Assembly: GCF_002795805.1 (NCBI RefSeq)
Contig: NZ_CP018799.1
Coordinates: 861,001 to 925,000, forward strand
DNA from: Mariprofundus aestuarium
GTDB lineage: Bacteria; Pseudomonadota; Zetaproteobacteria; Mariprofundales; Mariprofundaceae
Direction: 5' to 3'
DNA length: 64,000 nt
A program made the translations under genes and the position numbers. How positions within the stretch are numbered: position 1 is the stretch's first letter; every line of letters starts with the position of its first letter. Below are positions 1 through 64,000 of the stretch, piece after piece. The notes under the pieces are model-generated. The model ran no database searches, had not been told where the DNA came from, and saw only the letters and a list, made by a program, of their open reading frames with translations.

Positions 1-434
1 AATCCGAGAACCACCGCTATGCCAGTGCCGATGGCCACATACTGGGCACTTCGGCGTACGCCTTGGAGCTGCATCAAAACCGTTGCCGAAAGTGCTGGCA
101 GCAGGCCGTAAAGCAACATGGTCACTAAACCTGCCGAAAGTGAAAAACCACTCAGGGCAGTGACTGCAATTGAAGCAATGGCTGCAACATGCAGAGCAAA
201 TCTCAATCCTCCGCCAAAGGTAATCAGTGCTACCAGTGCCGGAGTCATTAGATGCAGTGCCATACCCATCGTCATAACCAGCAGGGTTATGACTGGATGC
301 AATCCCGGTATAACAACCGGAAACCACATTCCAAGCAGCATGATGGTCATCACTGCTGCACAGGAGAGCCGCCGGGTCAGAATGAAGCTGACCAGTGGCG
401 GCATAGCCTGCGGGGTAGGTGGCTGATTATCCAT
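1..434 (-). CDS. DUF2232-like multi-pass membrane protein, 3' end cut by window edge
   Basis: The frame opens with ATG at 434 behind a good Shine-Dalgarno (AAGGTGAT) and stays open to the left edge, so about 144 N-terminal residues are visible. After a short polar start (MDNQPPTPQAMPP) the protein is almost entirely hydrophobic, with several predicted membrane segments. It is the fourth gene of the rpsF-priB-rpsR run, 24 bp after rpsR. In many proteobacteria a DUF2232 (YybS-like) membrane protein lies at this place before rplI, so the assignment rests mainly on context and hydropathy. Its function is not known. rplI would be expected just beyond the edge. Confidence 0.65.
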   Translation of the reverse strand, partial: MDNQPPTPQAMPPLVSFILTRRLSCAAVMTIMLLGMWFPVVIPGLHPVITLLVMTMGMALHLMTPALVALITFGGGLRFALHVAAIASIAVTALSGFSLSAGLVTMLLYGLLPALSATVLMQLQGVRRSAQYVAIGTGIAVVLG

Positions 435-458
435 CAGATCACCTTACGACCGACAATA

Positions 459-821
459 TCAATCGTGGTGTAGCGGGGTGAATGCCACCAGAGCCAGAAT
501 ACGTGCGCGTTTGATCGCAGTAGTCAGGCTACGCTGATGCTTGGCACATGTACCTGTCACACGTGATGGCAGGATTTTGCAACGCTCGGTAATAAAGCCG
601 CGCAGCATATCCGGGTCCTTGTGATCGATATTCAGGCTCGTGTCTGCACAGAACTTGCAGAATTTACGACGGCTCTGAAAACGGCCCTGTGGACGTGCAC
701 CCTGTGGGCGGCGCGGACGGTCGCCCTGCGGACGAGCTGGGCGGTCACCCTGTGGACGTTCAGTGCGCTGCGGGCGGTCGCCCTGAGCTGGTGCAGCAGT
801 TGTTTTTACTTCTTCACTCAT
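459..821 (-). CDS. rpsR: 30S ribosomal protein S18 with repetitive basic N-terminal extension
   Basis: S18 binds S6 and helps form the platform of the 30S subunit. The C-terminal ~72 residues are a clear S18 core ([34 protein letters not shown]). It keeps four cysteines (FCKFC, RCK, TCAK), the zinc-ribbon type that E. coli S18 has lost. The first ~48 residues are unusual: an acidic start ([12 protein letters not shown]) is followed by about five QGDRP/QGARP-type repeats rich in Arg, Pro, Gln and Gly. The total of 120 aa compares with about 75 in most bacteria. The start at 821 has a strong Shine-Dalgarno (TTTAGGAGAAAACA). The gene lies 29 bp after priB and is probably co-transcribed with rpsF. 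Confidence 0.95.
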
Positions 822-850
822 TGTTTTCTCCTAAATCTCTATCTCAGGTA

Positions 851-1204
851 CTACTCTGTGATCTCTGTTGATTGTTCTACCAATCGACATGAATCCACCC
901 AAAGTTCAACCTGTCCCCAGCAAGGTTCACCGTCCCTGCTGTAAAATCGTCTGCGTAAACCGCCTTCAACAACAATATGCTTGCCTTCAAGAGCCGAGAT
1001 AATATTGCATATCTCTCCGGTTGCTCGAAGTGGCATGGGTTGTTGATCCTGAACCCCTGCACGGACCGGGCCCAGTTGCGGACGTGATGTTACCACTTCT
1101 GCAATCAGAGCCAGAGAACCATCCGGTGTCCAGCGTTTACGCAAATTGCGTAGCCGGCCCGAAACTCGGGCGCGGTTAAACTCAGGCGCTTGCGTCTGCT
1201 CCAT
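851..1204 (-). CDS. priB: PriB-like primosomal replication protein N (single-strand DNA-binding OB fold)
   Basis: This is a 117-residue OB-fold protein between rpsF and rpsR, the classic position of priB. Visible features are an N-terminal RVSGRLRNLR strand, a central HIVVEGGLRRRFYSRDGEPCWG strand-loop region and a C-terminal WVDSCRLVEQ. PriB acts in replication restart by loading DnaT and DnaB onto PriA-bound forks. I chose ATG 1204 (MEQTQAPEFN) over a longer frame starting at 1249 because it matches the family length. The start lies 23 bp inside the end of rpsF, so translational coupling is likely. A GAGG lies about 13 nt upstream. Confident on position, slightly less on family since PriB is divergent. 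Confidence 0.8.
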   Translation of the reverse strand: MEQTQAPEFNRARVSGRLRNLRKRWTPDGSLALIAEVVTSRPQLGPVRAGVQDQQPMPLRATGEICNIISALEGKHIVVEGGLRRRFYSRDGEPCWGQVELWVDSCRLVEQSTEITE

Positions 1205-1679
1205 CAGCAGGTGTGGCCTCAGCAACTTTCTCTTCAGCAACAGCTTCAACTACAGCCTCTTCAGCAGGGGCAGCAGCAGCGGCTTCTGCAGCAACGACTG
1301 CAGCAGCTTCAGCTTCAGCTTTCTCTTCAGCTGCAACTTCTTCACGCTTGGCAGCAGCCTGTGCGCGGCGCAGCAGTGGGGATGGGTTGTCAGAAAGTTC
1401 AGTCAGCGACGTGGTCAGGGAGCGGATAATGCGCTCCTCCAGGCTGATTGCATGTTCCAGAGTCTTGATTGCTTCGGCACTGCCGTCGGTTACCAGCAGC
1501 ATGTAGTTTCCACGTTTACGGTTGGCAATAGTGTATGACAACGGACGTGAACCCCAGTTTTCGCGTTTAACGATGCGGCCACCGACTTTTTCGATTTTTT
1601 CGACCAGTGAGTCGGTCAGTGCTTCGGTGTTTTCCTGAGAGATATCAGGATTAACGATAAAAATAGTTTCGTAATACAA
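1182..1679 (-). CDS. rpsF: 30S ribosomal protein S6 with long Ala/Glu tail, TTG start
   Basis: S6 forms a heterodimer with S18 on the 30S platform. The core begins YYETIFIVNPDIS and continues with ENWGSRPLSYTIANRKRG and LEERIIRS, diagnostic for the family. The start is TTG at 1679, seven bases after GGAG (GAGAGGAGCGCCGTT-TTG). An upstream in-frame extension to 1793 has no family similarity and is not used. From about residue 110 the protein becomes a ~55-residue low-complexity tail of alanine, glutamate and valine, strongly acidic. E. coli S6 also carries Glu residues at its C-terminus, but this tail is much longer. The product is 165 aa. This is the first gene of the operon. Confidence 0.95.
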   Translation of the reverse strand: MYYETIFIVNPDISQENTEALTDSLVEKIEKVGGRIVKRENWGSRPLSYTIANRKRGNYMLLVTDGSAEAIKTLEHAISLEERIIRSLTTSLTELSDNPSPLLRRAQAAAKREEVAAEEKAEAEAAAVVAAEAAAAAPAEEAVVEAVAEEKVAEATPADGADASA

Positions 1680-1778
1680 AACGGCGCTCCTCTCGGTGTA
1701 CAAACGTACGCCCCGGTACGATAAGCGCGTCCGGAGCAAGGTATGTAGTTTGCATAGTTGCCCATGCAGTGGCGCCGC

Positions 1779-1806
1779 ATCATAATCAGTCAAATCCCGA
1801 TTGCAA
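1779..1806 (-). promoter_or_regulatory. Candidate sigma-70 promoter of the rpsF operon
   Basis: On the minus strand a TTGCAA (-35, positions 1806-1801) is followed by a 16-bp spacer and TATGAT (-10, 1784-1779). Transcription would start near 1772 and give a leader of about 93 nt before the rpsF TTG codon. The match is good but has not been compared with the genome background. Confidence 0.4.
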
Positions 1807-1867
1807 GCATGTGTTGGCTGAAACGCATCTGCTGCGATATGCTGGCTTCTGTTTACTGGAGGTAGTA

Positions 1868-2113
1868 ATGATGAACCTACTGATATTTCTTGTTATTGGT
1901 GCCACTGCAGGCTGGATTGCTGGCCAATTGATGAAAGGGGGCGGTTACGGCCTGATCAGCAATATGGTTATCGGCGTGCTCGGCGCTTTTCTCGGGAAGT
2001 TTCTGTTCGGTTATCTCGGCTTCTCTTTTGAGGGTCTGATCGGCACGCTGATTTCGGCTGTGCTTGGTGCTGTGATTCTTGTCTTTATTGTCAGTCTGAT
2101 TAAAAAACGCTAA
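1868..2113 (+). CDS. GlsB/YeaQ/YmgE family small membrane protein
   Basis: The 81-residue product has three hydrophobic segments. It shows the glycine-rich pattern of the transglycosylase-associated protein family: GATAGWIAGQLMKGGGYGLI, then MVIGVLGAFLGKFLFGYLGF, then a C-terminal LISAVLGAVILVFIVSLIKK. These are inner-membrane proteins of unknown mechanism, often induced under stress. Two adjacent ATG codons (1868 and 1871) follow GGAGG with 5 and 8 nt spacing; either could start. A longer in-frame reading from 1769 has no family support. The gene stands alone between the divergent rpsF operon and ppsA. Confidence 0.85.
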   Translation: MMNLLIFLVIGATAGWIAGQLMKGGGYGLISNMVIGVLGAFLGKFLFGYLGFSFEGLIGTLISAVLGAVILVFIVSLIKKR

Positions 2114-2294
2114 ATCGTATAATCTAGCCACTCCTAGTAATTACCTGTAAAGCAAAGTGGAAGAGAAGGTATGCGCGAGCGAGGTTGCCATTCCATCGCT
2201 GCTCAAAGGCTGCTTGATGACATGCTTTCTCCTGAGTCTGACCCTCCCGCTCATGAATAATAACTGTGAGACTCCATCTTAATAGGTATCGGTA

Positions 2295-2303
2295 TGCTAT
2301 AAT
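2295..2303 (+). promoter_or_regulatory. Extended -10 promoter candidate upstream of ppsA
   Basis: TGC-TATAAT at 2295-2303 is a perfect extended -10 element with a consensus hexamer. No convincing -35 lies 17 bp upstream, which is acceptable for extended -10 promoters. It is about 90 bp before the ppsA start codon. The 2114-2294 stretch holds nothing else I can support. Confidence 0.4.
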
Positions 2304-2391
2304 CACAATAGATACAGTTTATAACGATTTGAGATTCTTATTTACGGTTTCTGGGTAGAGGTAATTCAGACTGATCATTCAGGAGGTATGA

Positions 2392-4791
2392 ATGAAATAT
2401 ATCCGCTTTTTTGAAGAGCTGGGCTTATCCGATGTCGCCATGGTTGGAGGAAAAAACGCCTCGCTGGGTGAGATGTACTGCCAGCTGACTGAGAAGGGGA
2501 TAAAAATCCCCAATGGCTTCGCCACTACCGCCGATGCCTACTGGCACTATATTGAACATAATAATCTGACCGATGAAATTGCAACAACACTGAACGGACT
2601 TGATACGCATGATATGAAGAAACTGGCGGCATGCGGCCACCACCTTCGCTCTATCATTGCCCATGCTGAAATGCCGGACGACCTAGAGGCTGAAATTATT
2701 GAGGCCTATCAACGGCTGGCAAAGCAGTACAGTGAGCAGCCGCTGGCGGTCTCGGTGCGTTCATCGGCCACAGCCGAGGATCTTCCCGAAGCCTCCTTTG
2801 CCGGCCAGCAGGAGAGTTACCTCAATGTGCGCGGTTCAGCACATGTAGTAGAGCATGTTAAACAGGTCTATGCCTCACTGTTTACCAATCGCGCCATTTC
2901 CTATCGGGTCGATAAAAATTTCGACCATATGAAGGTGGCACTTTCAGCCGGCATTCAGAAGATGGTACGCAGCGATCTGGCATCGGCCGGTGTGATGTTC
3001 TCTATCGATACGGAAACCGGCTTTAACAATGCCGTGTTCATCACCGGTTCTTATGGGCTGGGTGAGAATGTGGTACAGGGTACGGTGCGCCCTGACGAGG
3101 CCTATGTCTTCAAACCACTGCTGAAGGAGGGGTACAGAGCGCTGCTTGGTCGCACACTGGGCGAGAAGGCGCAGAAGATGGTCTACTCCGAGTCGCTGAA
3201 ACATCCGACCAAAAATGTGCATGTGCCGCTTGAGGATCAGCGTGTTTACTGCCTGACAGAGGATGAGCTGCTCACTTTGGCGAGATATGCGGTAATCATC
3301 GAGGAGCACTACTCGGAGTTGGCTGGGCATCTGCAACCGATGGATATTGAGTGGGCCAAGGATGGCAACACCGGTGAACTGTTTATTGTGCAGGCGAGGC
3401 CGGAAACCGTGCATTCCCAGCGTGACTACCATGTGATTGAGTTCTACAAGCTGAAAGAGATCTCCGCGATTCTTGCGCAGGGCAAAAGCGTGGGCGGCAA
3501 GATCGCCACAGGACGAGCACGCATCATCAAGGATGTATCCCAGATTGAGGAGCTGGAACCGGGTGAGGTACTGATTACCGATATGACCGATCCGGACTGG
3601 GAACCGATCATGAAGAGTGCGGCAGCAATCGTGACCAATCGGGGGGGGCGCACCTGCCATGCCGCTATCATCTCCCGCGAGCTGGGGTTGCCCGCTGTGG
3701 TAGGTACCGGCAGTGGTACTGAAACCATTACTGATGGTGACATGGTGACCGTCTCTTGTGCCGAAGGTGAGTGCGGCTATGTCTATGCGGGTGAACTTAA
3801 ATTCAAGCTCAAGACTGTGAATGTGGGTGAAATGGCCCGACCAAAGACCAAGATTATGATGAATGTGGCGAGCCCTGATCGCGCCTTTGCCTTCAGTGCT
3901 ACCCCCAATGATGGTGTGGGGCTTGCGCGACTGGAGTTCATTATCAACAACAGTATCGGCATCCACCCCAATACGGTTCTGGGGTTCGACAAGCTCATTG
4001 ATGCCAAACTCAAACGGGAGATACGCAGCCGATCATCAGGTTACGATTCGCCGCTTGAGTTTTATGTGAAGAAGCTGGCTGAAGGCATTGCGACGATCGC
4101 GGCTGCCTTTTACCCCTCCAAGGTGATCTTCCGCATGTCGGATTTCAAATCAAATGAGTATGCCAACTTGCTTGGCGGCAAGGCATTCGAGCCTGTGGAG
4201 GAGAACCCGATGATCGGCTTCCGCGGGGCATCCCGCTACTATTCCGATGCCTTCAGGGATGCCTTTGTGCTGGAGTGCAGGGCTATGCGCCTGGTGCGCG
4301 ACGAGAAGGGGCTGAAGAACGTCTGCCTGATGATTCCGTTTACCCGGACACCAGCCGAGGGGCAGAAGGTGCTCGATCTGATGGCTGAGCACGGGCTCAA
4401 GCGGGGGGAGGATGGATTGCAGATCTATATGATGTGCGAGATCCCGGCCAATGTGATTGCTGCCGATGCGTTCCTCGATATCTTCGACGGCTTCTCGATC
4501 GGCTCCAATGACCTGACCCAGCTCACCCTGGGCGTGGACCGCGACTCCGCACTGGTCGCCCATATTTTTGATGAGCGCGAGCCGGCCATCCTTGAGATGC
4601 TCAAAATGGCGATCGCCGCCTGCAAGCGGCGTGGCAAGTATATCGGCATCTGCGGGCAGGCACCGTCAGATTATCCTGAGATTGCAGATTTCCTTGTGCG
4701 CGAGGGAATCGAGTCGATGTCACTCAATCCCGATTCAGTGCTTGAAACGACGCTGCGTATCCTGGAGCTGGAGAAAAACCTGGGTCGCTAG
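2392..4791 (+). CDS. ppsA: Phosphoenolpyruvate synthase (pyruvate, water dikinase)
   Basis: PEP synthase converts pyruvate, ATP and water to PEP, AMP and phosphate, feeding gluconeogenesis. The 799-residue length is right for the family. Domains in order are an N-terminal ATP-grasp domain (GGKNASLGEMY; VSVRSSATAEDLPEASFAGQQ), a central phosphohistidine swivelling domain with the catalytic-His motif GGRTCHAAII near residue 425, and a C-terminal PEP-binding TIM barrel (GSNDLTQLTLGVDRDS, GICGQAPSDYPE). The catalytic cysteine of the GICGQ loop is present. The start is preceded by AGGAGG. The gene is followed 23 bp later by a P-type ATPase and may be co-transcribed with it. Together with maeA at 60.3 kb it could route malate to PEP. 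Confidence 0.96.
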   Translation: MKYIRFFEELGLSDVAMVGGKNASLGEMYCQLTEKGIKIPNGFATTADAYWHYIEHNNLTDEIATTLNGLDTHDMKKLAACGHHLRSIIAHAEMPDDLEAEIIEAYQRLAKQYSEQPLAVSVRSSATAEDLPEASFAGQQESYLNVRGSAHVVEHVKQVYASLFTNRAISYRVDKNFDHMKVALSAGIQKMVRSDLASAGVMFSIDTETGFNNAVFITGSYGLGENVVQGTVRPDEAYVFKPLLKEGYRALLGRTLGEKAQKMVYSESLKHPTKNVHVPLEDQRVYCLTEDELLTLARYAVIIEEHYSELAGHLQPMDIEWAKDGNTGELFIVQARPETVHSQRDYHVIEFYKLKEISAILAQGKSVGGKIATGRARIIKDVSQIEELEPGEVLITDMTDPDWEPIMKSAAAIVTNRGGRTCHAAIISRELGLPAVVGTGSGTETITDGDMVTVSCAEGECGYVYAGELKFKLKTVNVGEMARPKTKIMMNVASPDRAFAFSATPNDGVGLARLEFIINNSIGIHPNTVLGFDKLIDAKLKREIRSRSSGYDSPLEFYVKKLAEGIATIAAAFYPSKVIFRMSDFKSNEYANLLGGKAFEPVEENPMIGFRGASRYYSDAFRDAFVLECRAMRLVRDEKGLKNVCLMIPFTRTPAEGQKVLDLMAEHGLKRGEDGLQIYMMCEIPANVIAADAFLDIFDGFSIGSNDLTQLTLGVDRDSALVAHIFDEREPAILEMLKMAIAACKRRGKYIGICGQAPSDYPEIADFLVREGIESMSLNPDSVLETTLRILELEKNLGR

Positions 4792-4814
4792 CGGTCTGAT
4801 CTGAGAACTGTATT

Positions 4815-7586
4815 ATGACAGATATCGAAAATCCAATGGTTGAAGCGTGCAGGGCTGATGTCCCTGCGGAGCTGCTCAAACGTATCCATGAGGTTCCGAC
4901 CGAAGAGGTGCTTGAGCAGCTGAGTACTTCTGAGCAGGGGCTCGATAACACCGAGGTGCGGGCTCGGCGCAAATGTTATGGCATCAACCGGTTGAGTGAA
5001 AAAAAGGAGATGCTTATTCTGCTGCAGTTTCTACTGCAGTTTCACAATCTCTTCTCCTACCTATTGCTGGCCGGCGCAGTACTCTCTTTTGTCAGTGAGC
5101 AGCTGGTGCAGGGTGAAGGCTCGCTCTATATCGCCTGGGCACTATTGGCTGTCACCCTGCTCAATGCCATCTTTACCTTTTTTCAGGAGCAGAAAGCTAA
5201 AAAGGCGATGAAGGCATTCAGAAACCTGATGACATCACAGGCTGTGGTTCTGAGGGGTGGCGAGCGTATGCAGATTGAATCCGAGCACCTTGTGCCGGGC
5301 GATATCGTGCTACTTGCCGAAGGCGATAGAGTAACCGCCGACGCACGCTTGATAGAGCAGAGCATGCTGAAGGTGGATCACTCCGCCCTTACCGGTGAGA
5401 GCGAACCGCAATTGAGAAGTCTCAAGGCTACCAGTGGCAATGTGTTGCGTAGCCGTAACATGGTTTTCAGCGGCACGCTGGTGCAGTCAGGTACAGGAAC
5501 GGCGGTGGTCGTGGCAACAGGTGACCATACCCAGATCGGTAAAATTGCACGTGAGACCGGCGAGGTTGAGCAGAGTGCATCGCATCTGCAACGGCAGATT
5601 GCTCATTTTATCCGCACCATCTCCTATATCGCCATTAGTCTTGGTGTATCGTTCTTTCTGCTCGATTACCTGATGGCCCGCAATCCGTTGTGGGTCGATC
5701 TTGTGTTTGCCATCGGTATTATTGTTGCCAACGTACCGGAGGGGCTGCTGCCGACGGTAACCCTGACGCTCTCGCTTGCTGCCCAGCGCATGGCGAAGCT
5801 CAATGTCCTAGTGAAAAATATCGATGCGATCGAAACACTCGGCAGTCTCACTGTGATCTGTTCGGACAAGACCGGCACATTGACCGAAAACAATCTTCAT
5901 GTACATGGCGTTTGCCTTAATGGCAGCTGGTACGATTTTGAGCGCAAGCAGGGTCTATTGTCGCTGGAACAGAAGCATGTGCACCTGCGCGATATTCCTG
6001 GCATGCAGGACTTTAATGACATTCTGGTACTCTGTAATAACAGTACACTCAACCGGGAAAAAAGCTTTGGTGATGCGACCGAACTTTGCTTAAAGGACTT
6101 TGTCGGTGCTTTCAGCAATGTCGGATATATTGAGGGGAATCAGCCGAGACTCCACGAGATTCCCTTCTCATCAGAGAGTCGTTTTATGGTGACGGTCCAC
6201 AGCTATAATGACCACGCCCGTGCCTACCTCAAGGGGGCGAGTGAGGTGGTTCTGCAGATGTGTACACACTACTTCGAGGCGGGAGAGTCGCTTGAGCTGA
6301 CTGATGATCTGCGTAGGCGACTGCTGGATCAGGATATAAGTTATGCTGCCCAGGGGTTCCGGGTGCTCGGTTGCGCGCTTAAAACGGTGGCCGATGAGCA
6401 TGATGATCTTGAAAGAGGATTTTGCTATTACGGATTAGTGGTGATGCAGGATCCGCCGCGTCCGGAGGTGGCTGAGTCGGTGCGACTCTGCAAAGAGGCG
6501 GGCATCAGGGTGGTCGTGATTTCCGGAGATCAGGAGTCTACAGTCGAGCATATCGCGCGGCAGACCGGTATTGTCGAAGGAGAATCACCGGTAGTGGTGA
6601 ATGGCACCGATCTTCCGGATATCAGTGATGAGAAGCTCAAGGAGATACTGCAGAGCCCTGAATTGATCTTTGCCCGCACGCTGCCGCGCGACAAGCTGCG
6701 TGTTGTTTCTCTGCTTAAGGAGATGGGAGAGGTGGTGGCTGTGACCGGCGATGGCGTGAATGATGCGCCGGCACTACGCAGGGCCGATGTCGGCATTGCT
6801 ATGGGCCTTAGTGGCACCGAGGTGGCCAAAGAGGCTGCAGATATTGTGCTGCTGGATGATAATTTCACTTCAATCGTCAGCGCGATCAAGGCAGGGCGTG
6901 CGGCTTACGACAACATCAAGAGCTTTATTACCTATATCCTCACTAGTAACACCCCTGAGATCGTGCCATTTCTTCTCTTTATCCTGCTCGACTGGCCGCT
7001 GGCGCTGCCGGTGTTGCTGATTCTGGCGATTGATCTGGGTACGGACATGCTCCCGGCTATTGGATTGGGTATGGAAAAACCGGAGTCAGATATCATGCAG
7101 CGTCCTCCGCGTGATCCCTCTGCAAAGTTGCTGACATGGCGTATGATCGCCCGCTCCTACGGTTTTATCGGCCCCTTGCAGACTGCCTTCTCCTACCTGA
7201 TCTTCTTCGATATCCTCTTCGCAGGCGGATGGGATTGGGGCGTTGATATTGCGGTCAACAGCCCGCTCTACATGCAGGCCATCACCGGTTTTTTCGCCAC
7301 GATCATTATCACCCAGATGTTCAATGTTTTTGCCTGTCGCACCAGTAAGCTCTCTTCTTTCAGCAAGGGGCTGTTCAGCAACCGGGTGATTCTGATCGGT
7401 ATTGCCAGTGAGGCTATGCTACTGGCAGTTATCGCGCTAACACCGGTCGGACAGAGAGTGTTTGGCACCGCACCGTTTGATCTGGCTTACCTACCAGTGA
7501 TGGTGCTGTTTGGTGCTATCATTCTGGCCTGCGAGGAGCTGCGAAAATACCTGTATCGAACCCGTGGTCTCTTCGGGCTGGAGTAG
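4815..7586 (+). CDS. P-type cation-transporting ATPase, Na+/K+-ATPase-like (P2C-type signature)
   Basis: The 923-residue P2-type ATPase has all core motifs. These are an N-terminal cation-ATPase domain (EQGLDNTEVRARRKCYGINRL), actuator TGES at 193-196, phosphorylated Asp351 in SDKTGTLTENN, and the hinge TGDGVNDAP near 643 followed by VGIAMGLSGTEVAKEAADIVL. The fourth membrane segment reads IIVANVPEGLLPTVTLTLS, and the region before DKTGT reads LVKNIDAIETLGSLTVICS. Both match animal Na+,K+-ATPase alpha far better than SERCA or PMCA pumps. Export of Na+ is therefore plausible but not proven. No beta-subunit gene is present. About ten membrane segments are expected. It lies 23 bp after ppsA; the cupin follows 72 bp later. 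Confidence 0.9.
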   Translation: MTDIENPMVEACRADVPAELLKRIHEVPTEEVLEQLSTSEQGLDNTEVRARRKCYGINRLSEKKEMLILLQFLLQFHNLFSYLLLAGAVLSFVSEQLVQGEGSLYIAWALLAVTLLNAIFTFFQEQKAKKAMKAFRNLMTSQAVVLRGGERMQIESEHLVPGDIVLLAEGDRVTADARLIEQSMLKVDHSALTGESEPQLRSLKATSGNVLRSRNMVFSGTLVQSGTGTAVVVATGDHTQIGKIARETGEVEQSASHLQRQIAHFIRTISYIAISLGVSFFLLDYLMARNPLWVDLVFAIGIIVANVPEGLLPTVTLTLSLAAQRMAKLNVLVKNIDAIETLGSLTVICSDKTGTLTENNLHVHGVCLNGSWYDFERKQGLLSLEQKHVHLRDIPGMQDFNDILVLCNNSTLNREKSFGDATELCLKDFVGAFSNVGYIEGNQPRLHEIPFSSESRFMVTVHSYNDHARAYLKGASEVVLQMCTHYFEAGESLELTDDLRRRLLDQDISYAAQGFRVLGCALKTVADEHDDLERGFCYYGLVVMQDPPRPEVAESVRLCKEAGIRVVVISGDQESTVEHIARQTGIVEGESPVVVNGTDLPDISDEKLKEILQSPELIFARTLPRDKLRVVSLLKEMGEVVAVTGDGVNDAPALRRADVGIAMGLSGTEVAKEAADIVLLDDNFTSIVSAIKAGRAAYDNIKSFITYILTSNTPEIVPFLLFILLDWPLALPVLLILAIDLGTDMLPAIGLGMEKPESDIMQRPPRDPSAKLLTWRMIARSYGFIGPLQTAFSYLIFFDILFAGGWDWGVDIAVNSPLYMQAITGFFATIIITQMFNVFACRTSKLSSFSKGLFSNRVILIGIASEAMLLAVIALTPVGQRVFGTAPFDLAYLPVMVLFGAIILACEELRKYLYRTRGLFGLE

Positions 7587-7658
7587 CACTGCTGCATGTT
7601 AACAAATTTTAGAGGATAGATAGGCTGGCATTCTGACCATTATTTGAGGGAGTCTCGA

Positions 7659-7994
7659 ATGAAAATTATCGAAACGGAGAGGGTGGAGCCTGAAGGGCTG
7701 TCGCATGATCCGAATATTATGAAGCGGATTTTATTCCATGAAGGTGAACTTCCGGGCTCCGTCCGGTTTTCCCATGCTCTCTTCAAGCCGGGCCAGAGAG
7801 CATCTGCACACCTTCACGAGGACCTGCATGAGATATTCTATATCCTGGTGGGTAGTGGGACGATAGTGATCAATGGTGAGCGCCATGGAATTAAAGGGGG
7901 CAGCTGCATTCGCATCGACCCGGGTGAAGAGCATGAGCTTATCAATTCAGGTCAGGAGGATCTGGCGGTGATCTATTTCGGACTGGAGGGCTGA
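7659..7994 (+). CDS. Single-domain cupin protein
   Basis: A 111-residue Cupin_2 protein. The beta-barrel metal motif is visible as GQRASAHLHEDLHEIFYIL (cupin motif 1, with His, His and Glu ligands) and IRIDPGEEHELINSG (motif 2, with its His). Substrate and reaction cannot be told from sequence; such proteins range from isomerases to regulatory binding proteins. ATG 7659 follows GAGGGAG with good spacing and gives a sensible N-terminus (MKIIETERVEPEGLSH). An upstream TTG at 7644 lies inside the Shine-Dalgarno region and is rejected. The stop codon abuts the terminator at 7995. Confidence 0.85.
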   Translation: MKIIETERVEPEGLSHDPNIMKRILFHEGELPGSVRFSHALFKPGQRASAHLHEDLHEIFYILVGSGTIVINGERHGIKGGSCIRIDPGEEHELINSGQEDLAVIYFGLEG

Positions 7995-8030
7995 AACAAC
8001 AAACCCCGCCAGAAGGCGGGGTTTGTTGTT
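7995..8030. terminator. Bidirectional rho-independent terminator
   Basis: A perfect 16-bp stem (7995-8010 pairs with 8015-8030) has an AGAA loop. The stem core is CCCCGCC/GGCGGGG, flanked by AACAACAAA on the left arm and TTTGTTGTT on the right arm. It therefore has A-rich and T-rich flanks in both orientations. It separates the plus-strand cupin gene from the minus-strand lipoprotein gene. Confidence 0.9.
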
Positions 8031-8037
8031 GAGCTTC

Positions 8038-8226
8038 TTAATAATCCTTTTTGTAGTTACCCAGAACGCAGTGTTTGGTAAATGTGCCGGCTTCGTTAGC
8101 ACTCCAGTCGGCTTTTGGCGTCTCTTTCATCTTTTCGCACCACGCCTTGGTTCCCGGTTCCGGTGAACAGGCGGAGAGGGAGATCAGGGCAAGCAGGGCA
8201 AAAATAGCTGTAACAGTTTTTTTCAT
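8038..8226 (-). CDS. DUF3012 small lipoprotein
   Basis: A 62-residue lipoprotein. A lysine-initiated hydrophobic signal ends in the lipobox LSAC (Cys20). The mature part EPGTKAWCEKMKETPKADWS...FTKHCVLG matches the DUF3012 family, short envelope proteins of unknown function with two conserved cysteines. The start has a strong Shine-Dalgarno (CAGGAGGAACACCC). It lies 30 bp after the PfkB kinase gene and is probably co-transcribed with it. Confidence 0.85.
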   Translation of the reverse strand: MKKTVTAIFALLALISLSACSPEPGTKAWCEKMKETPKADWSANEAGTFTKHCVLGNYKKDY

Positions 8227-8256
8227 GGGTGTTCCTCCTGAAAATTGATGCTGTGA

Positions 8257-9240
8257 TTAATCTAGAAGATGTTGGATCTCATCGAAACTCAATGCGGCAG
8301 GCAAGCGTGCGCCCAGCTGGGAGACCACGACACCTGCTGCATGTGAACCGAGATGGCCGGCTTTCTGCCAGGGGATGCCGTTGGTGATGCCGTAGAGGAG
8401 GCCAGCGGCATACATGTCGCCGGCACCTGTGGTATCGATTGCATCGACCTCAACCCCTTCAACAGGGAACGCTTCGCCCTCATGCATGATGATTGAGCCG
8501 TTCTTGCCGAGGGTGAGCGCGACATTTTCGCAGTGTTTGTGAATAGCGTGGGCGCAGTCGATAGGATCTTCCAGTCCAGTCAGTGCTTTGGCCTCCTCCT
8601 CGTTACAGAAGAGCAGGTCGACAGGGCCTTCGATCAGCTGCTGGAATTGATCCTTGAAGAGGTGGATCAGGAAAGGGTCGGAGACGGTCAGTGCCACCTT
8701 GACGTTATGTTTTATGGCATATTCAATCGCTTTGAGTGCAGCTGCTTTGGTGGAATCGCCGGCAAAGAGGTAACCCTCAACATAGAGGTATTTGGCTTTG
8801 GCGATCTCGCTCTCGACAATGTCATCCTCATCAAGGGAGGAGGAGATGCCGAGGTTGGTCAGCATGGTACGCTGTGCGTCGGGGGTAATCAGTACCACAC
8901 AGGTGCCGCTCTGGCCTTCGGTCTGGGGTACCTCGATAGTGATGCCGAGCTTCCTCATTTCGTCCAGATACTGCTGGCCGAAACCGTCAGCGCCCGTTTT
9001 ACAGGCGTAGGCTGATTTTCCACCCATATCGGCAATGCCGACAATGGTGTTGGCCGCAGAGCCACCGGAGCAGTAATTCACATTGTGATCGGCCAGTGCA
9101 TCGAGAATCTCCTGCTGACGCTGTTCATCAACCAGTGTCATGATCCCCTTTTCAATGCCCATCTTCTCAAGGAATGCATCATCGCATTGTACCTGCATAT
9201 CCATGATGGCATTGCCTACGCCGAAAACATCGTAACTCAT
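8257..9240 (-). CDS. PfkB-family carbohydrate/adenosine kinase
   Basis: This 327-residue ribokinase-fold enzyme phosphorylates a sugar or nucleoside. Visible signatures are an N-terminal [10 protein letters not shown], the substrate-binding stretch [13 protein letters not shown], and the C-terminal PfkB signature [16 protein letters not shown] with its catalytic Asp. The overall pattern resembles the adenosine kinase branch found in many bacteria, where annotation is usually by homology only. Adenosine is the best guess, not certain. The start has GGGAG six bases upstream. The DUF3012 lipoprotein gene follows. Confidence 0.9.
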
Positions 9241-9340
9241 CTGCTTCTCCCAATAAAAAAAGTGTGCGGCTTATCCTGCCACTGTGATCATTGAATACCA
9301 CAATAAGAGGACACACTGCTGCAGGAATCAGTTAAGTTGA

Positions 9341-10444
9341 TCACAAAACAACAATGCCGTGTCTTGGTAAGAGCTGTTTCAGGGTGTAGTCACGATGATA
9401 AACAGCTGCTTGATGAAACTGGTATACCTCATGATTTACAGCATCGTGGGAGCTGTTCAGTTTTTCAAAGCCTTTTTTCTGATTTTCCCAGGTCTCGGGG
9501 GAGTAGTCCAAAGCCTCATCTTGCGCAGATACAAATAGCTCATTATTCAGGATGGATTGCTTCCATGCCGCGATTCTTCCCTCTCGGTCTTTTTCCAGGC
9601 TGAGAATCTCAAAAACCTTCGCTTTAATATTGCCGAAGCTGATTTGGCCATGGGAGATGCCCGCTTTGCTCGCATACTCACTGAATGCAGTATGCAGTTT
9701 TTCACAGCCCTCCAGGAAGGTTTCGGGGTTATTTCTCCAGCCTGAATCCCGGCCGCTTTCCTTGTAGCTAAATCGCCACTTTAAGAAGGGGCGATCCGGA
9801 TAGGTGCCTACGCCACCATGCCCTAAAGAACCTACAGATAACTGAGCACCATGGTTGGCTACTTTACGCCAGTTCTCTAATATAAAGTTAGGGGTATATT
9901 TATTCAGACATCGGGCGTACTTGTCGTTAATAACGGCCAGCATCTGCTGGTTTTTTACGTCGAATTCAAAGGACTCACCATCGACAGTATTATTTCTTGA
10001 GCTGACACCAGAGAAGCCGTAATGAGAAAAGGTATCTGCGTATACATGCGCTGTAATGCCCATCAGCACCAGACCATACTCATCCTTCACCGAGACGGCA
10101 TGGTTGGTATGGTTTTTAACCATCGCCTGAACCAGTTTACTGTCTTTAACGCAAATCAGCCTTTCTGAAAGGGTGTCCCCTTCATTTCCGGGAAAAAAAT
10201 GAAAGGGTATCCAGACCTTGCGCTGCTCTGTGTGATCTACGGCTGCATTTTTAATGGCTTCAGAATTGGTGTGTGCCGTTGCAGTGGTATGTAACATCCC
10301 ACCATCCTGGTGTACTTCACTATGATTGGCTGTTGAGTCATCAACATACTGGGCAGCATAGGCAACTACCTTTGCATCTTTTACTTCCAGTCCGGCAGCC
10401 CTTGCCATCGCATAGGTTCCATAATAGTGCATGTCTTCCTGCAT
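9341..10444 (-). CDS. DUF6765 family protein (uncharacterised)
   Basis: The 367-residue product begins MQEDMHYYGTYAMARAAG, a hallmark of DUF6765 as I recall the family. It has many histidines (HHYYG-like start, HSEVHQDGGMLHTTATAHT, HVYADTFSHYGFSG). The HVYADTFSH segment resembles the conserved His/Asp clusters of metal-dependent phospholipase C/S1-P1-like or HD-like folds, but I would not assign an activity. No signal peptide or membrane segment is seen. ATG 10444 is chosen over 10468 because GGGAG lies six bases upstream. It is monocistronic, with about 100 bp before the kinase gene and 168 bp after the LOG gene. Confidence 0.75.
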   Translation of the reverse strand: MQEDMHYYGTYAMARAAGLEVKDAKVVAYAAQYVDDSTANHSEVHQDGGMLHTTATAHTNSEAIKNAAVDHTEQRKVWIPFHFFPGNEGDTLSERLICVKDSKLVQAMVKNHTNHAVSVKDEYGLVLMGITAHVYADTFSHYGFSGVSSRNNTVDGESFEFDVKNQQMLAVINDKYARCLNKYTPNFILENWRKVANHGAQLSVGSLGHGGVGTYPDRPFLKWRFSYKESGRDSGWRNNPETFLEGCEKLHTAFSEYASKAGISHGQISFGNIKAKVFEILSLEKDREGRIAAWKQSILNNELFVSAQDEALDYSPETWENQKKGFEKLNSSHDAVNHEVYQFHQAAVYHRDYTLKQLLPRHGIVVL

Positions 10445-10612
10445 GATTTTCTCCCTGTTCCGGGGCAACCACCTTCATGTTGCTGCAAGTGAAAGCACAA
10501 TCATGAAATTTGATGGCAAGGCTTGCTCACACTCCCCTGTGATATATTAATATAGTCCAAATATTGTGGATTGCTAATGGCTGCTTTCGAGCAAGCAGGG
10601 AGCTGCCTTCTC

Positions 10613-11668
10613 TTATTCGTGATCCTGCTGGAAGAGGGTGTTCATGCGGCGGATGATCTGGGGTAGCACGTTCATGCGGTTGCGATCCAGATGCAGGCGC
10701 AGGCGCGGCAGGTGATCAAAGCAGTGGTCATCCGACTTCGGCCACTGGAATACCTGATCGATTTCACCTTCACTCAGGATATCACTGAACTCCGCATTGA
10801 GCTGTGTTAACGCATCTTCGGAGAGCGGGTTGAAAATACGCAACAGCACCGCCTTACCAACATAACGGAAGCTGTGGTAATTAAGGTAGTAGTCACGGAT
10901 ATGGGCTGTTGCGGCTTCTATGCTGTCGGTATGGAAGAGCAGGTTATGATCATCGGAATCGATCAGCCCGTCCTTGACCAGTCGGCGTACCCAGGAACCC
11001 ATGAATGGGCCCCAGAAGTCATCCCCGGGAGCTTCCAGAAGCACTACAGGTATCGGCGGATTGCGGCCGGTCTGCAGTAGCGTCAGCGTCTCAAATGCCT
11101 CATCCAGAGTGCCGAAGCCGCCCGGTGTGAGTACCACGGCATCGCTCTCCTTGAGGAAGAAGAGTTTGCGGGTAAAGAAGTACTGGCAGTAGAAGTGGCG
11201 CGGCGAGCCGGTCATGATCGGATTGGGCTGCTGCTCCATCGGCAGGTTGATATTGATCGCAAAGGAGTTCTGCTCCCCGGCACCTTCATTGGCAGCCTGC
11301 ATCATGCCGCCGCCACCACCGGTAATGATCATGAAACCCTCATCCCTGAGTGCTGCGGCGCACTGCATGGTCTGGATGTAGCGGGGGTGGTCGGTTTTTG
11401 TTCGGGCTGAGCCGAATACGCTGACCTTGCGAAGCGCCTGATAAGGCTGAAATACATCCAGACCTTTGCGCAGTTCACCCATTGTTTTTGCCAGCATCTT
11501 CACATCGGCATTGCTGTAGCCATCGGAAACTAGCCGCAGTGCTTCTACAAGAATCGCCCGTTTATAGGGTGAATCGTGGGCATAATCGGCGATTAGCTTA
11601 CGGGCATGTTCGTGAACTTCCTCTGGAAGCCCCTCCAGCCCCGAAGGGTCGGTCAGTTCTGAGTTCAA
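10613..11668 (-). CDS. LOG-family nucleotide-binding protein
   Basis: The 351-residue product carries the LOG/TIGR00730 Rossmann core: VSVFGSART, ITGGGGGMMQAANEGAG and the signature PGGFGTLDEAFETLTLLQTG. LOG enzymes release free bases from nucleoside 5'-monophosphates. E. coli PpnN is a long relative that cleaves purine nucleotides. The extra ~75 N-terminal residues (helical, HARKLIADYAHDSPYKRAI...) and ~90 C-terminal residues make this a long member. The start is TTG at 11668 after GAGAAG. It lies 18 bp after the OmpA-family gene, in an apparent nadA-ompA-LOG transcription unit. A link to NAD metabolism through nadA is suggestive only. Confidence 0.88.
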   Translation of the reverse strand: MNSELTDPSGLEGLPEEVHEHARKLIADYAHDSPYKRAILVEALRLVSDGYSNADVKMLAKTMGELRKGLDVFQPYQALRKVSVFGSARTKTDHPRYIQTMQCAAALRDEGFMIITGGGGGMMQAANEGAGEQNSFAININLPMEQQPNPIMTGSPRHFYCQYFFTRKLFFLKESDAVVLTPGGFGTLDEAFETLTLLQTGRNPPIPVVLLEAPGDDFWGPFMGSWVRRLVKDGLIDSDDHNLLFHTDSIEAATAHIRDYYLNYHSFRYVGKAVLLRIFNPLSEDALTQLNAEFSDILSEGEIDQVFQWPKSDDHCFDHLPRLRLHLDRNRMNVLPQIIRRMNTLFQQDHE

Positions 11669-11686
11669 AGCTTCTCTCGCCTGTGC

Positions 11687-13159
11687 TTACTTGGCAGCGT
11701 CGATAACGATGTCGATGCGCCGGTTCATGGCGCGGCCCTGCGGAAACTCGTTGCTGGCAATCGGGCGCACCTCGCCGTAACCGAGTGCCTTCAGCCGGCC
11801 AGCGTCGGTGCCGGCTGAGATCAGGAAGTCCCGCACCGCTTCGGCCCGTTTCAGGGAGAGTACCTGATTTGGTTTCACATCACCCTGATCATCGGTGTGA
11901 CCCTCAATGCGGACGGTCCTGTCGGCGTAGGCCTCCAATGCCAATTTCAGGCGTGCCAGGAGATCATTCTGCTGTGGATCAATCTTGCTGCTGCCGGAAG
12001 GGAACTGCAGCGCGATCATACGGATCAGCAGTGAGCCATCGAGGTTAACGAAGATATCAGCATCACCTTTTTTGAACTGGGAGCGTAGCTGTGCCTGGCG
12101 TTTTTTCTCATAGGTTTCCCGCTCCAGCTTGGCGCGGAACACCTCTTTCATATCGGTAATCTGGCTTCGCTGCGCATCGGTCTGACTATTTAGCTTGCTC
12201 TGCAGTTCTTCCTCAAACTGAATTTTCAGTCGTACTGCATCATCGGCACGTGCCTTGCGTTCAGTCTCCAGTGCGGTTTTTAATCCCTGCACAGCAGCGA
12301 TTAGCTCTTTCGGGGAGTGGCTGACCAGAAGCACGCTCTCGGGGGTCTGCATATCAAGGGTACGGGCCAGATTCTGGCGGAACTCCCGCTCCCTGATGAC
12401 GATCTCCTCAAAGCTGCTGCTACTCTTGCGCCACAGCTTCACCTGTTCACTGATGAGCTGGGCTTCAATCGCCAGGTAATAGGCCTCAGTCGAATGGGCA
12501 GGTGGTGTCGAGTCGAAGCCGTCGATATAACCGCGCAGTGCGGCCAGCTGCTCATTGGCTGCCTTGTAGGTAACAGGAGCATATCGTTTTGCGCCGCTGG
12601 AGGAGGCTTTTGAGATTGCCCTGGCAGTTAATACGGAGAGCTGCGAATAATTGGCGTTCAGGGCCTCCCTGTAGGCGGCCTTAGCTGCTGCTGCATGCTC
12701 CTGGGTCTTGTTCAGTTCGCCGCGTTCACGCGTCATGATCACCTGATCCAGTAACCTTTCTGCTTCGGCAAGCTGCTGTTGCGGAGCAAGGCTGGTCTCT
12801 TCGTGTGTGGAGGTTGCAACGATATCCTCAACGGACTTGGCCTCTCTGCGCAGCTCGATCAAGTTACGGAACTGCGCCTGAAAACCCGCTGCCGTCACTC
12901 TGGCTTCGGCCAGCATCTCTTCAGTTCTTTTCAGTGCCGCGGCTGCCTCCTCATCCTTTTGCGTTTCGGAAGCGAGCATGGCCGCCCCCAGATAGGCTTC
13001 GACGCGTGAGGTGGTCAGGGGTGCATATTTGTGCAGGCCGCTGGCTTTGAAGGCGCTGATCTCCTGCTCAATCGAATGGATGGTGCCGGCCTGCGAATAG
13101 AGCGGAAAGGCCAGTAACAGGAGGGTGATGAGCGGGAGAAAGTGCCTTTTATTATCCAA
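11687..13159 (-). CDS. OmpA-family outer membrane/peptidoglycan-binding protein
   Basis: The 490-residue exported protein has a signal peptide (residues 1-24, LITLLLLAFPLYSQAG) and a long, mostly helical middle (about 30-360) rich in Ala, Glu, Lys and Arg. The C-terminal OmpA-like domain has LEAYADRTVRIEGHTDDQG, LSLKRAEAVRDFLISAG and a final NRRIDIVID. Such domains bind diaminopimelate in peptidoglycan. The helical middle resembles DUF4398-type proteins and could be a periplasmic spacer. The start is TTG at 13159, overlapping the nadA stop by 8 bp with AAGGA upstream, so translational coupling is likely. No beta-barrel is obvious, so periplasmic or lipid-independent anchoring is possible. Confidence 0.85.
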   Translation of the reverse strand: MDNKRHFLPLITLLLLAFPLYSQAGTIHSIEQEISAFKASGLHKYAPLTTSRVEAYLGAAMLASETQKDEEAAAALKRTEEMLAEARVTAAGFQAQFRNLIELRREAKSVEDIVATSTHEETSLAPQQQLAEAERLLDQVIMTRERGELNKTQEHAAAAKAAYREALNANYSQLSVLTARAISKASSSGAKRYAPVTYKAANEQLAALRGYIDGFDSTPPAHSTEAYYLAIEAQLISEQVKLWRKSSSSFEEIVIREREFRQNLARTLDMQTPESVLLVSHSPKELIAAVQGLKTALETERKARADDAVRLKIQFEEELQSKLNSQTDAQRSQITDMKEVFRAKLERETYEKKRQAQLRSQFKKGDADIFVNLDGSLLIRMIALQFPSGSSKIDPQQNDLLARLKLALEAYADRTVRIEGHTDDQGDVKPNQVLSLKRAEAVRDFLISAGTDAGRLKALGYGEVRPIASNEFPQGRAMNRRIDIVIDAAK

Positions 13160-14240
13160 GATTCAACATCCTTTCCAGAGAGAGCTTCGCCCAGCGCTGC
13201 TGCTGCCGGGGAACCCTGATCTGGTTTGTGATTTCACCATTTTTAATTGAGCTGAGTGCGGCGCAGAGGTGTTGCGGATCGGTACGAAACATCGTTGAGC
13301 ACATGCAGACCATCGGTGAGAGGAACCAGGTCGGTTTGTCCGGGAACTGCAACCGCAGGCGGTTGACCAGGTTCAGTTCGGTGGCGATGGCGAACGATGT
13401 ACCTGCTGGGGCCTCGGCCACATGTTTGATAATCATCTCGGTAGAGCCGACGAAATCAGCGGTTTCACACACCTCACGTGAGCATTCAGGGTGGGCGAGT
13501 ATCTCGATACCATCATGGTTTTTGCGCATCGTATCGGCATGTTCGGGTTTGAAGAGCTGATGCACCGAGCAGAAACCTTTCCAGAGGATAAGGCGCGCAT
13601 TTTCAATCGCTTCAGGACTATTACCACCAAGTGGCAGTTCGGGATCCCAGACAATCATCTGGGAATCGGGCACACCCATCACGACAGCGGTGTTCTCGCC
13701 TAGGTGCTGGTCGGGGAAGAAGAGGATCTTTTCACGGTTTCCCCAGCTCCACTCCAGAATCCTGCGCGCATTGCCCGAGGTGCAGACGATGCCGCCATGT
13801 TCGCCGCAGAAGGATTTAAGTGAAGCGGTGGAGTTGATATAGGTCACCGGTGTAACACACTCATCCGGATTGATGACAGAAGAGAGCTCATCCCAGCAAC
13901 GGCTGACCTGCTCATCATTTGCCATGTCAGCCATCGAACAGCCTGCGGCAAGATCGGGCAGGATCACCGTCTGCGCATCGCTGGTTAAGATATCAGCGGT
14001 TTCTGCCATGAAGTGGACGCCGCAGAAGATGATGTAAGGGGCATCAGTTTCTGCTGCCTTTTGGGCAAGCTTTAGTGAATCACCGGATACATCAGCAAAG
14101 GCAAATACCTCTTCGCGCTGATAGTGGTGGCCCAGAATCAGTACCTGGTCACCGAGTTCGGCTTTCAGTGCTTTGATCTGTTCAATAATATCTGTTTCAG
14201 GGGTGTCGTATAGCTGCTTGAGCAGCGCCTGTGTAGTCAT
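13152..14240 (-). CDS. nadA: Quinolinate synthase NadA
   Basis: NadA condenses iminoaspartate with dihydroxyacetone phosphate to quinolinate, the precursor of NAD. The 362-residue product has the expected motifs: [48 protein letters not shown] and [18 protein letters not shown]. The three cysteines expected to bind the [4Fe-4S] cluster lie in [22 protein letters not shown] and [12 protein letters not shown] 14240 ([14 protein letters not shown]) has GGAAAC upstream; a GTG at 14261 would add seven residues without a Shine-Dalgarno. The partners nadB and nadC are not in the window. It is divergent from ilvD, with promoters expected in the 120-bp gap. Confidence 0.95.
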
Positions 14241-14360
14241 TGCCAAAGTTTCCGGCTGCACTCATTGGATGTCAAACTTTCTACGAAAGGGTTGTTGATA
14301 GACGTGCATCGGATGCCGGCTGCGGTTACGCTTCGCCTAAGACCTGACTGGAGAGTATTT

Positions 14361-16208
14361 ATGCCTGCTTATCGTTCCCGCACATCCACCCATGGCCGTA
14401 ATATGGCCGGTGCCCGTTCACTCTGGCGCGCCACTGGTATGAAGGATGGTGATTTTGAAAAGCCGATTATCGCCGTGGTCAACTCATTCACCCAGTTTGT
14501 TCCGGGTCATGTGCACCTCAAAGACATGGGGCAGCTGGTAGCGCGCGAGATTGAAGCGGCCGGTGGCGTAGCCAAGGAGTTCAATACCATCGCCATTGAT
14601 GACGGTATCGCTATGGGCCATGGTGGTATGCTCTACTCCTTGCCAAGTCGCGACCTGATTGCCGATTCGGTGGAGTATATGTGTAACGCCCATACGGCTG
14701 ATGCGATGGTCTGCATCTCCAACTGTGACAAGATCACACCGGGCATGCTGATGGCAGCACTGCGGTTGAACATCCCGGCGGTGTTTGTATCCGGTGGCCC
14801 GATGGAGGCCGGTAAAATCACCCTCAATAACCGTGAGGTACATCTGGACCTGGTCGATGCCATGGTAATGGCTGCTGATCCGAATGAGTCTGATGAAGAT
14901 GTGGCTGCGGTTGAACGCTCCGCCTGTCCGACTTGTGGTTCATGCTCCGGCATGTTTACCGCCAACTCCATGAACTGTCTGGCTGAAGCACTGGGTCTGG
15001 CACTGCCTGGCAATGGCTCTCTGCTGGCAACGCATGGTGACCGTCGTGAACTGTTCCTTAAAGCCGGCCGTCTGATTGTTGAGAATGCCCGCACCTGGTA
15101 CGAGAACGATGATGCATCGGTGCTGCCACGTTCGGTTGCCACCTTTGAGGCGTTTGAAAATGCGATGGCTCTCGATATCGCCATGGGCGGTTCAACCAAT
15201 ACCGTTCTGCATCTGCTGGCCTGTGCGCAGGAGGCCGGTGTTGATTTCACCATGGCCGATATCGACCGCATGAGCCGCAAGGTTCCCAACCTCTGCAAGG
15301 TTGCACCCGCTGTGCAGCACTACCATATGGAGGATGTACATCGTGCAGGTGGCGTGGTCGGTATCCTTGCCGAGCTGGACAGGGCAGGGCTGATTCACCG
15401 TCATGTGCCGACCGTACATGCCACCACACTCGGTAACGCGCTTGATGCATGGGATGTGATGAAACCGGAGAACGAGGAGGCGCGTCATCTCTATCGCGCT
15501 GCTCCCGGCGGCATCCCGACACAGGAGGCCTTCTCGCAGTCCGAGCGTTATAAAACACTGGATACCGATCGTGAGGCCGGTTGTATCCGAGATCTTGAAC
15601 ATGCCTATTCAAAAGAGGGCGGCATTGCGGTGCTCTACGGCAATATTGCCGAACGTGGCTGCATTGTAAAAACAGCTGGTGTGGATGAGTCGATCTGGAA
15701 GTTCACAGGGCGTGCGCGTGTGTTTGAATCACAGGACGATTCGGTTACAGCTATCCTCAACGATAAAATCGTTGCCGGAGATATTGTTATTATCCGTTAT
15801 GAAGGCCCTAAAGGTGGCCCTGGCATGCAGGAGATGCTCTATCCGACCTCCTACCTTAAATCCAAAGGTATGGGCAAGGCATGCGCCCTGCTGACCGATG
15901 GTCGTTTCTCAGGTGGTACCTCGGGACTCTCTATCGGCCATGCCTCCCCTGAGGCTGCTGAGGGTGGTGCGATCGGTCTGGTGCAAGATGGCGATAGCAT
16001 CGAAATCGATATCCCGAATCGTTCGGTTCATTTGGCAATATCAGAAGATGAGCTTGCAAGCCGTCGTGCAGCGATGGAAGCCAAGGGTGCAGATGCCTGG
16101 AAACCGCTCAATCGCGAACGCCCAGTCTCTAAAGCCCTGTTGGCCTATGCCGCGCTTACTACTTCAGCCGATAAAGGTGCCGTTCGTAATCTCGATCAGC
16201 TTAAGTAA
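14361..16208 (+). CDS. ilvD: Dihydroxy-acid dehydratase
   Basis: IlvD dehydrates 2,3-dihydroxy-acids to 2-keto acids, the third shared step of valine and isoleucine synthesis. The 615-residue length matches E. coli IlvD. The start [20 protein letters not shown] is typical, as are the iron-sulfur cysteine motifs [10 protein letters not shown] and [19 protein letters not shown]. The C-terminal [17 protein letters not shown] is also present. ATG 14361 follows GGAG with 7-nt spacing; an upstream in-frame reading from 14265 adds non-homologous sequence. It is a single gene ending in a strong terminator. No other ilv genes are adjacent. Confidence 0.97.
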
Positions 16209-16241
16209 TCGCTGAAAAGACTTAATTATCCGCATATATAA

Positions 16242-16263
16242 GCCCCCTGCGAAAGCAGGGGGC
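16242..16263 (+). terminator. Rho-independent terminator of ilvD
   Basis: A 9-bp GC-rich stem (GCCCCCTGC at 16242-16250, GCAGGGGGC at 16255-16263) is closed by a GAAA tetraloop and followed by CTTTT. It lies 33 bp after the ilvD stop. Confidence 0.92.
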
Positions 16264-16538
16264 CTTTTACTTTTGTGTTGCATGGATAAGGGGTGAGAGA
16301 TGTAGCACCGGATTGGATGCGATGAGGCGATTCAGAAGATTGTCTTTCCGTTAATCCTGGATTTGATTCGCGGATGTTCGGGGGGCATGCCTTCGACAGG
16401 GAAAGCGGTGGACTTAGGGGTTCGAATTACGATAGTTCGCACGAGCAAAGTTACCCCAAAAAATATCATGCGATATCAGCAGGCTTGAAAATCAATCGAG
16501 CCCAGCCTTTTTGATGTGTACAGGGGATGGAGGGACAA
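16264..16538. other. Gene-free stretch between ilvD terminator and SPOR gene
   Basis: No coding frame with recognisable protein character, strong promoter or clear dyad was found here. It should contain the promoter of the SPOR-domain gene, but I cannot point to a convincing -10/-35 pair. Confidence 0.5.
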
Positions 16539-17405
16539 TTGTCCGAAAGCAATTCCGGCATGGATATTAAGAAGCAATCATTCGAACAGGTGGATGACGA
16601 TCCGGCATCTTATCTCGATTCTCTCATCGCTCAGTTTGAAGATGACTCCAATGCGCATTTCGCAAATGAAATCGACCAGCTGCAATCAACAGCCGATGGT
16701 GAGATTGGGCTGATCAAACAGGCCGTGTTGGAGCCTGAAAAATCCTCATCGCAAAACCCGCCCCTTGATAAGGCAGGCGACCTTGGCAAATCTCTTCTGG
16801 TCGGCATGGTAGTTGTAGCCGTACTCGGCGTTGGTCTATGGCTGGCTTTCAGAGGCGACGATAAGGCACAGACAATCATTGCGACTGGTCAGCCGGTTAC
16901 AACGGCGACCGAGCATGCGGCAGCCCAACCAGTTCCACCTCAACCAGCAGCCATTCCCGTGGTCAAAGAACCTATAACCACACAACTGAAAACGGTCGTG
17001 CCGGAGCCAAGTGAGCCTCCTCTGTCCGCTGCAGAGCAGCAGGCGGAGGTCAAAACAGAGGCGGCGGCTGATTCTGACACTATACAGCATCCGGGGGCAG
17101 ATTTGGCCTCACGCAAGGTCACTGCGCCTAAGTCTGGTCAATCTGGCAAGGTATGGGCGGTCAATTTGACATCCGTTTCCACGTTGGCCTCAGCTGGAGA
17201 GATAGAGGAAGACCTCAATAGCAGGGGAGTTACGACTGAGGTGAAACGGGTCACGGTTGGCGGGAAGTTGTTTTATCGCATACGTATTCCCGGTTTTGGT
17301 AGCAGGGAGGAAGCCGAACAGGTTCGCTTGCCGTTCCTGAAGGAGAGGGAGTTCAGTAGTGCCTGGGTAGAGGACTACCGCGTAGAGGTTCTGCCGTCAG
17401 AGTAA
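16539..17405 (+). CDS. SPOR-domain membrane-anchored protein
   Basis: The 288-residue product has three parts. First is an acidic cytoplasmic N-terminus (ASYLDSLIAQFEDDSNAHF), then a single membrane segment around residues 84-103 (SLLVGMVVVAVLGVGLWLAF). A Pro/Glu/Val-rich periplasmic linker leads to a C-terminal SPOR domain (VWAVNLTSVSTLASAGEIEE...LFYRIRIPGFGSREEAEQV). SPOR domains bind denuded glycan strands at division septa, so a role at the septum is plausible. The start is uncertain. TTG 16539 has GGAGGG at proper spacing, whereas ATG 16527 (four residues longer) has the purine run directly abutting it. It is paralogous in layout to the gene at 42625-43491. Confidence 0.85.
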   Translation: MSESNSGMDIKKQSFEQVDDDPASYLDSLIAQFEDDSNAHFANEIDQLQSTADGEIGLIKQAVLEPEKSSSQNPPLDKAGDLGKSLLVGMVVVAVLGVGLWLAFRGDDKAQTIIATGQPVTTATEHAAAQPVPPQPAAIPVVKEPITTQLKTVVPEPSEPPLSAAEQQAEVKTEAAADSDTIQHPGADLASRKVTAPKSGQSGKVWAVNLTSVSTLASAGEIEEDLNSRGVTTEVKRVTVGGKLFYRIRIPGFGSREEAEQVRLPFLKEREFSSAWVEDYRVEVLPSE

Positions 17406-17450
17406 CAGCTACTGCATTCGGGATCAGGCCTGCCTACCATAGAGGTGTTT

Positions 17451-18626
17451 TCAGTGTTTTCCTTCAATAATGATGTTGCGCGGGGTTACTACTCGCTCAC
17501 AAAAAACATGAACGCTCACGCTGTAACCGTTCTCTTCCAGATAGACCGTCATATCCATGATTAGCCACAGCTCCAGCACTCGTTTGAAGCATTGGCGTAA
17601 TAGCTGCAGGCGCATCACCTCGTGCTGGCGTTTGTAGGCTCTAGCCTCCCACTCACTCCAGTCTAGGTCTGCGGGCAGGGTTAACCCTTCTCGCTCGGCC
17701 AGTTTCTGGCAGTAGACTTTAAATCCTTCTTTTAACCATGCTTTGGGAACGGGGGTGAAGCTGTGGTAAGCAGCACTGCCACTAAGTTCCTGCCATAGTT
17801 GTTGGAAACCCAGTTTCCAAGCCATATCCCGGTTTCGTTGTTCGATCTCGTTGTTGTGGGCGGTGACGGTTTCATTCACAGCCAGGCGCAGTGCCTCCCT
17901 GGATAACTTCAGTTTCAGCCCGGAAATAAAGGGTGTGTAGTTTTTATCCCGGCCAAGGTGGTAACAGCATGGCACGATGCTGAAGCTCGGCACGCCTGTT
18001 TCGATGATCCGACGAACCAGCTCTCGGTGGAGATCACCACAGGCATGCAGTGCAATGGCATGATGATCGCTCAGGTATGGATCGACCCGGTCATGCAGTA
18101 CATCCACCTTTCTGAACTGCTGGTTTACGTGGTGTTTGCCGGCAAGTTTCGTTCCGGCCTCCACCAATTGAGGGTTCTGTTCAAGTGTAGTGACCGGTTG
18201 CTGCCACTCTCTCGAGAGCAGCCTCCCAAGGTAACCCTTGCCGCCACACCACTCGGTGATGGCCCGATGCGGGTTCTCTATCGATTCATAGAGCGAAGTG
18301 ATCTGCTGCCACTTTCTGCCGGGAATGCCACTATAGAGGCGTGGCTCGATCTCACTTTGCTGGTTCTGTGTTGTTGCCGGCAGCAACACCAGTGATGGAA
18401 TCACGGATAGTTGTGGAATATAAGCGGATATGAGTGTGATGAGTGCTTCGTTGTCGGATGTGTAGTGGCTCAGAGTAGCCTCATCCAAATTCAGAAGCGC
18501 ACGGGTAAGCTCCGGGTGGTCGCTGCACCACCCCGGCCGGAGCTCCTTGAACGGATGCGGTTGCCAGAGTGGTTGGGTTTCAACAAGGAGTTGATCCAGC
18601 AGTTTCAGGTGACTCTTATATGACAT
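17451..18626 (-). CDS. SAM-dependent methyltransferase-like protein (GSTCD/METTL25-type pattern)
   Basis: The 391-residue protein has a central Rossmann methyltransferase region: motif I EWCGGKGYLGRLL near residue 125, a following acidic VTTLEQNPQLVEAG, and ALHACGDLHRELV then IVPCCYHLG. The pattern CGGKGYLGR / HACGDL / PCCYH is shared with the methyltransferase domains of GSTCD and METTL25-like proteins. The target is unknown; RNA or protein are both possible. The start MSYKSHLKLLDQLL at 18626 looks reasonable. It is divergent from the M18 aminopeptidase gene and convergent with the SPOR gene. Confidence 0.75.
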   Translation of the reverse strand: MSYKSHLKLLDQLLVETQPLWQPHPFKELRPGWCSDHPELTRALLNLDEATLSHYTSDNEALITLISAYIPQLSVIPSLVLLPATTQNQQSEIEPRLYSGIPGRKWQQITSLYESIENPHRAITEWCGGKGYLGRLLSREWQQPVTTLEQNPQLVEAGTKLAGKHHVNQQFRKVDVLHDRVDPYLSDHHAIALHACGDLHRELVRRIIETGVPSFSIVPCCYHLGRDKNYTPFISGLKLKLSREALRLAVNETVTAHNNEIEQRNRDMAWKLGFQQLWQELSGSAAYHSFTPVPKAWLKEGFKVYCQKLAEREGLTLPADLDWSEWEARAYKRQHEVMRLQLLRQCFKRVLELWLIMDMTVYLEENGYSVSVHVFCERVVTPRNIIIEGKH

Positions 18627-18777
18627 ATGCGGCCCATGTTAGGCCTGAGTAGCTATCTTTCCATGCTTTGATTGCCTTTTTAGAGCGATGTATCCCCCAG
18701 GTTGCGCAGCGTTGTTCTTGCAGGTTGGAACTGGCTAGCATTGCGCGGAATAGAACTTTCTGGTGGTAGGAGCGTGT

Positions 18778-20082
18778 ATGCAGAACAAGGATTTCGTGAA
18801 CGGACTGCTTGATTTTATAAAGAGATCCCCAACACCGTTTCATGCTGTGCAAACCATGGTTGAGATGCTGGAGTATGCCGGCTTCAAGCGGCTGAGTGAA
18901 AAAGAGGCGTGGGGACTGAAAGGGGGGCAGGGTAGTGAGTCCTGCTTTGTTACACGCAATGACTCATCGATTATCGCATTCCGCTTAAACCAGCCACTGC
19001 TTGAACATGGCATCCATATGGTGGGAGCCCATACCGACAGCCCGTGCCTGAAGGTGAAGCCCAATCCTGAAATTACCAGCGGTGGCTACCTGCAGCTTGG
19101 CGTTGAAGTGTATGGCGGTGCTCTGCTCAACCCCTGGTTCGATCGTGACCTCTCACTGGCCGGGCGCGTCAGCTACCTGGATGAGAAGGGAGAGGTGGCA
19201 CACCGGTTGATAGACTGGGAAAAAGCGATAGCGGTAATTCCAAGTCTGGCGATTCATCTTGATCGTGAGGCCAATGAGAATCGCAAGATCAACAAACAGA
19301 CCGACCTGCCACCGCTATTGATGAAGCTGCCTGAAAACAGCGATGAACAAGTTGTGGGTTTCAGTGCAATGCTGCTGGAGATGGTCAATGGTCAGATAGC
19401 CGGTGATGGTGCTAAAGCCGTGAAGGTACTCGACTATGAGTTGAGCTTTTATGACGTTCAGGCGCCCGCAATCATTGGTCTGGAGGGTGATTTTATCGCC
19501 AGTGCCAGACTGGATAACCTGCTGAGCTGTTATACCGGCCTGATGGCCCTGATCGATCATAAAGGCCAACAGAACGCGCTGCTTGTATGCAATGACCATG
19601 AAGAGGTCGGCAGTGTCTCGGCTTCCGGAGCACAGGGGAACTTCCTGAAATCCGTACTGTCGCGTTTGTGTGACAGTGATGAAAGCTTCTCGCGCACGAT
19701 GGCATCCAGCATGATGATTTCAGCCGATAATGCACACGCCATACACCCCAATTTTGCTGACAGGCATGAGCCCAACCATGGCCCTATCATTAATGGGGGA
19801 CCCGTGATCAAGGTCAATGCCAACCAGCGTTATGCTACCAACAGTGAAAGCGGAGCCATGTTCAGACACTGGTGCGAGTTGGCCGCTGTGCCGGTGCAGT
19901 CGTTCGTGGTGCGCTCCGACATGGCCTGTGGTAGTACAATCGGCCCGATTACAGCCAATGAACTGGGTGTATCTACTGTTGATGTGGGTGTTCCGACATT
20001 TGCCATGCATTCAGTTCGTGAACTGGCTGGCCGTCTGGATGCATATTACCTTTACCGTGTGTTGAACCACTATTTTAACTAA
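18778..20082 (+). CDS. apeB: M18 family aminopeptidase
   Basis: This co-catalytic zinc aminopeptidase of the M18 (aspartyl aminopeptidase) family removes N-terminal residues from cytoplasmic peptides. The 434-residue length fits. Metal and catalytic motifs in order are [13 protein letters not shown] (His ligand and catalytic Asp), [11 protein letters not shown] (bridging Asp), [17 protein letters not shown] (Glu-Glu pair) and, near the C-terminus, [16 protein letters not shown] (His ligand). ATG 18778 has TAGGAG five bases upstream; a longer frame from 18763 is less likely. It ends before a large hairpin at 20157. Confidence 0.92.
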
Positions 20083-20156
20083 AGCACCTGATTATGCCGG
20101 AGGATAACTATCGGCACTCTGAAAACCTGCAGTAAAAACGGGGGCTGTCTCTTCTC

Positions 20157-20204
20157 CCCTGCGGAAAAAAGTTCCCAATCCGGAGGGAACTTTTTTCCGC
20201 AGGG
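20157..20204. terminator. Perfect 20-bp hairpin, probable terminator
   Basis: Positions 20157-20176 are the exact reverse complement of 20185-20204, with an 8-nt loop (AATCCGGA). The arms read CCCTGCGG-A6-GTTCCC and GGGAAC-T6-CCGCAGGG. The run of six T lies inside the stem rather than after it, which is not textbook for a rho-independent terminator. It could still terminate or protect the 3' end of the apeB transcript. Confidence 0.6.
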
Positions 20205-20329
20205 CAAAAAGCTCCACGCTCATCAAACATCTTAACATATTGATATTATAGTGTTTTAGTGTGAATTTCTGGTTGGCCGAAAACTTGCGAAAGTGATCCC
20301 ATGCAACTAAATTAGCAGGGGGTAGGGTT

Positions 20330-21046
20330 ATGCGACTTGGTTCTATTATTTCGGGTAAGCAGAGGTCTCAGAACAGGATCGGTGGTATAAGCCATATTCC
20401 AACGATGAAGAACAGAGCCGATTACCTCGAGACTCCTTTCAATCATCCTGAATATTCAATTAATGAAATGATTGTTATGACAGGGGCTATCCCTCTTTTT
20501 GATAAAATCGAAAGTGAGCAGATCGGAGTCATTGCCGCGCATATGAAAACCGTTCATCTGGATGCGAATCAGCAGCTTTTTGCCGAGGGTGAAAAGAGCG
20601 ACTACATCTGCTTTATCGTTTCCGGCACCGTTGATGTTGTTAAGCAGTCACAAACTGGTTTGCCTGTTTCTGTTTCAACACTTTCCCGTGGCCGCAGTAT
20701 TGGTGAGATGGCACTGATTGATGCCTTCCCTCGCTCTGCCAGTGTCATTGCCCGGACCCCATGTACCCTGCTGAAGATAACGCGTGAAAGTTTCGATAAG
20801 ATTTTAGAGGAGCGTCCCCGTGCAGGGGTTTCATTCATGAGGGCCCTCTCTCAGGGGCTTAGTTTGCATCTGCGCAGAACATCGGGACAGTTTGCAGATG
20901 CGTACGAATCGACAGGATTGGCTTCTGCTCATTCTGACACGAAAGAGGCGGCAACGAGAGTCGCTAATAAAACAACGAAACTTATTGATCTTATCATCAA
21001 CAGAAAACCTTCGAACCTGGTCCCGCTGGTCAGGCAGTATACCTGA
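20330..21046 (+). CDS. Cyclic-nucleotide-binding domain protein without DNA-binding domain
   Basis: The 238-residue product has a single cNMP-binding (CRP-like) beta-barrel from about residue 55 to 165: PLFDKIESEQIGVIAAHMKT, EGEKSDYICFIVSGTVDVV, then the phosphate-binding cassette with IGEMALIDAFPRSASVIART. The GEMAL...RSA pattern keeps the Glu and Arg that contact cyclic nucleotide in CRP. The ~70 C-terminal residues (RRTSGQFADAYEST...) show no helix-turn-helix, so it is not an ordinary CRP-type regulator. It may sense cAMP made by the class III cyclase at 53.0-54.7 kb. A 126-residue protein gene starts 20 bp downstream. Confidence 0.85.
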   Translation: MRLGSIISGKQRSQNRIGGISHIPTMKNRADYLETPFNHPEYSINEMIVMTGAIPLFDKIESEQIGVIAAHMKTVHLDANQQLFAEGEKSDYICFIVSGTVDVVKQSQTGLPVSVSTLSRGRSIGEMALIDAFPRSASVIARTPCTLLKITRESFDKILEERPRAGVSFMRALSQGLSLHLRRTSGQFADAYESTGLASAHSDTKEAATRVANKTTKLIDLIINRKPSNLVPLVRQYT

Positions 21047-21066
21047 CAGATGATATCAAAATACTG

Positions 21067-21447
21067 ATGCATATTGAGAATATTTGGCAGGATGACGGCA
21101 GTGGCCTCCACAGGAGGTATATAGGTAATCTCTCTATGTATGATGTTCTAGAAGCAACCATAGAGCTACAGGAACACCGCCGGTTCGATTCCCTTCACTA
21201 TATCATTGAAGACTACACAAGTGCTACGAATGCCCCATTTGAGTCCAGGAGCATGAAGGACTTTGGTAGTGTTGTTGAGCTTAGATCCAGAGCAAGGAGT
21301 GCTTTAAAGGTCGCAATTGTCAGCCGCAACTCACCGGAATCTACCGCTGCAGCGCACACTTTCTGTGAACAGATGAATAAATCTCATTATAAGTGCCAGG
21401 TCTTTCACTCTTTTGCCGAAGCACAAACTTGGGCAGCTGGATCATAG
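21067..21447 (+). CDS. Small SpoIIAA/STAS-like protein, function unknown
   Basis: A 126-residue soluble protein. It has alternating strands and helices (RYIGNLSMYDVLEATIEL; SLHYIIEDYTSATNAPF; ALKVAIVSRNSPESTAAA; CQVFHSFAEAQTWAAG). The ending in which a strand is followed by SFAEAQTWA resembles SpoIIAA-like proteins. The match is by pattern only. The start ATG 21067 lacks a clear Shine-Dalgarno and lies 20 bp after the cNMP-binding gene, so co-expression is likely. Confidence 0.65.
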   Translation: MHIENIWQDDGSGLHRRYIGNLSMYDVLEATIELQEHRRFDSLHYIIEDYTSATNAPFESRSMKDFGSVVELRSRARSALKVAIVSRNSPESTAAAHTFCEQMNKSHYKCQVFHSFAEAQTWAAGS

Positions 21448-21513
21448 CTTCCACAACAGCAGAGAACGGTCATGCGTTGTTCAATGGATGTGGGGGAAAT
21501 GTAAAACACTTAG

Positions 21514-22392
21514 TTAGCTGTCTCTGTTTTTCTCCAGCAGGGTTTTGACTGCAGCAAAATCCTGATCCATCAAGCTGGCATCGGCAGCGGGGGAGAAGAG
21601 CTTGGCAAGCTCACTGCCTAGTGGCAGGAGAGCCCCGTTTTTCTCGGCAGCAGCCACTACGAACTGCATATCCTTGGCCATGTGCTTGAAGGGGAACTGC
21701 GCTGGATAACTGCCCGTCTTGAACATCTCCTCCTTGAGCTGGAACAGTGTGCAGGCCAGAGGACCTGAAGCCACGGCATCAATCAGGGTTTCAGTCGCCA
21801 GTCCAGAGGATTCAGCCAGATGCAAGGCCTCAGCCATCCCCTCCATCATAATGCCCAGCAACAGGTTGATCGCCAGCTTCATGCTGGAGCCGCTGCCGAC
21901 GGGGCCGCAATAGATTACCTTCTTGCCCATGCTGAGAAGCAGGGGCTCCTGATTTCGAACAACCTCTTCCGGGCCACCGGCAAGGATGACCAGAGTACCC
22001 AACTCGGCAGGTGCTTTTGAGCCGGAGACTGGTGCATCAATCAGGGTCAGACCATGTTCAGCAAGCTTCTCTGCCCACTCCCTGGAGCAGTGTGCAGGTA
22101 CGGTGCTCATGTTGATTAGGACCTTGCCTTCACACTCACCGGCCAACAGGCCTTCATCACCATACAGAACCTCATCGACAGCCTCCTGGCCGGTCAGCAT
22201 CAGGATGATGATATCCGAGGCATCGGCCACCAGAGATGGCTTGCACGCAAACAGTGCACCGGCCTCACATAGCGTCTCAGTTTTTTCAGAGCTACGGTTG
22301 TAAACGGTAAGCGGATGACCAGCTTTAAGAATATTGGCGGCCATGGCCTGCCCCATGATGCCGATGCCGATAAATCCGATGCACTGTGTCAT
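21514..22392 (-). CDS. NAD(P)-dependent beta-hydroxyacid dehydrogenase
   Basis: The 292-residue member of the 3-hydroxyisobutyrate dehydrogenase family starts with the dinucleotide motif IGFIGIGIMGQAMAANIL. It carries the substrate signature LIDAPVSGSKAPAELGTLVILAGG and the catalytic-lysine region GSGSSMKLAINLLLG. Likely substrates are tartronate semialdehyde, succinic semialdehyde/glyoxylate or 3-hydroxyisobutyrate; sequence alone does not decide. ATG 22392 follows AGGGGATTGAAC. A 19-nt block around this start is repeated at 25270-25288, where the beginning of a second copy of the gene survives. Confidence 0.9.
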   Translation of the reverse strand: MTQCIGFIGIGIMGQAMAANILKAGHPLTVYNRSSEKTETLCEAGALFACKPSLVADASDIIILMLTGQEAVDEVLYGDEGLLAGECEGKVLINMSTVPAHCSREWAEKLAEHGLTLIDAPVSGSKAPAELGTLVILAGGPEEVVRNQEPLLLSMGKKVIYCGPVGSGSSMKLAINLLLGIMMEGMAEALHLAESSGLATETLIDAVASGPLACTLFQLKEEMFKTGSYPAQFPFKHMAKDMQFVVAAAEKNGALLPLGSELAKLFSPAADASLMDQDFAAVKTLLEKNRDS

Positions 22393-22552
22393 GTTCAATC
22401 CCCTGTATGAAATCCGGGCAGTATACTTTTTAAGCGTGCCCAAGTAATTCCCTCAGTTCCAAGGGTAAGGTGAATGATCATGGAAGGTGCTGCTGGCCAC
22501 ACCGTAGAGGCTGCATCAGCTCCTCACGCCGGGGATGTTTATTCTAAGCCCG

Positions 22553-23851
22553 CTATTGGTTTCTTCTCAGGAAAGAGATCAGGTTATCCAGATCGGCCCC
22601 TGTAATACCCTTGAATTTCATCTTGGTGCGAGCATCCGGTTTTCCTGAAACCTGCTTGACTGCATCCGATGTATTCTGGCTAAGCCAAGTATTCAGGTTG
22701 GCTTTATCCCATTTCCAGTTGCCGGAGCTCAAGGTGTCGCTGTATTTGAATCCATCCATGGTGCCAGCCTTGCGATTAAACACGCCTTTTAGGCCCGGTC
22801 CGAATTTCTTATCAGTCGAAGTAACGTTGTGGCAGGTGGCGCACTTCTTCATGGCCACCGCTTTGCCTGCAGCAGGGTCACCACGGGCAATCACTGTGAC
22901 TTTTCTCAGTTTCGTATTCGCCGCATTACCGGCGGCATCTGAAACATCATATGTCAGGGTATAGGTTCCGGGCTCGGAAGTATTGACTGAACCCGCCTTT
23001 TTGATGCTTGTTGAGATGTTGCCATCAGTCCCATCCATTGCCGTGGCTCCTGCATCAACGTAACGCATATCCTCGGTCACGGATGCTGACGCGGCGCCAT
23101 TGAGCGTAATGACGGGAGGAGTTGTGTCGACACCACGAATAACTGTCACGAACCGGGAGACGCTTTTAGCCCTGTTTCCGGCTTTGTCACTGACACTATA
23201 GGTGATCATGTAGGTGGCAGGACGTGATGTGTTAACCTCACCTTTGATGCTAATGCGACGCGTAAGGTTGCCATCGACCATGTCCCACGCCGTAGCTCCA
23301 GGGTCTGAATACTCCTCCCCCTCATTGATGGAGACGGACGCACTACCTTTGAGTTTAATCACAGGAGCCCTGGTATCGGCCTTGGTGACAGGCTTGGGAG
23401 CGGGTTCTGGTTCAGCTACGGGCTCAGAAACGGGTTCGGCTACTGTCTCGGTGACGGGCTCTGTCACAGGTGTTGGCGCAGGTTCGACAGCAGGCTGTGA
23501 TGCCGGTGCAGCTGCAGGCTCAGAAACGGCTTCAACCACCCTCACAAACCTGAAAACGGCTGCTGCTGCATTACCTGCAGCATCACTGACATTATAGGCC
23601 ACGGCATAGGTGCCGGGCTTGGCACTATCCAACGTGGTTACTGTGCGAATCTGGGACGAGATATCGCCATCCACATCATCAACTGCCTGGGCACCAGCCT
23701 CAACATAGTTACCACCAACCTGGATCGTGACGGTGTCAGCGCCGATAAGCTTGATAACGGGTGGTGTCGTGTCCGGTTTTGCAGCGATGCCGCTGGTTGG
23801 CGCAGCAAACATCAATAAAGCAGATACGACTGTAACAAATACTTTTCCCAT
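22553..23851 (-). CDS. Exported protein: three DUF5011 Ig-like repeats fused to a class I cytochrome c
   Basis: The 432-residue exported protein has a signal peptide (1-24) and three DUF5011/HYR-like Ig modules. The modules cover about 28-107, 160-238 and 243-321; each begins with a PPVIKL/APVIKL strand and holds YNVSDAAGNAA-like motifs. Modules 1 and 2 are separated by a ~50-residue Pro/Glu/Val/Thr linker. The C-terminal ~105 residues are a cytochrome c: CATCH at 337-341, GPGLKGVFNRKAG, and a likely axial Met411 (RTKMKFKGI). ATG 23851 has GGGGGA upstream; earlier ATGs lack one. A consensus-like promoter precedes it. Surface or periplasmic electron transfer is a reasonable guess. Confidence 0.88.
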   Translation of the reverse strand: MGKVFVTVVSALLMFAAPTSGIAAKPDTTPPVIKLIGADTVTIQVGGNYVEAGAQAVDDVDGDISSQIRTVTTLDSAKPGTYAVAYNVSDAAGNAAAAVFRFVRVVEAVSEPAAAPASQPAVEPAPTPVTEPVTETVAEPVSEPVAEPEPAPKPVTKADTRAPVIKLKGSASVSINEGEEYSDPGATAWDMVDGNLTRRISIKGEVNTSRPATYMITYSVSDKAGNRAKSVSRFVTVIRGVDTTPPVITLNGAASASVTEDMRYVDAGATAMDGTDGNISTSIKKAGSVNTSEPGTYTLTYDVSDAAGNAANTKLRKVTVIARGDPAAGKAVAMKKCATCHNVTSTDKKFGPGLKGVFNRKAGTMDGFKYSDTLSSGNWKWDKANLNTWLSQNTSDAVKQVSGKPDARTKMKFKGITGADLDNLISFLRRNQ

Positions 23852-23878
23852 TAGCTTTCCCCCTTTTTCCATCATCTA

Positions 23879-23906
23879 TTTATAGATAATACTGAAAAAA
23901 TGTCAA
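23879..23906 (-). promoter_or_regulatory. Sigma-70 promoter of the Ig-cytochrome c gene
   Basis: A perfect TTGACA (-35, 23906-23901) and TATAAA (-10, 23884-23879) are separated by 16 bp on the minus strand. They lie about 28 bp upstream of the chosen start, which gives a short leader. Confidence 0.6.
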
Positions 23907-23959
23907 ATACAGTACTATGATCGGTCAGCGAAATAGGGGCTGAAAATAGAATGACGGGG

Positions 23960-25186
23960 CTAACCCTTGGTGACCTGGTTGCGCCCGTTATGTTTGGATT
24001 GGTAGAGCGCTTCATCGGCAGCCTTGAATGTTGAGGCGTGATCCGTCCCCGGCTCATGTTCGGCAATACCGAAGCTGGCGGTAATGTCGATGTTTCCAAC
24101 ACTAGTTTTAAAGGATTTCATCTCAATGGAGTGGCGCAGGATTTCGGCTATGCGGAAGCTGTCTTCCATTCCAGTGTCGGGGAAGACGATACAGAACTCT
24201 TCACCTCCAATCCTTGCAGTGAGATCACTACTTCGGGCGCACACTCCAAGCAATTGCGAGATCTGTGTAAGTACTTCATCGCCGACATCGTGGCCGTGGG
24301 TGTCGTTGATTTTTTTGAAATGATCAATATCAATGACTAGGAAGCTGAATCTGGATTGCCCAAGTGATTTCAGATATTCAGCCAGAGCTCTGCGGTTGGC
24401 CATGCCTGTTAAGGGGTCGTTTCGGGCTTCGGATTCAGCCTGCTCAAGCTGTCTGGATAGTGCGGATAGTTTTTCAACCTGACCCTGAATGGTATTTTGT
24501 AATTTTGTACTGGCACTGCTCAGCTTATTACCTGCTGTCAGGATACCTTCACGCGCCTTTTGCAGCATCTCTTTTGCCTGATCAACATCATCGGGCAGTT
24601 CCTGCTCCAGCAGTGTTCTTGCCTGCTTTAACTCGGGAGATTCCTCTCCCGCCTCTGCGAGAATATCGGAAATCGCATTGATTGAAGGGGTGAAGGCATC
24701 GACAAGTTTTTGCAGTTCTCTCCGCAAGCCTGCATTGCTCTTCAGGTGTTTCTGAAGCAGTTGTTGAAGGTGGCGTGCACATTTTTGCAGGGAGTCGCCT
24801 CTTTGCGCTTTGCTGCCAATCATTTCACAGCTGCTGTCGAGCAGAGCATGGGTGGTTGGGATCTCCTGCTGGGCCTGCATAATCAGCTGCCGCCTCTGTT
24901 GTACATGCGTCTCCACGGCTACTCTGGCATCCGCTGAAATAGTGCCGCTGCTGGTGAGGCGAAGCAGAGGGGCGTGCTCAGTATCCAGCATTTTTGCAAA
25001 TTGTTGGCTGATCCAGATGTAGGTGTCGTGAGGGATGCCGGGTGCCTGCCTGATCTGCTCCAAGGTAACAATCATACGACTTGTTGTAGAGCGAAGAGTT
25101 ACATCATCAGGCATTGCGGCAAGCAGTGCTGGACGCACCGTGTCCATGTCGTCCAGCAGCTGGTTTAATAGTTCAATCTGGCTCAC
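23960..25186 (-). CDS. Diguanylate cyclase (GGDEF) with helical N-terminal domain
   Basis: The 408-residue soluble protein is expected to make c-di-GMP. The N-terminal ~235 residues are helical, with no recognised sensor domain, ending in a coiled coil (LQNTIQGQVEKLSALSRQLE). The C-terminal ~160 residues are a GGDEF domain starting DPLTGMANRRAL. The active site reads GGEEF, and an RxxD product-inhibition site (RSSD) lies five residues before it. The start is GTG at 25186 with only a weak AGAAG. It overlaps the stop of a 30-codon ORF by the four bases GTGA, so translation may be coupled. Confidence 0.9.
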   Translation of the reverse strand: MSQIELLNQLLDDMDTVRPALLAAMPDDVTLRSTTSRMIVTLEQIRQAPGIPHDTYIWISQQFAKMLDTEHAPLLRLTSSGTISADARVAVETHVQQRRQLIMQAQQEIPTTHALLDSSCEMIGSKAQRGDSLQKCARHLQQLLQKHLKSNAGLRRELQKLVDAFTPSINAISDILAEAGEESPELKQARTLLEQELPDDVDQAKEMLQKAREGILTAGNKLSSASTKLQNTIQGQVEKLSALSRQLEQAESEARNDPLTGMANRRALAEYLKSLGQSRFSFLVIDIDHFKKINDTHGHDVGDEVLTQISQLLGVCARSSDLTARIGGEEFCIVFPDTGMEDSFRIAEILRHSIEMKSFKTSVGNIDITASFGIAEHEPGTDHASTFKAADEALYQSKHNGRNQVTKG

Positions 25187-25275
25187 TGAATCTTCTCTGA
25201 AGTTAGCAGGTACCTATTGGCAGCCATAGCTTTCCCCGCAAAGCCGAGGCCGTTAAAAACGATGCGCTGCGTCAT
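25183..25275 (-). pseudogene. 30-codon leader ORF, relic of the beta-hydroxyacid dehydrogenase 5' end
   Basis: ATG 25275 opens a 30-codon frame. Its first 20 residues (MTQRIVFNGLGFAGKAMAAN) line up with the start of the dehydrogenase at 22392 (MTQCIGFIGIGIMGQAMAAN), including the ribosome-binding site: AGGGGATTGAAC is identical. After the AAN the resemblance stops, and the frame runs to a TGA that overlaps the GTG start of the diguanylate cyclase. The dinucleotide motif is degraded (GLGFAG). It is either a dead fragment of a lost paralogue or has been kept as a translated leader. Confidence 0.65.
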
Positions 25276-25336
25276 GTTCAATCCCCTGTTAGAAACGATT
25301 TAGCAGATCATAAATCGTTATGTTTGAATGTGTCAT

Positions 25337-26860
25337 CTAAAAATTAAATATGATAACACCTGACACTAATGTACAGACAATGAAATAGGGCAGGGCCATG
25401 TAAACCATGCGACCGTAACCCAGGCGTATGCGTGGGGCGATTGCGGACATGAGAAGGAACAGAAAAGCTGCCTGGCCATTGGGGGTGGACATGCTTGGAA
25501 TTCCGGTTCCCATCACCACTGCTACGGATTGAGCATCGAAAATTTCACGTGTTATCAGGCCCTGATCCAGAAGCAACTTTATTTGATCCATGTAAATCGT
25601 TGCGACAAATACATTGTCACTGATCGCGGATAAAAAGCCATTGGTGAGGAATACCATAAAGATCTGTTGTCGGCCTTCCAGTCCAAGCACCCACTGCATG
25701 ACCGGCTCGAACATCGACTGACTCTGTATCATAGCCACCAATACATAAAATATGACCAGCAGTGCCGCGAAGGGAAGCCCCGGTGTGAAGGCTTCTGCGA
25801 TTTTATGTTCATCTGTTACGCCGGTCATTGCAGATGCAAGGATGATAACGGCCAAACCGATAAGGCCAATTTCCGCAAGATGCATTGAGAGTGCAGCTAC
25901 CATCAGTGCCGCTATGACCGCCTGAAAAATCATCACCAGTCGATGCCCTTTTGTGGTGGCTTCGCGTAGTTTCCTATCTTCATCAGCCAAGATCTGTCTG
26001 ACATTAACCGGTAGCTCTGCACCATAATTAAACCAGCGAAACCTCTCAATCACCAGACAGGTTAATATGCCGGCAAGCAGTGTGGGAATGGTGGCTGGTG
26101 AGACATGTGAGATGAAAGCCATGAAATCCCATCCGGCTTCACTTCCTATAACCAGGTTCTCCGGTTCTCCTACCAGGGTGCAGACGCCGCCGATGGCAGT
26201 ACCAATGGCACCGTGCATCAGCAGACCACGCAGGAATGCCCGAAAATTATCCAAATCTTCACGATGCAGTTCATCGATGTGCCCATCATCCGGATCCGGA
26301 TCATCGTGATAGCCTACTTTTGAGATTACTTTTTCGTATACATCATAAAAGCTTGTGGCAATGGCAATGAGTATTGCCAATATGGTGAGTGCATCAAGGA
26401 ACGCAGACATGATGGCCACAACAGAGATCGTGAAAACATTCAGCACGATACGCGACTGAATACCCAGCAATATATGATTGATCAAACGGAACAGCACATC
26501 ACGGAGAAAGTGAACACCAGCCACCATAAAGATGACGAGCAATATCACAGGCAGGCCATGTTCAACCTGCTCATAAACCCTATGCGTATCCGTCAGGTGC
26601 AGGAGAAGAGCCTGAATTGCGAGCAGGCCACCAGGTTGCAGGGGGAAGCATTTCAGCGCCATTGCCAAGGTTCCAATGAACTCGATGAGAATGAACCAGG
26701 AGGTGAGCCAGGGACCAACAGTGAAATAAAGCAGTACGTTCAGTGCGAGACAAAACAGAACAACCTTTTTGTACCAGAGTGGTGTGCGGCCAAGGAAGAG
26801 GTGCAGGGGGGTGGAGGCAAGCTGGTGTACGGGGGGTGAAGCAAGTTCGGTGCTGCTCAT
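25337..26860 (-). CDS. nhaB: Na+/H+ antiporter NhaB
   Basis: The 507-residue integral membrane protein exchanges Na+ for H+ across the inner membrane. It matches NhaB along its length: the N-terminal FLGRTPLWYKKVVLFCLALN, then FPLQPGGLLAIQALLLHLT, VFTISVVAIMSAFLDALTILA and the central TAIGGVCTLVGEPENLVIG. The C-terminal GIPSMSTPNGQAAFLFLL is also present. About a dozen membrane segments are expected. The start has GGAG at good spacing. The 3' neighbour in the same direction is the dehydrogenase relic plus diguanylate cyclase. Confidence 0.95.
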   Translation of the reverse strand: MSSTELASPPVHQLASTPLHLFLGRTPLWYKKVVLFCLALNVLLYFTVGPWLTSWFILIEFIGTLAMALKCFPLQPGGLLAIQALLLHLTDTHRVYEQVEHGLPVILLVIFMVAGVHFLRDVLFRLINHILLGIQSRIVLNVFTISVVAIMSAFLDALTILAILIAIATSFYDVYEKVISKVGYHDDPDPDDGHIDELHREDLDNFRAFLRGLLMHGAIGTAIGGVCTLVGEPENLVIGSEAGWDFMAFISHVSPATIPTLLAGILTCLVIERFRWFNYGAELPVNVRQILADEDRKLREATTKGHRLVMIFQAVIAALMVAALSMHLAEIGLIGLAVIILASAMTGVTDEHKIAEAFTPGLPFAALLVIFYVLVAMIQSQSMFEPVMQWVLGLEGRQQIFMVFLTNGFLSAISDNVFVATIYMDQIKLLLDQGLITREIFDAQSVAVVMGTGIPSMSTPNGQAAFLFLLMSAIAPRIRLGYGRMVYMALPYFIVCTLVSGVIIFNF

Positions 26861-27046
26861 TTATTTCTCCATTATTCACTTGCTGCGGCATACTAAAGAA
26901 AGAAATAATTTCATAAAGGGTTAAACGCAAGGTGATGAGTTACTTCCAATCCCATTCTTGCATCATGCGAAAAAGTCGATGCTCCTGTGTTACGAATTTT
27001 GTAAAGGGGCGCTAGAGCAGCCTACCCATAGAGACCATCACTAGCA

Positions 27047-28237
27047 TTAGAATTTGGATGTTAGTGAAATATCCAGTCCGGGTACGGGCCTGTTTCTTTG
27101 TGCGCTCATTAACAGTTGCATGTAGAGAGCGGCATCTACAGCAATAGATTCATTTTCCCAGCCAATGCCTAACGAAGGGGCAACCGGAAATATAGCTTTT
27201 TTGCTGAGGTCAGAGACGTTACCCATCTTTATTTTTAGAGGGGCCAGCAAGCCAAATCGATATTGCAGTGAGTCTCCGATATACTCGAAACCGGCACGGG
27301 CTATCTGCATGTTCATTTTATAATTTCCGTAGTTGCCAAACATCATTTGGTAATCAAATGAAAAAATCATATCGGGGCTGTAGCGCCACTGTGTGCCAAT
27401 CGTCAGATCTCTGGGGAATGATGTTTGCAACACCTTGTTCTGCACGGTTCCATTTTGATAAACGGTCTTGATCGCAACATCCAGTTTTGTGTTTATATCA
27501 TTCAGGTTGAAGGCAAAGGTAAGGTCATCACTGTAGAAATACTTTCCACCCACGTGAAATGCATATGTGGACGCCTTTGTTGTGCTGATCTTATATTGGC
27601 CCGGATTATCTGCAGTTACGCCGCAAAAAAAGGTTTTGCAATCAATTCGGGAAACAGCAACACCAAAGCTCCAGTCTGCATCTTCTTCAGGCATAACTGC
27701 CCAGGTAAGGCGGTAATCTTTGGTTTTTGATTCAATCGTGCCGTTAAAGTCACCGGGTAAATCAGGAAGCGCAAAACGAAGGAATACGCTCTCTAAATCA
27801 TTTGCTGTATATGCCCCTGTAGCTTTCACGTGCAGCCGGGTTATCCAGGATAGTGCAATAGAGGATTTAAGCCCTGCAAACCTTAACCATTCGCCTGTAA
27901 GTGCTACTCCAGCAAAGTTTACGGGTATCATTTTTGCATTGAGTTGTCCTGAAATAGAAGCCTGATTTTCTGTCAGTTCAGCAAGCCCAGCCGGGTTCCA
28001 GTAAACAGAGTATATATCGTTTACTCCAGCGCTTACTGCGCCACTTAATGCCTTAGATTTAGAGCCGACACCAAGTAAAAGGTCACTTCCTTCAACATCA
28101 AAGGTTTGTGCAGCCATTGCAGTGCTGGAAGATAACAGTATTAGAAGAGCCAGAATTAGCTGATATGCCTGTTCCGAGTATTTTAAACATGTTCGGTTAC
28201 GGTAGTGTTTTTTCGATGTTTTGGACAAGCTAAACAT
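27047..28237 (-). CDS. FadL/OMPP1-like outer-membrane beta-barrel protein
   Basis: The 396-residue exported protein has a long signal peptide that probably ends at TAMA (about residue 43). The mature region begins with a glycine-rich stretch (LLLGVGSKSKALSGAVSAGVNDIYSVYWNPAGLAEL). The NPAGLA motif is typical of FadL/OMPP1 and PorV-like barrels. The rest is alternating amphipathic strands, ending LDISLTSKF with the C-terminal Phe typical of outer-membrane barrels. Transport of hydrophobic compounds is the family role, but the substrate is unknown. The start has GGGAG upstream. The last codons are shared with no other gene. Confidence 0.75.
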   Translation of the reverse strand: MFSLSKTSKKHYRNRTCLKYSEQAYQLILALLILLSSSTAMAAQTFDVEGSDLLLGVGSKSKALSGAVSAGVNDIYSVYWNPAGLAELTENQASISGQLNAKMIPVNFAGVALTGEWLRFAGLKSSIALSWITRLHVKATGAYTANDLESVFLRFALPDLPGDFNGTIESKTKDYRLTWAVMPEEDADWSFGVAVSRIDCKTFFCGVTADNPGQYKISTTKASTYAFHVGGKYFYSDDLTFAFNLNDINTKLDVAIKTVYQNGTVQNKVLQTSFPRDLTIGTQWRYSPDMIFSFDYQMMFGNYGNYKMNMQIARAGFEYIGDSLQYRFGLLAPLKIKMGNVSDLSKKAIFPVAPSLGIGWENESIAVDAALYMQLLMSAQRNRPVPGLDISLTSKF

Positions 28238-28350
28238 GTATCTCCCTCATTACGTGAAAGCTGATTGTGTGTGTATGATTGTTGCAGGTCAATGACCATA
28301 GGGACGCTGTAGTTGCATATGAAATTAGGGTCGGGGCGGACTGCTGGCTG

Positions 28351-30018
28351 CTAAAATGGTGCTGGCAGTTCAAACTCCAGTCGTTCACGGCTAACGGGGT
28401 GGGTAAAACACAAGCGCTGAGCGTGCAGCATCAGTCGCTCACCCGCCTGGCCATAGAGCGCATCTCCCACAATCGCCGCATTCAACCCATCCTTGTGCGA
28501 AGCGTGAACACGCAACTGATGCGTGCGTCCTGTTTGTGGATAAAACCAGATGCGGGTTGTTTCACCCTCATGGTTTAAAACCCGCCAACAGGTTTTTGCG
28601 GCTTTTCCGGATTCAAAGCAGACCATCTGCCGTGGCGTATCATAAAGGTCAACGCAGAGTGGCAGGTTTATCTCCCCCTCAAGCTGATCAGGCGAGAGCC
28701 TTCTGGTTAAGATCGCCTCATAACGTTTTTCCACATCACGTTGTATAAACTGCCTCTGCAGAAACTTGTTTGCCTTCAGATTTTTTGCCACAAGCAATAG
28801 GCCCGAAGTAGCCATATCTAGGCGGTGCACAAGTCTTAGTTCCGGGTTTTCCGGGTAGCGTTGCAACAGACGGTTATAAACACAATCCTTAACCTGTTTT
28901 CCCGGCGCTGACAGCAGTCCGGAGGGTTTGTTGACCACTAGCAGGCTTTCATCTTCATAAACAACAGCCGGTTCAGACAGATCAATCTCCTGAGCGTGAT
29001 CGGGTTCTGGCTCAACACCCAGGCCGTCTAACATAAATGGTAATATCGGCCGGCATTTGCCCCGGCATGCAGGGTAGTAGTGTGCATGATGTCTGACCCC
29101 GGTAGAGGGTGAAGCTCCCCACCAGAATTCGCCCAGTGCTAATGGTTGCAGCCGGTGTTTCCTCGCATAGTGAATCAGTTTGGGGCCGGCGCAATCACCG
29201 GCTCCTGCCGGTGGCATGGCATCAAAGAAGTGGGTGATGGGTTGCTGTTCACCTGAGAAACTGTGCAGCTGGTAGGTCGCAAACAGAATTTTATGCAGCT
29301 GACGTGACTTCTCTGCGCGGCGCTCCTTGATCTCTTGAATATGCCGTTCAACCTGATCCAGCTGCTGCAGCAACAGCTGCAGCTTCTCCTGCCACTGGAG
29401 CGAGGCATTTGTAAATTCACGTTTATGATGCTGACTGGCCAGGGCAAGGGTGGCCATCTGCCTTTGTCGCTCGGAATCAGACAAACCAGTCAGTTCTTGC
29501 AGGGCCAGTCGCTGCTGTTTGCGACCTGCCTTTGCATCCCTGTGCTGCTGTTTCAGTTCAGTCAGCGCCAAATCACGTTGCTGCTGCAGCTGTGAGATTT
29601 GCTGCATAAGATCAGACCGCTGTTTAGAGGTTTCCACTCTTTGCAGCTGTGCAGTCAGCTCTGCCAATTGATCATTACCTGCATATAAATAATTCGCGTG
29701 CTCAGCCAGTTCAAAGAGCTGCGGCACAAAGCCCGGCAGCTGCCACTGCCCGCTTATCATGCCGGAAAACGCACTTAAAAAACCGATGCGCCCAGCGGAA
29801 TCCCGCACCACCAGCACGCCAAACATCTTTCCGTGCTGTGAGAAGTCTCGTAGTCCATGCTGGTCGCCGGAGAGCTTTTCCTGAAGCATAAGGCAGGCCT
29901 GTTGAGCCAGAGGGTGTGGTATGTTCGAAAATGGGCTGGGCATCAGCGTGGGGATCTCATCTGCCGTCGGGCAGGTGGGAAAATAGGTAATCAGATCATT
30001 CGCCGCGGTTTGCTGCAT
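28351..30018 (-). CDS. RluA-family pseudouridine synthase with long coiled-coil N-terminus
   Basis: The C-terminal ~210 residues are an RluA-type catalytic domain: VYEDESLLVVNKPSGLLSAPG, catalytic Asp in LVHRLDMATSGLLLVAK, YPQTGRTHQLRVHASH and GDALYGQAGERLMLHA. It isomerises uridine in rRNA or tRNA. The first ~340 residues are unusual for the family. They include a globular part, then a Gln-rich coiled coil (about 120-250), and a segment with CRGKC that may bind metal. Long forms like this occur in gamma-proteobacteria such as Vibrio. The chosen ATG 30018 has GGTGGA upstream; a GTG at 30036 is an alternative. Confidence 0.88.
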   Translation of the reverse strand: MQQTAANDLITYFPTCPTADEIPTLMPSPFSNIPHPLAQQACLMLQEKLSGDQHGLRDFSQHGKMFGVLVVRDSAGRIGFLSAFSGMISGQWQLPGFVPQLFELAEHANYLYAGNDQLAELTAQLQRVETSKQRSDLMQQISQLQQQRDLALTELKQQHRDAKAGRKQQRLALQELTGLSDSERQRQMATLALASQHHKREFTNASLQWQEKLQLLLQQLDQVERHIQEIKERRAEKSRQLHKILFATYQLHSFSGEQQPITHFFDAMPPAGAGDCAGPKLIHYARKHRLQPLALGEFWWGASPSTGVRHHAHYYPACRGKCRPILPFMLDGLGVEPEPDHAQEIDLSEPAVVYEDESLLVVNKPSGLLSAPGKQVKDCVYNRLLQRYPENPELRLVHRLDMATSGLLLVAKNLKANKFLQRQFIQRDVEKRYEAILTRRLSPDQLEGEINLPLCVDLYDTPRQMVCFESGKAAKTCWRVLNHEGETTRIWFYPQTGRTHQLRVHASHKDGLNAAIVGDALYGQAGERLMLHAQRLCFTHPVSRERLEFELPAPF

Positions 30019-30220
30019 GCTATCCACCAAACCCACTCTCTTTTAAGACCATCACTTGCAGAACTTCCACCCTTTAAAAATTTCACCGAAATCTATTCAC
30101 TGGCAGCTGGGGGAGAGAATAAACCGGCGGGGCAGTATACTGATTAAGAGACTCCAGGTAAGTCACCACAGAAAATAATAATTCATATACTGCTCCTGAC
30201 TTTTATGGAACAGTTGATAT

Positions 30221-30541
30221 ATGGAAGAAGATGGAGATAAGAAAGTCTATCACACGCCACACCTGAAGCAGGTGATTGTCTGCATCAATCATCGCGTCAG
30301 CCCCAGCCAGCCCTCCTGCGGCGGTAGAGGTGGCGGTGAGGTTCTGGCGGAGAGGATTGAACAGGAGATCGCAGCCAAGGGGTGGGATATCGGGGTGAAA
30401 CGATTTCACTGCCTGGGGCGCTGTCATCAGGGACCAGTCCTGAAGCTGGCGCCTGGTGGGCAATTTATCTGTGAGGTCGTACCAGAGAAGTTGGAAGAGG
30501 CATTGCTGGAGATCGAGCGATTCTCAACGCCAGTAGAGTGA
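30221..30541 (+). CDS. Thioredoxin-like [2Fe-2S] ferredoxin-domain protein
   Basis: The 106-residue protein has the four-cysteine layout of thioredoxin-like [2Fe-2S] ferredoxins: VIVCINHR, then SQPSCGGRGG, and CLGRCHQGP. This fold occurs in NuoE/HoxE-type subunits and in stand-alone ferredoxins. It probably shuttles single electrons in the cytoplasm; the partner is unknown. It is divergent from the RluA-type gene and convergent with the next membrane-protein gene. Confidence 0.88.
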   Translation: MEEDGDKKVYHTPHLKQVIVCINHRVSPSQPSCGGRGGGEVLAERIEQEIAAKGWDIGVKRFHCLGRCHQGPVLKLAPGGQFICEVVPEKLEEALLEIERFSTPVE

Positions 30542-30553
30542 ACGGCATAGCGA

Positions 30554-31333
30554 CTACCAGGTTGGCTTTCTGGTAGAAACGGTCCCTTCACTACAGAGCA
30601 CCCTCCTTAATTTGCACAGTTCGCACCGTTCAATAAAGAATTCGTGATGTTCAGGGTAAACGGCGCCGGGATAATCGTCCAGATGTTTTATCGGGCACCA
30701 CTGTGATTCAATCTGCTCCAGTGAGTTGGCATGACGCAATGAACAGTTGTATTCAAAGCGCAGAAGCTGACGTCCCAGCTTGCCAAAAACTGTAAATTCA
30801 CCTGCGAATCCACTCGCCTTCATCTTGTCTGTTGCCTGCTGCATGGACATGCGGTGCAGTCCGAGCAGCGGCGCCATGACATAATCAAACGAAAGAATGA
30901 CCAGGGACTGGGCCAGAACCGACAGGCCAGAGGTGATAAAGTATGCAAATATCAACAGGACCCTGAGAATATTATTGGCAGGGAGCCTTGCCTCAGTTGA
31001 GATGCGCGTGAGCAGTACAGAGGTGGCAACACTCAGGCCGTTGGCATAGCCGCAATAAGCGCAATGAAATTTGGCCGTGTATGAAAGGCCTGGAAGAAGG
31101 TGGCGATCAATGACAATGTAGTGCTTCAACTCAATCCGCTCCACCGACAACAGCGGGCAGATAAGCAGGTTGTATAGCAGCTTGATGCAGACGATATGGA
31201 AAAAGATGTATACGGGAATCATGATGTACATGGCAAGTGCGGGGGGGATTATTCTCAGCAGGCCGATGCGTTGCAGGTGGCTGGTGAATATAGGGTTCCT
31301 CTTTATGAACCACGCTTTAATATTGTTTATCAT
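30554..31333 (-). CDS. Membrane protein with paired cysteine motifs, unknown function
   Basis: A 259-residue protein. Two membrane segments are clear: about 28-58 (IIPPALAMYIMIPVYIFFHIV and following) and about 122-150 (NILRVLLIFAYFITSGLSVLAQ). Between them is a conserved-looking soluble stretch DRHLLPGLSYTAKFHCAYCGYANG. The C-terminal region has FEYNCSLRHAN, SQWCPIKHLDD, ERCELCKLRRVLC. The CxxC pairs suggest metal or disulfide chemistry. I do not recognise a named family with confidence. GGAG precedes the start with a 5-nt gap. It is monocistronic. Confidence 0.7.
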   Translation of the reverse strand: MINNIKAWFIKRNPIFTSHLQRIGLLRIIPPALAMYIMIPVYIFFHIVCIKLLYNLLICPLLSVERIELKHYIVIDRHLLPGLSYTAKFHCAYCGYANGLSVATSVLLTRISTEARLPANNILRVLLIFAYFITSGLSVLAQSLVILSFDYVMAPLLGLHRMSMQQATDKMKASGFAGEFTVFGKLGRQLLRFEYNCSLRHANSLEQIESQWCPIKHLDDYPGAVYPEHHEFFIERCELCKLRRVLCSEGTVSTRKPTW

Positions 31334-31522
31334 CTATTCTCCGAAGCAACATACTTCATATACTGTCTCGCGCCCTATTGTAATACCCTGTTTGAGGGGG
31401 GAGTAGAACATCAGGCGCCAACGCATGCAATTAAATCGCAAAAGCTTTCAAAGCAACAGAGGCTTGTTCAGCCTGTCTCGAGCTTTTATGGTCGTTGCAT
31501 TAGCAGGTAGCGCAGTTGAAAG

Positions 31523-34117
31523 TTAGATTTTTACGTTTCTTAACAGCTTGCCGACATGGTGCCTGAACTCAACGATATTCAGAGGTTTAGGGGTTACCAT
31601 GCTGTTCTTCAGCTCAACCTCTTTTGAGAGTAACGATTTGTCGTATCCGGTCATGAATATCACTGGAATATCCGGGTGGCTTTTGCGGATATATCCAACC
31701 ATCTCCGGGCCGCTTAGTTTCGGCATTACAACGTCGGTAAGGATCAGGTCGATGCTGGCGCTCTGCTGCTTAAACAGCTCTAACCCCTCTCTTCCATTAG
31801 GCGCACTAAAAGAGCGGTAACCCATGCTTTCAACAATCTCGCAGCAGGTTTCGCAAAGCGTGGGCTCATCATCGACAATCAGGATGCCTTGACCCTGTCC
31901 GTGGTGCTCTTCAATCGCCCCATTGACTGTTTCTATGATGGGGGCCTCAATCAGTGGGAAATAGAGGTGGAACTCACTACCGCGATCCAACTGGCTGGTG
32001 ACGTCGATGATGGCATTATGCGTCTGCATCGCACCATAGATCATGGCGAGGCCGAGGCCGCTTCCTTTACCAACCTCTTTGGTGGTGTAAAAGGGCTCAA
32101 AAATGAGCTCGACCTGCTCTTCTGAGATCCCATGACCATTATCGCGAACGGTGACCTGGGCGTAGTTGTCAATGTCAGCGTGGTGCGGATGAAAGCGACG
32201 GAAGCTATCATTCGACTCGAAGGGCTGGATGGCGATATGAATGTGGGGGTTGTTGCTGTCAGCGACCGCATCTTTAGCATTACTGAGTAGATTCATGAGA
32301 ATCTGGTCCAACTGGGTGCTGTCCCCCCAGATCGGTAGCAGCTCATTGCTGAAGTCGGCTGTCAGTTCAATGTTCTCCGGAATGCCAGCTTGTATAAGCT
32401 TCAGCGCATTCTGCATGTGATTACATAGCTCGATCTCATGCATCTGAACAGGACCCTTGCGGGCATAGGTAAGCAATTGGGAGATCAGGCCGGCGGCTTT
32501 GAAGCTGAGTTTTTCGACATTTTCGATGTTTTTGATCGCATCAGGTGAATTATTGCTCTTGATCTTGGCCAGATAGAGGTTGCCGGTCATGCCAGCGAGC
32601 AGGTTGTTAAAATCGTGGGCAATGCCGCCGACCAGTGTGCCGAGTGATTCCATCTTCTGCGACTGGCGCAGTTGATCCTCAAGCAGGTTCTGTTTGCTCA
32701 TGTTCTGCTGTATAGCCACGAAATGGGTGATTTTACCATCGGAGACGATCGGGGCAATGCTCATCAGGACCGGATAATGGCTGCCGTCTTTCCTGCGATT
32801 GGTGAGTGCACCTTCCCAAGGGTCGCCGCTGAGGATCGTTTTCCATAATTCCTGGTAAAATGACTCCGATTGCATGCCGCTGTTAACAATATCCTTCGGC
32901 ATGCTTCCGACTGCTTCATCGATGCTGTAGCCGGTGGCTTCACTGAATGCGGGATTCACATACTCTAGGATACCGTCGCGGTTGCAAATCAAAATCGCTT
33001 CACCTGCCTGATCTATCGCTTGTGAAAGCTTTTGCAGTGATGCTTCGCGACTGGAGATCTCCCTGATCATGGAGTTGAAGTCCGTGGTGAGTGAATTGAT
33101 CTCTTCATACGGAGATGGCATGGCCTGTTGCGAGTAGTCGCCTTCGGTTGCCTTTTTCACCACCTTCGCAAGATCGGAGATTGGCGAAAGCAGATGCCTA
33201 GTAAAGAGCAGGCTGATGAGGCCAAAGAGGATATGCAGTAGAAAAACTATAATGGTCAGGGTTTTCAGGGCTGAGAGAATCGGCGCCATAATAGCGTTGG
33301 AGGGAATCTCGGAGATGATGCCCCATTTCAAGCCATCTACCAGGGTCGCAATGCCAAACACATCTTTCTCTTCAAACCCCCGATAGATATCGGGGCGTTT
33401 CCAGCCACTACCAGAAAGCAGGCTACGTACGATCTCTTTATTCGATAAAAGGTCGCCTGTCAGGTGGTGCGTTTCGGGGCCATGGATGAGTAGGCTGCCC
33501 CGGCTGTCTACAAGGTAAATCTTCGAATCATGTTCGGGAAGTGCACCTCTTGTCACATTCCAGAACTCGGCAATATTCACTGTTCCAAGAAGCACGCCAA
33601 CAGGTTTACTCTGTTTCATGATGGGGACTGAAATAAGAAATTCGTAATGGTTGTCTGAAAGTTTAACAGGTGCCCCAAGAAAGCTTCGACCATGCATTGG
33701 CACAGCAAACTCAGCCATATCATTACGTATACTTGAGAAGGTGTGGTCACCTTGTTTTGAACCAGTAATGAAGCGGGCATGACTGTCATAAATAGCGATG
33801 CTGTTAAGCATCGGCTCACGCCCGGAGGCCCTCTCAATTATTCCGTTGAGTTGCTCAAGGTTCTGTTGTTCGGACCAGACGATTCCTATCGGGTCGGCAT
33901 TGGTGATCAGGACTGACACCAGACGATTCGTTTCCAAGGCAAGGCGGGTCTCTATTTCATTATGAAACACCTCTTCACTGAGCATCGCCCGCTCAAGTAG
34001 CAACGCGTGGGCCTGCTGGCCGAGCCATGGCGAAAGTGCAATCGCAGGCAGCACGGAGGCCACCATGATCAGGCCATACCATGCGATCCGTAGCGGATAT
34101 TTTTTACGTTGCGACAA
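31523..34117 (-). CDS. Hybrid sensor histidine kinase (sensor-HAMP-PAS-HisKA-HATPase-REC)
   Basis: The 864-residue kinase has a membrane segment at about 12-32, a periplasmic dCache-like sensor (about 40-285) and a second membrane segment at about 286-310. These are followed by HAMP, a PAS domain ([23 protein letters not shown]) and an H-box with His near 500 ([17 protein letters not shown]). The ATPase domain has [20 protein letters not shown] and [13 protein letters not shown]. The C-terminal receiver has its phospho-Asp near 795 ([13 protein letters not shown]). No separate response regulator is adjacent. The start is TTG 34117 after GGAG. It lies 11 bp after a solute-binding lipoprotein gene, which is probably its ligand-sensing partner. 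Confidence 0.93.
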
Positions 34118-34128
34118 TCAATCTCCGC

Positions 34129-35127
34129 TTACTGTTTTTCGGATGCTTTCAGGATAAACCGTTGATCGGTGTACTCAGCAAGATTATCGGGGATATCTTT
34201 CCATAACCCCATCTCCACCATGACATCGGCCATTGCGCGTACGCGTTCATCGCTGGGAATCATATCGGAATAATCGATCCAGTCCGGGGGATCGGTGAGC
34301 ACCTGTTCAAATACTGCTGCACTGGATCCGGTATAATCCTCGCCCATCACAGCCGCCTGATGTGGATTACCCTCGATATAAAGACCTCCCTTCTTAAGTG
34401 CAGAGATCAGTTCCTGAGCCTGATTCGGGTGCTGCTCGATAAAAGCGTTTGAGGCGAGGAAAACGTGATCGAGATGATCCTTCCAGATTTTCGGTGAGAT
34501 CGAAGCCATCCAGCCGACACCAAGTGCTATTGATTTGTTGCCCTCAGGTTCACCAACCACAAAACCATCGATCTCGCCACGTTGCAGCGAGTTGATCATG
34601 TCACGCGGTGGCATACCGACCACCTTCACATCGCTGTAGGGAACAGCATGCTGCTTCAGAGCCAGGTAGAGCAGCACATGATGCTGTGAATAGATATGCG
34701 GTACGGCTATTACCGTGTTTTTACCTTTCAGTTCTGCAATGCTCTTGTGTTTGGTGGAGAGGACAAAGCCGTTGCCGTTGCGGTCTGCCATCAACACGAT
34801 CTTGGCAGGGACACCATCACGAATCATCTTCATCGCCAGTGGCGAGAGAATAAAGGTGCCAGCCATCTTGCCTGTTTTCATGTCGTTGACCACGTCGTCC
34901 CAGACATGGTTCTGTACTGTTTTAAGGCGGAAGCTACTCAGGTCGTTCTGATACATATTCTCTACAACCGCCAGTGATAGGTGACCACCGCAGATCAGTC
35001 GTCCGATCTTAACCTCTGGTTTGACCTCAGCTGCTTTGTCGGCATTGCTGCAACCAGCGAGAAGAGCGAGCATGAGTGCCAATATCGTCGTGAAGCTTTG
35101 AAGCCTGCTTCCAAGTGGAATCTTCAT
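34129..35127 (-). CDS. NrtA/SsuA/THI5-like solute-binding lipoprotein
   Basis: The 332-residue periplasmic binding protein has a signal with lipobox LLAGC. The mature part resembles the nitrate/sulfonate/thiamine-precursor binding superfamily: KIGRLICGGHLSLAVVENMY, then GTFILSPLAMKMIRDGVPAKIV, SLQRGEIDGFVVGEPEGNKS. No ABC permease or ATPase gene is nearby. Instead a hybrid histidine kinase follows 11 bp downstream. This suggests ligand sensing rather than import, though a distant transporter cannot be excluded. ATG 35127 has GGGGG six bases upstream; a frame from 35169 is longer but lacks this. GCAATT repeats lie upstream. Confidence 0.88.
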   Translation of the reverse strand: MKIPLGSRLQSFTTILALMLALLAGCSNADKAAEVKPEVKIGRLICGGHLSLAVVENMYQNDLSSFRLKTVQNHVWDDVVNDMKTGKMAGTFILSPLAMKMIRDGVPAKIVLMADRNGNGFVLSTKHKSIAELKGKNTVIAVPHIYSQHHVLLYLALKQHAVPYSDVKVVGMPPRDMINSLQRGEIDGFVVGEPEGNKSIALGVGWMASISPKIWKDHLDHVFLASNAFIEQHPNQAQELISALKKGGLYIEGNPHQAAVMGEDYTGSSAAVFEQVLTDPPDWIDYSDMIPSDERVRAMADVMVEMGLWKDIPDNLAEYTDQRFILKASEKQ

Positions 35128-35143
35128 GATGTGCCCCCTTATC

Positions 35144-35213
35144 GCAATTGACAGCAATTGTGATATCAATATCCATATGTCGAAGGTTTTTTTAGCAATT
35201 TTCCAGAATTGCT
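35144..35213. repeat. GCAATT repeat cluster upstream of the binding-protein/kinase operon
   Basis: GCAATTG occurs at 35144-35150 and 35154-35160, exactly 10 bp (one helical turn) apart. An inverted pair AGCAATT/AATTGCT lies at 35194-35200 and 35207-35213 with a 6-nt gap. All are within about 85 bp upstream of the lipoprotein start, so an operator for a dimeric regulator is possible. No regulator is assigned. Confidence 0.4.
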
Positions 35214-35378
35214 ATTCAATGTTTCAAAGCGAAAGCGATATGCTCTTTGCTTGGAGAACCAACACATTCTGCCTCTATATGTTTTATTTTCAAATAGCCT
35301 AAGCTTCGCAGTATCCCGCATGACGCTGGGCAAGGCTATTGGGCCGGGTTTAGAGCGTTGGGATGAGGTGTTGAAATA

Positions 35379-35594
35379 ATGAAAGAAGTTACAATTTCAA
35401 AAGAGCCGATTGAACTGAATAAGCTTTTGAAGTTTGAAGCTCTGGTTGCCAGTGGTGGCGAGGCAAATCAGGTGATCGTTGAAGGGTTGGTTCGGGTCAA
35501 TGGAGAGGTCGAGACCCGGAAAAGAAAAAAGATTGTTTCAGGCGATATCGTAGAGTTCAATGACGAGAAAATCTGCATTCAGCTGAGTGAGTAG
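35379..35594 (+). CDS. S4-domain RNA-binding protein (YbcJ-like)
   Basis: The 71-residue protein consists of a single S4 RNA-binding fold: IELNKLLKFEALVASGGEANQ, VIVEGLVRVNGEVETRKRKK and IVSGDIVEFNDEKI. It matches the YbcJ-type stand-alone S4 proteins, which are thought to bind structured RNA. GAGG precedes the start by 10 nt. It is the first of three short plus-strand genes and is probably co-transcribed with the next two. Confidence 0.9.
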   Translation: MKEVTISKEPIELNKLLKFEALVASGGEANQVIVEGLVRVNGEVETRKRKKIVSGDIVEFNDEKICIQLSE

Positions 35595-35631
35595 GGCGTG
35601 TTTCTCACCGTTGGTTTATATGGAGTGTTAA

Positions 35632-35907
35632 GTGATTAAGTATCAGGCTGAATTTGAAGGTTATATCAGGGATATCGGGGTTGGCCCCGCCGATAAGGTG
35701 GCAGCCTCTGTGAAATCCTCTGTTGCATCATTGAATAGCGTTTCAAAGCATCTGGGGATCAATATTGATACCAAAACCCTTGGCTCGAATAGTGATATAG
35801 ATGAACTCGCTGAACGGCTAAGCAAGATGGGAAGAATATCGACGAAGAACATCAAGCATTACCGCTCAGCTATGCTGCAATATGTGAATATGGTGAATGG
35901 TAAATGA
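35632..35907 (+). CDS. Hypothetical 91-residue protein
   Basis: It starts with GTG at 35632, with GGAG about 8 nt upstream. The product is mixed helical (DKVAASVKSSVASLNSVSKHLG; DIDELAERLSKMGRISTKNI; HYRSAMLQYVNMVNG) with no signal peptide, membrane segment or recognised domain. It lies 37 bp after the S4 gene, and the next coding frame follows at once. The codon pattern looks like a real gene. I cannot assign a function. Confidence 0.6.
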   Translation: MIKYQAEFEGYIRDIGVGPADKVAASVKSSVASLNSVSKHLGINIDTKTLGSNSDIDELAERLSKMGRISTKNIKHYRSAMLQYVNMVNGK

Positions 35908-35923
35908 CGAGGTTGCCGAAATA

Positions 35924-36373
35924 ATGAAGTGGCTGTTGATTATCGTTGGGGTGTTACTGGTTGCCGGGCTGGTTGCTTTTATTGCGATGGCGATTCAGTC
36001 ACACAAAAGCCCCGAAAGCTTGGGTCTGCAAAATGGCCTGCTGCGCTCCTGTCCTGCTTCACCTAACTGTGTCTGTAGTGAAGAGCATAGTCAGGGTAGT
36101 GAAGAGCATGCCATTGGGCCAATCAAGGCAAATGATGGGGGTTGGAAGAGGTTAACAACCATTATCACGGAGCAGGGGGGGGAGATTCAGAAAAATGATG
36201 GCAGCTACCTGCATGCAACGTTCACCACTCCCGTGTTTCGTTATGTTGACGATGTTGAGTTGCGCCTGGATGAGGGGAGCGGCCTGATTCATATTCGCTC
36301 TGCTTCAAGGGTGGGCCGATCCGACTTTAGCGTTAACCGTAACCGGATCGAGCGCCTCAAGAAGGCTTTGTAA
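35924..36373 (+). CDS. DUF1499 membrane-anchored protein
   Basis: The 149-residue protein has an N-terminal membrane segment (MKWLLIIVGVLLVAGLVAFI) and a DUF1499 domain: LLRSCPASPNCVCSEE, then GGWKRLTTIITEQGGEI and VDDVELRLDEGSGLIHIRSASRVGRSDFSVNRNRIE. DUF1499 proteins are envelope proteins of unknown activity. ATG 35924 gives the natural membrane start; an ATG at 35897 would overlap the previous gene by 11 bp and add nine polar residues. It converges on the GH5-like gene. Confidence 0.85.
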   Translation: MKWLLIIVGVLLVAGLVAFIAMAIQSHKSPESLGLQNGLLRSCPASPNCVCSEEHSQGSEEHAIGPIKANDGGWKRLTTIITEQGGEIQKNDGSYLHATFTTPVFRYVDDVELRLDEGSGLIHIRSASRVGRSDFSVNRNRIERLKKAL

Positions 36374-36402
36374 AACCGGCAGCTCTGCTGCTGCAAGCAG
36401 AC

Positions 36403-37848
36403 TCACTCCGTCGTTGTGACCTCTACGCTGTTGGATGGTGTGGACGAACCACCTCTGTTTCTTGCGATAACCCGATAATGCCACACTCCGGCGCTAGGGC
36501 GATCACTGAAAAGCGGGAGCTTGGCGACGGGTTCACCATGATGAATAGTCGGGATTGCATCGGAGATATTCGTGGCAACGGTTTTCCAGGTTTCACTGTT
36601 TTTTTGTTTGCGCTGTATATCATAAGAGAGGGCTCCGCTTGAGCCTTGCCAGCTGATAGCAATCGGCGATTGAATCGCCAGCAGGATTGGGGCTTCTGGC
36701 ACCGCTTCCGGTGGAACAGGTAGGCCCTGAATAGCGAATGCACCTTCTCTCATTGTGCGAATAATGGCCGCTTCTTCGGCCGGTTTGGTGGAGGGGAATC
36801 CAGGGTAGTGCAGTGAGTCACTCGCACCATTAAAATCATTATGATAGTAGAATCCACCGCGTTCTGTGCGGAAACGGAGCGACCATGCGAGGCAGCCAGC
36901 GGCATCGGAGTCGATGGTGCGCTGGATAATATCGCTGACATTGGATTTCTCTGAGGGGTTAAACTCGCCGTAAAAATAGGCCTTGCCGACTTTTGCAGCC
37001 TGCTCTGCAAAGACAGTAAACTCCCGGTCAGTATAGTGGGTGGTAACCACATCGATATTTTCATCCTGCAGCGAAACAGCAGGGGTGCTTTTGTGGCCGC
37101 CATCGATGAGAAGATGATTCGCATCATGGTTTTTGATATGCGCCGCCATCTCACTGATCCAGCCGGGGCTGGCCTTGTCGATCTCATTGCCCAGCTCCCA
37201 GGCCATGATGGTCGGATCATCCTTGTAGACAATTCCGGTGATCGTATTTTTGCGATTCATCAGCCAACTCACGAACTGTTTAAAATCTGATTTGGCCTTT
37301 GTGTCGTTCCAGAAGTCACCCGTCCCGGAAAGAGCCGCCCATTCGGCATAACCACCAAACCATGCCCAGTTATCCACCAGTGGAATGATCACCCTGATAC
37401 CCTCGGCCTCTGCAATGGCCAGTCCGCGATCCATATCCCTGAACAGCTCCTCATTATAGCGGATCTGGCCGGATGCATCGGCATATATATGTGCCAGATC
37501 TCCTGCAAGGTTTTTGCCGCCTTCGACAGAAAATGTGTAGGAGCGGAATACCTGCCCGCCCATGCGGCGGACAGCTCTGGCTGCATCGCGCTGTTCAAAT
37601 GCTGTAACCCGGTGCCATTTTTCTCCAACCTCTCCGGCACGATCCTCCAGTATGAAATAGTTGGGGATATTGACCGACACAAAACGGAACGGTTTGTTGC
37701 CATCAAGCAGTGTGCTGCCATTGCGACTGATAAAGTTCTCAAAAGCCATGGCATGATTGGCTGGAGCTAGCAGTAACAGTGCGGCGAAAGCCAGAAAGGT
37801 TGTCATGACCTTATGGTTTGGTCTATTGAAGAGAGCGTTGAGCATCAT
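36403..37848 (-). CDS. Secreted GH5-like endo-beta-mannanase/cellulase with Fn3 domain
   Basis: The 481-residue secreted glycoside hydrolase has a signal peptide ending near NHAMA (about 35). Its TIM barrel is clear: RSYTFSVEGGKN, GIRVIIPLVDNWAWFGGYAEW, the acid/base motif WELGNEID (Glu222) and the nucleophile motif AYFYGEFNP (Glu295). The best family match is the GH5 mannanase-like group. The C-terminal ~95 residues form a fibronectin-III-like module (SPIAISWQGSSGALSYDIQR...WHYRVIARNRGGSSTPS). Polysaccharide degradation or remodelling of the cell's own polymer is plausible. It is convergent with the DUF1499 gene and divergent from purT. Confidence 0.85.
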   Translation of the reverse strand: MMLNALFNRPNHKVMTTFLAFAALLLLAPANHAMAFENFISRNGSTLLDGNKPFRFVSVNIPNYFILEDRAGEVGEKWHRVTAFEQRDAARAVRRMGGQVFRSYTFSVEGGKNLAGDLAHIYADASGQIRYNEELFRDMDRGLAIAEAEGIRVIIPLVDNWAWFGGYAEWAALSGTGDFWNDTKAKSDFKQFVSWLMNRKNTITGIVYKDDPTIMAWELGNEIDKASPGWISEMAAHIKNHDANHLLIDGGHKSTPAVSLQDENIDVVTTHYTDREFTVFAEQAAKVGKAYFYGEFNPSEKSNVSDIIQRTIDSDAAGCLAWSLRFRTERGGFYYHNDFNGASDSLHYPGFPSTKPAEEAAIIRTMREGAFAIQGLPVPPEAVPEAPILLAIQSPIAISWQGSSGALSYDIQRKQKNSETWKTVATNISDAIPTIHHGEPVAKLPLFSDRPSAGVWHYRVIARNRGGSSTPSNSVEVTTTE

Positions 37849-38019
37849 GTTTTTATTATGGCTGTATATTTGAGGGCTGTCTATTGGATTGGGAAGTTTT
37901 CAGGCTTCATGACCTGGCCGGGCACTGTCTGAATTACCTGGAATAGCCCTGTTGGTCAGCAGGTAGATTCCTGCCCGCAAAACGATAAACTACGCTTCCG
38001 ATACACTTGGGAGATTTCC

Positions 38020-39207
38020 ATGGAACAGATTCAGATTGGCACACCACTATCCCCATCGGCAACACGTGTGATGTTGCTCGGTTCAGGGGAGCTGGGCAAA
38101 GAGGTTGCTATTGAGTTGCAGCGGCTCGGTGTTGAGGTGATTGCTGTTGATAGCTATGCCAATGCGCCTGCCATGCAGGTGGCTCACCGCTCACATGTGG
38201 TGAATATGCTTGATGGTGTCGTCCTGCGTAGCCTGATTGAAGCAGAGAAGCCGAACCTGATTGTACCGGAGGTCGAAGCCATTGCTACCGATACGCTGGC
38301 GGAACTGGAGGGTGAGGGATTCAATGTGATTCCTACAGCCCGTGCGACGCAGTTGACGATGAATCGTGAGGGTATTCGAAGGCTTGCAGCGGAAACACTG
38401 GAGCTGAAAACCTCTCCCTACCGTTTTGCAGCAACACAGGAAGAGTTCGAGGCGGCTGTTGAGTGCATAGGTAAACCGTGTGTCGTTAAACCGATCATGA
38501 GCTCTTCGGGCAAAGGTCAGTCGGTGATCCGTCAATCATCCGATATCCAGAGAGCTTGGGATTATGCCCAGGAAGGGGGGAGAGCGGGTAAGGGCAAGGT
38601 CATTGTCGAAGGTTTTATCGACTTTGATTATGAAATCACCCTGCTGACTATTCGCCATCGCGATGGCACATCGTTCTGCCTGCCCATTGGACATCTGCAG
38701 GTCGATGGCGATTACCGCGAATCATGGCAGCCACAGGCCATGTCCGATGCCGCACTTAAAGCATCTCAATATATTGCTACCAGGGTTACAGATGCTTTGG
38801 GTGGATATGGACTTTTCGGTGTCGAGCTGTTCATCAAGGGGGATGAGGCGATCTTCAGTGAGGTGTCACCGCGCCCGCATGATACTGGACTGGTAACGTT
38901 AATTTCACAGGATATCTCCGAATTCGCTCTGCATGCACGTGCGATTCTGGGTCTGCCGATCCCTAACATTCAACAGCACGGCCCCGCAGCCTCCTGCCCG
39001 GTTGTGGTCGATGGTGACTCCACCCAGGTTGGTTTTGGCGGCCTTGAACAGGCTCTGGCTGCCCCTGATACGCAGATCCGCCTGTTCGGCAAACCTGAGG
39101 TGCATGGCAAACGCCGCATGGCAGTGGCGCTGGCGCGTGGATCAAACATTGAAGAGGCACGCCTGAAGGCGGTGGCAGCAGCGGGCAGCATCACGATCTC
39201 ATTATAA
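38020..39207 (+). CDS. purT: Formate-dependent phosphoribosylglycinamide formyltransferase
   Basis: PurT uses formate and ATP to formylate GAR in step three of purine synthesis, independent of folate. The 395-residue ATP-grasp enzyme has the expected start [28 protein letters not shown]. The ATP-grasp region has [35 protein letters not shown], and the metal-ligand Glu residues in [25 protein letters not shown]. It is a single gene ending near a hairpin at 39222. Confidence 0.97.
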
Positions 39208-39221
39208 AAAGTCTTCCTGAA

Positions 39222-39246
39222 CCCCTCTAGCAGTTAGCTAGAGGGG
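39222..39246. terminator. Hairpin between convergent purT and bicupin genes
   Basis: CCCCTCTAGC (39222-39231) pairs perfectly with GCTAGAGGGG (39237-39246) around AGTTA. A run of five T follows on the minus strand after about 10 nt; on the plus strand a weaker CCCTTTT lies downstream. It probably separates the two convergent genes. Confidence 0.7.
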
Positions 39247-39261
39247 GATAAGTCCCTTTTC

Positions 39262-40170
39262 TTAGCGGATGAACTGGATATCCAGTGTGCGCATATAGGT
39301 GTGCAGCCCGGCATCCTGAACAGGGAAGACAAAGGCATCCTGATCCGATTCGTTGTGGTGGGAGTGCCACCAGCCCGGCGGTGTGACAAAGACGGTGTTG
39401 GTCGCCCACATCGCCTTTACCGGGTCAATAATGTCGCCATTCTCATCCACCTTCTGGCCGATCAACGTGTAGGTGTCCGGCCCTGAAAAGACAGCCAGAT
39501 CAAGTGCGACGGATTGATGGCGATGCGGTTTCTGAACCTCGCCTTTAGGCAGCAGGTTAAACAGTGACCACATGGTATGGGTCATGGTTTTGGTTTTGGC
39601 TGAGTCATGGTTGCCGAGAATGATGCCGATACGGTTACGTTTCTCACGCAGGGCAGGTTCACGAAGCTTTTCAACTGCATCACACATATATTCCTTAGAG
39701 TAAAAAGCAGGTTTGAACATCGGCTTGCTCGGAGTAACACCCATGTACTGAAGCAGTGGTGCGTCATGACTCCAGTAGAGGGCACTATCCTCATCAGCGT
39801 AGTGGGTGACCCCCTCATTGTATGGCAAGGTGAAGGCATCGCCCTGTTTCCAGTTAATTGTACCTTCTGCAGTTTTAGTGCGACCTGCACCGCGTAGGAC
39901 AAAGTAGACTTCTGAGGTTGCAGCTATCGATGTTGCAATCTTCTCATTGGCACAGATGCGGATGTAACTGGCCAGCAGATTGGGGGCGGTGGCCAGGTAA
40001 GGGGTCTCGAGTTCTCTGGAAAGATCGAGTGCAATGACGCGCGTTTCACCCTGCTCATGCAAGGAAGCAGGAAAGGGCTGAATCGGCACATCATTCAGAT
40101 CGGGTGTGGCTGCTGATGAGTACTCCCAACTTACCACCTGCTGTTGCCACTGTTTGTTAACGGTATCCAT
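39262..40170 (-). CDS. Bicupin (gentisate 1,2-dioxygenase-like)
   Basis: The 302-residue protein has two cupin domains. The N-terminal one holds ATSEVYFVLRGAGRTKTAEGTINW and GDAFTLPYNEGVTHY. The C-terminal one holds KGEVQKPHRHQSVALDLAVF and VFVTPPGWWHSHHNES. The HRHQSVA stretch keeps a metal-binding His pattern. The layout resembles gentisate or 1-hydroxy-2-naphthoate dioxygenases. No aromatic pathway genes are near, so ring cleavage is only one option. AGGGG lies eight bases before ATG 40170. Confidence 0.8.
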   Translation of the reverse strand: MDTVNKQWQQQVVSWEYSSAATPDLNDVPIQPFPASLHEQGETRVIALDLSRELETPYLATAPNLLASYIRICANEKIATSIAATSEVYFVLRGAGRTKTAEGTINWKQGDAFTLPYNEGVTHYADEDSALYWSHDAPLLQYMGVTPSKPMFKPAFYSKEYMCDAVEKLREPALREKRNRIGIILGNHDSAKTKTMTHTMWSLFNLLPKGEVQKPHRHQSVALDLAVFSGPDTYTLIGQKVDENGDIIDPVKAMWATNTVFVTPPGWWHSHHNESDQDAFVFPVQDAGLHTYMRTLDIQFIR

Positions 40171-40322
40171 CTGCTTTGCCCCTCTGTTTCAAAATCAAAC
40201 CAGTCACTTCGTTCCGGCACAGCTCAATGCTGAGTACATTTGCTGCTTCACGCAATAATCCGGTTGTTTCGCAGGGATAGGAGATAGGGGAAGAGGCCTG
40301 GCACTGTACTCTGCCGCGGCTA

Positions 40323-42344
40323 TTAGTCAGCTGCGATACAGTCACGGTTATAGATGCGGTACTGCTGCTTGCCAGAGGTTTTTGCCAGATACATCGCCGT
40401 GTCGGCCTTCTTAACCAGTTCATCGGCATTCTGACTGTCATCCGGTCCAATGGCGATACCGATACTGCAGCCAATGTCGCATGCGATCTCAGCAGCCATG
40501 GTCGGTGTGCTGAAGCATTTCAGGATTTTATCGGCTACCTGAACCATGTCTTCGAGATCAATCAGGTTTTCAAGAATGATGATAAATTCATCACCGCCAA
40601 CGCGGGCCACTGTGTCAGCACTGCGAACCAGCTCACCCAACCTATTGGCAATTTCAATCAGCAGTGCATCACCGACATCGTGGCCAAAGTTATCATTAAT
40701 CGCCTTGAATCCGTCAATATCAATAAACATCAGCCCGACCTTATATTTATCGCGGATCGCATGCGCCAGTGCATGCTCCAGCCGGTCGGTGAAGAGGGTA
40801 CGGTTCGGTAGCCCGGTCAACTGATCGTGGTGGGCCATGTGGGATAGCCGCTGCTCGATATTTTTCTGCTCGGAGATGTCGTAAAAGATGCTGACGAAGT
40901 TGCTGATTTCACCTGCATCATTGCGTACTGCGGTTATTGAGAGCCATTCGGGATAGACTTCACCGTTTTTACGCTTGTTCCAGATCTCACCAGCCCACAT
41001 TCCTTCACTGTGTAGTGTGCTCCACATCTTACGGTAGAAATCTACCGTTTGGCGACCGGAGGAGAGGATGCGCGGGTTATTTCCGATCACTTCCTCACGG
41101 CTATAGCCGGTAATGTCGCAGAAGGCCGGATTAACCAGTACGATATTGGCCTTGTCATCACAGACTAGGATGGCATTGGAGTCACTCTCCATCACCTTGG
41201 CGGCCAGGCGCAGGTCTCGCTCCGTGCGTTTCTGGCGCGTGATATCACGACCTGCATGGACGATCTGGCAGGCCGCGTTTTCCCCTTGCTGCATGATGGT
41301 CACTGTAATCAGCACAGGTATTTTGTGGCCCGACTTATGGAGAAATTCGCGTTCAATGCTTTTGATCTCCCCGTTCTTGGCTAGCTGTTTCTCCTCTTCG
41401 GGAGTCAGTTCAATGTCACCACTGATCAGGCTTTCCAGAGGGGTTCCTGTTAGCTCCTCCAGTTCATGGCCAAGTGTTGTTAGTGCGGCCGGGTTGGCGA
41501 ACTCGATTTTGTACTCTGTATCGGTAACGAAGAGCATTTCACCCATGGAGCTCATAATGGTTTCGAAATATTCACGCGACACGGTGGAGCGTTTCAGGGC
41601 ATCGGTCATGTGGTTGAAGGATTCACCGAGTTTTCCAATTTCTGTACGGGTTAACAGGTTCACTCTGGTGTTCAGGTCACCCTCTGCAATATCAGTTGCC
41701 GCCTCTGTAAGGTGCTCGAGCGGACCTAGAATCTGTCTGCGAATGAAGAGGGAGAGCAGCAGGCCGATCACAAATGCGACGGAGAGCCCGTAGAAAATTG
41801 TATCTGAGCGCGCCTGTTCGATACGCTCCTGAGCATGGGCTACGGAGGTGGTGATTCGCAGCACTCCGCGAACCTTTGAAGCGTCATATCCGTGGCAACT
41901 CATGCACTCGTCACCTGCGTTGATCGGTAGCAGGAAGGTGAGCTCTCCAGTTGCCTCATTCAGCTCATTGAACTGTTGACCATTCACAACCTTGGCAAAT
42001 GACGTGGCGTCAATATCAGTAACCTTGCGTGGGGATCTCAGGGGGCGACTGAAAAGCTCACTCTCCAGGTGGGCATTGACGTTATTCAGGGTTTGACCAT
42101 CCAGAAATGCTTCTGTCTGGTCCTTGCGAAGCACCTGTACGGTGAGTAGCTCCGGGCTTTCGGAGATGCGGTCAAGCCAGTCGATGGCATAAGAGGCGTT
42201 GCCGGAGAGCATCAGCGTTTGCAGGCTGTTGGAGAGGCCATCAGCCATGAAAGAGGCGCGCTCTACCTCCTCCTGATAAATCGACTCCTGCTGTTCAGTG
42301 AACAGCAGGTACTGGCTGACTGCAAATGTAGCCAGAAGCAACAC
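40323..42344 (-). CDS. Membrane diguanylate cyclase with CxxCH sensor, HAMP, two PAS and GGDEF; N-terminus probably frameshifted
   Basis: The product is 673 residues as read from GTG 42344. The order is part of a membrane segment and a periplasmic sensor with a haem-c motif CMSCH (147-151, Tll0287/DUF3365-like). A second membrane segment (about 182-202), HAMP, two PAS domains and GGDEF follow. The active site is GGDEF, with an RxxD inhibition site (RSAD) before it. The start is doubtful: no Shine-Dalgarno precedes GTG 42344, and an in-frame TGA lies 30 bp upstream. In the +1 frame, reading from CTG 42423 after AAGGGG gives a basic N-terminus ending RLNTRF that would join the membrane helix if one T of the run 42360-42363 were absent. 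Confidence 0.88.
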   Translation of the reverse strand: MLLLATFAVSQYLLFTEQQESIYQEEVERASFMADGLSNSLQTLMLSGNASYAIDWLDRISESPELLTVQVLRKDQTEAFLDGQTLNNVNAHLESELFSRPLRSPRKVTDIDATSFAKVVNGQQFNELNEATGELTFLLPINAGDECMSCHGYDASKVRGVLRITTSVAHAQERIEQARSDTIFYGLSVAFVIGLLLSLFIRRQILGPLEHLTEAATDIAEGDLNTRVNLLTRTEIGKLGESFNHMTDALKRSTVSREYFETIMSSMGEMLFVTDTEYKIEFANPAALTTLGHELEELTGTPLESLISGDIELTPEEEKQLAKNGEIKSIEREFLHKSGHKIPVLITVTIMQQGENAACQIVHAGRDITRQKRTERDLRLAAKVMESDSNAILVCDDKANIVLVNPAFCDITGYSREEVIGNNPRILSSGRQTVDFYRKMWSTLHSEGMWAGEIWNKRKNGEVYPEWLSITAVRNDAGEISNFVSIFYDISEQKNIEQRLSHMAHHDQLTGLPNRTLFTDRLEHALAHAIRDKYKVGLMFIDIDGFKAINDNFGHDVGDALLIEIANRLGELVRSADTVARVGGDEFIIILENLIDLEDMVQVADKILKCFSTPTMAAEIACDIGCSIGIAIGPDDSQNADELVKKADTAMYLAKTSGKQQYRIYNRDCIAAD

Positions 42345-42624
42345 TATCAGTGTTAGCTGAAAGCGTGTGTTCAGTCTGTTAAACCATTTGACCCTGAGTT
42401 TTTTGGGCTCGGTGTTTTTCAGCTTCCCACCCCTTAATTAACGATGTTTTATCCTATAGTTACTATCGGTGATTAACCACTAAACATGAGTGAAATGTTT
42501 CACATTGCACTACAGGAAACGTTGATGAATTCCGCATTTCCGTGAAAAATAACGAATGTTCTGCCAAACCGGACTCTAGCAAATGACTGAAGCGACCCCT
42601 GTTTCTGTAGTGGGCGAAGATTGA

Positions 42625-43491
42625 TTATGGTTTATACACCCAAGCATCTTTGATGCCATACTGTGAGTCCAGCTTCTCTTTATAGGTTTCCGCCGCTGCC
42701 TGATCGGAAAAGCCGCTGATACGGATGCGGTACTTCAGTGTTTTATCGATGTAAAAGGGGCTTATCTCAGCCGGAACACCGAGTGCATTTAGGCGTGTCT
42801 TCTCCTGGGTCGCCGCCTCTTTATCATCCATCGACATCAGGTTTACCGCCCAGCCCGTAGGCTCACTGGCTGCTACTGGCGCTGAAGTTTCAGGTTTTTC
42901 GACAGGGGTATCGGCAGTCACGGGTGCGGTCGCCATGCCAAATTTTGAGTCGATGCGGCTGGCCTGCATCTGAAGCGAATCACCGAGAAACTCCTGCCTG
43001 GCTTCCAGTGCGGTTATGCGCCGTTCAAGTTGCTGCTTGAGTTCAAGGTGACGTTGCTCGTTCAGCTCCGCCTGCATCTCCAGCGCCACCTTCTCCTGCT
43101 TCCACGTGGATGAGCCTGAATCTGAAAAATTGAGCAGGATGGCTGCCGAGGAGAGCAGGATGGCTGCGATGGAAAGAACAGTAGCGAGTGTGCTGCTCCC
43201 TCCTTTGCCGGGGACTTCTGCCTCCGGTTCGGAGGCAGTTACTTTTTCGAATTCGGGTTCCGGTTCGTTGTGCGCAGGAGTGCCAAGATCCAGGGGCGGT
43301 TGAGGTGAGATGTCTGAATCATCAGCAGTATCATGCGGGTTTTCAGAAGCTGATTCTTCCGTGTCATCAAAATCGATAGCCACACCCTGCAGCGATGTTT
43401 CACTGGCATATGGCGTCGACCAGGTGAAGGTGTCATCAGCACTGAGATTGTCGGGACTGGATTCCAGACCTTTGTCCGTTTTGTCACTCAT
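42625..43491 (-). CDS. SPOR-domain membrane-anchored protein (second copy)
   Basis: The 288-residue protein has an acidic cytoplasmic N-terminus (about 1-115). A membrane segment (STLATVLSIAAILLSSAAIL) and a periplasmic coiled coil (EMQAELNEQRHLELKQQLERR) follow. It ends in a SPOR domain (GWAVNLMSMDDKEAATQEK...LKYRIRISGFSDQAAAETYKEKL). The SPOR part resembles that of the gene at 16539 (WAVNL...YRIRI.GF) and both products have 288 residues, so they are probable paralogues. ATG 43491 has GGAG eight bases upstream; ATG 43521 is an alternative. A septal or peptidoglycan role is likely. Confidence 0.87.
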   Translation of the reverse strand: MSDKTDKGLESSPDNLSADDTFTWSTPYASETSLQGVAIDFDDTEESASENPHDTADDSDISPQPPLDLGTPAHNEPEPEFEKVTASEPEAEVPGKGGSSTLATVLSIAAILLSSAAILLNFSDSGSSTWKQEKVALEMQAELNEQRHLELKQQLERRITALEARQEFLGDSLQMQASRIDSKFGMATAPVTADTPVEKPETSAPVAASEPTGWAVNLMSMDDKEAATQEKTRLNALGVPAEISPFYIDKTLKYRIRISGFSDQAAAETYKEKLDSQYGIKDAWVYKP

Positions 43492-43566
43492 CGCCAACTC
43501 TCCTGAATATATCTTGCTCATATGCTATCCAAACACGAGGCAACCGCGAACAGGTTTTAAAAGGCC

Positions 43567-44166
43567 TTAACTGCCTGTGTTGATCGATTCCTTCATCTCG
43601 GCTACGCCGGTTTCACCCACCCAGCCACTGCTGGCATCGGGGAAAGCATCGGCATAAGGGAGGTAGGGCTTGATATCGAGTACGGGTGTTCCATCAAGCA
43701 TGTCGTGGCCCTGAATGTGCAGGGTGCGGCCCTCTACCTTGATGAGACGCACAGCCGAAAGACCAATACTGTTGGGGCGGTGGGGGGCGCGGGTGGCAAA
43801 CAGGCCTCGTTTGACTTTCGGGCCGCGCGGCGGTGTGACCATGGTGTTCCAGCCCTGATTCAGGTGCATCCAGTAGATCACCCAGATATGCGAGAAACCA
43901 TCAAGGTCCTTCACGGCCAGATCCAGATTCAGTCCGGTTACAAGCTCAATCGTGGCTTCCTGAGCATCATCCAGAGAGGGCTGGCGCGGTACGGCAAAAC
44001 GTTCGCGATAACTGCTATGCACCACGCCGATCGGCTGCATGCTGATCTCAATGGGTTCACGGCCTGTATGCTTGAAATCATCCGTGTAATTTTTTGCTGG
44101 TGTACCTTTTGCCGGTTTGCGCCCCCAACTCTGCTCAGGCGGGGAGGCTGGTTTCTCTTTGCTCAT
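43567..44166 (-). CDS. trmO: tRNA (t6A37) N6-methyltransferase TrmO
   Basis: TrmO (TsaA/YaeB) methylates N6-threonylcarbamoyladenosine at tRNA position 37 using SAM. The 199-residue protein shows the beta-barrel signature MQPIGVVHSSYRERFAVPRQP, then LDGFSHIWVIYWMHLN, TRAPHRPNSIGLSAVRL and LDIKPYLPYADAF. A polar ~40-residue extension precedes the core. The start ATGA overlaps the clpA stop by 4 bp, so the two genes are translationally coupled. Confidence 0.93.
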   Translation of the reverse strand: MSKEKPASPPEQSWGRKPAKGTPAKNYTDDFKHTGREPIEISMQPIGVVHSSYRERFAVPRQPSLDDAQEATIELVTGLNLDLAVKDLDGFSHIWVIYWMHLNQGWNTMVTPPRGPKVKRGLFATRAPHRPNSIGLSAVRLIKVEGRTLHIQGHDMLDGTPVLDIKPYLPYADAFPDASSGWVGETGVAEMKESINTGS

Positions 44167-46421
44167 GCAGTCTCAGACTCCTGCTGACGAACCACCAGCT
44201 TATCATCCTCGCAATCAATGACAGCAACACCACCCTTTTGCAGGGCACCAAACAGGATCGCATCGGCCAGAGGCTTCTTGATCTTCTCCTGAATCAGACG
44301 CGCCATTGGGCGTGCTCCCATCATTGGGTCGTGGCCATTGTGAGCAAGCCAGCGTTTGGCGCTATCAGAAACCACAATCTCAACCTTTCGCTCCTGAAGC
44401 TGCATCTCCAGTTCAATCAGCATTTTGTCTACTACATGCAGGATGATCTCCTCGCCGAGTGGGGCGAAGCCGATGATGGAGTCCAGTCGGTTACGGAATT
44501 CTGGCGTGAAGATACGTTTGATCGCCGCCTCATCCTTACCTTGTTGTGGTTCAGGGTTGAAGCCGATGCTGCCCTGCTGCATCTCAAATGCGCCTGCATT
44601 GCTGGTCATGATCAGTACGACATGGCGGAAATCAGCCTTGCGACCATTATTGTCAGTCAGTGTGCCGTGATCCATCACCTGCAGCAGCAGGTTGAAAAGA
44701 TCTGGATGTGCTTTCTCGATCTCATCAAGCAGCAGTACGGCATGCGGGTTTTTACTGATCGCTTCGGTAAGCAGGCCACCCTGGTCAAAACCGACATAGC
44801 CCGGAGGTGCACCAATAAGGCGGGATACCGTATGTGATTCCATGTATTCAGACATATCAAAACGGATCAGCTCTACACCCATGATACGGGCAAGCTGACG
44901 TGCCACCTCGGTTTTACCGACACCGGTCGGACCGCTGAACAGGAACGAGCCGATCGGCTTCTCAGGGTGCGACAGTCCGGCACGCGAGAGTTTGATACTG
45001 GCGGAGAGCATATCGATTGCCTTGTCCTGACCGAATACAGACAGTTTCAGGTCACGGTCGAGGTTGGCCAGCCGTTTTTTATCCGAGGAAGAGACCTGCT
45101 GTTGCGGGATGCGGGCAATCGATGCGATCATCGATTCGATATCATGCACATTGATCTGTTTGCGCCGTTTCTCCTCGGGACGCACACGCATGGCTGCTCC
45201 GGCTTCATCGAGCACATCAATAGCGGAGTCGGGAAGCTGACGCTCGCTCAGGTGGCGCTTGGCAAGTTTGGCGGCCTGCTCAATGGCAGCCTGGCTGTAG
45301 CGCACGCTGTGGTGCTCCTCAAGCCGTGATTTTAATCCTTTAAGAATTTCAATGGTTTCTCCAACACTTGGTTCAGGAATATCAATTTTCTGAAAACGAC
45401 GGGCCAGCGCCCGGTCTTTCTCAAAGAGGTTGCGGAACTCCTGATAGGTGGTGGCGCCGATACAGCGCAATTCACCATTGGCCAGTGCTGGCTTTAGAAG
45501 GTTGGACGCATCCATGGTGCCGCCGCTGGCAGCACCAGCACCGATAATGGTGTGAATCTCATCGATAAAGAGGATGGCGTGATCCTCACGTTCAAGCGCG
45601 CTGAGTACAGCCTTCAGCCGCTCCTCGAAATCACCACGGTATTTGGTGCCGGCAAGCAGCGCGCCCATATCCAGTGCATAGATTGTGGCATTGCGAATCA
45701 CATCTGATGTTTCACCGGCTTCAATTCTCAGCGCCAGACCTTCGGCAATGGCCGTTTTTCCGACACCAGCCTCGCCGACCAGAAGGGGATTGTTTTTGCG
45801 TCGCCGGCAGAGAATCTGTACGCAGCGGCCGAGCTCTACTTTGCGACCGATCAGAGGGTCGATTTTTCCTTCCTGAGCCCGTTTTGAAAGGTTGATGCAG
45901 TAACGCTGTAGGGGGGAAGCATTGGGTTCGGCCTGTTCATGCTCAATAGCCGGTGCCTCAGTGCCCGGCTCTCCCTCGCGGGACTCATCGCTGAACGCCC
46001 CGTGGGCCATGAAACTGACGACATCCAGACGGGTGATGCCCATACGGTTGAGATAATGAACAGCGTGCGAATCTTTCTCAGAGAAAATGGCAACCAGTAC
46101 GTGTCCACCGGTCACTTCGCGTTTGCCAGATGCCTGTACATGCATCACGGCGCGCTGAATGACGCGCTGAAGGCCGATGCTGGCGGTGGTTTCACCGCTA
46201 TCAACAGGAAGGGTGGCTATGTTATCCTGAATGAAGGTAGCCAGTTCCAGCCGTAGTTTTTCAATGTCAGCACGGCAACCGAGCAGCACGCCCAGCGCGT
46301 TCGGATTATCCAGCAGGCCGAGAAGAAGGTGTTCGACAGTGACGAACTCATTCCTTCGAATATGTGCATGATGGAATGTTTCGTTCAGTGTCTCTTCCAG
46401 CTCTTCACTCAGTATTCCCAT
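44163..46421 (-). CDS. clpA: ATP-dependent Clp protease ATPase subunit ClpA
   Basis: ClpA unfolds substrates and threads them into ClpP. The 752-residue protein has the N-domain (residues 1-145, HVLVAIFSEKDSHAVHYL) and D1 with Walker A LVGEAGVGKTAIAEGLA. D2 has Walker A LFSGPTGVGKTEVARQLA, an IGAPPGYVGFDQGG pore region and the C-terminal ClpB_D2 small domain (HDPMMGARPMARLIQEKIKKPLAD). The start ATG 46421 has AAGGA seven bases upstream. clpS lies upstream, about 130 bp away, in the same direction. clpP is not in the window. Confidence 0.97.
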   Translation of the reverse strand: MGILSEELEETLNETFHHAHIRRNEFVTVEHLLLGLLDNPNALGVLLGCRADIEKLRLELATFIQDNIATLPVDSGETTASIGLQRVIQRAVMHVQASGKREVTGGHVLVAIFSEKDSHAVHYLNRMGITRLDVVSFMAHGAFSDESREGEPGTEAPAIEHEQAEPNASPLQRYCINLSKRAQEGKIDPLIGRKVELGRCVQILCRRRKNNPLLVGEAGVGKTAIAEGLALRIEAGETSDVIRNATIYALDMGALLAGTKYRGDFEERLKAVLSALEREDHAILFIDEIHTIIGAGAASGGTMDASNLLKPALANGELRCIGATTYQEFRNLFEKDRALARRFQKIDIPEPSVGETIEILKGLKSRLEEHHSVRYSQAAIEQAAKLAKRHLSERQLPDSAIDVLDEAGAAMRVRPEEKRRKQINVHDIESMIASIARIPQQQVSSSDKKRLANLDRDLKLSVFGQDKAIDMLSASIKLSRAGLSHPEKPIGSFLFSGPTGVGKTEVARQLARIMGVELIRFDMSEYMESHTVSRLIGAPPGYVGFDQGGLLTEAISKNPHAVLLLDEIEKAHPDLFNLLLQVMDHGTLTDNNGRKADFRHVVLIMTSNAGAFEMQQGSIGFNPEPQQGKDEAAIKRIFTPEFRNRLDSIIGFAPLGEEIILHVVDKMLIELEMQLQERKVEIVVSDSAKRWLAHNGHDPMMGARPMARLIQEKIKKPLADAILFGALQKGGVAVIDCEDDKLVVRQQESETA

Positions 46422-46550
46422 GGTCACATCCTTGATCCATTTTACGATCCCACTGTCGGCATCACCTGTTGCTGCACTCTTGTTACTGCAATATCGGTGC
46501 CAATTTGATCAGCTAAATCGAAACAGCCGTAATATTAGTATAGCACGGAG

Positions 46551-46880
46551 TTATTCGTCCGGCTCCCGTTCCGTCAGGCAACGTAGAGGATGCCCTGCAG
46601 TACGGCTGGCTGTTTCAACCTGGTGGATCTTGGTTTCCGCAATATCGCGTGGAAACACACCACATACGGCACTGCCCTGATGGTGGATCTGCAACATTAG
46701 GGTGTTGGCCATCTCTTCCGATTTATGGAAGAAGCGGATCATAATATCAACCACAAACTCCATCGGGGTAAAATCGTCATTGAGCATAACCACACGAAAC
46801 ATAGGGGGACGTTGCAGTTGAGGTTCAACTGTTTCTGCCTCAGTCTTAGGGATGATTTCCGGCATTTGAATATTGCTCAT
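46551..46880 (-). CDS. clpS: ClpS adaptor protein
   Basis: ClpS delivers N-degron proteins to ClpA. The 109-residue protein has the conserved core RPPMFRVVMLNDDFTPMEFVVDIMIRFF, with the N-end-residue-binding Asp/Asn pocket, and a helix with MLQIHHQGSAVCGVFPRDIAETK. The C-terminal ~15 residues are polar. No clear Shine-Dalgarno precedes ATG 46880. It is immediately upstream of clpA and divergent from cbbY. Confidence 0.96.
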   Translation of the reverse strand: MSNIQMPEIIPKTEAETVEPQLQRPPMFRVVMLNDDFTPMEFVVDIMIRFFHKSEEMANTLMLQIHHQGSAVCGVFPRDIAETKIHQVETASRTAGHPLRCLTEREPDE

Positions 46881-46970
46881 GGCAGCGATGTTAGCGGGCT
46901 GGAAGATTCTTCCAAGAGATATACTTTATCGGTCTGTCTCTGGGGATACTCTGACAAGAGGAGCGAGAAG

Positions 46971-47726
46971 ATGGCTGAACTGAAATGCATCCTGTGGGAT
47001 GTTGATGGAACACTGGCAGATACCGAGCGTGACGGGCATCGCGTAGCCTTCAATATGGCTTTTGGCGAGGCAGGGCATAAGCGCGAATGGGATGTGCCGA
47101 CCTATGGCGAACTGCTTGCGGTAACTGGCGGTAAGGAGCGCATCCGCTTTGATATTGATCGCGGCGATATGCACGAGATGCCCTATGATGAGATTGCCGG
47201 CCTGCATGCGCGCAAAACCGCACATTACGAAACACTGATTGCCGAGGGTCGTATTCCGCTGCGTCCGGGTGTGCGTCGTCTGCTGGAAGAGGCCTATGAG
47301 GCGGGTATTACATTGGGTGTCTCCACCACCACAACACCTTCAGCACTGGATGCACTGATTGAACACTCACTCGGGCCTGAGTGGTTCGACCGTTTTGCGG
47401 TCCTTGCGGCGGGCGACATTGTGCCGGCCAAGAAGCCGGCACCTGATATCTATAACTATGCCATGGAACAGCTTGGCGTAAGCCCTGAGAACACACTGGC
47501 ACTCGAAGATTCCGAGAACGGCTGGAGATCAGCCCATGCAGCCGGATTGAAATGCGTCGTGACGGTGAACGATTATACCCGCGACCACGATTTCAGTGGC
47601 GCCGATCTGGTTGTCTCCGAGCTGGGGGAGCCGGATGGTGATGCTGTTGAGGTGCTGCAGGATCTGCACACCCTCGATGTACACCATGTGAAGCTGAGTC
47701 ATCTGAAAGCGATCATGCATGACTGA
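46971..47726 (+). CDS. cbbY: CbbY-type HAD phosphatase
   Basis: The 251-residue HAD enzyme has motif I ILWDVDGTLADTERDGHR, motif II VSTTTTPSALDALI, and motif III/IV VPAKKPAPDIYNYA and ALEDSENGWRSAHAAG. The pattern matches CbbY, which dephosphorylates xylulose-1,5-bisphosphate, a Rubisco inhibitor. A Calvin cycle in the host is therefore likely, though no Rubisco gene is present here. ATG 46971 has GAGGAG at good spacing; the upstream in-frame extension is discarded. It overlaps tatD by 8 bp. Confidence 0.88.
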   Translation: MAELKCILWDVDGTLADTERDGHRVAFNMAFGEAGHKREWDVPTYGELLAVTGGKERIRFDIDRGDMHEMPYDEIAGLHARKTAHYETLIAEGRIPLRPGVRRLLEEAYEAGITLGVSTTTTPSALDALIEHSLGPEWFDRFAVLAAGDIVPAKKPAPDIYNYAMEQLGVSPENTLALEDSENGWRSAHAAGLKCVVTVNDYTRDHDFSGADLVVSELGEPDGDAVEVLQDLHTLDVHHVKLSHLKAIMHD

Positions 47727-48495
47727 TCTGATCAGCCTTTTTGATACCCACTGCCATGTCGATTTTTCACATTTCGACGATGATCGCGATGCCATGTTTG
47801 AACGCATGGCGGCAGCGGGTGTCGAAGGCTGCATCGTGGTGGCTGTTGATTTCGATCATATCGCAAGTTTGAGAGCTTTGGCCGAAGAGCGGGATAATGT
47901 CTGGTTCAGTGTTGGCATTCACCCCAACCACGAGGTGGATGTGGAGCCTACTGTCGAAATGCTGTGTCAGCTGGCCGATCATCCGCGCTGTGTAGCGATT
48001 GGTGAAACCGGCATGGACTTCTTTCGCCACCATGTGGATCCCGAGGTTCAGGAGCAGCGTTTTCGCACCCATATCCGTGCTGCTAGGGTGCTGAATAAAC
48101 CGGTAATTGTGCATAATCGCGATGCCGATGCGGAGACCATACGCGTTCTGCGCGAAGAGAATATCTCCGAATGCGGTGGTGTCATGCACTGCTTTTCAGC
48201 GGATGTGGCAACTGCCAATGCCGCCATCGACATGGGCATGTCGATCTCCTTTTCCGGCAATGTCACCTTCAAGCGCAACGATGAACTGCGAGCTGTTGCG
48301 GCCCAAGTTCCAGATGACCTGCTACTGGTGGAGACTGATTCGCCGTATCTGGCTCCCATGCCATTTCGCGGTAAACGCAACGAGCCTGCTTATGTTCGCC
48401 ATGTCGGTGAGTGCATCGCCGAGGTGCGCGGTCTAAAACTTGCCGAACTAGCCGCCCAAACCACGCGCAACGCCAGGGTACGCTTCCGCCTCTGA
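47719..48495 (+). CDS. tatD: TatD-family metal-dependent hydrolase
   Basis: The 258-residue TIM-barrel DNase/amidohydrolase has metal-ligand motifs FDTHCHVDFSHF, AIGETGMDFFRH, KPVIVHNRDADAET, GGVMHCFSAD and LLVETDSPYLAPMP. TatD proteins have 3'-5' exonuclease activity on DNA or RNA and may act in repair. The start overlaps cbbY by 8 bp, which suggests coupled translation. Which TatD subfamily it belongs to (TatD, YcfH or YjjV) is not clear. Confidence 0.92.
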   Translation: MTDLISLFDTHCHVDFSHFDDDRDAMFERMAAAGVEGCIVVAVDFDHIASLRALAEERDNVWFSVGIHPNHEVDVEPTVEMLCQLADHPRCVAIGETGMDFFRHHVDPEVQEQRFRTHIRAARVLNKPVIVHNRDADAETIRVLREENISECGGVMHCFSADVATANAAIDMGMSISFSGNVTFKRNDELRAVAAQVPDDLLLVETDSPYLAPMPFRGKRNEPAYVRHVGECIAEVRGLKLAELAAQTTRNARVRFRL

Positions 48496-48579
48496 TCTGT
48501 TATTCCGTTTTCCACCTCCAGATGAAACTTCCCTGGTAACAGGCCCAATTTAGCTCTCTCTCCCTATATTTATTGCAGT

Positions 48580-48608
48580 TTGAGGGTGGGGGGTGGGTGA
48601 GCTATACT
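48580..48608 (+). promoter_or_regulatory. Promoter of first tandem ATPase gene
   Basis: TTGAGG (48580-48585), a 17-bp spacer and TATACT (48603-48608) form a good sigma-70 match. The same layout occurs before the second ATPase gene. The spacer is G-rich (GGGTGGGTGAGC). A leader with GTGCCGTTCGGCT follows in both. Confidence 0.6.
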
Positions 48609-48669
48609 GATAGTAGGCAGCTCTTTTTTGAGAGTGCCGTTCGGCTACTGCTCATAGGAGGAATATATT

Positions 48670-50001
48670 ATGGAGACCTTTCCTTTTGAGCAACTCAAGG
48701 GCCAACCACAACTTAACAGAGTCTTAAGTCGCTGGCCGAAAGCGCCGAAATCGATCGAAGAGACGGGGCTAAGACACTCATTTATTGTTGATCTGGTAAT
48801 CAAACATATCTACACGCTGGAAGAGTTTACGCTGGAAGATGTGGTCGATCGGGTGAAGTTGCCGACCACGATTGTCGATGGGGTTCTCGAGGAGATTCAG
48901 CACAATAAGTTGATCGAGGTAAAGGGCTCATCCGGGCTTGGCAGGCTCTCCAATCATTATGTGATGACCGATCTCGGTACCAGTCGCGCAAAGGGGTTAA
49001 TCGAAATATCACATTATATCGGTCCCGCTCCTGTGTCGCTTGAGGCCTATCGCCGGATGATTGAGCTGCAGCCGGTTAAAAATATCAAGGTGAAAGAGTC
49101 TGATGTGGAGGGTGCATTTTCCCACATGATTCTTACCAGTGATATGCTGGCCCAACTTGGCCCGGCAGTGAATTCAGGCTGTGCACTGTTCCTCTACGGC
49201 CCTCCCGGTAATGGAAAAACTTCGATTGCCGAAACGATTGCGCGCATGATGCCGGATCGGGTCTACATTCCCTATGCGGTGCTGGTCGATGACGATGTGA
49301 TCATACTTTACGACCCGGTAACCCATGTGGCCGTAGATAAGGAGGATTCGTACAGTGAAGAGAATGAGCTGATTAAGCACGCTTTTCCCGATACCCGCTG
49401 GCTGGAGATTGAACGCCCGATTGTGATGACCGGAGGCGAACTTGATCTCGACATGCTTGATCTTGAGTTTAATCCAATCACCCATTTCTATCAGGCTCCG
49501 TTACAGATGAAGGCCAATAACGGCATCTTCATCGTTGACGATTTCGGTCGCCAGCGGATGGATCCGCAGGACCTGCTCAATCGCTGGATTGTACCGCTCG
49601 AACGGCACACTGATTTTCTCTCGCTACAGAGCGGTATAAAGTTCGAGATTCCTTTTGATCAGCTGGTGGTGTTCGCTACCAATATTGAGCCTAAGAAGCT
49701 GGTGGATGAAGCGTTTTTGCGTCGTATTCGCTACAAGATCAAGGTCGATCACCCGGCCGAGCATGAGTTTGAACAGATTTTCAGGGGTGTGTGCGAGCTC
49801 AATGGTATTGAGTATCGGCAGGAGATGGTCACGTTCCTGTTGGAGAATTTCTATCGTCTTTCGGGAAGGCCCCTGAATGCCTGTCATCCTCGCGATCTGA
49901 TCAGTCATATTATCGACGATGCGGATTATCACTGTTATGAGCCGAGGTTGACGGAAGCGAACCTGACCACGGCATGGAAAACCTACTTCGTAGAGCTGTA
50001 G
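48670..50001 (+). CDS. AAA+ ATPase, first tandem copy, without MshEN-like segment
   Basis: A 443-residue cytoplasmic protein. After a short leader (1-27) comes a winged-helix-like domain (about 50-105: FTLEDVVDRVKLPTTIVDGV). The AAA+ core has Walker A GPPGNGKT (177-184), a Walker B-like strand IFIVDDFGRQ (286-295, Asp-Asp rather than Asp-Glu), sensor-1 Asn338 (VFATN) and a likely arginine finger in FLRRIRYKI (350-357). The C-terminal lid has SGRPLNACHPRDL. The insert with VDDDVIILYDPVTH and GGELDLDMLDLEF is distinctive. I do not recognise a named function; chaperone-like remodelling is possible. AGGAGG precedes ATG 48670. It is paralogous to the next gene. Confidence 0.88.
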   Translation: METFPFEQLKGQPQLNRVLSRWPKAPKSIEETGLRHSFIVDLVIKHIYTLEEFTLEDVVDRVKLPTTIVDGVLEEIQHNKLIEVKGSSGLGRLSNHYVMTDLGTSRAKGLIEISHYIGPAPVSLEAYRRMIELQPVKNIKVKESDVEGAFSHMILTSDMLAQLGPAVNSGCALFLYGPPGNGKTSIAETIARMMPDRVYIPYAVLVDDDVIILYDPVTHVAVDKEDSYSEENELIKHAFPDTRWLEIERPIVMTGGELDLDMLDLEFNPITHFYQAPLQMKANNGIFIVDDFGRQRMDPQDLLNRWIVPLERHTDFLSLQSGIKFEIPFDQLVVFATNIEPKKLVDEAFLRRIRYKIKVDHPAEHEFEQIFRGVCELNGIEYRQEMVTFLLENFYRLSGRPLNACHPRDLISHIIDDADYHCYEPRLTEANLTTAWKTYFVEL

Positions 50002-50098
50002 GCGATTTGCAGGGCGGTTGAGCTCCGAAGAAGCGAGCTGCTGTGAACCAGGTGGATCGCATAACAGTAGAGCTGCCCCATTCAGAATTATATCCAGT

Positions 50099-50127
50099 TT
50101 GAGAGTGGGGGAGCAGTGCACTATACT
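50099..50127 (+). promoter_or_regulatory. Promoter of second tandem ATPase gene
   Basis: TTGAGA (50099-50104), a 17-bp spacer and TATACT (50122-50127). It is the near-identical counterpart of the promoter at 48580. It lies about 95 bp upstream of the start codon, with the same GTGCCGTTCGGCT leader element at about 50153-50165. Confidence 0.6.
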
Positions 50128-50222
50128 GGTAGTAGTTCACGTTATGTTTGACTGTGCCGTTCGGCTTATTTGTGCATCGATGAAAATGCTGTCCGGTTGC
50201 CGCTCTTGTTCCGGAGGTGTTT

Positions 50223-51665
50223 ATGGAAAGGCTTCTTGGTGATCAACTCAAGGACAAACATCTACTTACCGACGACCAGCTGAAACAGGCGCTCGAGCGC
50301 CAGCGACTGCACGGTGGACGCCTCGGTACTAATCTTGTCGCACTCGGATTTTTAAGCGAAGATCAACTGGGTTCATTCTTCCATCGCAAGCCACTCTCGC
50401 CGCAGTCGGTCGAAGAGACGGGCCTCCGCCTCTCTTTTATCATCGATCTGGTGACCAAGCACCTCTTTACCCTTGGCGAGTTCACACTGCATGATGTGGT
50501 CGAAAGAGTGAAACTGCCGACGCCGATCATCGATGAGGTACTGGAGGAGATCCAGCGCAACCATATGGTCGAGGTGAAGGGGTCATCCGGCTCATCGGGG
50601 TTTGGCCGAATGTCCTATCGTTATATTCTGACCGATCGCGGTAAAGCCCGTGCGCAGGAGTTGATTGGAATTTCACGTTATGTCGGACCTGCCCCTGTGC
50701 CGCTGCATGCTTATCGTCGCATGATTGAGGTGCAGACGGTCAAAAACATTCTGGTGAAGGAGTCATCTGTGCTGGAGGCCTTTTCACACCTGATCGTTGG
50801 TGGTGAGCTGCTAACCCGTCTTGGTCCCGCGATCAGCTCAGGTCGCGCACTGTTTCTCTACGGTCCTCCGGGAAACGGTAAAACGGCTATCGCCGAAACC
50901 ATTGCCAGGGTGATGCCGGAGACAGTCTATATCCCTTATGCAGTGCTGGTCGATGATGATGTGATCATGCTTTACGATCCGGTGACCCATGAGGCCGTGA
51001 ATCAGGAGGGTTCGGTTGCGGCCGAAAACGAACTGATCAAACGCGATCTTCCCGATTCCCGCTGGCTTGAGATCAAGAGGCCGATTGTGATGGCCGGAGG
51101 CGAACTCGATCTCGGCATGCTTGATCTTGAGTTCAATGATATCTCCCGCTTTTATCAGGCGCCGCTGCAGATGAAGGCCAATAATGGCATCTTCATTATT
51201 GACGATTTCGGCCGCCAGCAGATGGATCCTCAGGATCTTCTCAATCGCTGGATTGTACCGCTTGAACGTCACACTGATTTTCTCTCGCTGCAGAGCGGCA
51301 TGAAATTTGAAATTCCGTTCGATCAGCTGGTGATCTTCTCCACCAATCTTGAACCGAAGAAACTGGTGGACGAGGCATTCCTGCGCCGTATCCGCTATAA
51401 GATCAAAATTGATCACCCGAGTGAGGATGAGTTCGAACGGATTTTTCGGGCGGTATGCGAATCCAATGAGGTCGAATACCGAAAGGAGATGGTCGATTTC
51501 CTGATGGAGCGCTTTTACCGTCGCTCAGGAAGACCATTGAATGCCTGCCATCCGCGCGATTTGATCGATCACATCATTGATGATGCGCACTACCACTGTT
51601 ATCAGCCGGAGTTGACCGAAGCGAGTCTAACCGCTGCGTGGGAAACCTATTTCGTAGAGCTTTAG
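50223..51665 (+). CDS. AAA+ ATPase, second tandem copy, with N-terminal MshEN-like (c-di-GMP-binding-type) segment
   Basis: The 480-residue paralogue of the preceding gene keeps the winged-helix region (about 83-135) and the same AAA+ motifs (Walker A near 215, IFIIDDFGRQ near 325, IFSTN, FLRRIRYKI). Its N-terminus is different: HLLTDDQLKQALERQ is followed by RLGTNLVALGFLSEDQL (33-49) and SFFHRK. This closely follows the MshEN/T2SSE-N consensus RLGxxLxxxGxxxxxxL, known to bind c-di-GMP in MshE-type ATPases; the final Leu and Gln are replaced by Phe and Lys. c-di-GMP sensing is therefore inferred, not shown. ATG 50223 follows GGAGG by 5 nt. An HD-GYP gene is next downstream. Confidence 0.88.
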   Translation: MERLLGDQLKDKHLLTDDQLKQALERQRLHGGRLGTNLVALGFLSEDQLGSFFHRKPLSPQSVEETGLRLSFIIDLVTKHLFTLGEFTLHDVVERVKLPTPIIDEVLEEIQRNHMVEVKGSSGSSGFGRMSYRYILTDRGKARAQELIGISRYVGPAPVPLHAYRRMIEVQTVKNILVKESSVLEAFSHLIVGGELLTRLGPAISSGRALFLYGPPGNGKTAIAETIARVMPETVYIPYAVLVDDDVIMLYDPVTHEAVNQEGSVAAENELIKRDLPDSRWLEIKRPIVMAGGELDLGMLDLEFNDISRFYQAPLQMKANNGIFIIDDFGRQQMDPQDLLNRWIVPLERHTDFLSLQSGMKFEIPFDQLVIFSTNLEPKKLVDEAFLRRIRYKIKIDHPSEDEFERIFRAVCESNEVEYRKEMVDFLMERFYRRSGRPLNACHPRDLIDHIIDDAHYHCYQPELTEASLTAAWETYFVEL

Positions 51666-51853
51666 GCGAGATATGGATGGGGTTTGTTCGCACATAAACA
51701 GATAGGTGTGACCCGGGTGGTAATCCTACTGTTATTAAAAATATGATCTGGTCTATGGGGCTTTTTCCAGAGGTTCTCTTGGCTGAAGCTGAAAGGTTGA
51801 TAAATTTTGATATGTAAGCTATAGATTCCAAAGGTATGGAAGGAAGAGGGGCT

Positions 51854-53011
51854 ATGTTTGACTCAATGAGTGGAGATGATGCAAAAACCGCACTGAATTT
51901 TCTTTTTTCAGCAGCGCTCGATATTGAGGTGGAAACGGACCATAAGCAGTTCATTGAAAAGGTTCTGTTTCATGCAAGGAAAATATTTAATGCATCGGCT
52001 GGCAGCATCGCATTGATTGATGGCGACCACCTGCAATTCATGACACTTCAGAATGATGAAATTGACATCAGCCAACTTATTGGAAGTCATCACAGGATTC
52101 CTCTCCGTAAAGACAGCATTGCCGGCTATGTCGCGCTTACAGGAGAAATGCTTCATATCAATGATCCATACAACCTGCCAGAAGGTGTTCCATACCGGTT
52201 CAATTCAGCCGTTGATAAGAAGACTGGATTCAGAACCGAAGCAATCCTTGCTGTTCCATTGCGTCACCCCGCTGAAGGTGTGATCGGAACACTCGAAATT
52301 TTGAATCCAAGGGACAAGATATTCCATGAACTAAATATCGGTATTGCCAAGGGTTTTTCATCTATTGCATCTGCAAACATCGTCAGTAAACGCCTTCAGG
52401 GGTCGCTGAAGAGAGCCTACCTGGAAACGCTGGTCCGTCTGGGACTTGCCGCTGAATATAAGGACGAAGACACATTCCAGCATATTCAGAGAATCAGACA
52501 TTCATCCAAGATCATTGCACGCCAGCTTGGTTTTTCTGAGGAGGAGCAGGATAACATCTTTCATGCATCAGCCATGCATGACGTTGGCAAGGTGAGTATC
52601 CCGGATGGGATACTGAACAAGAAAGGAAAACTCGATGCAGAAGAGTGGAAAATCATTCAATCCCACCCGGAAAAGGGCGCATCAATACTGGCAGGTTCCG
52701 ATACAAAGATACTCCAGATGAGTGAGGAGATCTCCAGGTATCACCATGAAAAGTGGAATGGCAAGGGATACCCCGAAGGGCTGAAGGAGGAGCAGATTCC
52801 ACTTACTGCCAGAATTGTTGCGGTTACCGATGTGTTTGATGCACTTGTGCAGGAGAGACCCTACAAAAAAGCCTGGCCTTTACAGGACGCGCTTGACCTG
52901 ATTCAGAGAGAACGAGGCGAGCACTTTGATCCCATGGTTGTGGATGCTTTTTTTGCCTGTAAGAATGAGATTGTTAATGTTCAGCGGGTCAATGGGACGA
53001 TTTTTGAATAG
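51854..53011 (+). CDS. GAF/HD-GYP cyclic di-GMP phosphodiesterase
   Basis: The 385-residue cytoplasmic protein has a GAF-like sensor (about 15-185: SAGSIALIDGDHLQFMTLQND, GYVALTGEMLHINDPY, EAILAVPLRHPAEGVIG). A helical signalling linker leads to an HD-GYP domain with HIQRIRHSSKIIA, the HD pair SAMHDVGKVSIPDGIL, SHPEKGA and the signature HHEKWNGKGYPEGL. HD-GYP enzymes hydrolyse c-di-GMP to pGpG or GMP. ATG 51854 has AAGGA nine bases upstream; ATG 51836 is an alternative. It follows the second ATPase gene by about 190 bp and is probably separately transcribed. Confidence 0.93.
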   Translation: MFDSMSGDDAKTALNFLFSAALDIEVETDHKQFIEKVLFHARKIFNASAGSIALIDGDHLQFMTLQNDEIDISQLIGSHHRIPLRKDSIAGYVALTGEMLHINDPYNLPEGVPYRFNSAVDKKTGFRTEAILAVPLRHPAEGVIGTLEILNPRDKIFHELNIGIAKGFSSIASANIVSKRLQGSLKRAYLETLVRLGLAAEYKDEDTFQHIQRIRHSSKIIARQLGFSEEEQDNIFHASAMHDVGKVSIPDGILNKKGKLDAEEWKIIQSHPEKGASILAGSDTKILQMSEEISRYHHEKWNGKGYPEGLKEEQIPLTARIVAVTDVFDALVQERPYKKAWPLQDALDLIQRERGEHFDPMVVDAFFACKNEIVNVQRVNGTIFE

Positions 53012-53031
53012 CTATCAGCAATATTCCTGAG

Positions 53032-54651
53032 CTATTTAACGGCGAAAACCTGAATGGGTTGTGATTTGCCGTGCACATGGGTTTCAGGCATTGCTTCTAT
53101 AGTGATTGTTCCCTCAGTTGCCTTGGCAACATCTTCACTGATAAGGATATCCGTGCCCCATTTTTTGTTCAGTCCCTCGATGCGTGAGGCCATGTTCACC
53201 GTGTCGCCGATCACGGTGAATTCCATGCGCTCCTGACTGCCCACACTACCAGCTACCATTTTTCCGCAGTGGATACCCATGCCGATTCTGAGCGGGTGTT
53301 TTCCCGCGTCCTCCTGAGTGATGTTGAATTCGTGCAGCGCAGCCCGCATTTTCAATGCTGCCTGAACTGCGTGATTAATATGATCCGGCTGAGGGGTAAG
53401 AACGCCGAAAACAGCCAGCAGACTGTCGCCACCAAATTTATTGATCCAGCCGCCTTCCTCCTTGATGGTAGGTTCAACAACAGAGAAGTACTGATTGAGT
53501 ATGCTGACGACCTCCTCTGCTGACATCTTTTCAGACATGGCAGTGAAATCACGGATGTCCGCAAACAGGACGCTGGCATGGACCTCCTTGCTGTCGAAGC
53601 TGGTACCGTTTTGCATGACATCATCTGCCAGCTCTTTTGCCATGTAGCGTCCGAACGCATCACGCAGTCGTTCACGCTCCATCAACTCCTTTACCATCCT
53701 GTTAAAGCGCCTGTAGATGTCGGAAAACTCATCACTTGTCCTCTCCAGCAAGGTGATGTTGAGGTTGCCCTCCTCAACTTTGGTCATGGCATCGGAGAGT
53801 TCGGAGACCGAGTCACCGGCCTCATCTGCCATGCGCAGGAAGATCATCAGCGACATAAGGAAGCCCACGGCCACAATCAGCAGCATCCAGCCGACCATGC
53901 CGGGGATAAAGCCAAGCGCGTCCTCGTATCCGAGTTGCAGCAGGAAGTGGCGAATATCGATGAGCATGGTGGTGCCCAGAATAATCATCGGAGGCAGCAC
54001 AACAAAAGTTGATACAAACAGCAGCTTGCGCCGCATATTGAGCGGAATAATGCGTTTGCGCTGTTCGGGCGAAAGTTCACCACACTGTTCATGAGCCAGA
54101 GAGACGATGTGGAACATGAGCCCGCCGACGGCATAGTATTCGAAGATGGCGTGTGCGATGCCCATCATGAGAGCAACCATAAGGGCGACGAGTGCTTGCC
54201 ACAGTTCTACGCCAAAACCCATGAAGAGGTTGCCGATGAGTGTCATCAGCGAGAAAGCCACGGCAAATGCCGGTGCTTGATATAGGAGGATGCGCCGAAC
54301 TGAATAGATCTGAAAATTCTTTGCCTGAATTGTTGCCTCTATGACGATATCGGCATCAAGCTGGTCAGAGTCTGTTTCTAAAAAGAGCCGGATCGGACGA
54401 AAGTCGCGGCGCAGAACAACCCGCCCAGCGGCATACATGCCCAAGCCTCCTGCAGGCAAGATCAGGAGTATGCCCAATAGCTGCTGATAGCTTGTCAGGG
54501 CTAACCCGAAATAGAAGAGCAGAGTACCCATGCTGACCGGCCAGAACGCACCTGCAATACAGATGGCTCGAAGCTCTTGATAGACCTCATCGCCCCCCAT
54601 GCCTGTGTAACTGATATTAAAAGGCCAAAAGAAACGCAATAAATTGTTCAT
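53032..54651 (-). CDS. Membrane-bound class III adenylate/guanylate cyclase
   Basis: The 539-residue protein has about six membrane segments in the first ~285 residues, in pairs around 33-75, 120-175 and 210-285, followed by HAMP (LSDAMTKVEEGNLNITL). The C-terminal class III cyclase domain has VLFADIRDFTAMSEKMS, with the metal-binding Asp pair, GGWINKFGGDSLLAVFG, IGMGIHCGKMVAGSVGS and GDTVNMASRIEGLNK with the transition-state Asn and Arg. The Lys in NKFGGD and an Asp-type purine pocket favour ATP, so cAMP is likely. The start follows AAGGGG. It is convergent with the HD-GYP gene. Its product could act on the cNMP-binding protein at 20.3 kb. Confidence 0.92.
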   Translation of the reverse strand: MNNLLRFFWPFNISYTGMGGDEVYQELRAICIAGAFWPVSMGTLLFYFGLALTSYQQLLGILLILPAGGLGMYAAGRVVLRRDFRPIRLFLETDSDQLDADIVIEATIQAKNFQIYSVRRILLYQAPAFAVAFSLMTLIGNLFMGFGVELWQALVALMVALMMGIAHAIFEYYAVGGLMFHIVSLAHEQCGELSPEQRKRIIPLNMRRKLLFVSTFVVLPPMIILGTTMLIDIRHFLLQLGYEDALGFIPGMVGWMLLIVAVGFLMSLMIFLRMADEAGDSVSELSDAMTKVEEGNLNITLLERTSDEFSDIYRRFNRMVKELMERERLRDAFGRYMAKELADDVMQNGTSFDSKEVHASVLFADIRDFTAMSEKMSAEEVVSILNQYFSVVEPTIKEEGGWINKFGGDSLLAVFGVLTPQPDHINHAVQAALKMRAALHEFNITQEDAGKHPLRIGMGIHCGKMVAGSVGSQERMEFTVIGDTVNMASRIEGLNKKWGTDILISEDVAKATEGTITIEAMPETHVHGKSQPIQVFAVK

Positions 54652-54771
54652 GAAAAGCCCCTTCCTAGTAACTTTCCCTTTTCTAGCATTTATTGTAACA
54701 CAAAATCTTAATGGTTGTTAAGTTTCAAGAGCCAGCCTAATGCATTGGTACGTAACAGCTAATGCCTGAAT

Positions 54772-54800
54772 TTGGGGCTTACTCCGTTTTCTGCTATAAA
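54772..54800 (+). promoter_or_regulatory. Candidate promoter of cti
   Basis: TTGGGG (54772-54777), a 17-bp spacer and TATAAA (54795-54800), which also has an extended -10 TG (TGC-TATAAA). It lies about 95 bp before the cti start. Confidence 0.45.
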
Positions 54801-54898
54801 TTGAAAATGGTGGCTCAGCAGTTCCAGCTCGACCATTAGGAGAGCAGTACAGGTATTTGTTTTAAGTCGATAATACTTGCTGCTGGAGGGCGGGGGTT

Positions 54899-57529
54899 AT
54901 GATTTTCAGAATTAAACCATTCTCTTTACAAAAAAATGGATTAAGAGCCGTTGTGCTGATGCCACTGGCAGCTCTGCTGATCTTCTCAGCCTGTGCGAAG
55001 CAGGAACCGCCTGCCAAGCCGATGCTTCCTGTACCGGAAGTTGCGGCAAGGGATCTTAAACTGATCGAGTCCCTTCCCGAAAATAAACTTACATTTAACG
55101 ATATCAGGCCAGTACTGGAGAAACGCTGCATCGTCTGTCACGGCTGTTACGACGCCCCATGCCAGCTCAAGCTTACCTCATTCGAAGGTATAGAGCGGGG
55201 TGCGAATAAACTGAAGGTGTATAACAAGAAGCGCTTTACCCTTCAGAAGCCGACACGCCTCTTTATTGATGCCAACTCAAAAGATGAGTGGCGCGAAAAG
55301 CAGTTTTTCAGTGTGCTCAATGAAAGCGGAGGAGACCCCAGAGATAACCTCAAAAACTCGCTGATTTACCAGATGCTGAATCTGAAACGGGAGAACCCTT
55401 TTCCAGAGAGCGGCAAACTCCCTCAGGATTATGAGAACCCCAAGGATGGCAAGGATCCTAGGAACCTAGATGTTAGTCTGGATCGTGCGCAGCAGTGCAC
55501 CAGACTTGAAGCTTTCGGTGACTTTTCCAAGGATCATAAGAGCTGGGGTATGCCTTTCGCGGTTCCGAACCTTTCCGAAAATGAGTACAGGCAGCTGGTG
55601 CAGTGGCTGGCTCAGGGGGCGAAGTTTTCTGAGAGGGAAAAGGTGTCTTCAGCAGCAGTCCAGATTGAGGAATGGGAAGGTTTTTTTAACGGCTCTGGAG
55701 TTGAAAAGAGAGGGGATATTCTCAAAAGAAAGCTTGTCAGCCGCTATATCTATGAACATCTGGTGCTTGGACACCTCCATTTCAAAGGAGCGCCGGAGCG
55801 GGAGTTTTTCCGGCTGGTACGATCCACCTCTAAACCTGGAGAGCCGATAGAAGAAATTCCATCGGTTCGTCCTTACGACCAACCAATGGTCAACAATGTT
55901 AAAGTCGACACGTTCTATTATCGCCTTCGCCCTTACAGGGCGAGTATCGTGGATAAGAGTCATATTGTTTATGAGCTTTCAGATGCGCGCATGAAGAGGT
56001 ACAAAGAACTTTTCCTGGGTGCTGATTATAAAGTGACAGAACTACCAGCCTATAATTCTGCCGAATCTTTGGATAAGTTTAAGAACTTTGTCATCAGGAT
56101 GAAAAAGCTGTTCGGGTTTTATGAAAATCACATGATTACCCCTTTTAAGGTGTTTGAAAAAATCCCTGCCAGATCGCGCTATCAGTTTCTGCTCGATGAT
56201 GCCCGCTTCTTTATCAACGGTTTTATCAAGGGGCCGGTATGCCGCGGGCTGGGTGCACTCAGTTCCATTGAGGACCACTTCTGGGTCTTTTTCCTTAAAC
56301 CTGAAAATCCTCCTGACTATAAACAACATGGCCTGGATGAGGCCTTTATCGCCAGTAATGATACGTTATTGCACCTGCCGACTGAACTGGGGAATACCCA
56401 CCGTCTGTTTACCGCCTGGCTAAAGTACTGGCCGAAGGAGCAGGCGTATATGCAGGCCAAACTGGACTACTACACACCGAATGAAAACAGGGCGACACCT
56501 GAGTTTCCCCTTCCTGTTAAGAGAGCCTTGGATGAGTTTGTCTGGGATGGCATCAATCCGACTGGTGCCACCATAAACAGGAATTCCGCGTTGACCGTAT
56601 TCCGCCATCTCGACAGTGCTTCGGTTCATTATGGTCTGATAGGCGATGAGCCGGAAACTGCATGGATGATTGATTATCCGGTGTTTGAGCGACTGCACTA
56701 CCTGCTGGTGGCTGGATACAACACCTTCGGCACACTCGGTCATCAGGCGTCGGCACGACTTTACATGGACTTTCTGCGTATGGAGGGCGAGGACAATTTC
56801 CTTTTCTTCCTGCCAGTGGATAAGCGCAAGGAGCTCTATGAGTCGTGGCACAATGTGGATCGCAGCAGCACTCGTAAGATCAGCAGGAAAACCAGTGCAT
56901 GGCTGGATGTGGAGTCGGTCTCAGGATATAAGACGAAGTCTGAGCAGCATGAGCTTTATGCGCTGCTCAGGGAGCATGTCGTATTCAGATCTCCGGATTC
57001 AGAAGACCTGAATCGCTGTAACAAGGAGGAGTGTTTCTCTTCGCCCAGTGACCGGGCAATGCAGAAGCTGGCCGATATGAAAGGAAAGTATTCGAAAGAG
57101 GGGAGGGATCTTTATCCTCTGCGTTATTTCCCGGCACTCTCTTATGTTCGAATCGGTGACGAATCCTATACGGTTATCTACAACAAATCGTACAAGTTGT
57201 ACGAAAAAGACTCCTTCACCAAGGAGGTGAATGATCGTACGGAGAGCGACATGAGTGGTGATACTCTCACCGTGACAAGAGGTCTGGCTGGTGCCTATCC
57301 CAACTTCTTCTTCAATGTCCCGCCAGAGAGGCTGGATGAATTCATCGCTGCTTGTGAGAGCCTTCAGTATAAGGAAGAGGGTTTTGAGGAGCTGGTAAAT
57401 GACTACGGAATCAGGCGCACCAATCCGAAATTCTGGGAAATGGCAGATTGGTTTAAGCAACAGCACGAAACGGCACAGCCTGTAGAGTCAGGTATTCTGG
57501 ATCTGAGCCGGTACGTGGATCCTGCTTAA
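54899..57529 (+). CDS. cti: Fatty acid cis/trans isomerase
   Basis: Cti converts cis- to trans-unsaturated fatty acids in membrane phospholipids from the periplasm, stiffening the membrane under solvent or heat stress. The 876-residue protein has an N-terminal signal with a possible lipobox (IFSAC, Cys32) and the characteristic haem-c motif CIVCH at 77-81, required for activity in Pseudomonas Cti. Further family segments include KSWGMPFAVPNLSENEYRQLVQWLAQGA and LFTAWLKYWPKEQAYMQAK. The family is usually about 750-770 residues, so this one is somewhat long. The start follows GGAGGGCGGGGGTT. Confidence 0.93.
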   Translation: MIFRIKPFSLQKNGLRAVVLMPLAALLIFSACAKQEPPAKPMLPVPEVAARDLKLIESLPENKLTFNDIRPVLEKRCIVCHGCYDAPCQLKLTSFEGIERGANKLKVYNKKRFTLQKPTRLFIDANSKDEWREKQFFSVLNESGGDPRDNLKNSLIYQMLNLKRENPFPESGKLPQDYENPKDGKDPRNLDVSLDRAQQCTRLEAFGDFSKDHKSWGMPFAVPNLSENEYRQLVQWLAQGAKFSEREKVSSAAVQIEEWEGFFNGSGVEKRGDILKRKLVSRYIYEHLVLGHLHFKGAPEREFFRLVRSTSKPGEPIEEIPSVRPYDQPMVNNVKVDTFYYRLRPYRASIVDKSHIVYELSDARMKRYKELFLGADYKVTELPAYNSAESLDKFKNFVIRMKKLFGFYENHMITPFKVFEKIPARSRYQFLLDDARFFINGFIKGPVCRGLGALSSIEDHFWVFFLKPENPPDYKQHGLDEAFIASNDTLLHLPTELGNTHRLFTAWLKYWPKEQAYMQAKLDYYTPNENRATPEFPLPVKRALDEFVWDGINPTGATINRNSALTVFRHLDSASVHYGLIGDEPETAWMIDYPVFERLHYLLVAGYNTFGTLGHQASARLYMDFLRMEGEDNFLFFLPVDKRKELYESWHNVDRSSTRKISRKTSAWLDVESVSGYKTKSEQHELYALLREHVVFRSPDSEDLNRCNKEECFSSPSDRAMQKLADMKGKYSKEGRDLYPLRYFPALSYVRIGDESYTVIYNKSYKLYEKDSFTKEVNDRTESDMSGDTLTVTRGLAGAYPNFFFNVPPERLDEFIAACESLQYKEEGFEELVNDYGIRRTNPKFWEMADWFKQQHETAQPVESGILDLSRYVDPA

Positions 57530-57643
57530 GAGGAGCCTGAAGCAACATTGATAGCTTTGCTAACGGGTTTTTGGTGTTTATTAAGCTGATTTTCTTATGC
57601 TTCACAGGAGTGCCGGCTGGACGTCGCTGGAGACCCGCTCTTG

Positions 57644-57652
57644 TGCTATACT
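57644..57652 (+). promoter_or_regulatory. Extended -10 promoter candidate before the SBP-GGDEF gene
   Basis: TGC-TATACT at 57644-57652 is an extended -10 element about 148 bp before the chosen GTG start. No good -35 is seen at the right distance. The hexamer equals that of the two ATPase promoters. Confidence 0.3.
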
Positions 57653-57799
57653 GGATCTGTTAAGGCAAAATGTGATGTGCGGTTAACTATCAACCATATC
57701 ATCGTCTTTATTGAATATGGTTGACGACTTAATTTCTTGAGTAAACTGCTCTATGTTTTAGCTGAACAGTAAGTGTCTTGCTGGGAAAGGGGTGATGAA

Positions 57800-60103
57800 G
57801 TGCATGCAGAGGCCCATGGTGTTCGAAAGCTGACAGTTAGTATCTTCCTATACGCATTTTCTCTTATTTTAGCCTCAACTCCAGCGGTTGCGGCACAATC
57901 ATTAGAGAGTGTTTCTTTGCAGCTTGAGTGGAAATATCAGTTTGAATTCGCCGGGTTCATCATGGCAAAAGAGAAAGGCTTCTATGAAAAGGCTGGCCTT
58001 GATGTTGAACTGATTGAGTACGAAGCTGGCATTGATGCTGTCGAACATGTACTCACTGGAAAAAGCAACTACGCCATTCATAACTCCAGTGTTGTTATAG
58101 ATAATGGGAAGCTCGAGCCTATTATTCTCCTAGCTACATACTTCCAGCAGTCACCGCTCGTTTTCGTTACATCCAAAGAGATAAAGTCACCCAGTGACCT
58201 GATAGGGAAAACGATCATGGGTACAAAGGATGAGCTTAAATACAGCTCGCTGGCGCTTCTTCTGGACCATTTTTATGTCAACAAAAATAACGCGAGTTTC
58301 TTGGGCCACAGTTTCAATATTGACGATTTCATTCAACATAAAGTGGATGCGATGACTGCATTTCGAACGAATCAGCTTTACCAGCTTGATCAGCTGAATG
58401 TACCTTATAATGTCATAGACCCGGCTGACTACGGTTTTGTCATGAGTGCGGTCAACCTGTTCACCTCTTACTCTGAAGCACTGAATCATTCCGAAAGAAC
58501 GCGTAAATTTATCGATGCATCCAATAAGGGGTGGGAATATGCCTTGGCGCACACGGAAGAGACCATTGCGATTATATATGAAAAATACTCAAAATTAAAA
58601 AGCATTGAAGCACTGGCCTATGAGGCAGATATAACCAGGGAAATGATGCTTCTGGACTTTTTTGAAATTGGAGCGACCAATAAAGAGCTGGCTTTGCGGG
58701 CAGTGAAGCAGTTCAAACACAGTGGTTTGCTCTCGGCACAGCAGGAGCCAGGCACATTCCTGTTTGATGAGGTTTTGCGCGAATTTGGCCGCAGTGCAAT
58801 ATTTACTGATAAACAAAAGCTCTACCTGCAGGATAAAAAGGTCATCAATATGTGTGTGGATCCAGACTGGATGCCCTTTGAAAGCATTCAAGATGGGGTG
58901 CACATCGGCATTGTGGCCGAGGTGTTTGATTTATTTAGGGCCCAGCTTCCGATACCCATCAAGTTGATACCAACCAAGAGCTGGCATGACTCCATTACAA
59001 AGGCAAAGCAGCGCAAGTGCGACATCTTCTCTCTGGCTTCATCTACGCCTGAGCGAACTGAATATATGGATTTTACTACGCCATATATCGACCTCCCTAT
59101 CGTTATGGCCACGACAATGGATAAATTTTTTATCAATGATATTGCAGAGGTCCTAGATGAAAAACTGGGTGTGGTGAAAGGCTATGCGGTTGCTGAAAAG
59201 CTGAGAGGTAAATATGAAAACATAAACATTGTTGAGGTGGACTCCATTACCGATGGACTGGAGCGGGTGGCCAGTGGTGAGTTGTTTGGCCACATTGATA
59301 ATTTAATGACGATTGCCGCATCGATCCAAAAGGATTTCACCGGTATTTTAAAGGTTTCGTCGCGTCTTGATGAAGGGGTGCAGTTGGCTGTAGGAACCCG
59401 CAATGATGAACCGATCTTGAGAGGGATATTCCAGAAATTAGTCGGTAATATCGATAGCGATACTCAGCAGGGAATTTTTAATAAGTGGGTATCGGTTAAG
59501 CAGGAGGTGGTAGCCGATTATACGTTCCTATGGAAGTTCTTTGCTGGTTTTTCCCTTTTAGCCCTAGGGTTCATCTATCACTTCAGAAGACTGAGTCGGC
59601 TAAACGATCAGCTGGTTATCATATCAAACACTGACAAGTTGTCCGGGCTCTATAATCGGGTGAAAATGGATTCAGTGCTCATTGAGCAAAAAGCCAATGT
59701 GGACAGGTATGGACAAGGTGTGTCACTTATCCTGATAGACATCGACTTCTTTAAAGAGATCAATGATACCTACGGCCATTCAGTGGGTGATGCAGTGCTG
59801 GTTGGATTTTCTGAGCTTATGAGAAGTAACGTACGTGCAACTGATTATGTTGGGCGCTGGGGGGGAGAAGAGTTCCTTATTGTCTGCCCTAATACTGGTG
59901 TGAACGATGCCTATAAACTGGCTGACAAGTTGCTCAAAAAGGTGCGTGATTGCACATTCGAGGGGGGCAGCAAGATTACTATTAGCGCAGGTATAGCGGG
60001 CTTCTCAAAAGAGACGAGCATCAAGGATATTTTGATCCATGTAGATACGGCACTTTATCAATCCAAGCAGGCGGGCCGCAATCAGATATCCACGTATAAA
60101 TAA
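57800..60103 (+). CDS. Diguanylate cyclase with two fused periplasmic solute-binding domains
   Basis: The 767-residue protein has a signal peptide (about 1-33, ending PAVAAQ). An NMT1/THI5-like binding domain follows (about 40-310: LQLEWKYQFEFAGFIMAKEK, GFYEKAGLDVELIEYEAGID). Next comes a family-3 amino-acid-type binding domain (about 340-570: VINMCVDPDWMPFESIQDG, DIFSLASSTPERTEYMDFTTPY). A membrane segment near 583-600 leads to a GGDEF domain with GGEEF active site and RxxD site (RATD). It should sense periplasmic small molecules and make c-di-GMP. The start chosen is GTG 57800 (AGGGG 7 nt upstream). Confidence 0.9.
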   Translation: MHAEAHGVRKLTVSIFLYAFSLILASTPAVAAQSLESVSLQLEWKYQFEFAGFIMAKEKGFYEKAGLDVELIEYEAGIDAVEHVLTGKSNYAIHNSSVVIDNGKLEPIILLATYFQQSPLVFVTSKEIKSPSDLIGKTIMGTKDELKYSSLALLLDHFYVNKNNASFLGHSFNIDDFIQHKVDAMTAFRTNQLYQLDQLNVPYNVIDPADYGFVMSAVNLFTSYSEALNHSERTRKFIDASNKGWEYALAHTEETIAIIYEKYSKLKSIEALAYEADITREMMLLDFFEIGATNKELALRAVKQFKHSGLLSAQQEPGTFLFDEVLREFGRSAIFTDKQKLYLQDKKVINMCVDPDWMPFESIQDGVHIGIVAEVFDLFRAQLPIPIKLIPTKSWHDSITKAKQRKCDIFSLASSTPERTEYMDFTTPYIDLPIVMATTMDKFFINDIAEVLDEKLGVVKGYAVAEKLRGKYENINIVEVDSITDGLERVASGELFGHIDNLMTIAASIQKDFTGILKVSSRLDEGVQLAVGTRNDEPILRGIFQKLVGNIDSDTQQGIFNKWVSVKQEVVADYTFLWKFFAGFSLLALGFIYHFRRLSRLNDQLVIISNTDKLSGLYNRVKMDSVLIEQKANVDRYGQGVSLILIDIDFFKEINDTYGHSVGDAVLVGFSELMRSNVRATDYVGRWGGEEFLIVCPNTGVNDAYKLADKLLKKVRDCTFEGGSKITISAGIAGFSKETSIKDILIHVDTALYQSKQAGRNQISTYK

Positions 60104-60303
60104 AGATCTGTTTTTTCGGACAGTGCCCTTTGCCATAGTTTTATGATACTGACTTGCGTGTTTCATTCAGAGCTGGTTCATCGAAGAGAGAAGTACTTAC
60201 CGTTGCAAAGCAAATGGATGTGATCCGTATGATCTGCTATGTTTTATCATGGTAGGCCGGAGCACTTTTGTTCCATTGATTATACCATGCGAGGGTAGCC
60301 CCT

Positions 60304-61947
60304 ATGAGTGAACTTTCAGCATCAAAAATGCATCAGGGTGTAAAAATCCTTCATGATCCGATACGCAACAAGAGCACTGCGTTTACCGATGCTGAGCGCG
60401 ATGCCCTGAAGCTGCGTGGACTGCTGCCACCACGCATTCACTCACTAGCAGAGCAGGAGATGCGGGTGCTTGGCGCTATCCGCAGCAAAGTGAACGACCT
60501 GGAACGCTACCTCTACCTGATTGGGTTGCAGGATCGTAATGAAACCCTTTTCTACCGTGTGCTCATGAACCATATCGAGGAGATGATGCCGCTGGTCTAC
60601 ACGCCCACTGTGGGCAAGGCGTGTCAGGAGTTCGGCCATATCTACCGGATTCCCCGCGGACTCTATATTGGACCCTCTGATCGCGGCCATATTCGCGAGG
60701 TGCTTGATAATTGGCCGCATAAAAATGCCCGCATCATCGTGGTGACCGATGGTGAACGGATACTCGGTCTTGGTGACCTTGGAGCAAATGGTATGGGTAT
60801 TCCGATTGGAAAACTCTCTTTGTACACTGCATGCGCAGGCATCCATCCGACACAGTGTCTGCCGGTCATGCTGGATGTCGGTACCAATAATGAAGAGCTG
60901 CTGAATGATCCCCTCTATAATGGTGTGGAGCGGCGGCGTATTCGGGGGGAGCAATACGATGCATTGGTCGATGAATTTATAACTGCTGCACAGGATATGT
61001 TCCCCGGTGTACTGATTCAGCTGGAGGATTTCGGTAATGCCAATGCCTTCAGGCTTCTGCAGCAGTATCGCCAGAAAACATGCCTCTTCGACGATGATAT
61101 TCAGGGCACAGGTGCAGTTGCGCTGGCCGGGATTATCTCAGCACTGCGCATCACAGGAGGAGAGCTCTCTGATCAACGCTTGCTCTTTCTAGGAGCTGGA
61201 GAAGCCGGCATCGGTATCGCTGATACGGTGGTCGCCGCACTGGTCGATGAAGGAATGTCCGTTGAAAAAGCCCGTCAGCACTGCTGGTTCGTGGATTCAA
61301 AAGGGTTGGTGGTGAGCGATCGTGGAGAGATATCCGCCTCCAAACGCCCTTATGCCCACAAGCATGCAGCTGCCGGCAGTTTTATTGAAGCGGTGAAGGC
61401 ACTGCAACCCACTGCAATCATTGGTGTTTCCGGCCAAGCCGGGGCGTTTAGCCGAGAAGTGATTGAAGTCATGGGCGAGATCAACCAGCGGCCGATAATT
61501 TTTGCCCTCTCCAACCCCACTTCCAAAGCTGAATGCAGCGCTGAGCAGGCCTATGATTGGAGCCAGGGGCAGGCAATATTTGCAAGTGGTAGCCCGTTTG
61601 AACCTGTTGAAAGGGGAAGCCGAACGTTTGTGCCCGGACAGGGAAATAACGCCTATATTTTCCCAGGTGTGGGTTTGGGGGCTGTGGCAAGCCGTGCCCG
61701 TCGGGTTACAGATGAAATGTTCCTGAGAGCGGCCCGTACCTTGGCCGAGCAGGTTACCGACCAGGATCTCGAACTGGGGCGTATCTATCCGTCCCTATCC
61801 CGGATTCGGGATGTGTCAGCACTGATAGCGCGTGATGTTGCAGCCATTGCCTACAGTCAAGGGCTCAGTGACCGGGAAGAACCAGAAGATATTATGGCTG
61901 ACATCGAGTCACAGATGTTCCAACCGGTTTATCCGCATTATGCCTGA
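60304..61947 (+). CDS. maeA: NAD-dependent malic enzyme
   Basis: Malic enzyme decarboxylates malate to pyruvate with reduction of NAD. The 547-residue protein matches the MaeA (SfcA) type: LRGLLPPRIHSLAEQ, MPLVYTPTVGKACQEFGHIYR with the catalytic Tyr, VVTDGERILGLGDLGANGMGI, IQLEDFGNANAFRLL, FDDDIQGTGAVALAG with metal-binding Asp residues, and FLGAGEAGIGIAD in the NAD fold. The start follows GAGGG by 8 nt. With PpsA at 2.4 kb it could form a malate-to-PEP route. Confidence 0.96.
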   Translation: MSELSASKMHQGVKILHDPIRNKSTAFTDAERDALKLRGLLPPRIHSLAEQEMRVLGAIRSKVNDLERYLYLIGLQDRNETLFYRVLMNHIEEMMPLVYTPTVGKACQEFGHIYRIPRGLYIGPSDRGHIREVLDNWPHKNARIIVVTDGERILGLGDLGANGMGIPIGKLSLYTACAGIHPTQCLPVMLDVGTNNEELLNDPLYNGVERRRIRGEQYDALVDEFITAAQDMFPGVLIQLEDFGNANAFRLLQQYRQKTCLFDDDIQGTGAVALAGIISALRITGGELSDQRLLFLGAGEAGIGIADTVVAALVDEGMSVEKARQHCWFVDSKGLVVSDRGEISASKRPYAHKHAAAGSFIEAVKALQPTAIIGVSGQAGAFSREVIEVMGEINQRPIIFALSNPTSKAECSAEQAYDWSQGQAIFASGSPFEPVERGSRTFVPGQGNNAYIFPGVGLGAVASRARRVTDEMFLRAARTLAEQVTDQDLELGRIYPSLSRIRDVSALIARDVAAIAYSQGLSDREEPEDIMADIESQMFQPVYPHYA

Positions 61948-62044
61948 TTCCAGTGATTCCAGAGCTGCCCCGAGTCGGCTGGATTCCTCTCATTTGTGAA
62001 CCCATTGAGTCAAACAGGGTGGGATCAGCGAGCAGGGCTTCAGT

Positions 62045-63568
62045 TTGAAGGCTAACTCCGTTCACTTGATACGAGTTCTCAAGACAATATTTGATCGTTC
62101 GATCTATTGGGTTTTGCTACCCTGCTTCTTTATTGCTTTGGTGGTTCTATTACCTGATTTTTCACAGTTTGAAATTGATACGGATGAAGGGATACAGGTG
62201 ATATTGGCCCAGCTCTATCATCAGGGTTACACCTTTTTTTCGCAGGTAAAATACGACCATTTTCCATTTTTCAGTGTGATGTTAACCGGTTGGTTCAATC
62301 TCTTTGGCTACCAGCTTCAGGTGGGCCGCATGATGATCACACTTTTTGTAGCCCTGCTGTTATGGTGCCTGGTTCTATTGATTCAACAGCGGGCGGGTTG
62401 GCTGGCCGCGTTTACAGCATCTCTGCTGCTTCTGCTTGATGGTCAATTTCTTCTGATGTCCGCCTCGCTGATGCAGTCACTACCATTTATTGCTCTGGGG
62501 CTGGCCTCTCTGTTGGCTATTCGACGAAGTGGCCCTTTGCAGGTCGGGTCAGTGGCTGTTTACGTTTCAGCTGCACTCATGGCTATGGCAGTTATGGTTA
62601 AACTGTTTGCGGTCCTTATGGTTCCTGCGATGCTAGTAGAGCTGGCTAGGCGCCCACATGGTGGCCAACTTGTTTTGGCTTGGCTTGCAGGCGTACTGTT
62701 CGTGCTGTTGCTCTGCACATGGATGATTGCCCCGGCACTTTATGATCCTGCCCTGTTGCATGAGAACATTCGCTATCTGCTTCTGCACCATGTGCAACCG
62801 AAGCAGTGGATGCCCGATTTAACGCTACTGCACCTCTTGGCGAAGAAGATTCTCTATTTCCCCATACTGGTGCTGGCCATCATTGCTATGCTGCGCATGT
62901 ACGGCTCACTAAGGTTGAACACACACACCGACTCCCAAGTGAATTCGAAGCGTGGCATACCGTTTGATCTGTTTCCTCTGATCTGGCTGTTATGTGTGCT
63001 CGTTGCACTGCTGTTTATGCACCCGGTCTGGTACCACTACTCTCCCATGCTGCTGGTACCACTGGTGTGGCTGGCTGCGTTGAGCGTGGGTGCTTTTGTC
63101 GGCAAGCAACATCGGGATGGTACCTTCGATGGCTGGCTTCGCCAAGGCGTGAGGGTCATGTTATGGGCACTGATTCTGCTACTCCCTATAATGATCCCTA
63201 TGCGTGGTGAGCAAATCAATACCCAGCTTGTAGAAGCAGGGAGTGCACTGGATGAACAACTTCTCACTGCTATAAAGCAACATGGCGAATCGCCTTGCAG
63301 TATGGTGACAGATCGCCCTATCTACCCATTTATTGCAGGCTGTAGCGTACCAGCGGACCATGCGGTGGTTTCGGAGAAGATGTTGCAGTCGGGATTGCAG
63401 AGTGAGGATGCCTATCTCAGGGCAATAGATCTCCACCACCCACAACTGGTGTTACTAGCCCGTTACTCGCAACTGAAGCAAAACCTTCCCTCTGAACTGA
63501 AACAGCGTGGTTACAGGCGGATTTACATAAGCGAAAAGGCATGGCTTTATACCAGAGATCCGGATTGA
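62045..63568 (+). CDS. GT39-like multi-pass membrane glycosyltransferase
   Basis: The 507-residue protein has about eleven hydrophobic segments. The first periplasmic loop, FSQFEIDTDEGIQVILAQLYHQGYTFFSQVKYDHFPF, has the acidic DTDEG pair and the tyrosine-rich pattern of PMT/ArnT-like (GT39/GT83) transferases, which use lipid-linked sugars. A soluble C-terminal part of about 120 residues follows the last helix. Acceptor and sugar are unknown. The start is TTG at 62045 with AGGG seven bases upstream; it is not certain. No other envelope glycan genes flank it. Confidence 0.75.
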   Translation: MKANSVHLIRVLKTIFDRSIYWVLLPCFFIALVVLLPDFSQFEIDTDEGIQVILAQLYHQGYTFFSQVKYDHFPFFSVMLTGWFNLFGYQLQVGRMMITLFVALLLWCLVLLIQQRAGWLAAFTASLLLLLDGQFLLMSASLMQSLPFIALGLASLLAIRRSGPLQVGSVAVYVSAALMAMAVMVKLFAVLMVPAMLVELARRPHGGQLVLAWLAGVLFVLLLCTWMIAPALYDPALLHENIRYLLLHHVQPKQWMPDLTLLHLLAKKILYFPILVLAIIAMLRMYGSLRLNTHTDSQVNSKRGIPFDLFPLIWLLCVLVALLFMHPVWYHYSPMLLVPLVWLAALSVGAFVGKQHRDGTFDGWLRQGVRVMLWALILLLPIMIPMRGEQINTQLVEAGSALDEQLLTAIKQHGESPCSMVTDRPIYPFIAGCSVPADHAVVSEKMLQSGLQSEDAYLRAIDLHHPQLVLLARYSQLKQNLPSELKQRGYRRIYISEKAWLYTRDPD

Positions 63569-63597
63569 GAGTAAAATGTGACCTGTCTGCTGGAATT

Positions 63598-64000
63598 CTA
63601 TCGGGTTGAACTGCTGATTTCGTTCAGAAACACCTCACCGTAGCGGGCGAGTTTGCCTTGGCCGACACCGGAGATATCGAGGAACTGCCCTTCGCTGGCC
63701 GGTTTGACGACCGCCATCTCTGTGAGGGTTTTATCCGGGAAGATGACGTAGGGCGGCACGTTCTGCTCCTTGGCCAGCCGGGCGCGCAGGGCGCGCAGCG
63801 CTTCGAAGAGTTGCTGATCCTGTGATGAGAGATCCGATACGGCCGCCGAAAGTTTCTTCTTTTTAACTTTCGCTTTGTGAAGACCGCGCAGCATCACCGT
63901 TTGCGGGGTTTCACTCTTCTTGAGCAGTGGCCAAGCCTTCTGGGTCAGTTTCAGAACACCATAACCTTCTGCATCGGTGGCGAGATAGCCGTGAGCGATC
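63598..64000 (-). CDS. recQ: ATP-dependent DNA helicase RecQ, C-terminal part (cut by window edge)
   Basis: The frame is open to the right edge. The visible ~133 residues hold the end of the RQC domain (IAHGYLATDAEGYGVLKLTQ) and, after a Lys-rich linker, a complete HRDC domain (LFEALRALRARLAKEQNVPPYVIF, DISGVGQGKLARYGEVFL). This is the standard C-terminus of RecQ, which unwinds DNA with 3'-5' polarity in repair. The helicase core lies beyond the window. Confidence 0.9.
   Translation of the reverse strand, partial: IAHGYLATDAEGYGVLKLTQKAWPLLKKSETPQTVMLRGLHKAKVKKKKLSAAVSDLSSQDQQLFEALRALRARLAKEQNVPPYVIFPDKTLTEMAVVKPASEGQFLDISGVGQGKLARYGEVFLNEISSSTR

Follow-up and report, generated by a model that had tools for sequence, protein, structure and literature searches.

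A gene of Mariprofundus aestuarium CP-5 was found to join three bacterial Ig-like domains to a C-terminal mono-haem cytochrome c. Judged from its sequence, the product is almost certainly a haem electron carrier, and a periplasmic location is likely. The reading that we favour, with middling confidence, is that of a Sec-exported periplasmic carrier, which would hold its single haem on a long leash and pass electrons from Cyc2 to a terminal oxidase.

Domain architecture of the Ig-cytochrome c

The protein of 432 aa is encoded on the minus strand of the window (the whole 64-kb stretch of DNA that was analysed), and its frame, strand and coordinates agree with the original prediction. The features of the gene, all on the minus strand, are as follows.

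22553..23851, minus: Ig-cytochrome c gene, 432 aa, ATG start
23879..23906, minus: sigma-70-like promoter TTGACA-N16-TATAAA, sole match in the window
23859..23865, minus: Shine-Dalgarno-like AAGGGGG, 7 bases 5' of the ATG, read from the sequence
23783..23851, minus: putative Sec-type signal peptide, about residues 1-23, without lipobox, by eye from the sequence
23531..23773, minus: Ig1, residues 27-107, the most conserved module (Pfam, conservation, model)
23378..23530, minus: leash, residues 108-158, rich in Pro/Ala/Glu/Val and mostly predicted to be disordered
23138..23377, minus: Ig2, residues 159-238 (Pfam, model)
22889..23128, minus: Ig3, residues 242-321 (Pfam, model)
22559..22885, minus: class I cytochrome c domain, residues 323-431 (Pfam, 2c2c alignment)
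22829..22843, minus: haem c attachment motif CATCH, residues 337-341 (sequence)
22619..22621, minus: Met411, likely distal haem ligand (alignment, orthologue conservation)

The ATG at 23851 was preferred as the start over the in-frame upstream ATG at 23875, because AAGGGGG stands seven bases before it. From the N-terminus, the protein consists of the signal peptide, Ig1, a 51-residue Pro/Ala/Glu linker, Ig2, Ig3 and the mono-haem cytochrome c. Ig modules fused to a cytochrome c had been predicted, and profile searches bore this out: PF16403 (Bact_surface_Ig-like, which we take to be the former DUF5011) scored 202.9 bits against a curated cut-off of 27 and covered three stretches of the protein, and PF00034 (Cytochrom_C) scored 36.6 bits against a cut-off of 21.3 over residues 327-429. 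The only two Cys of the protein are those of CATCH, giving one CXXCH. Met411 lines up with the KM-motif Met of cytochrome c2 (PDB 2c2c), and both CXXCH and Met411 are invariant across five orthologues, which supports the haem ligands that had been proposed. No tandem repeats were scored in the leash-coding DNA of the window.

The structural model of the window protein (mean pLDDT 72.3) contained three confident beta domains. The leash was mostly below pLDDT 50, and the cytochrome core was partly of low confidence, as expected without haem. The best fold matches of the model included surface or secreted proteins, for example internalin K and a chitinase.

The consensus-like promoter that had been reported upstream of the gene was confirmed as a sequence pattern. 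At no more than one mismatch, the 64-kb window contains TTGACA-N16-TATAAA nowhere but at 23906-23879, with 0.24 matches expected by chance and at least one match in 18 of 100 shuffles. A stricter consensus scan did not list this site, since the second hexamer lacks a final T.

Conservation of the modules and variation of the leash

The five intact copies share 44-79% identity and keep all three Ig domains in the same order. The gap between Ig2 and Ig3 is 3 residues in every copy and that between Ig3 and the cytochrome is -1 to 1, so that only the spacing between Ig1 and Ig2 varies, with leashes of 51, 45, 68, 166 and 184 residues. A fixed molecular ruler is ruled out by this range of 45 to 184 residues among orthologues. 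The leashes also differ in composition, being rich in Pro/Ala/Glu, Glu/Ala/Lys/Pro or Ala/Glu/Lys. In one copy (L010) the leash DNA consists of two arrays of an 18-base repeat, of 14.6 and 13.9 copies; in the model of this copy (mean pLDDT 61.7) the leash forms a pair of helices, 93 and 62 residues long, at moderate to low confidence. A lipobox is present in two of the five copies (L009 and L010) and absent from the window copy, L007 and L008.

Mean pairwise identity was 69.3% for Ig1, 62.9% for the cytochrome, 55.5% for Ig2 and 55.0% for Ig3, a ranking that rests on five sequences. Across species, Ig1 domains were 69% identical to Ig domains at the same position versus 48-50% to those at different positions; for Ig2 and Ig3 the same-position values were 55 and 54%, a less clear positional signal. 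Because Ig1 is the best conserved, it is unlikely to be a passive spacer, and its conservation suggests a docking function beyond mere length. The protein uses a surface-protein module in a redox context, and the best conserved Ig is the one farthest along the chain from the haem.

Distribution and genomic neighbourhood

The intact gene was present in 5 of 78 genomes of the class, all from one genus (G000, which holds the window, G047, G049, G055 and G057). The nearest named copies are those of Mariprofundus micogutta ET2 and the Mariprofundus MAGs S139_64 and OFTM123. A sixth genome, G050, carries only the 3' part of the cytochrome domain, 59% identical to the window copy, and the Ig part was not seen on the contig bearing this fragment. 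The cytochrome part of this probable orthologue (L018 / L099) is interrupted by transposase-like DNA, presumably of the IS21 type.

A query spanning the Ig3-cytochrome junction, run against 398 genomes of the phylum, gave whole-junction matches in the same five genomes among the matches listed; the 11 listed from outside the class were frames of 113-168 aa. A pattern-limited contig scan, from which close records of the genome that holds the window may have been left out, gave 54 loci, of which 3 spanned both Ig and cytochrome. For the domain-architecture search that had been recommended, an Ig profile built on the window gene was run against the 191 haem-motif frames at the loci examined and hit only 17 of them, which represent five genes, all copies of the same gene. 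When PF16403 was counted in the 78 genomes, each of the five with an intact copy had 3 matches, all within the Ig-cytochrome gene, and elsewhere in the class the domain occurred in long adhesin-sized frames. Since all PF16403 matches in the five genomes fall in this gene, the module there does not appear to be part of a general adhesin set, and the same counts do not support a surface adhesin. A literature search, mostly of papers outside subscription, found no description of an Ig-cytochrome c fusion, and the terms "Ig-like" and "immunoglobulin" are absent from the main text of PMC5513912 and PMC7029218. By these sequence searches, the fusion appears to be confined to a few genomes and was found only in Mariprofundus. 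A candidate giant protein with a cytochrome in a relative was dropped, as its frame merely ran into a long run of N.

No operon partner common to all five intact copies was found in their flanks. The gene adjoins no recognised electron-transport gene and occupies at least three different locations among the five genomes. In the window, a GGDEF diguanylate cyclase gene (23960-25186) lies directly upstream on the same strand; in a CP-8-like genome (L056), pflB- and pflA-like genes, identified by eye, take its place.

Leashed cytochromes in Zetaproteobacteria

The Ig-cytochrome resembles a wider set. Many mono-haem cytochromes c of the class bear a lipobox and a long low-complexity leash, 39 of 117 distinct cytochrome domains by a sequence pattern of our own, a count that includes the dihaem L054 and the Ig copy L010 and misses at least six visible by eye (L009, L047, L052, L103, L105 and L106). 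Of the 23 genomes of the genus, 22 encode one or more intact mono-haem cytochromes c with some form of leash. These proteins (e.g. L028, L049 and L005) share with the Ig-cytochrome an N-terminal export signal, a long low-complexity leash and one C-terminal class I cytochrome c; unlike the Ig group, they carry a lipobox, no Ig and mostly an extra Cys pair in the cytochrome. We found no family name for leashed lipoprotein mono-haem cytochromes c of Zetaproteobacteria.

Several leashed types could be told apart. One group lies beside rpoC, as judged by eye, in five of seven such regions (G008, G039, G046, G048 and G066, not G056 or G061). In G008 (L059:6510-8734), the leashed cytochrome gene has rpoC on one side and is followed on the other by a Cyc2-like porin-cytochrome gene of the same strand, presumably cyc2 by its motif. 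A second type, with a DKAAA leash, adjoins a CorC-like gene (by eye) in G000, G047, G053 and G054, and the same locus in the M. micogutta-like G049 (L095) encodes a Pro/Ala leash, which in sequence terms is a leash swap. In the genome of the window, L005 / L063:6943-7845 encodes a lipoprotein whose DKAAA leash derives from a 15-base repeat of 20.6 copies and whose C-terminus is a mono-haem cytochrome c. A third type has a coiled-coil-like leash of about 200-260 residues.

We then placed 69 of the 117 cytochrome domains in a tree; rows with X or with a domain shorter than 85 residues were dropped, whereby the whole Acidobacteria group was lost. In this tree the Ig group falls into a single clade (97/89), whose position relative to the others is weakly supported. 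To account for the well-supported branches, the "leashed" label must change at least 4 times; it was assigned by distance to the frame start and includes L102, a stop-to-stop frame of putative lipoprotein status. Because of these changes, leashing was probably gained or lost several times. As a control we took 48 genomes from a different class of the phylum, where each of the 35 rows at E <1e-9, counted by eye, was a frame of 113-206 aa; the weaker rows included frames of 221-602 aa, many of them with two matches, as would be expected for dihaem proteins. Zetaproteobacteria appear to have repeatedly put mono-haem cytochromes c on lipoprotein leashes.

Respiratory chain context

The host, Mariprofundus aestuarium CP-5, is an obligate Fe(II) oxidiser, in keeping with the electron-exchanging organism that had been envisaged. 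CP-5 and CP-8 are described as lacking cyc1 and cbb3 (PMC5513912), and the periplasmic carrier of a cyc1-lacking lineage is stated to be another, unnamed one (PMC7029218). The candidate carrier named in PMC5513912 is a different, free cytochrome of 127 residues. Free small cytochromes c also occur in the same genome as the window.

We surveyed the 23 genomes of the genus for terminal oxidases. COX2 (aa3) was present in 7 (G000, G047, G049, G050, G053, G054 and G057), and FixO (cbb3) was missing from 4 (G000, G047, G057 and G066, the last 78% complete), three of which have the Ig-cytochrome. Four of the five genomes with an intact Ig-cytochrome have COX2; S139_64 (G055) has the Ig-cytochrome with no COX2 match, and G053 and G054 have COX2 and no Ig-cytochrome. 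The rpoC-side leashed type occurs in 12 of the 23 genomes and in none with the Ig-cytochrome (6/23 including the G050 fragment), a mutual exclusion with a Fisher P of 0.0046, or about 0.014 by hand without G050 (5/23), both values being made too small by shared descent. Descent likewise confounds the co-occurrence patterns of oxidases, rpoC-side type and Ig-cytochrome, and the association of the Ig-cytochrome with aa3 may be one clade's history.

Proposed function and alternatives

A periplasmic leashed carrier is favoured because of the Sec-exported reading, the intact haem site and the anatomy of the other leashed cytochromes. In this model, Sec export would deliver the mono-haem protein to the periplasm, where c-type haem is attached. 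Ig1, at the N-terminal (anchor) end, would dock or orient the protein, as its conservation suggests; the low-complexity leash would supply reach, and a compact Ig2-Ig3-cytochrome head would carry the haem. The carrier would then take electrons from Cyc2, the iron oxidase of the outer membrane, through the periplasm towards aa3 in the inner membrane, in a lineage whose published genomes lack Cyc1. We infer the location, the docking role and the partners Cyc2 and aa3. Against the model, no membrane anchor is visible by eye in the window copy, the gene has neither a recognised electron-transport neighbour nor a constant genomic position, and PMC5513912 puts forward the free 127-residue cytochrome instead.

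The main alternative, which we consider rather unlikely, is that the Ig arm takes the haem past the outer membrane to iron minerals or neighbouring cells, as the original prediction of a surface-extended carrier had it. The name of PF16403 refers to surface proteins, and long frames of the class contain the domain; internalin K and a chitinase are among the fold matches; a lipobox is found in two orthologues; and Geobacter PgcA, a lipocytochrome with repeat leashes, lies outside the cell (PMC5732950). The long leashes point the same way: if helical, one of 166-184 residues together with the three Ig domains may be longer than a usual periplasm is wide, which would fit a surface reading at least as well. 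However, by eye the window copy shows neither a lipobox nor a sorting signal or export partner, no outer-membrane anchor or export signal beyond the periplasm was seen in the protein, and its C-terminus is taken by the cytochrome. Moreover, the five intact-copy genomes contain no other PF16403 protein, and a single haem at the tip of an Ig rod cannot alone bridge to the cell. A surface location is thus not supported by the sequence. Of the original prediction, the architecture, the ligands, the promoter-like site and the iron-linked host held, and the surface location found no support.

Less probable still is a periplasmic sensor, scavenger or detoxifying haem protein, in which Ig1 would bind a specific partner and little flux would pass through the haem. 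The free small cytochromes c of the same genome could do the bulk transfer, and Ig1 is conserved above the haem domain. Yet all five copies retain the class I domain along with the two haem ligands, and ligation by Met and His is better suited to electron transfer than to ligand binding. A recent chance fusion between a cytochrome and an adhesin fragment, in which the Ig part serves no selected purpose, would agree with the few genomes of one genus, the differing gene locations and the interrupted G050 copy, but is very improbable, being already weakened by the conservation of three ordered Ig domains, Ig1 above all, at 44-79% identity.

The periplasmic carrier reading bears on how electrons pass from Cyc2 to the inner membrane in those Zetaproteobacteria that lack Cyc1, a question left open in PMC7029218 and PMC5513912. 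The Ig-cytochrome and the wider leashed set are named candidates with testable anatomy for this step. A broader scenario, conceivable but doubtful as a whole, is that Zetaproteobacteria crossed the periplasm from Cyc2 by leashed cytochromes in place of a single fixed carrier, with haem leashed several times and leashes lengthened or swapped through DNA repeats; in the aa3-bearing Mariprofundus, an Ig-armed version with a docking Ig1 would replace both Cyc1 and the rpoC-side leashed cytochrome.

Comparison with known systems

Rhodobacter cytochrome cy also has a long linker, of 69 residues before the cytochrome c domain (PMC7876108). In R. capsulatus, this 69-residue linker is needed for fast transfer to the reaction centre and about 45 residues suffice for the oxidase (PMC7876108), which shows that the partner served by a leashed haem is influenced by linker length. 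The 51-residue window leash is a linker of comparable kind, but it is flanked by Ig on both sides. Cytochrome cy has an uncleaved transmembrane-helix anchor at its N-terminus and no Ig, and transfers electrons from bc1 to an oxidase along one membrane; the N-terminus of the window protein reads by eye as a putative cleavable signal peptide.

Geobacter PgcA resembles the Ig-cytochrome set in being lipoprotein-type with repeat leashes, the kind of repeat differing from one species to another (PMC5732950). It differs from the window protein in having three haems in G. sulfurreducens and in acting extracellularly in Fe(III) reduction, and no Ig is mentioned in the cited part of PMC5732950. PgcA is marked by a lipid site and by PTX or PAX repeats between several haems, whereas the window protein has no lipobox and one haem. 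Cyc1 of Acidithiobacillus has two haems, in contrast to the one CXXCH found here. The lipid-modified azurin of Neisseria (Laz, H.8) is also a small redox carrier on an Ala/Pro/Glu-rich lipidated leash, but it is a copper protein and is not known to carry Ig. With PF16403 surface proteins, the window protein shares the Ig modules.

Other genes in the window

Two further genes were observed. Positions 27047-28237 encode a 396-residue outer-membrane-barrel-like protein with weak matches to the PorV and FadL families, and positions 54899-57529 encode a protein of 876 residues that has a lipobox-like N-terminus and contains CIVCH, a CXXCH motif.

Follow-up and report, generated by a model that had tools for sequence, protein, structure and literature searches.

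Many bacteria use Tad/Flp pili to sense and attach to surfaces, and the parts listed in published Tad gene models form a fixed set. The loci that encode them comprise tadA-G, tadV, tadZ, rcpA-C and flp. A further described system close to the locus studied here is formed by the MshE/PilB-type ATPases of type IV pili and type II secretion systems (5htl, 3jc8, 6f8l). These resemble the proteins described below in having an N-terminal MshEN domain on an ATPase and, at the family level, a link to a filament. The MshEN motif has been defined as RLGxx(L/V/I)(L/V/I)xxG(L/V/I)(L/V/I)xxxxLxxxLxxQ, present in two copies (Wang et al., PMC5013675). The same small module is the input domain of an unrelated catalytic core in the glycosyltransferase NfrB, which binds c-di-GMP with a Kd of about 1 µM (PMC8669469).

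The stretch of DNA analysed as a whole (the window, 64,000 nucleotides) spans positions 861001-925000 of the one-contig, 2.54-Mb genome of Mariprofundus aestuarium (G000). It contains two tandem paralogues, P1 and P2 (74–75% identity), which are the sole two members of their AAA+ family in this genome. Unlike the MshE/PilB-type ATPases, P2 has a classical AAA+ core (P-loop, DD Walker B) outside the T2SSE/VirB11 fold family, a winged helix, no MshEN C-subdomain and degenerate binding motifs. The output of P2 is an AAA+ ATPase, in contrast to that of NfrB, and its binding of c-di-GMP is a possibility. Genes of the AAA+ family lie inside Tad/Flp clusters in many genomes, but the family is not among the components given in the available part of the Tad model (PMC6668835), and P1 and P2 themselves are separated from the tad locus of G000 by approximately 0.6 Mb. 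The AAA+ core shares its fold and motifs with Lon/MoxR/RuvB-like proteins (8p49, 4zpx, 1g8p, 8efv), but P1 and P2 have neither a Lon protease domain nor a VWA partner, and the identity is low (about 15%). The likeness to IetA (NF042959) is confined to parts of the AAA+ core; P1 and P2 score far below the cut-off and have no adjoining protease partner.

Open full-text papers yielded no description of a winged-helix AAA+ protein encoded within tad loci, nor of one fused to MshEN, and no open papers on 8p49 were found. In the accessible portions of the gene model for Tad by Denise et al., and of studies on tad loci in rhizobia, Aeromonas and Vibrio, no such AAA+ component is named. The AAA+ family is apparently undescribed. 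The domains and the pilus class are known; the combination of MshEN with a winged-helix AAA+ ATPase, and the unnamed pilus component, are apparently new.

P1, P2 and their surroundings

The features of the locus are listed in Table 1. For P2, an alternative GTG start at 50217 would give 482 aa. The motifs GPPGNGKT, IFI[IV]DDFGRQ (DD-type Walker B) and FLRRIRYK and the sensor-1 Asn were complete in both P1 and P2. Walker A, Walker B, sensor 1, the conserved Arg and the fold of an AAA+ ATPase were found, as determined from motifs, invariant columns of the alignment and fold matches. A role of P1 as a dead subunit was rejected, since all its ATPase motifs were intact. In the AlphaFold model of P2 (pLDDT 85, pTM 0.77), an N-terminal helical module is followed by a winged helix and the AAA+ core. 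The closest solved folds to the core were the uncharacterised Pyrococcus protein 8p49, archaeal Lon ATPase, BchI and RuvB, and the winged helix was found in every aligned family member. Pfam assigned generic AAA domains only, no NCBIfam family spanned the whole of either protein, and PHROG matches were rejected as generic clamp-loader/ATPase resemblance. The T2SSE catalytic domain of PilB/GspE-type ATPases had no Pfam match in P1 or P2, whereas TadA of the same genome matched it at 9e-68. An initial annotation of this DNA had described two paralogous ATPases in which a winged-helix-like domain is joined to an AAA+ core that is not of the PilB type. Both points were borne out, the former by the motifs, the identity of about 75% and the P2 model, the latter by the missing T2SSE match and the AAA+ fold.

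Table 1. Features of the P1/P2 locus, numbered from the first position of the window.
Feature	Position	Strand	Evidence
Promoter-like site of P1, TTGAGG-N17-TATACT	48580..48608	+	Consensus scan; shared by all six genus copies in upstream alignment
Palindrome GCCGTTCGGC between promoter-like site and P1 start	48636..48645	+	Promoter-plus-palindrome pattern
P1, winged-helix AAA+ ATPase without MshEN module, 443 aa	48670..50001	+	ORF; AAA motifs; no NF053729 match; tree nesting in MshEN-fused clade
Promoter-like site of P2, TTGAGA-N17-TATACT	50099..50127	+	Consensus scan; upstream alignment
Palindrome GCCGTTCGGC between promoter-like site and P2 start	50156..50165	+	Upstream alignment; pattern search
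P2, MshEN-winged helix-AAA+ ATPase, 480 aa from ATG	50223..51665	+	ORF; AlphaFold model; AAA motifs
MshEN module of P2, residues 1-56 (motif I 4-27, motif II 33-56)	50223..50390	+	NF053729; 5htl; fold match; motif table; dN/dS
Winged-helix region of P2, about residues 69-150	50427..50672	+	AlphaFold secondary structure
AAA+ core of P2, about residues 151-480	50673..51662	+	Fold matches to 8p49, archaeal Lon, BchI and RuvB; invariant residues
P3, putative GAF-HD-GYP phosphodiesterase	51836..53011	+	Pfam; catalytic motifs; neighbourhoods

The genes adjacent to the pair encode a TatD nuclease and the HD-GYP protein P3; no subtilase partner was seen. Based on its motifs (HDVGK, HHEKWNGKGYP), P3 is predicted to be a canonical HD-GYP phosphodiesterase, and Pfam assigned HD_5 (7.9e-40) and GAF. 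Within the genus, an HD-GYP gene was located beside P2 in G000 and G008 only and was absent next to the orthologues in G015 and G016; none was seen beside other fused loci among those listed. HD-GYP as a fixed partner was consequently rejected. Local turnover of c-di-GMP by the adjacent enzyme, as initially proposed, was not borne out, with the adjacency kept in one sister genome (G008), and a functional link of P3 to P1 and P2 through local signal turnover is unproven. Two more GGDEF-type genes flank the region (40323-42344, minus strand; 57773-60103, plus strand). Since several such genes lie around the locus, the presence of a single c-di-GMP enzyme next door says little about partnership. 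The HD-GYP gene is convergent with a HAMP-class III nucleotide cyclase gene (53032-54651, minus strand; Guanylate_cyc 2.4e-27); this gene pair was retained in G008 (L132).

A promoter-like site followed by a palindrome was present upstream of each of the two ATPase genes. Coordinate 48580, at which the initial annotation began, is the -35 box of the P1 site, a candidate promoter by position and conservation only. The promoter-plus-palindrome pattern was observed twice in the window, with 0 occurrences expected by chance. TTGAGR-N17-TATACT followed by the palindrome GCCGNNCGGC was seen upstream of both copies and of most genus orthologues (L132-L134 regions), and the strict pattern had no other occurrence in the genomes searched. 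A regulatory element common to the AAA+ genes and the tad locus was rejected, since the upstream pattern occurred only at the AAA+ genes. Candidate roles for the palindrome are an operator and a hairpin in the 5' UTR.

The MshEN module of P2

The NCBIfam model NF053729 (MshE-related c-di-GMP domain; cut-off 38 bits) matched residues 7-56 of P2 (482-aa numbering) with an E-value of 2.6e-15 and 55.9 bits. P1 gave no match to this model, confirming that only the second copy carries MshEN. All 22 family N-termini tested matched NF053729. The MshE structure 5htl was matched to P2 at 5.8e-7 by a single-sequence search and at 4.2e-19 by a profile of 22 family N-termini. The MshEN likeness suspected for the P2 N-terminus was also found in a predicted model of residues 1-60, for which the top fold match was the MshE/c-di-GMP complex (5htl; TM 0.83, rmsd 0.7 Å, 52 columns). 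Foldseek E-values for this model were weak, which we ascribe to its short length. The register, the NF053729 match and the TM of 0.83 to 5htl place the module in the MshEN fold family, which is defined by two 24-residue motifs with a 5-residue linker in a four-helix bundle. The initial annotation had given motif II alone. Motif II was confirmed; motif I is also present, at the canonical 5-residue linker, but is degenerate.

The module of P2 reads LLGDQLKDKHLLTDDQLKQALERQ - RLHGG - RLGTNLVALGFLSEDQLGSFFHRK. Motif I is without Arg1, the hydrophobic residue at position 7 and Gly10, and motif II is without Gln24, while Gly3 of both motifs, Gln24 of motif I, and Arg1 and Gly10 of motif II are kept. 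The set of canonical contact residues (Arg1, Gly3, Gly10 and Gln24 in both motifs) is hence incomplete in P2. In a hand count of 23 fused proteins, the Arg of motif I was absent in 22 and the Gln of motif II in all 23, while the Gln of motif I was kept in 22, the Arg of motif II in 18, and the two Gly3 in 23 and 21, respectively. Fold-forming hydrophobic residues were retained while ligand-contacting residues went, family-wide and one-sidedly. As judged from these sequences, one-sided motif wear is a trait of the whole family. The dN/dS of the module between P2 orthologues was ≤0.12, these ratios being rough as synonymous sites were near saturation, and therefore the module is maintained, under purifying selection.

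Comparable changes have been described in other proteins. In PilF GSPII-A, losses of such residues accompanied absent binding, and measurable binding was regained only with the motif II Arg, both Gln and structural changes together; GSPII domains without binding are known (PMC12002112). In NfrB, single changes were tolerated and more than one was needed to abolish function, a Gly mattering most (PMC8669469). Binding of c-di-GMP by P2 may occur, at about even odds, and is not to be assumed. As for the c-di-GMP-gated machine that had been proposed initially, the MshEN fold held, but gating is doubtful because P2, like the family at large, has lost residues that matter for binding in other proteins (PMC5013675, PMC12002112).

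Distribution of the family and the link to Tad/Flp pili

Gene neighbourhoods were analysed at 20 family loci, picked from the own-phylum match list with their neighbours unseen beforehand, in stretches of up to 20 kb. Genes for TadA, TadB, TadC and CpaE were located within the stretch at 19 of these loci, often in the order cpaA-AAA-cpaB. The exception was G235, in which cpaB was located elsewhere in the genome. Independently annotated Rhizobium plasmids encoded a secretin, TadE/G, a CpaE-like protein, CpaF and two T2SS-F genes, then an 'AAA family ATPase'; the gap before the AAA+ gene was about 15 bases, and the annotated tad operons close with it. The link to tad was likewise observed at loci of Acidobacteriota, Gemmatimonadota, Chloroflexota, Desulfobacca, Nitrosospira and Oxalobacteraceae. 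In the phylum (299 genomes), 30/32 carriers of the family and 78/267 non-carriers had a cpaB match that exceeded the curated cut-off; outside the genus, the numbers were 28/28 and 78/248 (both hand tallies, uncorrected for kinship). Residence in tad clusters and co-occurrence with cpaB were thereby both seen at the family level. Genomes with the MshEN fusion had cpaB in 15/16 cases, and only 4/17 fused loci outside the genus were within 8 kb of tad genes.

G000 has a complete tad locus at about 1.514-1.527 Mb, encoding Flp, CpaB, secretin, TadE, TadZ, TadA, TadB, TadC and TPR proteins, with no AAA+ family gene inside. Within the genus, cpaB was present only in G000 and G008, which are the two genomes with the P1-P2 pair and the HD-GYP gene, and searches for TadZ and TadA in seven genus genomes gave the same pattern; the pair does not adjoin the tad genes, however. 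No CpaB, TadZ or close TadA was found in G015 (99% complete) and G016, which kept a single constrained P2. Therefore, the protein can be useful without a Tad pilus, and these two sister genomes limit the Tad claim. As to a conserved link of the homologues with secretion genes or c-di-GMP enzymes, one was found with Tad pili at the family level, but not with HD-GYP.

The protein was detected in G008, G015 and G016 besides G000 and was absent from the other genus genomes searched. G008 (L132) had the same tandem pair with the HD-GYP gene adjoining; its upstream copy retained the module, with the second RLG changed to SLG. In a tree of 113 members, P1 was sister to this upstream copy (support 99) and nested in the MshEN clade. 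Since P1 is placed inside the fused clade, it has lost the MshEN module, most likely by internal deletion after the duplication, and the promoter-like region was duplicated along with the gene. The sensorless paralogue of the initial annotation thus stood, as a secondary loss.

Outside the genus, the MshEN-AAA+ fusion occurred at 17 further loci, in Desulfuromonadia, Nitrosomonadales/Oxalobacteraceae and several alphaproteobacterial loci. On the 113-member tree, the fusion fell in three groups with four label changes, one of which was the loss in P1. The combination had been called unrecognised, which is fair for the literature searched; the fusion is, however, widespread rather than unique to this locus. 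A Desulfuromonas metagenome-assembled genome (L053, 6495-9419) had its own tandem MshEN-AAA+ pair, the first copy of which had HLG instead of RLG in motif II. This pair arose by a separate duplication and, as with P1 and P2, one of its copies shows wear.

Proposed role and accompanying genes

We propose, with a probability of roughly 0.6, that P1 and P2 are accessory remodelling AAA+ ATPases that serve Tad/Flp (type IVc) pili and are missing from the lists of their components; for the family as a whole, our confidence in this role is higher. The proteins would form an ATP-driven, Lon/MoxR-like ring that remodels or chaperones a protein of the Tad machine, and the winged helix would make protein contacts. 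The MshEN module of P2 would be an N-terminal input or docking unit, which might either still sense c-di-GMP with lowered affinity or have turned into a surface that binds a partner, as the N-domains do in GspE/PilB-type ATPases; the odds between weakened sensor and docking surface are about even. P1 would be a module-free copy acting without MshEN input, either by itself or in rings shared with P2. An AAA+ gene that is conserved in the tad clusters of several phyla yet absent from published lists would constitute a new component. Against a Tad-accessory role, G015 and G016 keep a constrained P2 without CpaB, TadZ or close TadA, P1 and P2 are distant from the tad locus in G000, and the remodelling is a role that we infer.

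The module may be purely for protein docking, as are GspE-type N-domains, and bind no nucleotide, so that P2 would be a remodeller without c-di-GMP control; we give this somewhat under an even chance. The family-wide, one-sided loss of ligand contacts with fold-forming hydrophobic residues kept, the constraint on the module nonetheless, and the existence of non-binding GSPII domains (PMC12002112) agree with docking, but the mostly retained motif II Arg and Gly3 pair would fit a remaining ligand, and NF053729 matched every N-terminus tested. The same retained residues, with the motif I Gln, argue for a P2 that is truly c-di-GMP-gated via MshEN, with the sensorless P1 joining it in the ring and the neighbouring HD-GYP enzyme lowering the local signal. 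The MshEN fold, the NF053729 match, the constraint on the module, the joint retention of the pair and HD-GYP in G008, and the tolerance of NfrB to single changes (PMC8669469) are also consistent with gating. We nevertheless regard it as unlikely: P2 is without Arg1 and Gly10 of motif I and Gln24 of motif II, most of this wear is family-wide, comparable losses in PilF GSPII-A went with no binding (PMC12002112), and the G015 and G016 orthologues have no HD-GYP gene next to them. Equally tentative is an unnamed, dedicated AAA+ remodeller of Tad pili with a working c-di-GMP sensor in several lineages, with P1 and P2 assembling into rings that either have or lack sensors. The TadA motor of G000 has no MshEN domain, and therefore c-di-GMP input on the AAA+ ATPase would be a separate route. 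With a working sensor, c-di-GMP would act on Tad pili directly, and a c-di-GMP-type module on an AAA+ ATPase would give this signal of surface life a direct route to the pilus that bypasses its motor. The degenerate module is also a testable example of how a c-di-GMP receptor fold may take on a new use.

Two further explanations concern the AAA+ protein itself. A DNA-binding regulator, with the winged helix on DNA and the AAA+ core remodelling transcription complexes, would agree with the winged helix in all aligned members and with a weak Pfam TrmB match (E=0.03). We consider it improbable: DNA binding by the winged helix is unlikely, as most of the 113 members have a neutral or acidic residue at the recognition-helix position (20% positive), a sigma-54-activator architecture is missing (Sigma54_activat E=0.0098, below cut-off), and the conserved context is a pilus assembly cluster. 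An IetA-like anti-phage ATPase is more improbable still, even though PADLOC IetA models matched at about 4e-12 and NF042959 at 2.6e-10. The latter match reached 40 bits against a cut-off of 510, the neighbours are the TatD nuclease and HD-GYP genes with no subtilase in sight, and the context elsewhere is tad; the anti-phage identity was rejected as a core resemblance far under the curated cut-off.

Other genes were observed near the tad and AAA+ loci. G000 and G008 each had a MoxR/CbbQ-like ATPase gene close to the tad locus (L159, 3800-6926; L161, 19545-19901), with another gene beside it in L159. At 17 loci, nearly all from Chloroflexota (e.g., L090, L100 and L107), a glycerophosphodiester phosphodiesterase-like gene directly followed the AAA+ gene, and Ser/Thr kinase and FHA genes were located farther along.
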